A stretch of DNA of 32,557 nt from a virus: the IMG/VR virus record IMGVR_UViG_3300025120_000276, positions 1 to 32,557 of that record; one strand, given 5' to 3'. Positions 1-32,557 of this stretch are shown in pieces. The notes beneath the pieces are model-generated. The model searched no databases. It was given only the letters and a program-made list of their open reading frames with translations, and was not told where the DNA came from. Made by a program: the position numbers and the translations under genes. Position 1 is the first letter of the stretch. The number at the start of each line of letters is the position of its first letter.

Positions 1-45
1 AAGGGTGAGACTGCGAGGATTTTGGCGGAGGATAAGGAGTGTTAG
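1..45 (+). CDS. C-terminal end of an unidentified gene (partial)
   Basis: Frame 1 is open from the first base and ends at a TAG at 43-45, giving a 14-residue tail rich in charged residues (KGETARILAEDKEC). It could be the end of a rightward gene that starts outside the window. Too little is present to identify it, and a chance open stretch of this length is quite possible. Confidence 0.3.
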   Translation, partial: KGETARILAEDKEC

Positions 46-113
46 TTGGTCTTCAGTCATGTGAGAAGTTTAGTTGAATTGTGGGTTGGGTGCAAGCACT
101 AATCGCATCTTTT

Positions 114-332
114 TTATTTTATTTCTTTGATGCCGACATAGTGAAAAGTCTTCCAAACCTGTTTGTTTCCAGTCTTGCTGCCGTCACTCTTATCGACAAC
201 CTTACCCGTTGCGAACCAGCTACCAGTGCGAACAATCTTTTTGATTATATACTTCATCTCATGACCGCTCTTGGCAGTGCGGTAAGTTATTTGTTTTCCG
301 ATCAGCTCATTGATGTTGTGTTCGTTTGTCAT
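114..332 (-). CDS. Small basic protein, unknown function
   Basis: A 72-residue lysine-rich protein that I do not recognise. It has no membrane segment or cysteine motif. The alternation of charged and hydrophobic residues (GKQITYRTAKSGHEMKYIIK) looks like a small beta-rich fold. I prefer it over the opposite-strand ORF at 81-404 because its composition is soluble-protein-like, whereas the other reads as scrambled hydrophobic sequence. There is no Shine-Dalgarno sequence before the ATG. A -10-like TAAAAT lies six bases upstream of the start, matching the leaderless arrangement seen elsewhere in the window. Function unknown. Confidence 0.6.
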   Translation of the reverse strand: MTNEHNINELIGKQITYRTAKSGHEMKYIIKKIVRTGSWFATGKVVDKSDGSKTGNKQVWKTFHYVGIKEIK

Positions 333-338
333 GGGGAT

Positions 339-344
339 ATTTTA
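339..344 (-). promoter_or_regulatory. Putative leaderless promoter of the 332-114 gene
   Basis: On the minus strand TAAAAT is followed by six bases and then the ATG at 332. At normal -10 to +1 spacing the transcript would begin at or next to the start codon. No Shine-Dalgarno sequence is present. Inference from spacing only. Confidence 0.35.
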
Positions 345-406
345 CTGCAAGGATCGACTAAACACAAGATCTTTTTTGCATTTTTGTGCGTTATTTTTGC
401 CTAATA

Positions 407-501
407 GGCCCACCCCATTAATTAGAAAAAAAAGTACTTGACAACCGACAGACTGGCGGGGGGAGTGAATTCTCATTATATAAACGGCCCCCACCCCATT
501 T
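407..501 (+). repeat. Imperfect direct repeat in a 236-bp intergenic region
   Basis: The region 333-568 holds no convincing gene. GGCCCACCCCATTA at 407-420 recurs as GGCCCCCACCCCATTTA at 486-502, each followed by an AT-rich stretch. The two C-rich units stand out in AT-rich sequence and lie upstream of the gene at 569. A regulatory role is possible but unproven. A TTGACA at 438-443 has no properly spaced -10 element. Confidence 0.35.
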
Positions 502-554
502 AATAAAACGTGGCCGCCGCCAACCAAAGTAAATATATAAAAACCCAAAAAAAA

Positions 555-563
555 GTGTAACAT
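555..563 (+). promoter_or_regulatory. GTGTAA-type leaderless promoter of the 569 gene
   Basis: GTGTAACAT is followed by five bases (ACTGT) and then the ATG at 569. No Shine-Dalgarno sequence is present, and no TTGACA-like -35 lies at the expected place. This is one of several sites sharing GTG followed by a TAAxxT-like hexamer immediately before a start codon. Confidence 0.5.
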
Positions 564-568
564 ACTGT

Positions 569-1390
569 ATGACATACCGAAATATGCCCGTGGCTGTTGG
601 CGGGAGTGATTATTTACCAGCCCAGAGCGTATCTGTAGATTACTCTACGAGTTTCGAGTCCAACCGGAAGTTGGGGTCTTCTATTGACCAAAATGATCAG
701 TTGAGGTTTGTGGGCGATGCCCCATGTAGTATAAGTCTATCTTTTGTTTTACATGAAGGTTATCAGGAGAACGCCTACGAATTCTTGAGTGATGCGGATA
801 ATCAGACTGGGTCGTTTGGTTTTGATGTGATGATCGGGGGGAATTCTTTCTCTGGTTGTTTTTTAGATGATTATAGTGTTTCAGTGAGGCCATTTGAGCC
901 TGTAACAGTGAGTGCCAAGTTTACGAGCTATGATCCAAGCACAGCCGCCATTACTTCTGCTAACGAGCAAACATCTTTGAATACGGCATTGGATAGCAAT
1001 CAAATAGTATATGGACACACATGTTCTGTGTTGGGGAACGGAGGCTCTGTTTTGAATACGGATGTCTTGAGTGACATAAGCTATAAAAAAAATTATAATA
1101 GAAGCCCCGTTTATACCTTGGGCGCTTCTGCTGCATCAAGTCATTTGGTGGATGGGGCCGAAGCTGTTATGACTATCGAGTCCACAGGTCTGAACTCTTT
1201 GATTAATTATGATGGAACTAAGCTAACATCCTTCTTCACGATAGATCTCTCTGATTCGGCTGGCCAATCTATAACTAATTTTGGTAATATCACCATGCCG
1301 AGCGGCAGTTCTGTGACCGCCCAGAGCTATAATGTGGCTGGTGGAGACACTTTGGCTGCGAATGCGACGATTACACATGTAATTCTCTAA
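569..1390 (+). CDS. Tail-tube-like structural protein (paralog 1 of 4)
   Basis: A 273-residue, Ser/Thr/Asn-rich, beta-rich protein without signal peptide or membrane segment. Residues 95-114 (SGCFLDDYSVSVRPFEPVTV) align by eye with the hallmark block of three other proteins here: residues 132-151 of the 14785-13682 product, 92-110 of the 25367 product and 151-170 of the 27097 product. The last two follow the tape measure. I infer a tail-tube or tube-decorating role. This copy is the outlier: it sits alone upstream of phoH, away from the tail module, and its shared block is the most diverged (the Gly-Ser-Leu-Pro centre is replaced by Pro-Phe-Glu-Pro). The start is fixed by the ATG next to the GTGTAA promoter. 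The structural role is likely; the exact position in the virion is unknown. Confidence 0.6.
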   Translation: MTYRNMPVAVGGSDYLPAQSVSVDYSTSFESNRKLGSSIDQNDQLRFVGDAPCSISLSFVLHEGYQENAYEFLSDADNQTGSFGFDVMIGGNSFSGCFLDDYSVSVRPFEPVTVSAKFTSYDPSTAAITSANEQTSLNTALDSNQIVYGHTCSVLGNGGSVLNTDVLSDISYKKNYNRSPVYTLGASAASSHLVDGAEAVMTIESTGLNSLINYDGTKLTSFFTIDLSDSAGQSITNFGNITMPSGSSVTAQSYNVAGGDTLAANATITHVIL

Positions 1391-1396
1391 AAAACA

Positions 1397-1408
1397 GTGT
1401 AATATAAG
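1397..1408 (+). promoter_or_regulatory. GTGTAA-type leaderless promoter of phoH
   Basis: GTGTAATATAAG at 1397-1408 is followed by five bases and the ATG at 1414. The -10 could be TAATAT or TATAAG. The site begins only seven bases after the stop of the preceding gene. There is no Shine-Dalgarno sequence. Confidence 0.5.
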
Positions 1409-1413
1409 TACAT

Positions 1414-2136
1414 ATGGCTCGCAAAAAGTCGGAAGAGAAGAAGGTGTCATTTGACATGATGGCAGAGTTTGAGAAATCAATCAAATTCAATAGAAGGAGA
1501 TTTAGATTCAGTGCCAAACAAAAAAAATTCCTAGAAATAATACTAGACCCCGAATCAAAGATTATATTCGTTTCAGGCCCAGCTGGTAGCTCGAAAACGT
1601 ATATGTCGCTGTACGGCATGCTGAAGTTGATGGAGGACAACTTCGATAGGGATATTTTGTATGTCCGAAGTATTGTTGAGAGCGCAGACCGTGGTTTGGG
1701 CAGTTTACCCGGTGATATTACAGAAAAGTTCGATCCGTTCCTAGGACCGCTCCATGATAAGATGGAGGAGATCATTGCGCCCGGAGATGCGACATTTCTC
1801 AAGCAAAAAGAGAAAATATCGGCAGTCCCAATAAATTTCCTGCGTGGGGCTAGCTGGCAGAACAAATTAATCTTCGCAGACGAGGCTCAGAACTTCACAT
1901 TGAAGGAATTGACGACTTTGATCACCAGAATAGGGGAAGACAGTAAAATTATCATTGGAGGAGACTTTTTTCAAAGCGACATCAACGGAAAGAGCGGGTT
2001 TAAGCCCATGTTCGACAAATTCGATGATGATGGTGCCAAAGAAATGGGGATTCATACATTTAGTTTCAATGAAAATGATATTGTGCGTAGCAAGATACTG
2101 AAATTCATCATTAAGAGGTTGGAAGAGACCAAATAG
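1414..2136 (+). CDS. phoH: PhoH-like ATPase
   Basis: A 240-residue P-loop ATPase of the PhoH family. Walker A is GPAGSSKT at residues 55-62. The conserved segment RSIVESADRGLGSLPGDITEK-like covers about 85-105, and Walker B is LIFADEAQN at 152-160. The C-terminal FSFNENDIVRSKILKFI is also a family signature. PhoH proteins are related to the helicase part of RNA-metabolism ATPases, and phoH is common in marine phages, where its role is still debated (RNA turnover or phosphate stress). The length suits a single-domain phage PhoH with no PIN or KH domain. It is followed by a zinc-ribbon gene and a sigma factor, a context that favours nucleic-acid or transcription work over phosphate metabolism. 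It appears to have its own leaderless promoter. Confidence 0.93.
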   Translation: MARKKSEEKKVSFDMMAEFEKSIKFNRRRFRFSAKQKKFLEIILDPESKIIFVSGPAGSSKTYMSLYGMLKLMEDNFDRDILYVRSIVESADRGLGSLPGDITEKFDPFLGPLHDKMEEIIAPGDATFLKQKEKISAVPINFLRGASWQNKLIFADEAQNFTLKELTTLITRIGEDSKIIIGGDFFQSDINGKSGFKPMFDKFDDDGAKEMGIHTFSFNENDIVRSKILKFIIKRLEETK

Positions 2137-2171
2137 GTGTAAGTAGAATTTACTACTTAACTTATTATAAT
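2137..2171 (+). promoter_or_regulatory. Promoter region of the zinc-ribbon/sigma operon
   Basis: GTGTAA at 2137-2142 is followed by a consensus TATAAT at 2166-2171, which lies seven bases before the ATG at 2179. The proximal TATAAT fits a leaderless start. The distal GTGTAA could be a second start point giving a leader of about 30 nt, or chance. Confidence 0.45.
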
Positions 2172-2178
2172 AAAAATA

Positions 2179-2505
2179 ATGAATCACATATTTTGTTTTA
2201 ACTGTGGGAACAAGATTCAATACAATCTATCCAAGCCCAATTTCTGCACAAGTTGTGGAACTTCTCTGAAGACGGGCGAATCCTCTGCTTCAGTGGCTGC
2301 CCCCACTAAGCAAATTAAAAATAATAAAATCCAACCACTCTCCGAAGATGAGACAGATGCAGAGTTCGTGCCTAACATTAATAGGATAGAAGTGGAAACT
2401 GAACAATTTGGTGGTTCATTCACCATAGGTTCTCTGGCAGGAGAGAAAACTCAGCCAGACTTCAAAGAAAAAACAACCTACGATATCGATGAGTTCACCA
2501 AATAA
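2179..2505 (+). CDS. Zinc-ribbon protein
   Basis: A 108-residue protein. Its N terminus is a treble-clef or zinc-ribbon motif: CFNCGNK at residues 6-12 and CTSCGTS at 23-29 give two CxxC pairs separated by 13 residues. The rest is acidic and low in complexity, probably disordered. Small zinc ribbons of this type often bind nucleic acid or RNA polymerase. The stop codon overlaps the start of the sigma-like gene (TAATG), so the two are translationally coupled, and I infer that this protein may work with the sigma factor. No enzymatic motif is visible. Confidence 0.7.
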   Translation: MNHIFCFNCGNKIQYNLSKPNFCTSCGTSLKTGESSASVAAPTKQIKNNKIQPLSEDETDAEFVPNINRIEVETEQFGGSFTIGSLAGEKTQPDFKEKTTYDIDEFTK

Positions 2506-3200
2506 TGTCAGACAAGAAAATATACGAAGACTTTTCGGATCTGATAAACATAGCCATCAAAAGACAAAGGTCTAGGTGGCGATTGGACGCAGTTAAATGG
2601 TTTGACTTCGAAGATGTAGAACAGGTAATCAAATCTCACATATATGTCAAATGGCACATGTGGGATCAAGAACGTCCAATCGAGCCGTGGTTAAATAGAG
2701 TTATAACAAACAAAATGTGGAACCTCATAAGAAACCATTACGGCTCTTATGTTAAGCCCTGCGTTTACTGTCAATACGCTAGAGATATGAACTGTTTGTT
2801 CACGCCATCCGGGTCTCAAGACACAACATGTGCAGAATACGCAAAATGGGCAAAGAAAAAGAAATATGGCTTAGAACTTAAGACCGCAACCTCTATTGAA
2901 GAAGCTCAGATCCAAGTCGGGAGTAAAATGGATGATTACATCGACTATGAACATTATTTTAAAAAATTAGACGTATTTATGAAGAAAAAGTTGTCTGAGC
3001 AACATTATACGGCTTACAAGATGATTTTTTTTGAAAAATACACAGAAGAGGAGGTCGCCCTATTTATGGGTTACAAAATAAGTGCTTCGAATGCAAAATT
3101 GGGATACCGACAGGTGAAAAACCTGAAACGCAAGTTTTACGAGGTAGCAGCTGGGATAATCAAAGAACAAGATATTTTTGGACATGAAACTGACAAATGA
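2505..3200 (+). CDS. Sigma-70-like factor with Cys4 insertion
   Basis: A 231-residue protein built like a two-domain (ECF- or gp55-type) sigma factor. Region 2-like sequence covers about 33-80: DFEDVEQ, then the pattern DQERPIEPWLNRVITNKMW, matching the classic 'D-P-x-R-P-F-x-x-W-L-x-x-I-x-x-N' run. Region 4-like helix-turn-helix sequence covers about 163-215 (LSEQHYTAYKMIFFEKYTEE then NAKLGYRQVKNLKRK). Between them Cys86, Cys89, Cys97 and Cys109 form a probable zinc-binding insert. Phage sigma factors such as T4 gp55 redirect host RNA polymerase to late promoters, and this one is a good candidate for recognising the GTGTAA motifs. No SD is visible; translation is probably coupled through the TAATG overlap with the zinc-ribbon gene. 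Confidence 0.75.
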   Translation: MSDKKIYEDFSDLINIAIKRQRSRWRLDAVKWFDFEDVEQVIKSHIYVKWHMWDQERPIEPWLNRVITNKMWNLIRNHYGSYVKPCVYCQYARDMNCLFTPSGSQDTTCAEYAKWAKKKKYGLELKTATSIEEAQIQVGSKMDDYIDYEHYFKKLDVFMKKKLSEQHYTAYKMIFFEKYTEEEVALFMGYKISASNAKLGYRQVKNLKRKFYEVAAGIIKEQDIFGHETDK

Positions 3201-4233
3201 ACAAGAAGGGTTCCTAAGGGAGAATTCAAGTAAAATACTGGACCTGATCGAGCTAACTAGAAAATGTTTCGACGATGACAGCTTAGACGGGAGATCTAAG
3301 GAGGGCCGTTCCGTCCGGAAGTTTTTGTCTGAGAACGGAATTACTTACAAGACTACTAGGCGCAAACCAGCTAAAAAAATTGAATTCACAGAGCAACAAA
3401 AGGAATTCATCATGGATCAGGCTGAAGATGGCCTCTCATCACTTGAAATTGCTAAATTGATCTTTCCAGAAAAGGATGTAAGACCGCTAAGTAACGAACA
3501 GCGTCAAGTTTTAACACATATTCAGGAAACCAACCCTGATTTTTTGCCATCTCAGGACGGAGGTGCCGTAAATGACTATTCTGCTCCTAAAAGTTCTAGC
3601 CGAATTGTAAAAAAGATAAACGATTCGACAGGAATAGGGTTAGATGACTCAAAATTAAACCGACAGAAGCAAATTTGCGTCAACAAACTGGGAATCAACC
3701 TGAGCAACAGCCGATTCTTAAAAATAATAAATAACTATTTAAACAAACAGGACCGTGAACTGTTTGAGCAGGAGTTCGTTCGTCTTACTTGGGATAAGCC
3801 TGATTTGACCGCTGACGAGCTTAACCTCTATTTGAATGTCTGTAAAGAGGTTATCAACCTAGAGGTCGTCTCAGCGCATCTGAACAAGCTTAACGAGATG
3901 TTTGACGTTGCTGATGACCAGACTGAGATGACTGTCCGGCTAGCAGAGATCATCAAAGCAAAATCACAAGAATATCATCAATGTGAGACCCGAATTGAGA
4001 ATTTAACGAAAAAGCTCCAAGGGGACCGTGCGGAGCGAATGAAGAAGAATCAAAAAGACCATGCCTCATTTCTCGCCATCGTTCAGATGTTCCAAGAGGA
4101 GGAAGAGCGTCAAACCATGATAAAAATGGCCGAGATGCAAAAAAAGATAATCAAAGAAGAGGCTGAGCGTTTAGAAGGTATGGCGGAGTGGAAAGCCCGT
4201 GTATTAGGAATTAGCAAAGACGATGCAATTTGA
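3184..4233 (+). CDS. HTH/coiled-coil protein, small-terminase candidate
   Basis: A 350-residue hydrophilic protein. About residues 65-95 contain an HTH-like stretch (FTEQQKEFIMDQAEDGLSS, then EIAKLIFPEKDV). The C-terminal third, about 255-335, is a strongly charged Glu/Lys/Arg-rich helix likely to form a coiled coil. A DNA-binding N terminus plus an oligomerising helix, encoded just ahead of the nuclease and large terminase, suggests the small terminase or another packaging DNA-recognition protein. No homology is certain from sequence alone. I chose ATG 3184 over an upstream in-frame TTG at 3178. It overlaps the sigma gene by 17 bases and the next gene by 11, so translation is coupled. Confidence 0.6.
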   Translation: MKLTNEQEGFLRENSSKILDLIELTRKCFDDDSLDGRSKEGRSVRKFLSENGITYKTTRRKPAKKIEFTEQQKEFIMDQAEDGLSSLEIAKLIFPEKDVRPLSNEQRQVLTHIQETNPDFLPSQDGGAVNDYSAPKSSSRIVKKINDSTGIGLDDSKLNRQKQICVNKLGINLSNSRFLKIINNYLNKQDRELFEQEFVRLTWDKPDLTADELNLYLNVCKEVINLEVVSAHLNKLNEMFDVADDQTEMTVRLAEIIKAKSQEYHQCETRIENLTKKLQGDRAERMKKNQKDHASFLAIVQMFQEEEERQTMIKMAEMQKKIIKEEAERLEGMAEWKARVLGISKDDAI

Positions 4234-5239
4234 ATGTAAAGAATGTGGCAAAGAGTTTAGTAGTCAACGCAGCCTACACACTCACCTTAAGGCTCATGAT
4301 ATGTTCATGGGTGAATACTACGTCAAGAACTACCCACGCCATGATAAGTTGACGGGCAAGCCTATAGAATTCAAGAGTGTAAAGCAGTATTTTTCATCCA
4401 ATTTTAATCGCCCTGCAAACATGTTAAAGTGGTGCAATACAGCACCAAAACATGAGGCAAAGGAGTTTGTATTGGAAGAGCTTAAAAAAAGACTTGAGGA
4501 AAAGGAACTTAGCCTAGCTCCATCTAGTCTATATCTAAAAACTGCTAAACTCCCTACCCTTGATATCATCAAGGATCTATTTGGCAGTTATGGTCTTTTG
4601 TGTAAAGAGCTAGGGGTGGAGCCAGCGTATAAGGAGAAATTGTGCGATGAATTTTTTGAGGATTATAATGATGCAGATATCTGTATTGACACTAGGGAGA
4701 ACAAACCCTTGAAGTTCAGCAAATCTCAGAGCATGAAGTTAGATTTTGGGGATTACACATTAACCCCCAATACATATACTTTCACACATGTAGAGAGAAA
4801 ATCCTTTAATGACTTCGCTACCACTGTCACCAATGGACATGATAGGTTTCTCAGGGAGCTTGATCGGTGCAAAAGTGTTGGATGTTATATGTTTATTGTA
4901 GTCGAAACCAACTTCAGTAAACTTGGGAAGACTAACAATTTCGCATACAAAAGGTTCAATCTTGATTATGTGTTTAATAAGATGAGGAGTATCGAAGCCC
5001 AATACGCTGACTGCTGCCAGTTTGTATTTAGCGGGTCTAGGAAAGATAGTCAGGAACTTATACCAAAAATTCTTTGTTTAGGCAAGAAGTTATGGAGAGT
5101 TGACCTGCAGTACTTTTGGAATAAAATTTTAGAAAAAAATGAGTTGGACAGAGGGGAACCAGAAACTATACAAGAAGTTTCAGAACATAAACCAAGAAAT
5201 ACTTTCAAAAGAAGGTTATATCGAAGAAGGCGAGGCTAA
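4223..5239 (+). CDS. C2H2 zinc finger fused to an XPF/ERCC4-type nuclease
   Basis: A 338-residue protein. Residues 5-25 are a textbook C2H2 finger: C5-x2-C8-x12-H21-x3-H25 with hydrophobic core F12 and L18. A middle domain with a basic helical stretch follows. About residues 153-290 carry an ERCC4/XPF nuclease pattern: DTRE at 156-159, DFGDY at 174-178, and VERKSFND at 190-197, matching the family signature GDx(n)ERKxxxD. The C terminus is very basic (RRLYRRRRG). XPF-family nucleases cut branched DNA. Located between the small-terminase candidate and terminase, it could trim replicating concatemers before packaging or act in recombination. The last 101 bases overlap the terminase gene in another frame. 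Confidence 0.8.
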   Translation: MQFECKECGKEFSSQRSLHTHLKAHDMFMGEYYVKNYPRHDKLTGKPIEFKSVKQYFSSNFNRPANMLKWCNTAPKHEAKEFVLEELKKRLEEKELSLAPSSLYLKTAKLPTLDIIKDLFGSYGLLCKELGVEPAYKEKLCDEFFEDYNDADICIDTRENKPLKFSKSQSMKLDFGDYTLTPNTYTFTHVERKSFNDFATTVTNGHDRFLRELDRCKSVGCYMFIVVETNFSKLGKTNNFAYKRFNLDYVFNKMRSIEAQYADCCQFVFSGSRKDSQELIPKILCLGKKLWRVDLQYFWNKILEKNELDRGEPETIQEVSEHKPRNTFKRRLYRRRRG

Positions 5240-7004
5240 GCTTCTTTTATATAAGTTTCTCAGGGAGAATCCGTCTTTTACATCCGAATTATTCACAGGT
5301 GTAAAATTATTTCCGTTTCAGCATATGGCTATTAAGTCCATGATGGAAACTGACTACTTCTTAGGGATATGGAGTCGGGGTATGAGTAAATCATTCTCTA
5401 CTGCTGTATTTGCCATACTCGATGCTATAATGAACCAAGGTGTTCAAATAGGTATTATCTCCAAGTCTTTTCGGCAATCTAAGATGATCTTCAAGAAGAT
5501 AGAGGATATCGCAAAAAGCCCAAAGGCTGAATTTTTATCTCAGTGTATCACAAGGACATCGAAGATGAATGATGAATGGGTTATGGAGATAGGCACTAGC
5601 AGTATCAGAGCCTTGCCGTTAGGCGATGGCGAAAAGCTTCGTGGTTTCCGTTTTCAAAGGATGATTATCGACGAGCTTCTCCTCATGCCTGAGAAAATAT
5701 ACAATGAGGTTATTATGCCATTCCTATCTGTTGTCGAAAACCCCACAGAAAGGCAGGAGGTATACGACCTTGAAACAAAGATGATAGAGGAAGGGGAGAT
5801 GGTTGAAGACGAAAGGACCCGTTGGCCAAACAACAAAATTATAGGTTTGTCCTCCGCATCTTACAAGTTTGAGTATTTGTTTAAGCTTTATCAGCAGTAT
5901 GAAAATTTAATTCTGAATGAAAATAAACAAGATGGCGCTCACAGAGTGATTATGCATTTTAGTTACGATTGTGCGCCTGCTCAGTTGTACGACCAAAACT
6001 TAATCAATCAATCCAAATCAACAATGAGCCAAGCTCAGTTCGACCGGGAGTTTGGAGCTTTGTTCACTGATGACAGTTCAGGGTATTTCAAAGTGAGTAA
6101 AATGGCGGGTTGTACTTTACCAGATGGAGAAGGTCAGTGCGTTGAGGTTGTAGGCGACCCTAAGTCCAAATACATACTGGCATTTGACCCTTCTTGGTCC
6201 GAGAGTGAAAGCTCAGACGATTTTGCGATGCTTTTGGTAAAGGTTCACCCAGAGACCCGCAAAGGGACTGTAGTGCATAGCTACGCCCTTTCTGGGACTA
6301 GTCTGCAAAACCACATAAAATACATGGCTTACTTACTGATGAACTTTAACATAGAAATGGTTGTGGGTGACTACAATGGAGGTCTGCAGTTTCTTAATGC
6401 ATGCAATGAAAGTGGCACATTCAAAAGGTTGAACCTAAATATGGGCCAAGTTGATGCTGAGTTAGACAATCAAAAGGAGTATGTTAAAAACTTACGTAAA
6501 TTAAAAAATAATATAAATAAAAAAGAAAGGAAGTTCGTATTTCTCAGAAAACCTAGTTCTGTTTGGATTAGATTTGCTAACGAGAATCTACAAGCCGCAT
6601 TCGATCATAAGCGCTTGTACTTTTCTGGTGCCGCCATGGATGACAACTACAACATGCAGAGGAAGGCTAATATCCCCATAGATAAACTGAAGTTTTTAAG
6701 GAATCAAGATATGGAAGAAAAAAACAAAGGGGCTAGGATGATTGATTTCGTAGAACACCAAAGAGATATGATGGACCTCATAAAAGTTCAATGCGCCTTG
6801 GTGCAAGTCACAACTTCCCCACAAGGGACCCAAAGTTTTGATCTCCCTCCAAACCTACGGAAACAGAAAGGGGCTGACAAGGCAAGGAAGGACTCCTATT
6901 CCGCAGTGGTTCTAGGGAATTGGGGCATGAATGTTTATTTCGATATGCTTGAAGATAAAGGTGACGATGTGCAAACGACTTTCACCCCAATGTTTATTTC
7001 TTAA
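5139..7004 (+). CDS. terL: Terminase large subunit
   Basis: A 621-residue packaging motor. The ATPase domain has a variant Walker A, SRGMSKS, at residues 79-85 and Walker B RMIIDE at 174-179, followed by a coupling motif (IIGLSSASYKF). The C-terminal RNase H-like nuclease shows AFDPSWSESESSDD with D350, GDYNGG with D411, and a late acidic segment (MIDFVEHQRDMMD). The length is normal for a T4/lambda-type large terminase. The enzyme translocates DNA into the prohead through the portal and cuts the concatemer. The start is the first ATG, in an AAAAAATG context without Shine-Dalgarno. It lies 101 bases inside the upstream nuclease gene, an unusually long overlap, but the N-terminal residues look like genuine protein. 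Confidence 0.95.
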   Translation: MSWTEGNQKLYKKFQNINQEILSKEGYIEEGEAKLLLYKFLRENPSFTSELFTGVKLFPFQHMAIKSMMETDYFLGIWSRGMSKSFSTAVFAILDAIMNQGVQIGIISKSFRQSKMIFKKIEDIAKSPKAEFLSQCITRTSKMNDEWVMEIGTSSIRALPLGDGEKLRGFRFQRMIIDELLLMPEKIYNEVIMPFLSVVENPTERQEVYDLETKMIEEGEMVEDERTRWPNNKIIGLSSASYKFEYLFKLYQQYENLILNENKQDGAHRVIMHFSYDCAPAQLYDQNLINQSKSTMSQAQFDREFGALFTDDSSGYFKVSKMAGCTLPDGEGQCVEVVGDPKSKYILAFDPSWSESESSDDFAMLLVKVHPETRKGTVVHSYALSGTSLQNHIKYMAYLLMNFNIEMVVGDYNGGLQFLNACNESGTFKRLNLNMGQVDAELDNQKEYVKNLRKLKNNINKKERKFVFLRKPSSVWIRFANENLQAAFDHKRLYFSGAAMDDNYNMQRKANIPIDKLKFLRNQDMEEKNKGARMIDFVEHQRDMMDLIKVQCALVQVTTSPQGTQSFDLPPNLRKQKGADKARKDSYSAVVLGNWGMNVYFDMLEDKGDDVQTTFTPMFIS

Positions 7005-7031
7005 CTTTTAAAAGTTAGAAAGTTACTTTGT

Positions 7032-7043
7032 GTGTAATATAAT
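7032..7043 (+). promoter_or_regulatory. GTGTAA-type leaderless promoter of the portal operon
   Basis: GTGTAATATAAT at 7032-7043 contains a perfect TATAAT (7038-7043), followed by six bases and the ATG at 7050. This is the clearest example of the motif. There is no Shine-Dalgarno sequence in the 45-base gap after terL and no recognisable -35. Confidence 0.6.
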
Positions 7044-7049
7044 ATTGTA

Positions 7050-9020
7050 ATGGCGAGGAAATATAAAAAGAAATCAGATTACTGGCAGAAGTTTAACAAA
7101 GAACAGAGTCTTTCGGATTTGGTGCAGCCAAGTCAGCCAGAAGAGTCTTACTCACCGGATCTAGTAGGGGAGGCGTTTTACACATCTGACGCTTCTTATG
7201 GTCATGTTTCAAAAGCTAGAACAAATAGCACACCAACAAATAGAGCCACCAGAGTAAATGCCGCTGCTGTAAGAACTACGATAGATAGGTTCTCCAGTAT
7301 TCGGAAAGGTTTACTGCCGTATGAGTATGCAAGTGACGGAGTGCATGTGCGTGAGGGCATAGAGCTTTGCCAGAAGGCATACGCTAATGTGGCAGTATTC
7401 AGGAATGCTATAGACATCATGTCTGAGTTCGCCAATACCGATGTCTACCTTGAAGGTGGTACGAAGAAGAGCCGGGAGTTCTTCACAGAGTTTTTCAAAA
7501 GAGTTAACTTAATAAACCTCAAGGACCAATATTTTCGTGAATATTACCGCAGTGGCAACATATTCATATACCGTTTTGACGGCGAGTTTAAAGCTGATGA
7601 TTATGCTAGGCTTATGAACCAAGTAGGTGCTATAAACCCTAGCGCCAACAAAATACCTGTCAAGTATGCTGTACTAAACCCATTTGATATAGTCGCTAAA
7701 AGAGCTTCTACTTTTAACATTGGAGCCTATGAGAAAGTCCTTTCTGAGTATGAGCTTTCTAGACTTCAGAACCCTCAAACAGAAGAAGACCAGCAAATTT
7801 ATGACTCATTGGACGAAGATCTAAAAAAGGTAGTAGATGATGGAGGTTACTACACAGACGGCGTTAAGATCAAGCTAGATCCGCAACGCCTGAGCTTTTC
7901 CTTCTACAAAAAACAAGATTACGAGCCATTCGCAATTCCATTCGGGTATCCAGTCCTAGAGGATATCAATGCTAAGCTTGAGCTTAAGAAGATGGACCAA
8001 GCCATCACTCGTACTGTTGAAAATGTAATTCTCCTCATCACCATGGGGGCTGAACCAGAAAAGGGCGGTATTAATGGGAACAACATCAACGCTATTCAAA
8101 ACTTATTTAAGAACGAATCAGTAGGTCGTGTTTTGGTATCTGACTATACAACCAAAGCAGACTTCGTGATTCCAGACCTTAATAAGGTGCTTGGACCTGC
8201 TAAGTATGAAATACTTAATCAAGATATTAAGCAAGGTTTACAGAATATTGTCTTAGGTGAAGAGAAGTATAATTCAACACAAGTAAAGGCCCAGATATTT
8301 ATAGACAGGCTCCAAGAGGCACGGCAATCATTCATGAACGACTTTTTGCAGAAAGAGGTTAAGAGAATCGCCAAGAGTCTTGGTTTCAAATCTTACCCTA
8401 CCGTTTGCATGAAAGATGTTGACATGCGTGACGAGGTACAGCTTATGCGTGTAGCTACTAGACTTATGGAAGTTGGAGTACTTACTCCTCAACAAGGCAT
8501 GGATATGTTCCACACAGGGAGGTTCCCCAACTCTGAAGACATCGCCCCTGCACAAAAAGACTTTGTAGAAAAAAGAAAGGAGGGTTACTACAATCCTATT
8601 GTAGGAGGTGTGCCTATGATTGAAGACGAGGTCTCTGTAGACCCAAAAACTAATAGCACTCCCAAGGCTGCTGGTAGGCCCAATGATACCACAACGACAG
8701 AAGCTAACTATTCCCGTTCAAACATCCAAACTACCATATATGAAGTAGAGGCGCTTATTTCACAAGCCAAGGGTCAAATGAAAGAAAAGCTTGATTCAGA
8801 GGAGCTTGACAAGCAGCAGAGCGATATGGTTACAAAACTTTGTGAGTCTATCGTGTGTGCTTCTGACAAGAAGAATTGGGGACAAACTTTATCAGCTTGC
8901 ATACAAGACTTTAACGCCATCGAAGATTTAAATACATTAGACAGCATTTTAAGTGTAAGCACTAAGCATAACTTGGATGTTTATGCATCCGCAATTTTAT
9001 ATCATAGCAATGAAAATTAA
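7050..9020 (+). CDS. Portal protein
   Basis: A 656-residue protein placed directly after the large terminase and before the protease/scaffold and capsid genes, the standard place for the portal. It has a basic N terminus. A mixed alpha/beta core spans about 100-480, including repeated YxxExE-like helices and the long segment around 420-450 resembling the portal stem/clip helices. A Thr/Asn-rich linker (about 535-560) and a charged C-terminal helix follow. The portal forms the dodecameric ring through which DNA enters and leaves and on which the prohead is nucleated. No catalytic motif is expected. The call rests mostly on context, size and general resemblance to myovirus-type portals. Confidence 0.85.
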   Translation: MARKYKKKSDYWQKFNKEQSLSDLVQPSQPEESYSPDLVGEAFYTSDASYGHVSKARTNSTPTNRATRVNAAAVRTTIDRFSSIRKGLLPYEYASDGVHVREGIELCQKAYANVAVFRNAIDIMSEFANTDVYLEGGTKKSREFFTEFFKRVNLINLKDQYFREYYRSGNIFIYRFDGEFKADDYARLMNQVGAINPSANKIPVKYAVLNPFDIVAKRASTFNIGAYEKVLSEYELSRLQNPQTEEDQQIYDSLDEDLKKVVDDGGYYTDGVKIKLDPQRLSFSFYKKQDYEPFAIPFGYPVLEDINAKLELKKMDQAITRTVENVILLITMGAEPEKGGINGNNINAIQNLFKNESVGRVLVSDYTTKADFVIPDLNKVLGPAKYEILNQDIKQGLQNIVLGEEKYNSTQVKAQIFIDRLQEARQSFMNDFLQKEVKRIAKSLGFKSYPTVCMKDVDMRDEVQLMRVATRLMEVGVLTPQQGMDMFHTGRFPNSEDIAPAQKDFVEKRKEGYYNPIVGGVPMIEDEVSVDPKTNSTPKAAGRPNDTTTTEANYSRSNIQTTIYEVEALISQAKGQMKEKLDSEELDKQQSDMVTKLCESIVCASDKKNWGQTLSACIQDFNAIEDLNTLDSILSVSTKHNLDVYASAILYHSNEN

Positions 9021-9381
9021 TCCTGAAGATATTGAAGTACCTCTCGAAAGTGAGATGACCGTCAAAGACGGTGAAGTTGAGTTGTCAATTGCCAAGAAAT
9101 ATGGCGATTCTGAAGCCGGAGTTTATAAATCGTATATGAGTGTCTGTGCTGCAGATGACAAGTGCATGGTTGACACTAAAGGCATGGACAAAGATGAAAC
9201 TATGAAGTGTTGCTCCGCTCAGTATGGGAAGATGAGAGCTATGATGATGGATGATAGCAAAGGCGAGTTGAGCGAAGATCAAAAGAAACTTCCACCTGCA
9301 CTGCAAAAAGCAATCATCGAGAAGATGAAAAAAGCGGGAAAGTACAAAGACTCCGAAGAGAAAGAGGAAAAAGAAGATTAA
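9010..9381 (+). CDS. Small acidic protein with a Cys cluster, unknown function
   Basis: A 123-residue protein with no family that I recognise. The middle contains four cysteines (SVCAADDKCM and MKCCSAQYGK), followed by a Met-rich run, and the C terminus is a run of Lys/Glu/Asp. I chose ATG 9010, which overlaps the portal stop by 11 bases, over an in-frame ATG at 8977 that would add MFMHPQFYIIA inside the portal gene. It sits between portal and protease-scaffold and ends six bases before the next start, so it is part of the head operon and probably a head-assembly accessory or minor capsid component (inference). Confidence 0.65.
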   Translation: MKINPEDIEVPLESEMTVKDGEVELSIAKKYGDSEAGVYKSYMSVCAADDKCMVDTKGMDKDETMKCCSAQYGKMRAMMMDDSKGELSEDQKKLPPALQKAIIEKMKKAGKYKDSEEKEEKED

Positions 9382-9387
9382 TAACTG

Positions 9388-10881
9388 ATGCCTTATAAAT
9401 ATACTACATTCTTTGAATCAGAAATTTGCGCTCGTCAAATAAACGAGACTTTTGTTTCAAAGGCTTCTTTGGAAGAGCTTGCATCACTCGTCCCCAATGA
9501 CATAGATTTTGAGAAGAATATTGATCTGTTGGGCGTATCATTTAACGCCGCAGTTGTAAATATGTTCAACAAGAACGGTGACGGCCTAAGCACCGAAACA
9601 GCTTTAGCCTACACAGATCAATTCATTCACAAGCCAACGAATATCGAACATAACAAAGAGAAAGTAGTTGGCCACATTGTAACAGCGGGATTTAGTGATT
9701 ACGGTTCTAACCGCATATTATCCAAAGAAGAAGCTGGAAATATTGAAAAACCTTTTAATATAGCTTTGGGGGCTGTTGTTTATAAATCAGTTAATAAACA
9801 GTTTGCTGAACTAATTGATAGATCCACTGACCCAGATGATGAATCTTATTACGGTAAGATATCAACAAGCTGGGAGGTTGGATTTACTAATTATGTTTTA
9901 GCGGTTGGTAGTAGTAAGCTAGAAGAGGCTACTATCATTCGTGACCCTGATAAGATAAAAGAAATGGAACCTTATCTAAGGGCTTATGGTGGTTCTGGAC
10001 AAACAGAGGAAGGGCAACCTATCTATCGTTTGATAACCGGAAACATCTATCCTCTTGGGGTGGGTTTCACTTCTAAACCAGCGGCGGATGTCTCTGGTGT
10101 ATACTCTCCTAAACATTCTAAGAAATCTGTAATAGCTAACGATAGTACAGATATTATTTCACAAAATAAAGAAAAAAACGTAAACAAAGAAAAGATTATT
10201 GCTATGGATACAGAAAATGTCATCTCAGAACTTAAGGAGCTTCTCGTCGAAAAGAAATTTTCGGAAGAGGCTGTTGCTTCTATGACTAGTAATTTTGCTG
10301 ACGCAATTCGTGAGAGCGATGAGAAATACCGTCAGGATATCGAAACTGCTAACTCAGAAAAAGAAGCTGTTCAGAAGGAACAGGAAGACCTAAAATCTTC
10401 TGTTGCTGAACTTCAGGAAAAACTAGAAGAGGCTAACGAGCGTTTGTCCACCTTTGAAACAGAGAAGAAGGCTGAAGAGGCTGTTGCTCGTTTCAATGCA
10501 CGTATGGATGAGCTTGACTCTAAATTCTCACTTGCTGATGAAGATCGTGAGTTCCTAGCTAAAGAAATCAAGTCTCTCGACGAGGCCGAAGAAGCTTTCG
10601 CTTCTTTCTCTGAGAAACTGGAAGTACTTTGGAAGCACAAGAGCAATGCTCATAAAGAAGCTTTCGAAGCAGAAATTCAAGCTCGTATTGACGAGGAAGT
10701 TGCCAAGCGTGTCTCCAAGGCATCCACAGAAGATGTCGATGTTGAAGATGCTCTTGACAATGCAGAACAAACTGATGCTGATGTTTCTAACGTCAACGAA
10801 GCAGTTGCTTCTTCTAACGAGTCATTCGTAGATAAATTTAAAGGCGCATTCTCACGAGAGAATGTAACAATCTCAAGATAA
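9388..10881 (+). CDS. Prohead protease-scaffold fusion
   Basis: A 497-residue protein with two parts. Residues 1-230 look like a phage prohead maturation protease: candidate catalytic histidines are in FIHKPTNIEHNKEKVVGHI (H81, H88, H96), and a candidate serine lies in YGKISTSWEVGF (S149 or S151), an H...S arrangement seen in the prohead-protease superfamily. After a polar linker (about 245-272), residues 273-450 form a long Glu/Lys-rich coiled coil typical of scaffolding proteins. The acidic tail may bind the capsid protein. Protease and scaffold in one chain, with removal by self-cleavage, is known for other phages. An in-frame ATG at 10204 could yield scaffold alone. The catalytic assignment is by eye only. 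Confidence 0.78.
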   Translation: MPYKYTTFFESEICARQINETFVSKASLEELASLVPNDIDFEKNIDLLGVSFNAAVVNMFNKNGDGLSTETALAYTDQFIHKPTNIEHNKEKVVGHIVTAGFSDYGSNRILSKEEAGNIEKPFNIALGAVVYKSVNKQFAELIDRSTDPDDESYYGKISTSWEVGFTNYVLAVGSSKLEEATIIRDPDKIKEMEPYLRAYGGSGQTEEGQPIYRLITGNIYPLGVGFTSKPAADVSGVYSPKHSKKSVIANDSTDIISQNKEKNVNKEKIIAMDTENVISELKELLVEKKFSEEAVASMTSNFADAIRESDEKYRQDIETANSEKEAVQKEQEDLKSSVAELQEKLEEANERLSTFETEKKAEEAVARFNARMDELDSKFSLADEDREFLAKEIKSLDEAEEAFASFSEKLEVLWKHKSNAHKEAFEAEIQARIDEEVAKRVSKASTEDVDVEDALDNAEQTDADVSNVNEAVASSNESFVDKFKGAFSRENVTISR

Positions 10882-10890
10882 AAAAATAAC

Positions 10891-10899
10891 TATTATAAT
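10891..10899 (+). promoter_or_regulatory. Putative leaderless promoter before the decoration/capsid genes
   Basis: TATTATAAT at 10891-10899 lies three to six bases before the ATG at 10903, depending on whether TATTAT or TATAAT is the -10. There is no GTGTAA here and no Shine-Dalgarno sequence. It would give the capsid genes a promoter independent of the portal operon. Confidence 0.4.
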
Positions 10900-10902
10900 A
10901 TT

Positions 10903-11514
10903 ATGTCACTTCGTATTCTACCATTTAGACAATACAGTGAAGAAGATGTTGTAAACCTTTACCGTCTGAAGGATGGTGGCGAACTCGCTGCCACCACTGA
11001 TAGCGGTACTGGAGACGCTGGTGTTTTTGTTAAAGTTTCCAATGGGGATTTTAACGCTGACCCAGTTGCTTACTCATCTGATTCTTACCTTGGAAAAACT
11101 GATTACCCATTCGTGGGACGGGCGCAATACCCGAAAGTCGGTCTCCAAATGGAAGCTGCAACCACTGGTTCTGCAGTTTTAGGTATCTCCCTTCTCCAAA
11201 CCGCTAAAGCGGACGAGAATGGCGAAAAACTTCTTTATAACCCACAGAAGGCTGCCGAACTTCAGGCTGTTCTTCCCGGTCAAGCTGTCCCAGTTGCTAC
11301 CAAAGGTGTGTTTACTGTCGCTGCTTCTGCAGTAGATGGAACTCTCACTCCCGGAACTAAATTCCAAATCTCTGCTAACGCAGGAAAGATTACTGGTGCT
11401 GCTGTAGACGGCGCACTTGCTATTGGAACTGTTATTGGAACTGGATCTCGTGCCTCTCAAAATGGAGAGACTGACTCACTTGCAGGTAACTACTACGTAA
11501 TCAAACTTGGCTAA
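10903..11514 (+). CDS. Putative head decoration/stabilisation protein
   Basis: A 203-residue protein. The N terminus (about 1-110) contains Gly/Asp-rich strands. The C-terminal half (TKGVFTVAASAVDGTLTPG, then GALAIGTVIGTGSRA) resembles the small beta-barrel of capsid decoration proteins, which pattern 'V...G..L...ATG..G.AIG.A'. It lies 24 bases upstream of the major capsid gene, where decoration proteins usually lie. Codon use is biased toward T/C-ending codons like the capsid gene, as expected for an abundant virion protein. The role is inferred from position and general sequence character. Confidence 0.65.
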   Translation: MSLRILPFRQYSEEDVVNLYRLKDGGELAATTDSGTGDAGVFVKVSNGDFNADPVAYSSDSYLGKTDYPFVGRAQYPKVGLQMEAATTGSAVLGISLLQTAKADENGEKLLYNPQKAAELQAVLPGQAVPVATKGVFTVAASAVDGTLTPGTKFQISANAGKITGAAVDGALAIGTVIGTGSRASQNGETDSLAGNYYVIKLG

Positions 11515-11521
11515 TAACCCC

Positions 11522-11529
11522 AGAAAGGA
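11522..11529 (+). promoter_or_regulatory. Ribosome binding site of the major capsid gene
   Basis: AGAAAGGA lies nine bases before the ATG at 11539. It is one of the few clear Shine-Dalgarno sequences in the window and contrasts with the genes that open transcription units without any. Confidence 0.75.
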
Positions 11530-11538
11530 ACTAATCAA

Positions 11539-12669
11539 ATGAAAATTACTTTAAAACGTACCCCAGAACAAATCGAGTTGGTTAAAGCTATGGCTTCTCG
11601 TAATCGCACCGTCGCTTACGAAGCTCAAGTTGCTCTTGCTGAGTTTATCGGACCTGTGCTTGCAGAGGTTATTAACAACGCTCCAACTATTTCGAATCTT
11701 TTCACCTCTCTTCAGTTTAACGCTGATGACAATCCTTCGATCCCTCTTGATCTCTACTATGACATCAACGACGAAGACTATGTGAAAGTTTACAGCCAGT
11801 CTCACGCTGGTGGTCTTCCTACAAACCAAGTCCTTCCTACAGCTTCCGAGCTTAAGGTTGCTACTTACAGTCTCGACACTGCAGTCAGTTTTGATCGCCG
11901 TTATGCTGCTAAGTCTCGCATGGACGTTGTTTCCAAGACCTTCACTCGTGTTGCCCAAGAAATCCTTGCTAAGCAGGAGACTACTTCTGCTTCTCTCGTC
12001 ATGGGTTCACTTGCTGACGCCTCGACCAATAGCACTAAGCACGTTCGTGCTTCTTCTACCACTAGTGGTAAGCGTTTTTTGCTTGATGACATCAACAAGA
12101 TGATGACTCTTTCGAAGCGTATCAACGGATCTTTCCTTGGTGGAACTCCTGCTGCTGGACAAGCCCGTGGAATTACTGACCTAATCGTCTCTCCTGAGGT
12201 TGTCGAAGAGCTTCGCTCGATGGCTTACAATCCTATCAATACAAAAGGTTCTCCTGCTGGTGGAACTGCTTCTGATGGTATTGCAGCCACTGATGAGCTT
12301 CGTAACGCTGTTTACAATTCTGCTGGACTTCCTGAGTTCTACGGCATCTCTATCATGGAGATTCTTGAGCTTGGAGTTGGCAAGAAGTTCACTAGCTTGT
12401 TCAGCACTGCTGCTGGAACCACCAACTATGGTGCTGCTGGTGATGGTCAGTGGGACACTACTGATGATATCGTTGTAGGACTTGACCGCTCTCGTGAATC
12501 TTTGATTCGTGCAGTTGCTGTCGATGCTGACAATGGTGGTGAGTTTAACCTCATCGCTGACGATCAGTACAGCATCCGTCAACAGAAGATTGGATACTTT
12601 GGTTCTCTTGAAGAGGGACGTATGGTTCTTGATGACCGTGCGCTCGTCGGAACTATTGTCCAAGCTTAA
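11539..12669 (+). CDS. Major capsid protein
   Basis: A 376-residue protein following the protease-scaffold and decoration genes. The order of the head module, the length, and the mix of a helical N terminus (about 1-65, probable delta or N-arm), a central spine helix (about 175-195, DDINKMMTLSKRI) and alternating beta strands fit the HK97-fold capsid family. Codon use is strongly biased (GCT, CTT, TCT, CGT, GGA), unlike the more mixed use of neighbouring genes, which signals very high expression. It has a good Shine-Dalgarno sequence and is followed directly by a strong terminator, so the transcript ends after the capsid gene. No proteolysis site can be pinpointed by eye. Confidence 0.88.
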   Translation: MKITLKRTPEQIELVKAMASRNRTVAYEAQVALAEFIGPVLAEVINNAPTISNLFTSLQFNADDNPSIPLDLYYDINDEDYVKVYSQSHAGGLPTNQVLPTASELKVATYSLDTAVSFDRRYAAKSRMDVVSKTFTRVAQEILAKQETTSASLVMGSLADASTNSTKHVRASSTTSGKRFLLDDINKMMTLSKRINGSFLGGTPAAGQARGITDLIVSPEVVEELRSMAYNPINTKGSPAGGTASDGIAATDELRNAVYNSAGLPEFYGISIMEILELGVGKKFTSLFSTAAGTTNYGAAGDGQWDTTDDIVVGLDRSRESLIRAVAVDADNGGEFNLIADDQYSIRQQKIGYFGSLEEGRMVLDDRALVGTIVQA

Positions 12670-12688
12670 TTGACTTAGATAATTTAAA

Positions 12689-12718
12689 GGGTCACCCTTC
12701 GGGGTGGCTCTTTTTTTT
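12689..12718 (+). terminator. Intrinsic terminator after the capsid gene
   Basis: A nine-pair stem (GGGTCACCC with GGGTGGCTC, allowing two G-U pairs) is closed by a UUCG tetraloop and followed by eight T residues. It begins 19 bases after the capsid stop codon. Confidence 0.93.
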
Positions 12719-12735
12719 GTATTTTAATAAAATAC

Positions 12736-12744
12736 GTGTATAAT
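12736..12744 (+). promoter_or_regulatory. GTGTA-type leaderless promoter of the 12750 gene
   Basis: GTGTATAAT at 12736-12744 is followed by five bases and the ATG at 12750. A second TATAAT overlaps the start codon region (12744-12749). It lies just behind the capsid terminator, so a new transcript must begin here. No Shine-Dalgarno sequence. Confidence 0.6.
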
Positions 12745-12749
12745 ATAAT

Positions 12750-13118
12750 ATGGACAATAAATTCGAACAAGTTTCTTATGGTGATGGAGAGACAAATTTC
12801 TTTGGTGCTAAATCAAGTAATGAGCTATCAGATAAACTAGCTAATATTAGTAAAGCTGAAATTAAAGGCTTGGCGGCTAAGGTAGGCTTAAACCCTAATT
12901 ATACCAATCCTATTTTGAAGGATATGATTTTAAAAGAGTTTAGATCTTACCAAGCTAAGAATTCTCCAATTCCCGCACCAAAACAAATGTTCGCTAACGC
13001 TTCCGAAGATGTTATCGATATGTTAAAATCTGTGGGTGATGTAGCCTCAGAGAAGCGGGACGAGAGAATGAAAGAAGATCAGAACAAAAGAACTTCTTTT
13101 GGTCAGTTAGAAGATTAA
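12750..13118 (+). CDS. Head-module protein, unknown function
   Basis: A 122-residue hydrophilic protein. The middle part (about 33-65: SKAEIKGLAAKVGLNPNYTN, then LKDMILKEF) resembles a small helix-extended-helix unit of the SAP or Rho-N type, which could bind nucleic acid. The C terminus is charged (KRDERMKEDQNKRTS) and probably helical. Its place between capsid and the next gene suggests a head-completion or connector accessory, but no family is recognisable. It starts a new transcription unit behind the capsid terminator. Confidence 0.65.
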   Translation: MDNKFEQVSYGDGETNFFGAKSSNELSDKLANISKAEIKGLAAKVGLNPNYTNPILKDMILKEFRSYQAKNSPIPAPKQMFANASEDVIDMLKSVGDVASEKRDERMKEDQNKRTSFGQLED

Positions 13119-13119
13119 A

Positions 13120-13128
13120 GTGTAAGTT
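13120..13128 (+). promoter_or_regulatory. GTGTAA-type leaderless promoter of the 13134 gene
   Basis: GTGTAAGTT is followed by five bases (AATAC) and the ATG at 13134. The site lies directly behind the stop of the preceding gene, and no Shine-Dalgarno sequence is present. Confidence 0.5.
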
Positions 13129-13133
13129 AATAC

Positions 13134-13598
13134 ATGAGTATTATTAGTGATTTAGCTGTTGATGTATTTCAAGATGAGTTTGATAGCGATGCTTCAGTCG
13201 CCACTTCAAGCTCTATTCAAGCTTGGATGGAGAACAACCTAGGACAATTGAACACTTTGATTCATCAAGACTTTAGTGGGACAGGCGCTGTATTAGACAC
13301 AGAGGCGCAGTCCGTCCACAAAGAGCTGTATCTAAGCAATTATTACAGCAAACAATCTAGAAATGCTCTAAGGGGTATTACTAACGCATCTAACGATTCT
13401 AACATATTGTCTTTAAAGGACGGAGAATCCGCTGTGACGTTCGTTAACCGCAATGAGGTGGCCAAGGTCTACAAAGGTCTTGCAAGCGATTCTAAGGCCA
13501 AGCTAGACGACCTAGTGGCTAAATATAATATATATGAAGCTAAGCCCCAACAAGTTGGCGGCTTTGAGGGTGAGATCTATACTGGAGACCCTTCTTAA
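13134..13598 (+). CDS. Putative head-tail connector (adaptor)
   Basis: A 154-residue mostly helical protein. The pattern of short amphipathic helices (SIQAWMENNLGQLNTLIHQDF; ELYLSNYYSKQSRNAL) and the small size resemble the helical adaptor proteins that bind beneath the portal (gp6/gp15-type). It lies last in the rightward head module and ends just before a bidirectional terminator. The function is inferred from position and secondary-structure impression. It could instead be a neck protein of another kind. Confidence 0.6.
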   Translation: MSIISDLAVDVFQDEFDSDASVATSSSIQAWMENNLGQLNTLIHQDFSGTGAVLDTEAQSVHKELYLSNYYSKQSRNALRGITNASNDSNILSLKDGESAVTFVNRNEVAKVYKGLASDSKAKLDDLVAKYNIYEAKPQQVGGFEGEIYTGDPS

Positions 13599-13631
13599 TT
13601 ATTAGTTTTTAAAAACATACAAACGTATATA

Positions 13632-13661
13632 AGAAAGGGCGGTATTTCTACCGCCCTTTCT
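13632..13661. terminator. Bidirectional terminator between convergent genes
   Basis: A perfect 13-bp inverted repeat (AGAAAGGGCGGTA and its complement) with a TTTC loop sits between the stop codons of the rightward 13134 gene and the leftward 14785-13682 gene. T-rich sequence (ATTATTTTTAAT) follows on the plus strand. On the minus strand the downstream tract is weaker (TATATACGTTTGTATG then TTTTT). Confidence 0.88.
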
Positions 13662-13681
13662 ATTATTTTTAATATTAGTTA

Positions 13682-14785
13682 TTAACTAAATATAGCGTCT
13701 GCAAATGCTCCAGATACGAATACTCCGTTGCTAGTATCATTAACACCACCGACCTGAGTTGAGAATGTTAAATCTACTGACTTGTTAGAGCCGATACTAG
13801 AGGAGAAACTCTCACTATCTAGCCTACAACCTTTTAAAGTATACAATACTTTTGTTGCATCATTTTCGTCTTTTAGTGTTAAAGTAACCTCTTTACCCGC
13901 TGTATCATCAAGGATGTCTGCTAGATTTTTAGCTGTAACATCATTACAAATAGCACTGACACTAAGTGTAGCATTAACGGGGAAATCTACAGACCTTGAA
14001 TAAGCAAAACGGGTGCCTAGGCGTTGAAGTGGACTTCTGCTCAAAGGCACAGATAGTGAGGCACTTTGGATATGAATTGCATCATCTGTATCTGGACCAG
14101 TAACGTCAGAAAGGGCTGCTCCGCTCAAGTTAGTAATGTTAACTTGGATATCTCCGGGGCGAAGAGCAGTTATGCTAGAGTCACCGGTCTCGGCTGCAGG
14201 AAGTACAGCAAGACTTTCTATTTTGTTACCATTCGTAATATCTACAGATGGAGTAGAAACCCCACTTATATCTGTAGAGCTACCACTGAGAGTAGTATCA
14301 GAATTTATATTAGCACATTCCATAGACACTGACACTGTTGGCAAAGAACCAACCGCAAGATCTAACGTGTAATCACTCAAAAAGGCGTTACCGAGACCAA
14401 TGACGGACTTTCTGTCTCCTGTAGCAGCCCCAACAGCATCCTGACCTTCGTCAGCTGTCAGGATGTAAAAGTTCGCTCCAGAGCTTTGGACCATATGTCC
14501 AGAAGCAAACTGATTTGATCCACTAATATTGAACCCCAGAGCTTTTTCATTGCCTCCGTCTGTTAGGTAGTAAGAAAAGTCCAACCCTACGGTTGGTGCA
14601 TCCATTACAATGGTATCAAGACGGGCTGCTTGCCCATATTGGTTAATGTCTTGTCTGTTGATTGTGAAATTATAATTAGCACTTTGAACACGCTCTAGTT
14701 GATGGTGTTTAGTTTTTGCGGTAGAACCGATGTCTTCACTAACGTAAAGTGCTTCTGACTGATAAATAACTCTGTTTCTGGCCAT
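13682..14785 (-). CDS. Tail-tube-like structural protein (paralog 2 of 4)
   Basis: A 367-residue beta-rich protein clearly related to the 27097-28194 product. Residues 132-151 (GNAFLSDYTLDLAVGSLPTV) match GNAFLTSYSLGFSVGSLPVV there. HIQSASLSVPLSRSPLQRLG in the second half matches HIQSFAFDIPIQRTDLHGLG. Early blocks such as ANFYIL and FYIL also align. This paralog family probably builds the tail tube or associated rings. Being the last gene of the leftward operon, next to neck-like genes, it may be the main tube protein, which would be the most abundant. That assignment is an inference. A 47-base gap upstream, with an AT-rich stretch but no clear GTGTAA, could hold its own start site. Confidence 0.7.
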   Translation of the reverse strand: MARNRVIYQSEALYVSEDIGSTAKTKHHQLERVQSANYNFTINRQDINQYGQAARLDTIVMDAPTVGLDFSYYLTDGGNEKALGFNISGSNQFASGHMVQSSGANFYILTADEGQDAVGAATGDRKSVIGLGNAFLSDYTLDLAVGSLPTVSVSMECANINSDTTLSGSSTDISGVSTPSVDITNGNKIESLAVLPAAETGDSSITALRPGDIQVNITNLSGAALSDVTGPDTDDAIHIQSASLSVPLSRSPLQRLGTRFAYSRSVDFPVNATLSVSAICNDVTAKNLADILDDTAGKEVTLTLKDENDATKVLYTLKGCRLDSESFSSSIGSNKSVDLTFSTQVGGVNDTSNGVFVSGAFADAIFS

Positions 14786-14832
14786 AATAGTTTATTTTTT
14801 AATGTTTACAATTTTTTTGGGTAAATGTGAAA

Positions 14833-15681
14833 TTAAGAAAATCTATGCCTATGCACTTGAATGTCGAAATCTACGAATCCGACATATAATTCATTGGCTA
14901 AGTTTTTCATTGCTTTTTGAGTGAGTTTAGAGGTTTGTGTATTCTTCACAAAGAATGGATGACCATCCGTGTGTTCAGAAGATAAACCTGTGTATGTGTA
15001 ATTCTCTCCACTTTTAAGATCTCCATTTTCATCTATAGGATGTCCACTCATAGGTATTTGGTTAAACACCTCATCCTGAGAATCTGCGAAGATAGAAAGC
15101 ACCCCGTCTAATTGGAAAGGGTCTTCTGCTAAAATTACTGCCTTTGCCCTAACTGTTGTCTCTTGTTCTCCTCCGAAAGCAAATGGGTCATTATCAACCG
15201 CATTTACTGACAGGAAGGCAGCAGGGACAGCAAGATCGTATGGAGCGATAGCTCCAGTATCATTTACACCAAAATCATACTTTCGGTCAACAATAATATC
15301 CTCTTCTGTGTCATTTGTGAAGTATACGTTAAATTCTTTCCTAAGGTAACCTGTGGGCAAAGTTGTTACTGGGGAGGTTAGCGATATAGTGTCAGGTACC
15401 AAAGCCCTTCCATTATTAAAATCAAAGACAACACCATCACTACGGTCATATGTGTTGTTATTGGCATCCTTTACCCCTGTAGGAATATTGCCATGTCCAC
15501 TCTCATAAACCCATTCTTTGAATGAACTTGTGTATACATTGTAGTCGCTGTCAACACGATAATCGGTAGTCGGGTACAATTGTCCTGAAACCTCCTGATA
15601 AGCTTGGCCTTTTGTGGTTAAAAAGTTATCAAACCAAAGTAAGAAGGAGTTCGTAAATTTATGTTGGAATTGTTCAATCAT
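14833..15681 (-). CDS. Putative tail/neck structural protein
   Basis: A 282-residue protein with mostly beta-type sequence. Examples are ISLTSPVTTLPTGYLRKEF and TVRAKAVILAEDPFQ, plus a C-terminal segment that ends in a His-Arg-rich stretch. No catalytic motif, signal peptide or membrane segment is visible. It overlaps the upstream gene by four bases (ATGA), so it is co-translated with it. It lies between connector-like genes and a tail-tube-like paralog, so a tail-terminator, neck or collar role is likely. I do not recognise a named family. Confidence 0.6.
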   Translation of the reverse strand: MIEQFQHKFTNSFLLWFDNFLTTKGQAYQEVSGQLYPTTDYRVDSDYNVYTSSFKEWVYESGHGNIPTGVKDANNNTYDRSDGVVFDFNNGRALVPDTISLTSPVTTLPTGYLRKEFNVYFTNDTEEDIIVDRKYDFGVNDTGAIAPYDLAVPAAFLSVNAVDNDPFAFGGEQETTVRAKAVILAEDPFQLDGVLSIFADSQDEVFNQIPMSGHPIDENGDLKSGENYTYTGLSSEHTDGHPFFVKNTQTSKLTQKAMKNLANELYVGFVDFDIQVHRHRFS

Positions 15682-16265
15682 TTTAGTTTATCAAATCTTT
15701 TTTCGTACTTCTTTATTAGGGCAGATATATATTGAACGTTCTTGAACCTACCACCCCTAACTTTGTTGTTACTCTGTATAGCTACACCTGATCTGCTGTT
15801 TTGTGAGCTTTTTCTTAAAAGATAACCTAATCCAGATATGCCAGTCTCAATACCTCTGGCCCAACTTCTGCCTGTGGCCCAAGGCATGGGTGTGGCCGAG
15901 AATATATCTTTTGCAGTAGGCATGCTTATATCATACTTGCGACCCACTCCATATGTCGTCTGCTCTACATCTTTTGTTATTTTTATATCCTCTAATATAT
16001 CAAGTATCGGCTGCACTGGACTATCTCCATCGTCAAAACCAATAAAGGCGTACAGGTTTGTTACCCCATTCAATGTGCCACTTATATTCACGCCGTCTGG
16101 ACCTTGAAGCAATTCTTGCGTGACAGGATGCGACATGAATTCGTTAATCATGTCTTTTTTGACATCTTTGAACTTGTCATCGATGCTTTTTCTAAACCTT
16201 TTCTTTACTAGTTTAGGGACTTGCGCTCTTATTGCAGCCTGAACGTCTAGTGGTAGTTTAGCCAT
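15678..16265 (-). CDS. Putative head-tail completion protein
   Basis: A 195-residue, Lys/Arg-rich protein. The N terminus is helical (LPLDVQAAIRAQVPKLVKKR). The middle is a beta-rich stretch with the segment GVTNLYAFIGFDDGDSPV. The C terminus is strongly basic. Size and place, between two other small structural genes, resemble HK97 gp10-type or neck proteins, but no family motif is certain. The start codon overlaps the stop of the preceding gene by one base (TAATG), giving translational coupling. Confidence 0.6.
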   Translation of the reverse strand: MAKLPLDVQAAIRAQVPKLVKKRFRKSIDDKFKDVKKDMINEFMSHPVTQELLQGPDGVNISGTLNGVTNLYAFIGFDDGDSPVQPILDILEDIKITKDVEQTTYGVGRKYDISMPTAKDIFSATPMPWATGRSWARGIETGISGLGYLLRKSSQNSRSGVAIQSNNKVRGGRFKNVQYISALIKKYEKRFDKLK

Positions 16266-16714
16266 TATATTTCGTCCAATGGGACTAGGTAGAATATAAA
16301 AAACTGGTTGTCTGTAAACCCATATGGGTTAGCTTGACTGGCGATACTAAACTTGTTCTCATCAAAAGTTATATTTTTTGCTTCTCTAATATAAGCGTAA
16401 GCAGTCTCATCTACGATTATCTTAATGGAACCCTTTGGTAAAAAAACCTTGTCTTGGGATTCTGTGACCTCCTCTTGATCTGAATCAACATAATAGATCC
16501 TAGCTTTAAAGGTTTGGGACACAACTGTCTCCTGCTCCACCTTTCTCCCTTGATTGGTTCGACCGTAGATTGGATTATACTTTGTGTTTGTAGACACAAT
16601 AACTTCCTGCTTACTGACCTTGAAAACAACTATATCTCTTGCGAAAGTTGTATGTAAAGTACTGAACTTGGACCTGATAGATGTGATAGTATCACTAGAT
16701 AAAAACCCTGACAT
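16265..16714 (-). CDS. Putative head-closure/connector protein
   Basis: A 149-residue protein, first gene of the leftward structural operon. It is predicted to be beta-rich: a long strand-turn series (FARDIVVFKVSKQEVIVS, then VVSQTFKARIYYVDS and GSIKIIVDETAYAYI). This pattern resembles small beta-barrel head-closure (gp16/gpFII-like) proteins. The assignment rests on size, predicted folding and its place next to a head-tail completion gene, not on a recognised motif. Its start lies beneath a GTGTAA promoter without Shine-Dalgarno sequence. Confidence 0.6.
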   Translation of the reverse strand: MSGFLSSDTITSIRSKFSTLHTTFARDIVVFKVSKQEVIVSTNTKYNPIYGRTNQGRKVEQETVVSQTFKARIYYVDSDQEEVTESQDKVFLPKGSIKIIVDETAYAYIREAKNITFDENKFSIASQANPYGFTDNQFFIFYLVPLDEI

Positions 16715-16719
16715 GTTGA

Positions 16720-16728
16720 TAATTACAC
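16720..16728 (-). promoter_or_regulatory. GTGTAA-type leaderless promoter of the leftward structural operon
   Basis: On the minus strand GTGTAATTA is followed by five bases (TCAAC) and the ATG at 16714. It faces away from the rightward promoter at 16738 within the same 44-base gap, making a compact divergent promoter pair. Confidence 0.55.
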
Positions 16729-16737
16729 TTTTTTTCG

Positions 16738-16743
16738 TATAAT
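16738..16743 (+). promoter_or_regulatory. Promoter of the rightward tail operon
   Basis: TATAAT at 16738-16743 lies 15 bases before the ATG at 16759, giving a predicted leader of about nine bases. AAGG directly touches the start codon and AGG lies further up, so ribosome binding is at best weak. No -35 is evident at the expected distance. Confidence 0.4.
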
Positions 16744-16758
16744 TATATAGGTTTAAGG

Positions 16759-17046
16759 ATGAATGCTAAAAAAAATTTAAATAGGAGGTCTAATGAAGAG
16801 GTGGGATCTCTCTTTAAAATGATGCTTATGATGGTTGAGGACATGAAACAAGACCACGATTTTCATTACGAGAAGTTGTATAAAGAGCTGCCAGAAGAGT
16901 ACCATTCTATAGTTAGGGCCGCAGATCATTTCACACCCGAAAAAGTAGCATGGATTCGTAAAAGGATCTTAGATTACGGGAATGAAAGCCTTAGAAACAT
17001 GCAAAATGAAATAGAAAATTACAGCGTTCAATTTATATTTAAATAG
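16759..17046 (+). CDS. Small protein at the head of the tail operon, unknown function
   Basis: A 95-residue, highly helical, charged protein with a Met-rich run (FKMMLMMVEDMKQDHDF) and no known motif. It is the first gene of the rightward tail operon, eleven bases before the next gene, followed by two tail-assembly candidates and the tape measure. A tail-assembly or chaperone role is plausible from position only. Confidence 0.55.
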   Translation: MNAKKNLNRRSNEEVGSLFKMMLMMVEDMKQDHDFHYEKLYKELPEEYHSIVRAADHFTPEKVAWIRKRILDYGNESLRNMQNEIENYSVQFIFK

Positions 17047-17056
17047 GGAATAAGCT

Positions 17057-17812
17057 ATGGAATTTAAAACATTGTATCAATTTACCATCGATGAAGAGAA
17101 GATGGTGGATAAAGAGAGTAAGCGCACCAATAAAAAAACTGGTGAGGTGACTATTACCAAGAAAAAGGTAAAACAAAAAGTCCCAATTGAGATTAAAATT
17201 AAGCGTCCGTCTCGACGCCAACTAGAAGACGCAGAGCTTCAGTACTCTATCGAGATCAGCAAGTGTGTTAAACAAGGCATACTTACCAAGGCTATGTTAG
17301 CCAAGAAGTATGCCGATACTGGAGGAACCTTTTCAGAGGATGGGTTCAAGGAGTACGGGAAACTTTACACAAGAATTTTAGAGCTTCAGAATGAATATAT
17401 GAAGCTTGACACTGTAGACAAACCAGATTCTAAACAAAAGAAACGTTTAGAGCAACTGAAATCAGAGATCGCCGAAGTTAAAAGGGAACTCGTCAACGTT
17501 GAGTCTGGACTACAATCACTCTTTGACCATACAGCTGATGTAAGGGCGCAGAATAAATTACTTTTATGGTATGCAGTTAACCTGACATATATTCATAAAG
17601 AAGAAGATGAAGAGCCTATTCCCTATTTTCTTGGGGACGACTTTGAAGAAAAGACTGAAGATTATTACTCGAAAGAAGAAGAGTCCTCTGATTTTTATCA
17701 AAAAGTAATCAAGAAAGTTTCTACGGTACTCGCCTTCTGGTTTTATAATCAAGCCTCATCCCCGTCCGAATTTGAGGAGTTGATTAAAAAGGTAGAATCT
17801 GGTGAACTATAG
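17057..17812 (+). CDS. Putative tail assembly chaperone-like protein
   Basis: A 251-residue protein. A short basic beta segment at the N terminus is followed by a Lys-rich loop (about 20-45) and a helical domain starting KRPSRRQLEDAELQYSIEIS, in which residues of the type 'KPTRKQLEEAD' recall a protein seen next to the tape measure in other uncultured aquatic phages (from memory, not checked). A charged coiled coil covers about 120-165 and an acidic stretch follows at 190-215. Two genes upstream of the tape measure is where tail-assembly chaperones are normally encoded. AGGGA lies before the start with good spacing. Function inferred from context. Confidence 0.55.
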   Translation: MEFKTLYQFTIDEEKMVDKESKRTNKKTGEVTITKKKVKQKVPIEIKIKRPSRRQLEDAELQYSIEISKCVKQGILTKAMLAKKYADTGGTFSEDGFKEYGKLYTRILELQNEYMKLDTVDKPDSKQKKRLEQLKSEIAEVKRELVNVESGLQSLFDHTADVRAQNKLLLWYAVNLTYIHKEEDEEPIPYFLGDDFEEKTEDYYSKEEESSDFYQKVIKKVSTVLAFWFYNQASSPSEFEELIKKVESGEL

Positions 17813-18797
17813 CGACGAGTTCTACATTTCTTTAATAGGAGAAGTGTTTGACGGGTATAGTACTGATTTTTTTGAAGGTCAGGAGGTATTCGTCAAGCAC
17901 TTAAATATTAGGGACCAAAGGTATATTCATAATTACTACGAGAAGTACAAGAATATAGCCTTGGTTAAAGGTATAGACTCTGAGAGCGCTATGTTAGAGC
18001 GTTTAAAAAAGGATGGGATGTGGGACGAAAAGGACGACTCCAAGATTTCCTCTCTAGAACTCGAAATAGGCAATCTTAAAAAGACCAAAGATGCTGTCTT
18101 TTTACCCTCCCAAAAGGAGACTTTTCAAAAGAACATAGACGAGAAAATAAAAGAACTCTATGGTCTGAAGTCCAAAAGGGCAGAAGTGGTTGGTGTAACA
18201 GCTGAATCTTACGCTACCTCAAGATGTGGGGACGAGATGTTGAGGTTCTCCTTGTTCAAGGATAATAATTTTAATGATTATTTATTCTCAGAAGAAGATT
18301 TTGCTGAATTAGAACCTCACCAAGTCATAAAGTTAGGTGGTATCGTGAACAATAGCGCAGAAAGACTAGGGGAGGAAAATATAAAATGGGCTGTTCTTAG
18401 ACCATTCTTCAGTATGTACCTTAGCAACTGCGAAAATATTAATGATTTTTATGGCCAAGCTGTAGTAACCCTCTCTGTTTACCAGCTCAAGGTTGCTATG
18501 TATGGAAAAGTGTTCCACAGCATATTCCAATACACAGATGATATTCCAGACAGTATAAAGGAAGACCCTGATAAACTGATGGCATTTTCTGAAGCCCAAA
18601 GAAACAAGGACTCGAACAAATCTAGCTCTGGTTTGAGAGACGATGCTGATGCCTCCGCTATTTTTGGAGCCACCAAAGATGATATGCAGCAGTTAGCCTC
18701 AGATGGAAAGGCTGTATCCCTTTCTGAAGAAATGGAAAAAGCTGGTGGCAAGCTTGATATGAAACAAATGATGAGATTAGCAGGTCATGATGTCTGA
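17802..18797 (+). CDS. Putative tail assembly protein before the tape measure
   Basis: A 331-residue protein that begins at GTG 17802, overlapping the previous gene by 11 bases, with a purine-rich AAAAAGG stretch at Shine-Dalgarno distance. It has a mixed N-terminal domain, a charged coiled coil at about 75-115, a compact region around 140-235, and a disordered polar tail at about 265-331. The arrangement, two overlapping genes directly before the tape measure, resembles tail-assembly chaperone pairs. The second frame is in the +1 register and has an in-frame stop at 17793-17795, nine bases before the GTG, so the usual -1 frameshift fusion is not possible here. It looks like reinitiation instead. 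Confidence 0.55.
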   Translation: MNYSDEFYISLIGEVFDGYSTDFFEGQEVFVKHLNIRDQRYIHNYYEKYKNIALVKGIDSESAMLERLKKDGMWDEKDDSKISSLELEIGNLKKTKDAVFLPSQKETFQKNIDEKIKELYGLKSKRAEVVGVTAESYATSRCGDEMLRFSLFKDNNFNDYLFSEEDFAELEPHQVIKLGGIVNNSAERLGEENIKWAVLRPFFSMYLSNCENINDFYGQAVVTLSVYQLKVAMYGKVFHSIFQYTDDIPDSIKEDPDKLMAFSEAQRNKDSNKSSSGLRDDADASAIFGATKDDMQQLASDGKAVSLSEEMEKAGGKLDMKQMMRLAGHDV

Positions 18798-18799
18798 TC

Positions 18800-18822
18800 T
18801 TTGTGTATATACTATATACAAA
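18800..18822 (+). promoter_or_regulatory. Inverted repeat overlapping the tape-measure leader
   Basis: TTTGTGTATA at 18800-18809 pairs with TATATACAAA at 18813-18822 over ten positions with one G-U pair, loop TAC. The right arm overlaps the ribosome binding site region (AAAGGT at 18820-18825). A -10-like TATACT lies at 18808-18813. It could be an operator or an RNA hairpin controlling tape-measure translation. Confidence 0.45.
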
Positions 18823-18833
18823 GGTAAAGGATT

Positions 18834-21800
18834 ATGCCACTTCAATTACAAGTAAGACAAACAGGATTAGAGAAAAGCATTCAAGAAGGCATGAAAAAGG
18901 CCGGAAGGAATCTTAAGCTCAACTTAGGGAATACCCGAAACATTGATGCCCTGTCTCAACCATTAGGTAGGTTGACTGGAAAGGCTGATGAATTTACCAA
19001 ATCTATGGAAGCTGCTAACGCTCGTGTGTTAGCTTTTGGTGCTTCTGTGGGTGTTATCGCTGCCGTTACTAAAGGTATGCAGGAGTTGGTCAGGACGACT
19101 ATAGAAGTCGAAAAGAGTTTAGCTAATATCAACTCCATTCTCCGTCAAAGTGATGCTCAGATGAGCAGCTTCAAGGATACGCTTTTCGACGTAGCTAGGA
19201 ATACAGAACAAACCTTCTCATCTGTTGCCGAAGCAGCTCTGGAATTATCTCGTCAGGGTCTTAAGGCTGAAGAGGTTACTAACAGACTAAATGATTCCCT
19301 TATTCTGTCTAGGCTCTCAGGAATGAGTGCCGCTGACTCTGTAGCAGGTTTAACAGCCGCTATCAACTCTTTTTCTAGTGCTGGTATCACCAGTGCCGAA
19401 GTTTTGAATAAGATATCCGCTGCTGCCGCCAGTGCTGCTGTTTCGGACAGGGATTTAATTGAGGGCTTGAAGCGATCTGGAGCTGTTGCTGTCTCTACCG
19501 GGGTGGAGTTCGATCAGCTAGTTGGTATAATAGGAGCTTTGCAAGAAAAGACAGCTCGTGGTGGAGCCGTTATCGGTAACTCATTAAAAACTATCTTTAC
19601 GAGAATACAAGACATTGATAAACTTAACAGTTTGCAGGATCTTGGTGTAGAAGTCACGAACTTGCAAGGAGATGTTTTGTCTGCCAACAAGGTGATTGAG
19701 AACCTAGCTCCAGTATTCGCTAAATTGGACCAAGCTTCCAAGGTTAACTTAGCGGACAACCTTGTGGGTAAATTTCAAATTGCTCCATTCCTATCTCTGC
19801 TTGAACAGTACAATGAAGAGGTAGTAAGGAGCAACGAAATAGCCAAAACTTCTTTCGGAGCTACAAACGAAGCTTACCAAAGAAACATAGCCCTGAACAA
19901 TACTTTATCTGCAGCTTTGAACAAAGCTGTTGTTAACCTTAAAGAACTAGGGAACACACTTGGGGAGATAGGCGTGACAGACAACTTAAAAAATGTACTT
20001 GGTTTCTTTAACAGCATAGCTGAGAGTTTACAAGGTAGTTTGGACGGAGAGGGTGCTGGAAGTACTTTTGCCAAGGGGTTAGTAAAGGGCATAGGGGCTA
20101 TTTTAAGTGGACCCGGTCTAGTTTTACTAGGGGCTATTGTCACTAAATTAGCATTTGGTTTCGTCAAGTTCGGAACATCTTCCCTAAAAACATTTTTTGG
20201 TTTGAATCAAGCCGCAAAAGAACACGCTAATTTACAAGGACAAATCACAGCAGCTTTATTAAATGATTCTTCCATAAGGCAGGACATCTTGCATATAGAG
20301 AATAAAAGCATCAGTGTAGAGGAGAAGCGCAAACAACAAGCTGAAGCTCTTACTACAGCAATGAACGCTCAGCTTACGGTGATGAAGCAGATGCAGTCAA
20401 TCTCCAAGGGTATAACCCCGAGTGTAGCAGCGAATACCAAAGCTGCACGTAGAGCTTCTGGGGGATTTTTACCTATCGGAGCTGAGAGTTCTGATATAGC
20501 TCGTGGCGTGGGTGGCGCACCTTCTTCTGCTAAACCTGTTGTTATACCTAACTTTGCTTTTGGTGGAGGCAAAAGAGGAACTATGGTTGCTAATAGTAGT
20601 GAATATATTGTTCCTAATTATGCTAATGGTGGGGATGCTATTTTTAATCAGAGCATGGCTTCCTCAATGGGCCTTCCTGCTAATGCTAAAAAGGTGAGAG
20701 CTGCTAGCGGGTATATACCAAATTTCGCAAAGCCCGAAAACATGAATATGTCAGCCGTGTTGAGTAAGATCGGTGGGAAGCGTTTTCAAGAGAAGTTAGC
20801 TAATGGAAAGCTCACAAAGGAAGATAAAGCTATTTTAGCCCAAAAAGACAAGTTGGAAGCTGCTGCAGTAGGTAAAAGATCTTACATGGCTAACAGCAAC
20901 CCTAAATCAATACTTCTTGTACCTAATCACAAAGTTCCTTTCAATCTTGATGGAGCTGACCACCCGTTCCAATCACCTTACGCCTCCAAGTTGAATGGTG
21001 AAATAGATTTTTTCGAAGGGGCTGCGGCAGGGATTGATCCAGACTTAAAAAACTCTGAAAGTGAAGATGCTAGGAAGTTGTCAGGACTTGTGGATTTGGA
21101 CGATAAGATTGCTAAAAACTTAGCCAAAGGAGTTAATGATATATTCTCAGAGTTTAAAAATGCTGTCGGTTTCAAAACCGATCCAAACGTTGTAACCAAA
21201 GACAATATAAAGGATACAATGGAATCGGGTGGCCCCGGCGCTTTTGGCGCTATCAAAGGTGCCACCTTTGAGGCTTTGATGCAAGCCATTAGTGGGGGAG
21301 TTTCTCAAAAGGCTGCAAAAGGTGGGGGGGAACTTGATGTTGTTTTTTCTAGGGACCAATCTGGTTATTTAGAAACTGTCTTTGGTATCAAAGACAAAGG
21401 GTATAAATTTGCAGATTTTAAAAACTCTTTGGGGCAAAAAGGTAAGTACGTTAGACAAGTTGTTGATAATGTTAAAGGCAATATTAATGTCAGCAAAAAC
21501 GCTAAACTTTCTACAAGTGGGAAAAAAGGAAATGCAGCTTCTGGTTACATTCCAAATTTCGCAGACCCTCTTCAAGATGCTATCGGAAGGGAGCAAACTG
21601 CCGGGTTGCCTGTTAGTCAAATTAGAATAAATCAGAGTGGAAAGCTTAGAAACTCGCAAAACCCGATGGGCCTTGCTGTTACTAATACTAGAGACGAACC
21701 TACTGGAGCTATACCTGCCGCCAGAGGATTTATACCCAATTTCTTTAATTTAGAACAAGCTCGACAGAACTTAAGTGATAAACAAATAGCTGCTGGTTTT

Positions 21801-24800
21801 GGTGGCCAAGAAGCTAAGGACGAATTAAAAAAGTTGGGAGCTTCTGCTAAGAAAACTTCAAAATCTTTTAAAGAGGCAAAAAAAACAGTAGATATCAACA
21901 GAAAAGGTCAGACCGACTTGACAGGTGTTATATTCGGTGTCGGGGCAGGTCTAACAGCTCTAGAGGCTGCCACAGCAGGTAGCGAAAGCGCTTTGGCCAG
22001 ATATACATCTATAATTTCAGGGTCTCTAGCGAGTATTTCTAATTTTGCTTTTGCTGGCAAGGCTGTCAGTGATATGGGTAACCAAATGAAGCTGTCTGGC
22101 GGCAAATTCAAAGGGGCTATAGGAGGAGCTGTTGGCAAGTTAGGTGCTTACGGAGCTGCCATAGGAGCCGGTATAGAAATTTTTAAGTTAGGGTCGAGTT
22201 TGTATGACGAGGCTTCTGGGGCTAACGAAAGGGCCACTACAGCCCTTGCTTTTTTAACAGATGCTACAAAGGATCTTTCTAACTCATTCAGCAGTCTAGA
22301 CGCTGTGCTGAAAGACAAGATTAACAATCAAGTTGACGATATATTGAATGCACCAGTCAGATCTAATAGTCTTAGTGGGGATTTTAGAAATATAAAAGAG
22401 GAGTTCCTCTCAATGATTGGAATGTCCGATTATCGTGGCGAGTTAGGGATGACAAAGATGGGTTTTGAGACTGATGATTTAGAGCAAGGTGTAACTAGCG
22501 CATTGAAAGAAATGAGAGGTCTGGGCTTTTCGTCTAAATATTTAAAAGGTAGGCTTTCTGAATTCGGCGATAAGGTTGATTCAGAAGAGGCTACTTCTCT
22601 TTTCAAGGAGTTAGCTAAAGCGGCGAAAGACACTGAAGTCTACAGTAAAAAACTTGCTGAGTTAAGTGATATAGATGTGCAAATGCTTACTGAGCAGCAA
22701 AATAACAAGGATCAATTTGGAACAAACCTAACCACAGATCAAAGGTTCCAACTTGCCGAGAAGGAAGTTGAAAGGAGGAAGAAAGAGGACAAAAAGGGGA
22801 GGGTTGAAATGGGAGAAGCTATCGACCTTATAAACTTGAAGAACGCCAAGGCTGGTATATCCGCTGCAGTAGAGTTAGCCAAGCTTAAACTTCAGGCTAA
22901 AACTACAGAAGAGAGGAGCTTAGAGATGGGCGAAGCTGCTGGCACTTTAACTAGGAACCAACTCAAAGAACTAAAAGAATTTGTGGCTTTGAGAAAACTT
23001 GAAAATGAACTTTCTATAGCAAATTTGAGCGTGATAGGGGAGCAGACTACAGCCCTCAAAGGTGTCAAAGGTAAGACTAAAGAAGTTTCTGATCTAACAG
23101 AAACACTAAATAGGTCCATAGAGGATGGGAACTTTTCTGTAGAAGACAGAGAGGAAGCTTTGGGTAAAATCAGTAAAATATTGGCAGCTGGCGAGAAAGT
23201 CGCAGAAAAAGAGTTGTTGGCTCTGCAAAAGATCCTACTAAAACAGGAGGTTCTTACTAATGAAAAGAGAAAGCAGCTAGGTTTAGACATTAAACAAGCT
23301 AATATTCTCGAAGACAATGCTAACCGGGTGGCTGATGCTAGAGCTGACAGAGGGTTGGGTTCTGCTGGTGATTTTAATGAAAAAGATTTAAAGCTTCAAA
23401 AGGAGATATTGGACCTACAAAAAACACAAAGATCTCTTTCTGCTGGATCAAGTAACACAAGATTTGATGCTTTTGGGCAGGAAAGGAACTTTAGGGGTTC
23501 TATAGAATCTGTCAATAGGCAGATTGCTGAGAAGCAAGGAGAAAGGTCTAGGCTTTCAACCATAAAAAGTTTTAGGGAGATGCCTTTAAGCAATAAAATA
23601 ATTTCTAGGTTGCAAGACCCTTACAATAATGGTAATTCATTAGAGAAAAGTCTATTAAAGAGCTTACCCACAGAAACAGACCCTTTGAAGATCGGATCTA
23701 CCTTGAGGTTGCTTAGTGAAGCTGGAGGACTGGAAGGGGAAGAGAAGACTAATTTCGAAAAGTCTATACAGGGTTTTGAAAAATCTTTACAAGACAATAC
23801 GGAGCAAACTGCCAATAGTGTGGATGCTACTAAAAATCTTACACTTACACTCGCTCAAACAGGGGCGCAAAACGTTGCCAGAGCCAGTGTGTTGGAAAAA
23901 TTTTCGAAAAGTGAAGCAGCTGACCTAAAAAGACTAGGGGAAGCTCAACAAAAAACAGGTATTAGTGGACTACCTGAAGATATCGCTAGAGAAGCTAAAA
24001 TGAAGAGGGGTTTTAGGCAAAGGGTTACTGAGTCTACAGACACAAGCCTTGAAGCCTCAGATAAACTAAAAGATAATTTGGTTAGCGCATCTAGGCAGTT
24101 TGTAATGAATATGGATGAAGCCTTTAGAAATGCTATTAGTAGTTCTGACAGCTTGGGGGACGCTTTGCTTGAAATAAGCAAGCAGTTTTTGAGTGACATC
24201 ACTAGTGCTTATAGTAAAAAATTCTTGAATAAAGCTTTTGGCGATGTTTTCGGAGTTAAAGACAAAGCTACAGGTGGCTTTATTTCTGGAGGCTCTGGCC
24301 ACAAAGATGATGTTCCTGCTATGCTGATGGGAGGTGAATTTGTTATGAGAAAGAGTGCTGTTCAAAAGTATGGCGCAGGATTCTTTAACGCTTTAAATAG
24401 TGGAGGTGTTCAAGGTTATGCTTCTGGCGGTTCTGTAAGGCAGAGGAGGGATAAAGAAGGTTTATTTAGAACCCCATCATCTTCTTCTGGTTACATAAGC
24501 GGGGTATCAGACCTTATGTCGTTTGCAACTCAGTCTCCCAATAGAATGGGTGGAGACAGCTTTGTGAGTGGCGGTGCCACAGCCGCTTTCTTAGATCCTG
24601 AGAGCGCCAGACTAAGTATGTTTGGGCGCAGAAGTAGTCAGCAATTCGGGAAGGTGCAAGATGCCAAAAAACAAGCTTTTGATTTAGCGGTATCAGAAAT
24701 GGGGCAGATGGACCAAGCTAGAATAGCAGGCAAGGAGTCCAGCAGTCAGTTCTTCAAAGATATCCTGTCAGCTGGTATAAGTGCTGGTCTAGGAGGGTTG

Positions 24801-25367
24801 GGCGCTGACATGTTCAAAGGTAACAAATTCTTGACAGCAGCTTCAGGCTTTGGATCTAATCTACTAGGAACTGCAATCACCGGGGGAGGGGCAAGTGGTT
24901 TTGGAAACTTTGGTGCCGGGTATGTTAGCTCAATGCAGGAAAGTGGCTCTAAAGGATTATTTGATTTCTTAAAATCCCTGTTCTCTAACAAACAAGCTAC
25001 AGGTGGAATGATATCAAGCTCCACGGGGGTGGATACTGTACCGACTATGCTATCAGGAGGAGAGTTTATTATGAACGCTTCTGCAACCAAGAGATTAGGT
25101 GCTGGAAATTTACAAGCTCTTAACTCAGGGTCTGGTGGAGGTGGAGATAATTCTCAGTTGGTAGGAAAACTAGATGAGCTAATAAGTGCTACTGAAGATG
25201 CTACTGGTGGCGAAATTAATATCACTATAAATAGCGAAGGAAAAGAAAACGTCAAGACCTCTGAGGGTGCTTCTGAAGATCAGAAGAGGCTATCAGAAAG
25301 AATTAAAACAGTAGTTAAGCAAGTCATCACAGACGAAAAGAGATTGGGAGGCCAACTTAGGAAGTAA
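18834..25367 (+). CDS. Tail tape measure protein with embedded domain
   Basis: A 2177-residue tape measure. Residues 45-350 match the TP901-type tape-measure core: long helices, LFDVARNTEQTFSSVAEAAL, then AADSVAGLTAAINSF and GGAVIGNSLKTIFTRIQDI. A hydrophobic segment lies at about 419-445. From about 540 the chain turns Gly/Ser-rich and carries repeats of a G-Y/F-I-P-N-F-A motif, which bracket an insert at 633-903 with a nuclease-like residue pattern. Helical, charged rod sequence follows (about 1000-1800). Near the C terminus a Gly-rich unit occurs twice (about 1812-1857 and 2055-2100). The protein sets tail length and passes into the host envelope at infection. It has AAAGG before the ATG. 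The stop overlaps the next start (TAATG). Confidence 0.93.
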   Translation: MPLQLQVRQTGLEKSIQEGMKKAGRNLKLNLGNTRNIDALSQPLGRLTGKADEFTKSMEAANARVLAFGASVGVIAAVTKGMQELVRTTIEVEKSLANINSILRQSDAQMSSFKDTLFDVARNTEQTFSSVAEAALELSRQGLKAEEVTNRLNDSLILSRLSGMSAADSVAGLTAAINSFSSAGITSAEVLNKISAAAASAAVSDRDLIEGLKRSGAVAVSTGVEFDQLVGIIGALQEKTARGGAVIGNSLKTIFTRIQDIDKLNSLQDLGVEVTNLQGDVLSANKVIENLAPVFAKLDQASKVNLADNLVGKFQIAPFLSLLEQYNEEVVRSNEIAKTSFGATNEAYQRNIALNNTLSAALNKAVVNLKELGNTLGEIGVTDNLKNVLGFFNSIAESLQGSLDGEGAGSTFAKGLVKGIGAILSGPGLVLLGAIVTKLAFGFVKFGTSSLKTFFGLNQAAKEHANLQGQITAALLNDSSIRQDILHIENKSISVEEKRKQQAEALTTAMNAQLTVMKQMQSISKGITPSVAANTKAARRASGGFLPIGAESSDIARGVGGAPSSAKPVVIPNFAFGGGKRGTMVANSSEYIVPNYANGGDAIFNQSMASSMGLPANAKKVRAASGYIPNFAKPENMNMSAVLSKIGGKRFQEKLANGKLTKEDKAILAQKDKLEAAAVGKRSYMANSNPKSILLVPNHKVPFNLDGADHPFQSPYASKLNGEIDFFEGAAAGIDPDLKNSESEDARKLSGLVDLDDKIAKNLAKGVNDIFSEFKNAVGFKTDPNVVTKDNIKDTMESGGPGAFGAIKGATFEALMQAISGGVSQKAAKGGGELDVVFSRDQSGYLETVFGIKDKGYKFADFKNSLGQKGKYVRQVVDNVKGNINVSKNAKLSTSGKKGNAASGYIPNFADPLQDAIGREQTAGLPVSQIRINQSGKLRNSQNPMGLAVTNTRDEPTGAIPAARGFIPNFFNLEQARQNLSDKQIAAGFGGQEAKDELKKLGASAKKTSKSFKEAKKTVDINRKGQTDLTGVIFGVGAGLTALEAATAGSESALARYTSIISGSLASISNFAFAGKAVSDMGNQMKLSGGKFKGAIGGAVGKLGAYGAAIGAGIEIFKLGSSLYDEASGANERATTALAFLTDATKDLSNSFSSLDAVLKDKINNQVDDILNAPVRSNSLSGDFRNIKEEFLSMIGMSDYRGELGMTKMGFETDDLEQGVTSALKEMRGLGFSSKYLKGRLSEFGDKVDSEEATSLFKELAKAAKDTEVYSKKLAELSDIDVQMLTEQQNNKDQFGTNLTTDQRFQLAEKEVERRKKEDKKGRVEMGEAIDLINLKNAKAGISAAVELAKLKLQAKTTEERSLEMGEAAGTLTRNQLKELKEFVALRKLENELSIANLSVIGEQTTALKGVKGKTKEVSDLTETLNRSIEDGNFSVEDREEALGKISKILAAGEKVAEKELLALQKILLKQEVLTNEKRKQLGLDIKQANILEDNANRVADARADRGLGSAGDFNEKDLKLQKEILDLQKTQRSLSAGSSNTRFDAFGQERNFRGSIESVNRQIAEKQGERSRLSTIKSFREMPLSNKIISRLQDPYNNGNSLEKSLLKSLPTETDPLKIGSTLRLLSEAGGLEGEEKTNFEKSIQGFEKSLQDNTEQTANSVDATKNLTLTLAQTGAQNVARASVLEKFSKSEAADLKRLGEAQQKTGISGLPEDIAREAKMKRGFRQRVTESTDTSLEASDKLKDNLVSASRQFVMNMDEAFRNAISSSDSLGDALLEISKQFLSDITSAYSKKFLNKAFGDVFGVKDKATGGFISGGSGHKDDVPAMLMGGEFVMRKSAVQKYGAGFFNALNSGGVQGYASGGSVRQRRDKEGLFRTPSSSSGYISGVSDLMSFATQSPNRMGGDSFVSGGATAAFLDPESARLSMFGRRSSQQFGKVQDAKKQAFDLAVSEMGQMDQARIAGKESSSQFFKDILSAGISAGLGGLGADMFKGNKFLTAASGFGSNLLGTAITGGGASGFGNFGAGYVSSMQESGSKGLFDFLKSLFSNKQATGGMISSSTGVDTVPTMLSGGEFIMNASATKRLGAGNLQALNSGSGGGGDNSQLVGKLDELISATEDATGGEINITINSEGKENVKTSEGASEDQKRLSERIKTVVKQVITDEKRLGGQLRK
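20535..21746 (+). repeat. IPNFA motif repeats inside the tape measure
   Basis: Within the tape measure the short motif recurs: IPNFA at residues 571-575, IVPNYA at 592-597, GYIPNFA at 626-632, GYIPNFA at 904-910 and GFIPNFF at 965-971. A degenerate GFLPIG lies at 544-549. Each is preceded by small residues (Ala, Ser, Gly, Arg) in most copies. The bases encoding the copies differ, so the repeat is conserved at protein level. Confidence 0.85.
20730..21542 (+). other. Cargo-like PD-(D/E)XK-nuclease-like domain in the tape measure
   Basis: Residues 633-903 lie between two GYIPNFA motifs and differ in character from the surrounding rod: a soluble, globular composition with little Gly/Ser repetition. 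A possible PD-(D/E)XK active-site pattern is visible: Glu813 in a helix (GATFEALMQAI), Asp835 in a strand (GGELDVVF), and Asp861-x-Lys863 in a second strand (YKFADFKNS). The spacing of 26 residues between the two acidic strands is somewhat long for the family. The assignment is by eye and needs structural comparison. Confidence 0.5.
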
Positions 25368-26152
25368 TGTTTGGAGCAAGATACAATGATGAAGTAAGGG
25401 TTTTTATCTCTGGGCAAGAACTGTCCGGGATTGAAAACTTCGATATGTCCTACTCAAGTGCCAAAGGTTTGGTCACCCCACTTGGGACTAGCAAAGGCAT
25501 GACCACTACTGCTGGACCTACTCAACAAGAGGTCTCATTCTCTAGGTATTTGATTTATAATGATCCCATCCTGAGCTACACAGGTGATGTTAATATGTCT
25601 GGCAGCATGCATTACAATGGCAGTGCGTATGGTTTTGAGAGTGGTTACCTTTCTAATTACTCAGTTAATTGCGCTGTTGGTTCTGTGCCAAAAGTGAATG
25701 CTCAATTTTTTGTTGTTGATGAACTTAGGAGTGGAGAAAGCGCATCAGGTGTAGTAGCTCACCCAACTATAGACATACCAAGTCAGGGGAGCATCTCTAT
25801 AACATGCGACAATGTGACAACAAACCGTGTTATAGGTTTCGATTACTCATTGGCTTGCAAAAGAAAAGGGAACTATACTATAGGTCAAGAATCAGCAGTT
25901 AGTGTAGACTTCATTCCACCCATACAATACTCAGCTAGTGTTCAAATAGAAGTAGATGATGCTTTCTTAGAGAGTGGGTTTAATTTCTTGAACTCTAGGG
26001 AGGACAAGACAGTGAGCTTTGACATAGACGGAAGAACCGGGGCTAACATCCAAGCTCTCACGATCCCAAATGCTTCCCTTGTTTCAGAAAACCTAAGTAT
26101 GTCTGCTGATGGATCTTTACGTTTAAACCTTAGTTATGTCGGTCATGAGTGA
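25367..26152 (+). CDS. Tail-tube-like structural protein (paralog 3 of 4)
   Basis: A 261-residue beta-rich protein. Residues 92-110 (SGYLSNYSVNCAVGSVPKV) carry the family block shared with the 569, 14785-13682 and 27097 products. The later segment VIGFDYSLACKR parallels SGFDYYSNIDR in the 27097 product. It is the first gene after the tape measure, overlapping its stop by one base, where distal tail proteins are usually encoded, so this copy may form the tail-tip ring rather than the tube. That distinction is an inference. Confidence 0.65.
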   Translation: MFGARYNDEVRVFISGQELSGIENFDMSYSSAKGLVTPLGTSKGMTTTAGPTQQEVSFSRYLIYNDPILSYTGDVNMSGSMHYNGSAYGFESGYLSNYSVNCAVGSVPKVNAQFFVVDELRSGESASGVVAHPTIDIPSQGSISITCDNVTTNRVIGFDYSLACKRKGNYTIGQESAVSVDFIPPIQYSASVQIEVDDAFLESGFNFLNSREDKTVSFDIDGRTGANIQALTIPNASLVSENLSMSADGSLRLNLSYVGHE

Positions 26153-27095
26153 TTTATTTTATAATAGAGATGAGAATATATCAGGGGTAGCCTTGCAGTC
26201 TGCTTTGTCAGGAATCGGTACTCCTAGTTACGGTTCTTCAGTTTCGTTTAACTCTAAACTATTCCAGTACGATACCAAAGACTCTTACACAAACACACTC
26301 CCTAACTCGTTGAATAACTTAGAGGCTACTTTCAACCTAAGGTATGAGACAAATGAAATCAATGCTCAAAAAGCCGCCGTCTTTTTTGAGGACAAGCATG
26401 GTGACCAGATGTTCCCAATATCATTCAATGATACAACTTACAACACAGTCAGTGGGATATGTGACAGTTACTCTATCAACCATGTTAATAATCAGCATTA
26501 TGAACTTGATGCGTCCATAGTTGTAGACCAATCCCCAAACCTTTTGAATTGGTCGGGGATGAACTTTATTAATTATACATTAGTGAACTGGGCAACATCA
26601 ACTTCTTATGACAAGTTCGACATAATCTACAGTGGTGTCAATACAAACAAATTAAATAACTTCTATTACTGCACCGAAGACCACACTTCGTCATCTACTA
26701 GTGCTGATGGACCTACAGGTTCTTCTAGTAAGTGGAGTCAAGAGTTTTTCTTTGAGCCTGATATTGGTTTTAACAACTCTGTTAACTTCAAGAACGAGCG
26801 GCTGGAGTTTAAAAACTCCTTCAGGCAGAGAGTGAAGTCTAATGACAACAATGCAACTTTCCCAGTAGACTACTCCTTCAAGAACATATCGAACAAACAA
26901 CTGAAGGCTATGGTCCACTTTCTAGAAACGAAAGGTGGTTATAGAAACTTTAGACATCAAATACCGTCTGTTTATAATAGGCCAAAGGTTTTCTACTCCC
27001 CTTCTTGGACCCACACTTGGAACTATTTTAACTCAAACGATTTACAAGTAAGCCTAGTAGAAGACGTTCTAGGTATAATTCCAACAGACACTTAA
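26136..27095 (+). CDS. Minor tail protein
   Basis: A 319-residue protein. Its C-terminal part (about 225-310) follows a pattern known from minor tail proteins at the distal tail: 'RFPxxYxFxNIS..Q...L..FLExKGGYRxF....P.....K.F..PxWxHTWN'. Here it is FPVDYSFKNISNKQLKAMVH, then GGYRNFRHQIPS and WTHTWNYFNSNDL. The middle contains an aromatic segment (YTLVNWATSTSYDKFDIIYS) like a carbohydrate-binding module. An in-frame ATG at 26145 (ATGAGTGA overlap) is an equally good start. It lies between two tail-tube-like paralogs, as expected for a component of the tail tip. Confidence 0.7.
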   Translation: MSVMSDLFYNRDENISGVALQSALSGIGTPSYGSSVSFNSKLFQYDTKDSYTNTLPNSLNNLEATFNLRYETNEINAQKAAVFFEDKHGDQMFPISFNDTTYNTVSGICDSYSINHVNNQHYELDASIVVDQSPNLLNWSGMNFINYTLVNWATSTSYDKFDIIYSGVNTNKLNNFYYCTEDHTSSSTSADGPTGSSSKWSQEFFFEPDIGFNNSVNFKNERLEFKNSFRQRVKSNDNNATFPVDYSFKNISNKQLKAMVHFLETKGGYRNFRHQIPSVYNRPKVFYSPSWTHTWNYFNSNDLQVSLVEDVLGIIPTDT

Positions 27096-27096
27096 T

Positions 27097-28194
27097 ATGG
27101 CCAGAGATATATTAAAAAGTAATAACTCTCTTGTGATTGCTGGGCAAAGACCAGCTTTTACTACATCAGACAGGGATGCAGCAACTATGAGTGGGGCTTT
27201 TATGAGTGCCGTTCAAAGTGTGTCTGTGGGGTTCTCCCAAGATAGGCAGAAGTCAAAACAGATTGGATCTCAAGGTCTAGCTGTAAATGATATTACTAGG
27301 ATGCCAGACGTAGACTTGAGTATCGATTACTACTACACACCTGCTATGCTCAATGAGAATCTACTAGGACTTTCTAATTCAAATCCCTCCTATGTTGGCA
27401 CTGGTTTTTTTGAAGGTTACACAAACGAAGACCAAAATTTTTATATTTTAAACCACCAAGACCAAGGTGTTGATCTAATCAACGGTTCTTCTTCAGAGAC
27501 AAGGCCAGCAGCTAACTTGTCGGCGAATGCAGAAATATTTTCTATTGGAAACGCTTTTTTAACAAGCTACTCCTTGGGTTTTTCAGTGGGTTCTCTTCCT
27601 GTCGTCTCTACCTCTTACAAATGTTCCAACACGACTGTCCAAAATATCTCTTCTAGTGAAGTGCAAAACCCTGCAATAAATTTACAGTCAGGGAACAATA
27701 CTAACGTCGGACAAACCAATCTAGTTTCAGCCAAAGCAAGTGGTTTTGATTACTACAGTAATATCGACAGGTTTAACCCTCCTTTATGTGGACCAGACCA
27801 CGTAGACTTAACCTTACAGAATTTAGAAGTCGGTGGTGCGCCCATAAGTGGTGATGCTCATATACAATCTTTTGCTTTTGACATCCCTATTCAAAGGACA
27901 GACCTTCATGGACTGGGTAGTAACTATGTGTATGGAAGAAAAATACAGTACCCTATAACAGCATCTGTAAGTATGAACCTTTTGGTTTCTGGTTTTGCCA
28001 CTGGTGAATTGGCGGCACTGATGAACACAGAATCAAGTTATGATTTTGACGTAAAGATACAAGATAGAAGCGGGGAGTATCAAAATACATTCTCTTTTGA
28101 TTCTTTAAGATTGGAAAGTTCTGCCTACTCTATGGATGTTAACGACAACATGAATTATTCACTCAGCTTCAGTTTTGAAATAGAAAATCAATAA
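27097..28194 (+). CDS. Tail-tube-like structural protein (paralog 4 of 4)
   Basis: A 365-residue protein closest to the 14785-13682 product. It shares the block at 151-170 (GNAFLTSYSLGFSVGSLPVV) and HIQSFAFDIPIQRTDLHGLG, plus similar N-terminal order (an early VSVGFSQDR strand, then DLSIDYYYTP). It is probably another tube-like ring or tail-tip layer. It starts two bases after the stop of the minor tail gene, so it is in the same operon. It has no cysteine-rich or enzymatic motif. Confidence 0.7.
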   Translation: MARDILKSNNSLVIAGQRPAFTTSDRDAATMSGAFMSAVQSVSVGFSQDRQKSKQIGSQGLAVNDITRMPDVDLSIDYYYTPAMLNENLLGLSNSNPSYVGTGFFEGYTNEDQNFYILNHQDQGVDLINGSSSETRPAANLSANAEIFSIGNAFLTSYSLGFSVGSLPVVSTSYKCSNTTVQNISSSEVQNPAINLQSGNNTNVGQTNLVSAKASGFDYYSNIDRFNPPLCGPDHVDLTLQNLEVGGAPISGDAHIQSFAFDIPIQRTDLHGLGSNYVYGRKIQYPITASVSMNLLVSGFATGELAALMNTESSYDFDVKIQDRSGEYQNTFSFDSLRLESSAYSMDVNDNMNYSLSFSFEIENQ

Positions 28195-28195
28195 A

Positions 28196-28888
28196 ATGGG
28201 TTTAAAAATAAAAAACAGCAAGAATATTGTTACTGATGGGCTAGTTCTAAATCTGGACGCTTCTGACAAAATATCTTACCCCGGAAGTGGTAGCGCATGG
28301 GCAGATAGAATAGGTAGTAACGACGGAACATTAGAAGGTGGAACAACTTTTAGTTCAAGTAATGGCGGTATATTTCTTTTTGATGGTGCAGATGAAGAAT
28401 GCAATTTGGGAAGCTCAGCTAAAAGCTTGATACAGAACAAAACTAATATCAGTATGGGAATTTGGGTTAATTTACAAACCCTTGGGAGCCTGAGAGGTCT
28501 CATAGGTACACTGAGGTATAGCTGTACTAGAAATCTAGGTTTAGTAGCATCAAGTTCCACTTTGCACTTTTATAACGACACTTCTACTTGCGTTTCTGCT
28601 AGCATATCAGGAGCAATGGTTACCAATAAGTGGATTTATTGCGTAGGTACATATGATGGTACGACGACAAAGGTCCACGGAATAAGGGATGGGAGTTTGT
28701 CTTCTGCTAGTAGCACGGTTAAATCAGGGAACACAAACTCGTTCACTTCTGATTTTATTATTTATGGAGCAGACTCTAATATTTCTACTCATGCATACGG
28801 TTCTTCAGCCCATGTATACAACAAAGCTTTAACAGTAGCAGAGGTTCTCCAGAACTACAATGCTACCAAATCTAGATTTGGTCTCTAA
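28196..28888 (+). CDS. LamG/concanavalin-A-like tail protein
   Basis: A 230-residue protein of the laminin-G/concanavalin-A-like jelly-roll type: it opens GLVLNLDASDKISYPGSGSA, then WADRIGSNDGTLEG, an internal ISMGIWVNLQTLGSL strand, WIYCVGTYDGTT, and the closing AHVYNKALTVAEVLQNYNAT. These are standard landmarks of LamG domains in phage tail adhesins. The domain fills the whole protein. At the end of the tail operon it probably binds host-surface sugar. Its stop codon overlaps the stop of the convergent leftward gene. Confidence 0.85.
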   Translation: MGLKIKNSKNIVTDGLVLNLDASDKISYPGSGSAWADRIGSNDGTLEGGTTFSSSNGGIFLFDGADEECNLGSSAKSLIQNKTNISMGIWVNLQTLGSLRGLIGTLRYSCTRNLGLVASSSTLHFYNDTSTCVSASISGAMVTNKWIYCVGTYDGTTTKVHGIRDGSLSSASSTVKSGNTNSFTSDFIIYGADSNISTHAYGSSAHVYNKALTVAEVLQNYNATKSRFGL

Positions 28889-29268
28889 TCGTAATCAACC
28901 TTAACGGTCTTACTTTCGTAGGTCTTTAGTTCTGAAACGTGTCGCTGACCATTTCTTTTCGCAGCGTAATCGTCGAAGTATTTTTTCTTGACAGGATCTT
29001 CCCCTCCAGCTTTTTCAGCCCTACGTTGGCTCATTTCCTCTGAGTAATCCAACATATTACCCACAGTGCCTTTCTTTGCCCCTGTGCTGTCCCTGAATTG
29101 ACTTTGGCTAAAAGGGTCTATGTTTGAGTCAATTGATGCGTGAGGGACAGTAAAGACCCTTTTCCACTCAAGACCGAACTCGTCAATATAGATATGCTCA
29201 TCGTTCATTGACTGGATAACATCCTTTTCCTCTCCTGTGTCTGGATGACGGTAAGTGTACAAGGGCAT
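28885..29268 (-). CDS. FmdB-like protein lacking the zinc cysteines
   Basis: A 127-residue protein whose N terminus follows the FmdB zinc-ribbon scheme (MPLYTYRHPDTGEEKDVIQS, then EWKRVFTVPH), but the cysteines that bind zinc in that family are replaced (His, Thr and none further on). The C terminus is charged and ends in a short helix. Related phage proteins lie near tail genes. The function is unknown; a structural role is possible. It starts from a -10-like TATAAT five bases before the ATG, right behind the hsp20 terminator. Confidence 0.65.
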   Translation of the reverse strand: MPLYTYRHPDTGEEKDVIQSMNDEHIYIDEFGLEWKRVFTVPHASIDSNIDPFSQSQFRDSTGAKKGTVGNMLDYSEEMSQRRAEKAGGEDPVKKKYFDDYAAKRNGQRHVSELKTYESKTVKVDYD

Positions 29269-29273
29269 ATGTT

Positions 29274-29279
29274 ATTATA
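29274..29279 (-). promoter_or_regulatory. Leaderless promoter of the FmdB-like gene
   Basis: On the minus strand TATAAT is followed by five bases (AACAT) and the ATG at 29268. There is no Shine-Dalgarno sequence. The preceding terminator ends three bases upstream of this -10, so the promoter restarts transcription immediately. Confidence 0.5.
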
Positions 29280-29282
29280 AAT

Positions 29283-29307
29283 AAAAACGGGGGCGTTTCC
29301 ACCCCCG
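29283..29307 (-). terminator. Intrinsic terminator after hsp20
   Basis: On the minus strand a six-pair GC stem (CGGGGG/CCCCCG, loop TGGAAACG) is followed by five T residues. It begins five bases after the hsp20 stop codon and precedes the promoter of the FmdB-like gene. Confidence 0.85.
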
Positions 29308-29311
29308 CTGT

Positions 29312-29626
29312 TTAATTGACCTTAATTTTAGAAGGTTTTACCACCCCTTTCTTAGGTAACTCTACAAGGAGCAACCCTTTCTCCATCTTACAAGATATGT
29401 TTTCTGTATAAACCTTTTTCATTAATTTTACAGAGAACTTCTTCTTTGAACCCTTGGGTTTCGTCTCAATGTTTAGCAGATCATCTGTTACTTCCACTTC
29501 GACATCATCTTTAGAGAAACCGGGAAGCTCAACCTTTAGTTGGTAAAAATCCCCTTTGTCTCTGATAGTGCTATATGGTCGAACTGAATAATCTTCGAAT
29601 ATATTGTCAAATAATGTATTAATCAT
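29312..29626 (-). CDS. Small heat-shock protein (Hsp20)
   Basis: A 104-residue alpha-crystallin-domain protein. The family landmarks are present: YQLKVELPGFSKDDVEVEV at 28-46 and GLLLVELPKK at 84-93 (the G-x-L-x-V-x-L-P strand). The N-terminal arm is short and the C-terminal IxI/V-type ending is present as IKV, lacking an obvious extension. Small heat-shock proteins hold unfolded proteins, and similar genes occur in cyanophages and other marine phages. It may help fold virion proteins or protect the host during infection. The gene is followed by a strong terminator. Upstream, the glycosyltransferase ends 29 bases away. Confidence 0.92.
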   Translation of the reverse strand: MINTLFDNIFEDYSVRPYSTIRDKGDFYQLKVELPGFSKDDVEVEVTDDLLNIETKPKGSKKKFSVKLMKKVYTENISCKMEKGLLLVELPKKGVVKPSKIKVN

Positions 29627-29655
29627 ACTCTGCTATTAACATAAGATGTGCCACT

Positions 29656-30720
29656 CTAGAAATCGTTGGATATACGGGACATAATGACATCCACAGTGTT
29701 AGAATAAGTCAACTTGTCTGCCAACTTTTGTCCCTCTGTGTTAGTATGTCCCACTTTCTTCTCAGACTCCTCCATAGCTGCCAACACCTGATCCTCATCC
29801 CAAGAGTAGAAAGTCCCTTGGTTAAAAGGAGAACCTTTCTTGAAGAATACATTGTCAGCACAATCTACTTCTCCATTTGGCTCTATCAGGATAGAGTTTT
29901 CTTTTGTAGCCCAATCCTTGTGAGATGTGGCGTTCAAAACAATACTCCACTTCCCCAGACAGGTTGCATTAAATGAAGGAAGGTTCCAGCCCTCTGCTCC
30001 AGAAAGACCTGTCAAATCAACATCTATTGCATTCAGAAACTCATTTACTTCTGAATTTTTCTCTAGATGAGGAAGGAAGTTGATATTTGTATATCTTTTA
30101 CCACCGAGAACAGCGTTCAAGGTTTTTTGCATGTCCTCCGGTTTGTAAAACGGATTGTTTACTAAACAAGATAACTGGTACTTAGGGTTATTCCCATATT
30201 TCTTTAGCCAAGTTCTAATAATAGCAGCTGTATGCTTCCTATGCTCAAACTTGCCCATCAGACCAAAGTGAATAACATCACTCAGGTATTCTTTTTTTGT
30301 TTCTTTGAAGTCTTTGTCGAAACCCAAAGGGCTGAAGCTGCTGCCAAACAGGTTAGCAGCGTGTTCAGAACTAAAGAATGTTTCAGTTTGGGCATCGCAA
30401 ATTTGTTCTTCTACTTCCGTAGGGTTATTACACTCATAAAACGAATACAGGTATTGTTTTTCATTTTTACGATTTTCAGAACCATTGAGATGCCAAACTT
30501 TTAAACAGGGAATTTCTTCACCTAAGTAGGAGTACCTATTGTTGATTGAGTTCTGAATCTTAGACTTCAACTCATCTGAAATATCATATGCTTTAAGGTC
30601 TATATTTCCAGTAGGCCAGATACCAACATCATGTCCTTTCTCAAACAACTCCCTGATAATGTTATAACTAACATTGCCGAGGCTTAGGGAGTTAATAGGT
30701 GCTTCTACTAAGATCTTCAT
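29656..30720 (-). CDS. GT-B family glycosyltransferase (GT4-like)
   Basis: A 354-residue protein. The N-terminal half begins MKILVEAPINSLSLGNVSYN, typical of the first Rossmann fold with a Gly-rich turn. The C-terminal half has FGLMGKFEHRK (residues 152-162) and a GAEGWNLPSFNATCLG stretch (E243), matching the donor-binding E-x7-E region of GT4 enzymes, although the second Glu is not in the usual place. It would transfer a sugar to an unknown acceptor, perhaps DNA, a virion protein or the host surface. It starts one base into the SSB stop (TAATG), so it is coupled to ssb. Confidence 0.75.
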   Translation of the reverse strand: MKILVEAPINSLSLGNVSYNIIRELFEKGHDVGIWPTGNIDLKAYDISDELKSKIQNSINNRYSYLGEEIPCLKVWHLNGSENRKNEKQYLYSFYECNNPTEVEEQICDAQTETFFSSEHAANLFGSSFSPLGFDKDFKETKKEYLSDVIHFGLMGKFEHRKHTAAIIRTWLKKYGNNPKYQLSCLVNNPFYKPEDMQKTLNAVLGGKRYTNINFLPHLEKNSEVNEFLNAIDVDLTGLSGAEGWNLPSFNATCLGKWSIVLNATSHKDWATKENSILIEPNGEVDCADNVFFKKGSPFNQGTFYSWDEDQVLAAMEESEKKVGHTNTEGQKLADKLTYSNTVDVIMSRISNDF

Positions 30721-31094
30721 TAAAATGGCACTTCGTCATCTCCAGCACCTACTGACGCTGGGGTCTTTGAATCATCATCCTTCTTCTCTTTAGAACCAGA
30801 ATTAAGGAATTGGATGTCCCGTCCCTTAATATAGTACTTGGAGAAGTTTTTTCCGTCTTTCTCCCAAGAGTCCATTGCAAGCTCGCCACTAAAGACGAAC
30901 TCTCGGCCTTTTGAAAGATACTTTCCTGCTACTTCAGCAGTTTTATCCCATACTTCAAGATCAATGAAGCACTTTGTTTTTGCGTTACTAGGGGAAATAC
31001 CAACCCGAAGTCGGGTCACAGTTTTTCCGCTATTTGTCTGTTTCATTTCTGGGTCTTTAACCAGATAACCTACTGCTGTTACTGTATTATACAT
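30720..31094 (-). CDS. ssb: Single-stranded DNA-binding protein
   Basis: A 124-residue OB-fold SSB. The N terminus (MYNTVTAVGYLVKDPEMKQT, then GKTVTRLRVGIS) and the segment DLEVWDKTAEVAGKYLSKG follow bacterial SSB proteins closely. A short polar linker leads to the acidic tip DDEVPF, which in bacterial SSB recruits partner proteins. The enzyme coats single-stranded DNA during phage replication. The start overlaps the stop of the sigma-like gene by eight bases. The purine-rich AAGAAAG upstream may be a weak ribosome binding site. Confidence 0.95.
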   Translation of the reverse strand: MYNTVTAVGYLVKDPEMKQTNSGKTVTRLRVGISPSNAKTKCFIDLEVWDKTAEVAGKYLSKGREFVFSGELAMDSWEKDGKNFSKYYIKGRDIQFLNSGSKEKKDDDSKTPASVGAGDDEVPF

Positions 31095-31650
31095 AATTAC
31101 TAACTTTCTTGAATTGTGATAAACATCTATTGTGGATATTTATCGTTCCTTGAATACTCATACCTATCTTACCAGCTATGATTCTCCAAGGAGTTGTCTT
31201 ATTAAGGCACTGATCATATCTCATGTCAATAACCTTTTTCGTTTTTTCGTCACATTCCTGTTTCACAAACGATTTAAACAGGGATAAGACCTCTTGCTCC
31301 TGCATTGAGGTCATACCATTGTCCAGAGATGGTTCTGATTTGACTTCACTAAGAGAACATTGTGTAAACTTCTTCCTCTTGTTCAGTGTATTCAAACACT
31401 TCCATTTTGTATCGTTTGCTAGGTATGTGGGGAACTTTGTGTTTCTCTCTGGATCGAAATTTATTGCTGAGTTGTAAATCGCCAAGCTTTTATCTTCTAG
31501 GAAATTTTGTTTATCGCTACAATTTGTCGGACCAGAGAGGAAACGGTCTACCATAGTATGGTATATACCAGAATGCCTGTCGATCAACTCTAGCAAAGAG
31601 TCTTGGTCGGCGTCATCCTTAATTTTTGAAATCAATTCCTCATCCTTCAC
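31087..31650 (-). CDS. Second sigma-70-like factor
   Basis: A 187-residue protein with sigma-like order. A helical region at about 45-92 contains AINFDPERNTKFPTYLAND, then TKWKCLNTLNKRK, close to the sigma region 2.2-2.4 pattern 'FDPxRNxKFSTYLxxxxRxxCLN'. The C-terminal part (about 134-180: EKTKKVIDMRYDQCLNKTT, then RIIAGKIGMSIQGTINIHNR) fits a region 4 helix-turn-helix. Unlike the 2505 protein it has no cysteine insert. It begins at GTG 31650, without Shine-Dalgarno sequence. A TTGACA/TACAAT promoter would start transcripts at about the GTG. It leads an operon with ssb and a glycosyltransferase, so it may act early or middle in infection. Confidence 0.7.
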   Translation of the reverse strand: MKDEELISKIKDDADQDSLLELIDRHSGIYHTMVDRFLSGPTNCSDKQNFLEDKSLAIYNSAINFDPERNTKFPTYLANDTKWKCLNTLNKRKKFTQCSLSEVKSEPSLDNGMTSMQEQEVLSLFKSFVKQECDEKTKKVIDMRYDQCLNKTTPWRIIAGKIGMSIQGTINIHNRCLSQFKKVSNYV

Positions 31651-31657
31651 AATTGTT

Positions 31658-31685
31658 ATTGTATTCGATTTTATCCAATTGTCAA
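31658..31685 (-). promoter_or_regulatory. Sigma-70-type promoter of the second sigma gene (proximal)
   Basis: On the minus strand TTGACA (31680-31685), a 16-base spacer and TACAAT (31658-31663) precede the GTG at 31650 by seven bases. It resembles a host housekeeping promoter, unlike the -35-less GTGTAA sites, and would give a nearly leaderless transcript. Confidence 0.65.
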
Positions 31686-31726
31686 CCTATTACAGTATAT
31701 TATATATATTATAATATAATTATAAG

Positions 31727-31757
31727 AACGTAATCTGTAGCTATAACGTACTCTGTA
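31727..31757 (+). repeat. Tandem direct repeat in the divergent control region
   Basis: AACGTAATCTGTA at 31727-31739 and AACGTACTCTGTA at 31745-31757 differ at one base and are 18 bp apart. A related TTACGTT lies in reverse orientation at 31779-31785. The spacing and location between two promoters suggest a binding site for a regulator. Confidence 0.5.
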
Positions 31758-31799
31758 TCAGAGGCTTCTCTGTTTCTGTTACGTTTCTTTCGATTTTCT

Positions 31800-31815
31800 T
31801 AACCGTTCTCGGTTA
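31800..31815. promoter_or_regulatory. Inverted repeat in the divergent control region
   Basis: TAACCG at 31800-31805 and CGGTTA at 31810-31815 form a perfect six-base inverted repeat with a four-base loop. It directly abuts the -10 of the upstream leftward promoter, a typical operator position. Confidence 0.4.
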
Positions 31816-31842
31816 TTATAGTGTAATTGGGAATCGTGTCAA
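31815..31842 (-). promoter_or_regulatory. Sigma-70-type promoter of the second sigma gene (distal)
   Basis: On the minus strand TTGACA (31837-31842), a 16-base spacer and TATAAT (31815-31820) form a perfect consensus promoter. It would give a leader of about 160 nt before the sigma gene, running through the tandem repeat. A GTGTAA on the plus strand lies inside the spacer. Confidence 0.7.
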
Positions 31843-31894
31843 CAAAAAAAAATCACAATATTTTCGCTCGACTCAAGACTAAAACGGGGATAAG

Positions 31895-31903
31895 GTGTAA
31901 TTA
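31895..31903 (+). promoter_or_regulatory. GTGTAA-type promoter of nrdB
   Basis: GTGTAATTA lies nine bases before the ATG at 31913 and would give a leader of only a few bases. No Shine-Dalgarno sequence is visible. It is the same motif found before the structural genes. Confidence 0.45.
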
Positions 31904-31912
31904 TTATTTGCT

Positions 31913-32557
31913 ATGATCTTTACAGAACAAATGTCACGAAAGCCGGACCACTACCCGTGGACACAAGATTTTATCGAAGCTATGCACAACGGTTTTTGGA
32001 CGGACAAGGAGTTCAGTTTTAGCAGTGATGTACAAGACTTCAATGTCACCTTGAGCGACGATGAAAGGCAGATAAATGTAAGAGCTTTGTCTGCTATTGG
32101 GCAGATTGAGGTAGCTGTCAAGAAGTTCTGGGCTAAGTTAGGAGACAATTTACCCCACCCATCTCTCTCTGATTTAGGTTATGTAATGGCCAACACAGAA
32201 GTTATACACAACAATGCTTACGAGCGTCTTCTTGAGGTCTTAGGCTTACAGGATGTTTTCGAAGAAAACTTAAAATTGGACTTTATCGAAGGTCGAGTTA
32301 AGTATCTCCGCAAATACAATCATCGTTTCTATAAAGATTCTAAGAAGCAGTATGTTTACGCTTTAATATTGTTTACGCTTTTTGTCGAGAACGTGTCTCT
32401 CTTCTCTCAATTTTACATAATCAATTGGTTCAATAGGTACAGAAATGTATTGAAGGATACTGGCCAGCAGGTGAAGTACACCAGAAACGAAGAGAATATT
32501 CACGCTTTGGTGGGGATTAAAATTATCAACACTATTCGTGAGGAACACCCTGAACTT
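31913..32557 (+). CDS. nrdB: Ribonucleotide reductase small (R2) subunit, 3' end outside the window
   Basis: The frame from ATG 31913 stays open to the last base, giving 215 N-terminal residues of a class I R2 subunit. It makes the radical that lets the large subunit reduce ribonucleotides to deoxyribonucleotides. Landmarks: MANTEVIHNNAYERL with Glu96, His99 and the radical tyrosine Tyr103; LFVENVSLFSQF with Glu159; and NEENIHALVG with Glu194 and His197, all at the spacing of E. coli R2. The first metal ligand seems to be a glutamate (Glu66, in GQIEVAVKKFW) where E. coli has aspartate. An in-frame ATG at 31931 is an alternative start. It supplies phage DNA synthesis with deoxynucleotides; the partner nrdA is expected nearby outside the window. 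Confidence 0.92.
   Translation, partial: MIFTEQMSRKPDHYPWTQDFIEAMHNGFWTDKEFSFSSDVQDFNVTLSDDERQINVRALSAIGQIEVAVKKFWAKLGDNLPHPSLSDLGYVMANTEVIHNNAYERLLEVLGLQDVFEENLKLDFIEGRVKYLRKYNHRFYKDSKKQYVYALILFTLFVENVSLFSQFYIINWFNRYRNVLKDTGQQVKYTRNEENIHALVGIKIINTIREEHPEL

Follow-up and report, generated by a model that had tools for sequence, protein, structure and literature searches.

Introduction

XPF-type nucleases are best known as repair enzymes of eukaryotes and archaea, and XPF relatives need a tandem helix-hairpin-helix domain, (HhH)2, for DNA binding and dimerisation. HNH endonucleases of the HK97 gp74 type are encoded beside terminases. The (HhH)2 domain defines the XPF family, in which catalytic members cut via the motif GDXnERKX3D, and catalytically dead ERCC4 domains also exist (PMC3905867). 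In phage T4, endonuclease VII (gp49) resolves DNA branches, frees packaging that is arrested at them, and binds the portal (PMC9958956; PMC3485210).

Here, we examine 32,557 bases of viral DNA (hereafter the window; IMG/VR record IMGVR_UViG_3300025120_000276, classed as a linear fragment). An earlier note on this DNA had proposed that the open reading frame at 4223..5239 (plus strand; 338 aa plus stop; ATG at 4223, stop at 5237-5239) joins a C2H2 zinc finger to an XPF/ERCC4-type nuclease, and both parts of the fusion were matched above the Pfam cut-offs. Literature searches found no description of such a finger-ERCC4 fusion.

Domain structure and conservation of the nuclease

The nuclease domain occupies residues about 150-290 (4670..5092, plus strand), as placed by Pfam and by structure comparison. 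Pfam ERCC4 matched residues 167-282 (E = 1.4e-8; 35.2 bits against a curated cut-off of 24), and PHROG 3490, 'ERCC4-type nuclease', was also matched (E = 7e-12). The window copy of the active-site motif GDXnERKX3D is complete (G176, D177, E191, R192, K193 and D197; 4748..4813, plus strand), with D156, R158 and E159 upstream of it (4688-4699, plus strand), and the signatures that had prompted the proposal are all present, as DTRE (156-159), DFGDY (174-178) and ERKSFND (191-197).

We identified 231 candidate stretches in IMG/VR that encode relatives, 80 of which were fetched. Together with a terminase-anchored set (a few contigs are in both), these gave an alignment of 162 rows (126 distinct relatives, from marine virus contigs), with pairwise identities going down to 36%. 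The gene is under strongly purifying selection: whole-gene dN/dS was 0.04-0.08 in six close pairs, and conservation held separately for finger, middle region and nuclease wherever the ratio was computable in those pairs. Eight related contigs of 54-203 kb each carry one detected copy, two matches in one contig being a single copy with an insertion. A scan of genome contigs returned only two, binned in MAGs of different phyla, one as Verrucomicrobiales and the other as Flavobacteriaceae. Separately, the 203 kb contig encodes a protein with PSCyt2/PSD1 domains (PF07583, PF07587; L092 4263-6530), which we take to be typical of Planctomycetota and Verrucomicrobiota and which is possibly a hint at the host.

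The earlier note had tied its nuclease assignment to a structural match with XPF and to the ERKxxxD residues of homologs, and both bear it out. An AlphaFold2 model built with 25 family sequences (mean pLDDT 88) retrieved archaeal XPF and Hef first in Foldseek (E = 2e-5 to 1e-4), and VIA-align superposed residues 150-288 on Aeropyrum pernix XPF (2bgw; Z 12.2, rmsd 2.5 A, 124 residues). Among homologs, R192, K193 and D197 are present in 154/154 rows with those columns, and G176 and D177 in 153/153. No substitution of any of the four zinc ligands or of the catalytic R, K or D was seen in the 126 distinct relatives wherever the region is covered. Of the 154 rows, 39 have E at residue 191 and 115 have D, a conservative change. 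This replacement of the middle acid in most relatives, and the precedent of catalytically dead ERCC4 domains (PMC3905867), are what might be expected of a scaffold that binds DNA without cutting it, as ERCC1 or EME1 does; however, the G, D, R, K and D positions of the motif do not vary in the family, unlike in non-catalytic members, and the window copy keeps ERK in full, making a scaffold role exceedingly improbable.

The (HhH)2 domain is absent, with no HhH family matched in Pfam and, in the model, a single helix (295-310) followed by a disordered basic tail. One subclade (L110, L117, L118 and L124) carries approximately 60 extra residues in the ERCC4 domain after a QF(I/V)F(T/S)G motif.

At the N terminus, residues 3-25 (4229..4297, plus strand) matched Pfam zf-C2H2_6 above its curated cut-off (E = 4.8e-7). 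The pattern CX2CX12HX3H, with predicted ligands C5, C8, H21 and H25, fits the C2H2 consensus CX2CX12HX3-5H with its conserved F and L core: C5 and C8 occur in 145/145 aligned rows covering them, H21 and H25 in 147/147, F12 in 137/145 and L18 in 145/147. The base-reading positions hold small residues in the family alignment (S/T/N at 14, G/S/A at 17, A/M/I at 20), a pattern more in keeping with a grip on the DNA, and with the reading of its shape, than with recognition of a particular site. C2H2 fingers had been described as typical of eukaryotes and rarer in phages, but they are not confined to eukaryotes, and weak resemblance to the beginning of this N-terminal region was seen in PHROG 6283, in a protein of an E. 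coli phage and in one of a Halogranum virus. An unannotated protein of Escherichia phage IME392 (AXY86088.1; L106 3001-3657) has a similar zinc-binding start, then HGLTPHEYY; its C-terminal half appeared GIY-YIG-like by eye, and Pfam gave no confirmation.

Between the finger and the nuclease lies a helical region (residues 27-148; 4301..4666, plus strand), delimited from the AlphaFold model and the family alignment. Its two tyrosines at 32-33 (YY) are invariant, a P..(F/Y)G.Y..C..xGV.P motif lies around 111-134, and residues 1-148 were modelled confidently (pLDDT 90). This middle region is a probable DNA-binding part, and the finger and helical region together probably grip DNA. The homing-endonuclease-associated repeat (HNH_repeat, PF18780) gave weak matches in the middle region of 7 of 25 members (best E = 0.019). 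Against the PDB no confident match to the middle region was found; the top entry was DsrC at Z 5.0, a background level within the range of common arrangements, and we claim no relationship to it. An alignment also suggested a middle domain shared with halovirus HRTV-27, which we rejected because the HRTV-27 translation shows no such region.

Position of the nuclease gene beside the terminase

Annotation of the window with Pfam and PHROG placed PhoH at 1414-2136, followed by an ORF encoding a zinc ribbon (2179-2505), one weakly matching sigma-70 region 2 (2505-3200), and a conserved neighbour directly upstream of the nuclease (3178..4233, plus strand; 351 aa). This neighbour has a weak HTH signal near residues 43-67 and no confident family in Pfam or PHROG searches; that it is a small terminase subunit is a guess. 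Downstream lies the terminase large subunit (5139..7004, plus strand; Pfam Terminase_6N, 1.5e-6; PHROG 2, 1.4e-21), then a portal candidate (7050-9020) named from its place and length, without a family match. The nuclease had been described as lying between packaging genes, which is accurate for its downstream side, whereas the upstream ORF lacks a confident family. A very long ORF (18834-25367; 2177 aa), in which an ASGYIPNFA-like motif recurs several times, is probably the tail tape measure. Searching annotated phages at the DNA level with the window's first 25 kb gave zero matches, as did tblastn against annotated phages with the ORF at 3178-4233 and a capsid-region ORF. PADLOC matched nothing, so a known defence system is unsupported.

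The earlier note considered such a fusion next to the terminase unusual and suggested a synteny survey in relatives. Anchoring on the terminase, we found that in 74/74 loci having at least 342 nt upstream (five loci with 323 nt or less were left out) the nuclease precedes it in the same orientation; in 67 of the 74, the end of the nuclease frame lies no further than about 35 nt from the terminase start. Anchoring on the nuclease, the terminase was downstream in 78/80 loci, the two exceptions having little or no downstream sequence (cut off, or under 1 kb). In seven loci the two genes are 0.2-1.2 kb apart, and some of these gaps hold other genes. The window itself shows an overlap of 101 nt between the two genes, occupied by a disordered, arginine-rich C-terminal tail (residues 309-338; 5147..5236, plus strand; pLDDT under 50). 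This basic tail of about 30 residues occurs in the window's subclade and is absent from more distant relatives; it was gained in that subclade by overprinting in a second frame over the terminase start (5139-5239). Synonymous change is low in the overlap, as expected of a region read in two frames.

Such a distribution bears on whether the gene is a mobile (homing-type) endonuclease, or a nuclease against host DNA or competing phages. The similar start of AXY86088.1 (finger, then YY helix), with a C-terminal half GIY-YIG-like by eye only, is compatible with this idea. However, the gene is present in every terminase locus with enough upstream sequence, with no empty site, and its single copy per contig, core operon location and strong purifying selection make a mobile or hostile nuclease very unlikely. 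For cutting of the host chromosome, which the earlier note had raised, we found no positive support.

Some relatives encode other proteins near the nuclease, all recognised by eye: a subtilase-like serine protease with a C-terminal hydrophobic segment between nuclease and terminase (L140 2946-4004, L139 563-1618, L167 2781-4004, L180 2893-3981) and, beside the nuclease, proteins like a SET-domain protein (L064 6070-6774), a 2OG-Fe(II) oxygenase (L078 5429-6004) and a GDP-mannose (sugar-nucleotide) dehydratase (L079 4895-5980). These identities led us to reject the inserted neighbours as mobile endonucleases.

We also considered whether the nuclease is a site-specific accessory of the terminase, in which the finger and middle region would find the packaging site and the ERCC4 domain would make or help the first cut, as the HNH partners of some terminases do. 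Consistent with such a role are its DNA-binding-like N-terminal parts, the weak resemblance of its middle region to a repeat associated with homing endonucleases, and its constant location, with a conserved ORF on one side and the terminase gene on the other. The terminase, however, looks complete: its acidic residues are invariant at DPSW (D351) and GDYNGG (D412) in the family alignment (A3), where nuclease acids are expected, so that the terminase probably cuts DNA itself and a separate packaging-site nuclease would be less needed. Moreover, a single finger with small base-reading residues would offer little specificity, and XPF enzymes recognise DNA shape, which leaves an accessory of this kind improbable. 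We hold to the same low expectation a related proposal, that the nuclease is a fixed third part of the terminase module, the finger and middle region recognising the packaging site or the motor and the ERCC4 cut starting packaging or clearing DNA at the portal.

Predicted role in packaging

Our preferred reading, to which we assign a probability of roughly 0.55, is that the protein acts as a structure-specific resolvase, removing branches from concatemers so that they can be packaged, like T4 endonuclease VII. As a metal-dependent, structure-specific endonuclease, it would cut Holliday junctions, Y-forks and flaps in replicating viral concatemers, and the cleared concatemers would then be packaged by the neighbouring terminase motor. 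The N-terminal finger and helical region would hold the DNA, replacing the missing (HhH)2. In this reading we infer catalysis, zinc binding, junction specificity, timing, and any contact with terminase or portal.

Among the eight related contigs of 54-203 kb, searches for RuvC, RusA, RecU, endonuclease VII and endonuclease I gave no match, an absence that is suggestive but weak because the contigs may be incomplete and such models can miss divergent members, as did the Pfam ERCC4 model in four of seven contigs carrying the nuclease gene. Control genomes or T4/T7 gave the expected matches in these searches. The 203 kb contig has a match to PHROG 452, 'endonuclease', but the protein is a staphylococcal-nuclease homologue and was rejected as a resolvase. 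An XPF-type enzyme fixed beside the terminase, where no other recognised resolvase was found, would fit a gp49-like job. Operon position alone is no proof of a packaging role, and two points speak against a resolvase: the (HhH)2 domain is missing, and in 115 of 154 relatives D takes the place of the catalytic E.

A general replication, recombination or repair nuclease (a flap or fork cutter), placed beside the terminase through shared late expression or history, would accord with the repair and fork-processing work of characterised XPF relatives, and in two halovirus records a minimal ERCC4 protein is encoded close to an HNH gene, surrounded by small hypothetical genes. What makes this rather unlikely is the near-fixed place directly upstream of the terminase, kept among relatives down to 36% identity while other cargo varies. 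Of the two modes of action offered by the earlier note, sequence-directed and structure-directed, the former is not favoured given one finger with small base-reading residues, and packaging-linked DNA processing appears the best reading.

If the protein does debranch DNA for packaging, another fold would do the job assigned to endonuclease VII and to RuvC/RusA/RecU-like enzymes. In any case, a conserved XPF-type gene is fixed beside the packaging motor in a widespread, large, uncultured group of marine phages, in a domain arrangement absent from the annotated phages searched, and it could serve as a marker for that group.

Comparison with known systems

The phage protein shares with XPF, MUS81 and Hef the nuclease fold over residues 150-290 (Z 11-12) and the GDXnERKX3D motif, its closest folds being A. 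pernix XPF (2bgw, 2bhn) and the Pyrococcus furiosus Hef nuclease domain (1j22, 1j24). It differs from them in lacking (HhH)2 and any detected helicase domain, in having an N-terminal C2H2 finger and helical region, and in occurring in tailed phages beside the terminase. A search of 50,697 annotated phage records gave ERCC4 matches in haloviruses only; HRTV-27, HRTV-25, HSTV-2 and HF2 likewise carry ERCC4 in a tailed virus, with 26-42% identity over parts of the domain. However, the two halovirus proteins examined are short (145 aa and 156 aa), that of HRTV-27 has neither finger nor middle region, and in the stretches examined of two records the genes, in the surroundings described above, lie away from the terminase. 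In plasmids, only three Rhodococcus ERCC4 proteins matched, without the finger region. ASFV EP364R-type ERCC4 proteins, from eukaryotic viruses, have a matching predicted fold, a likeness drawn from structure comparison only.

With T4 endonuclease VII the proposed shared role is branch resolution for packaging, whereas its fold is unrelated to ERCC4 and its Pfam family was not found in the eight related contigs. The HK97 gp74-type HNH gene likewise adjoins the terminase but encodes an HNH rather than an ERCC4 fold. The nuclease domain is therefore a known one, but its architecture is new, as is its conserved place in a packaging operon.
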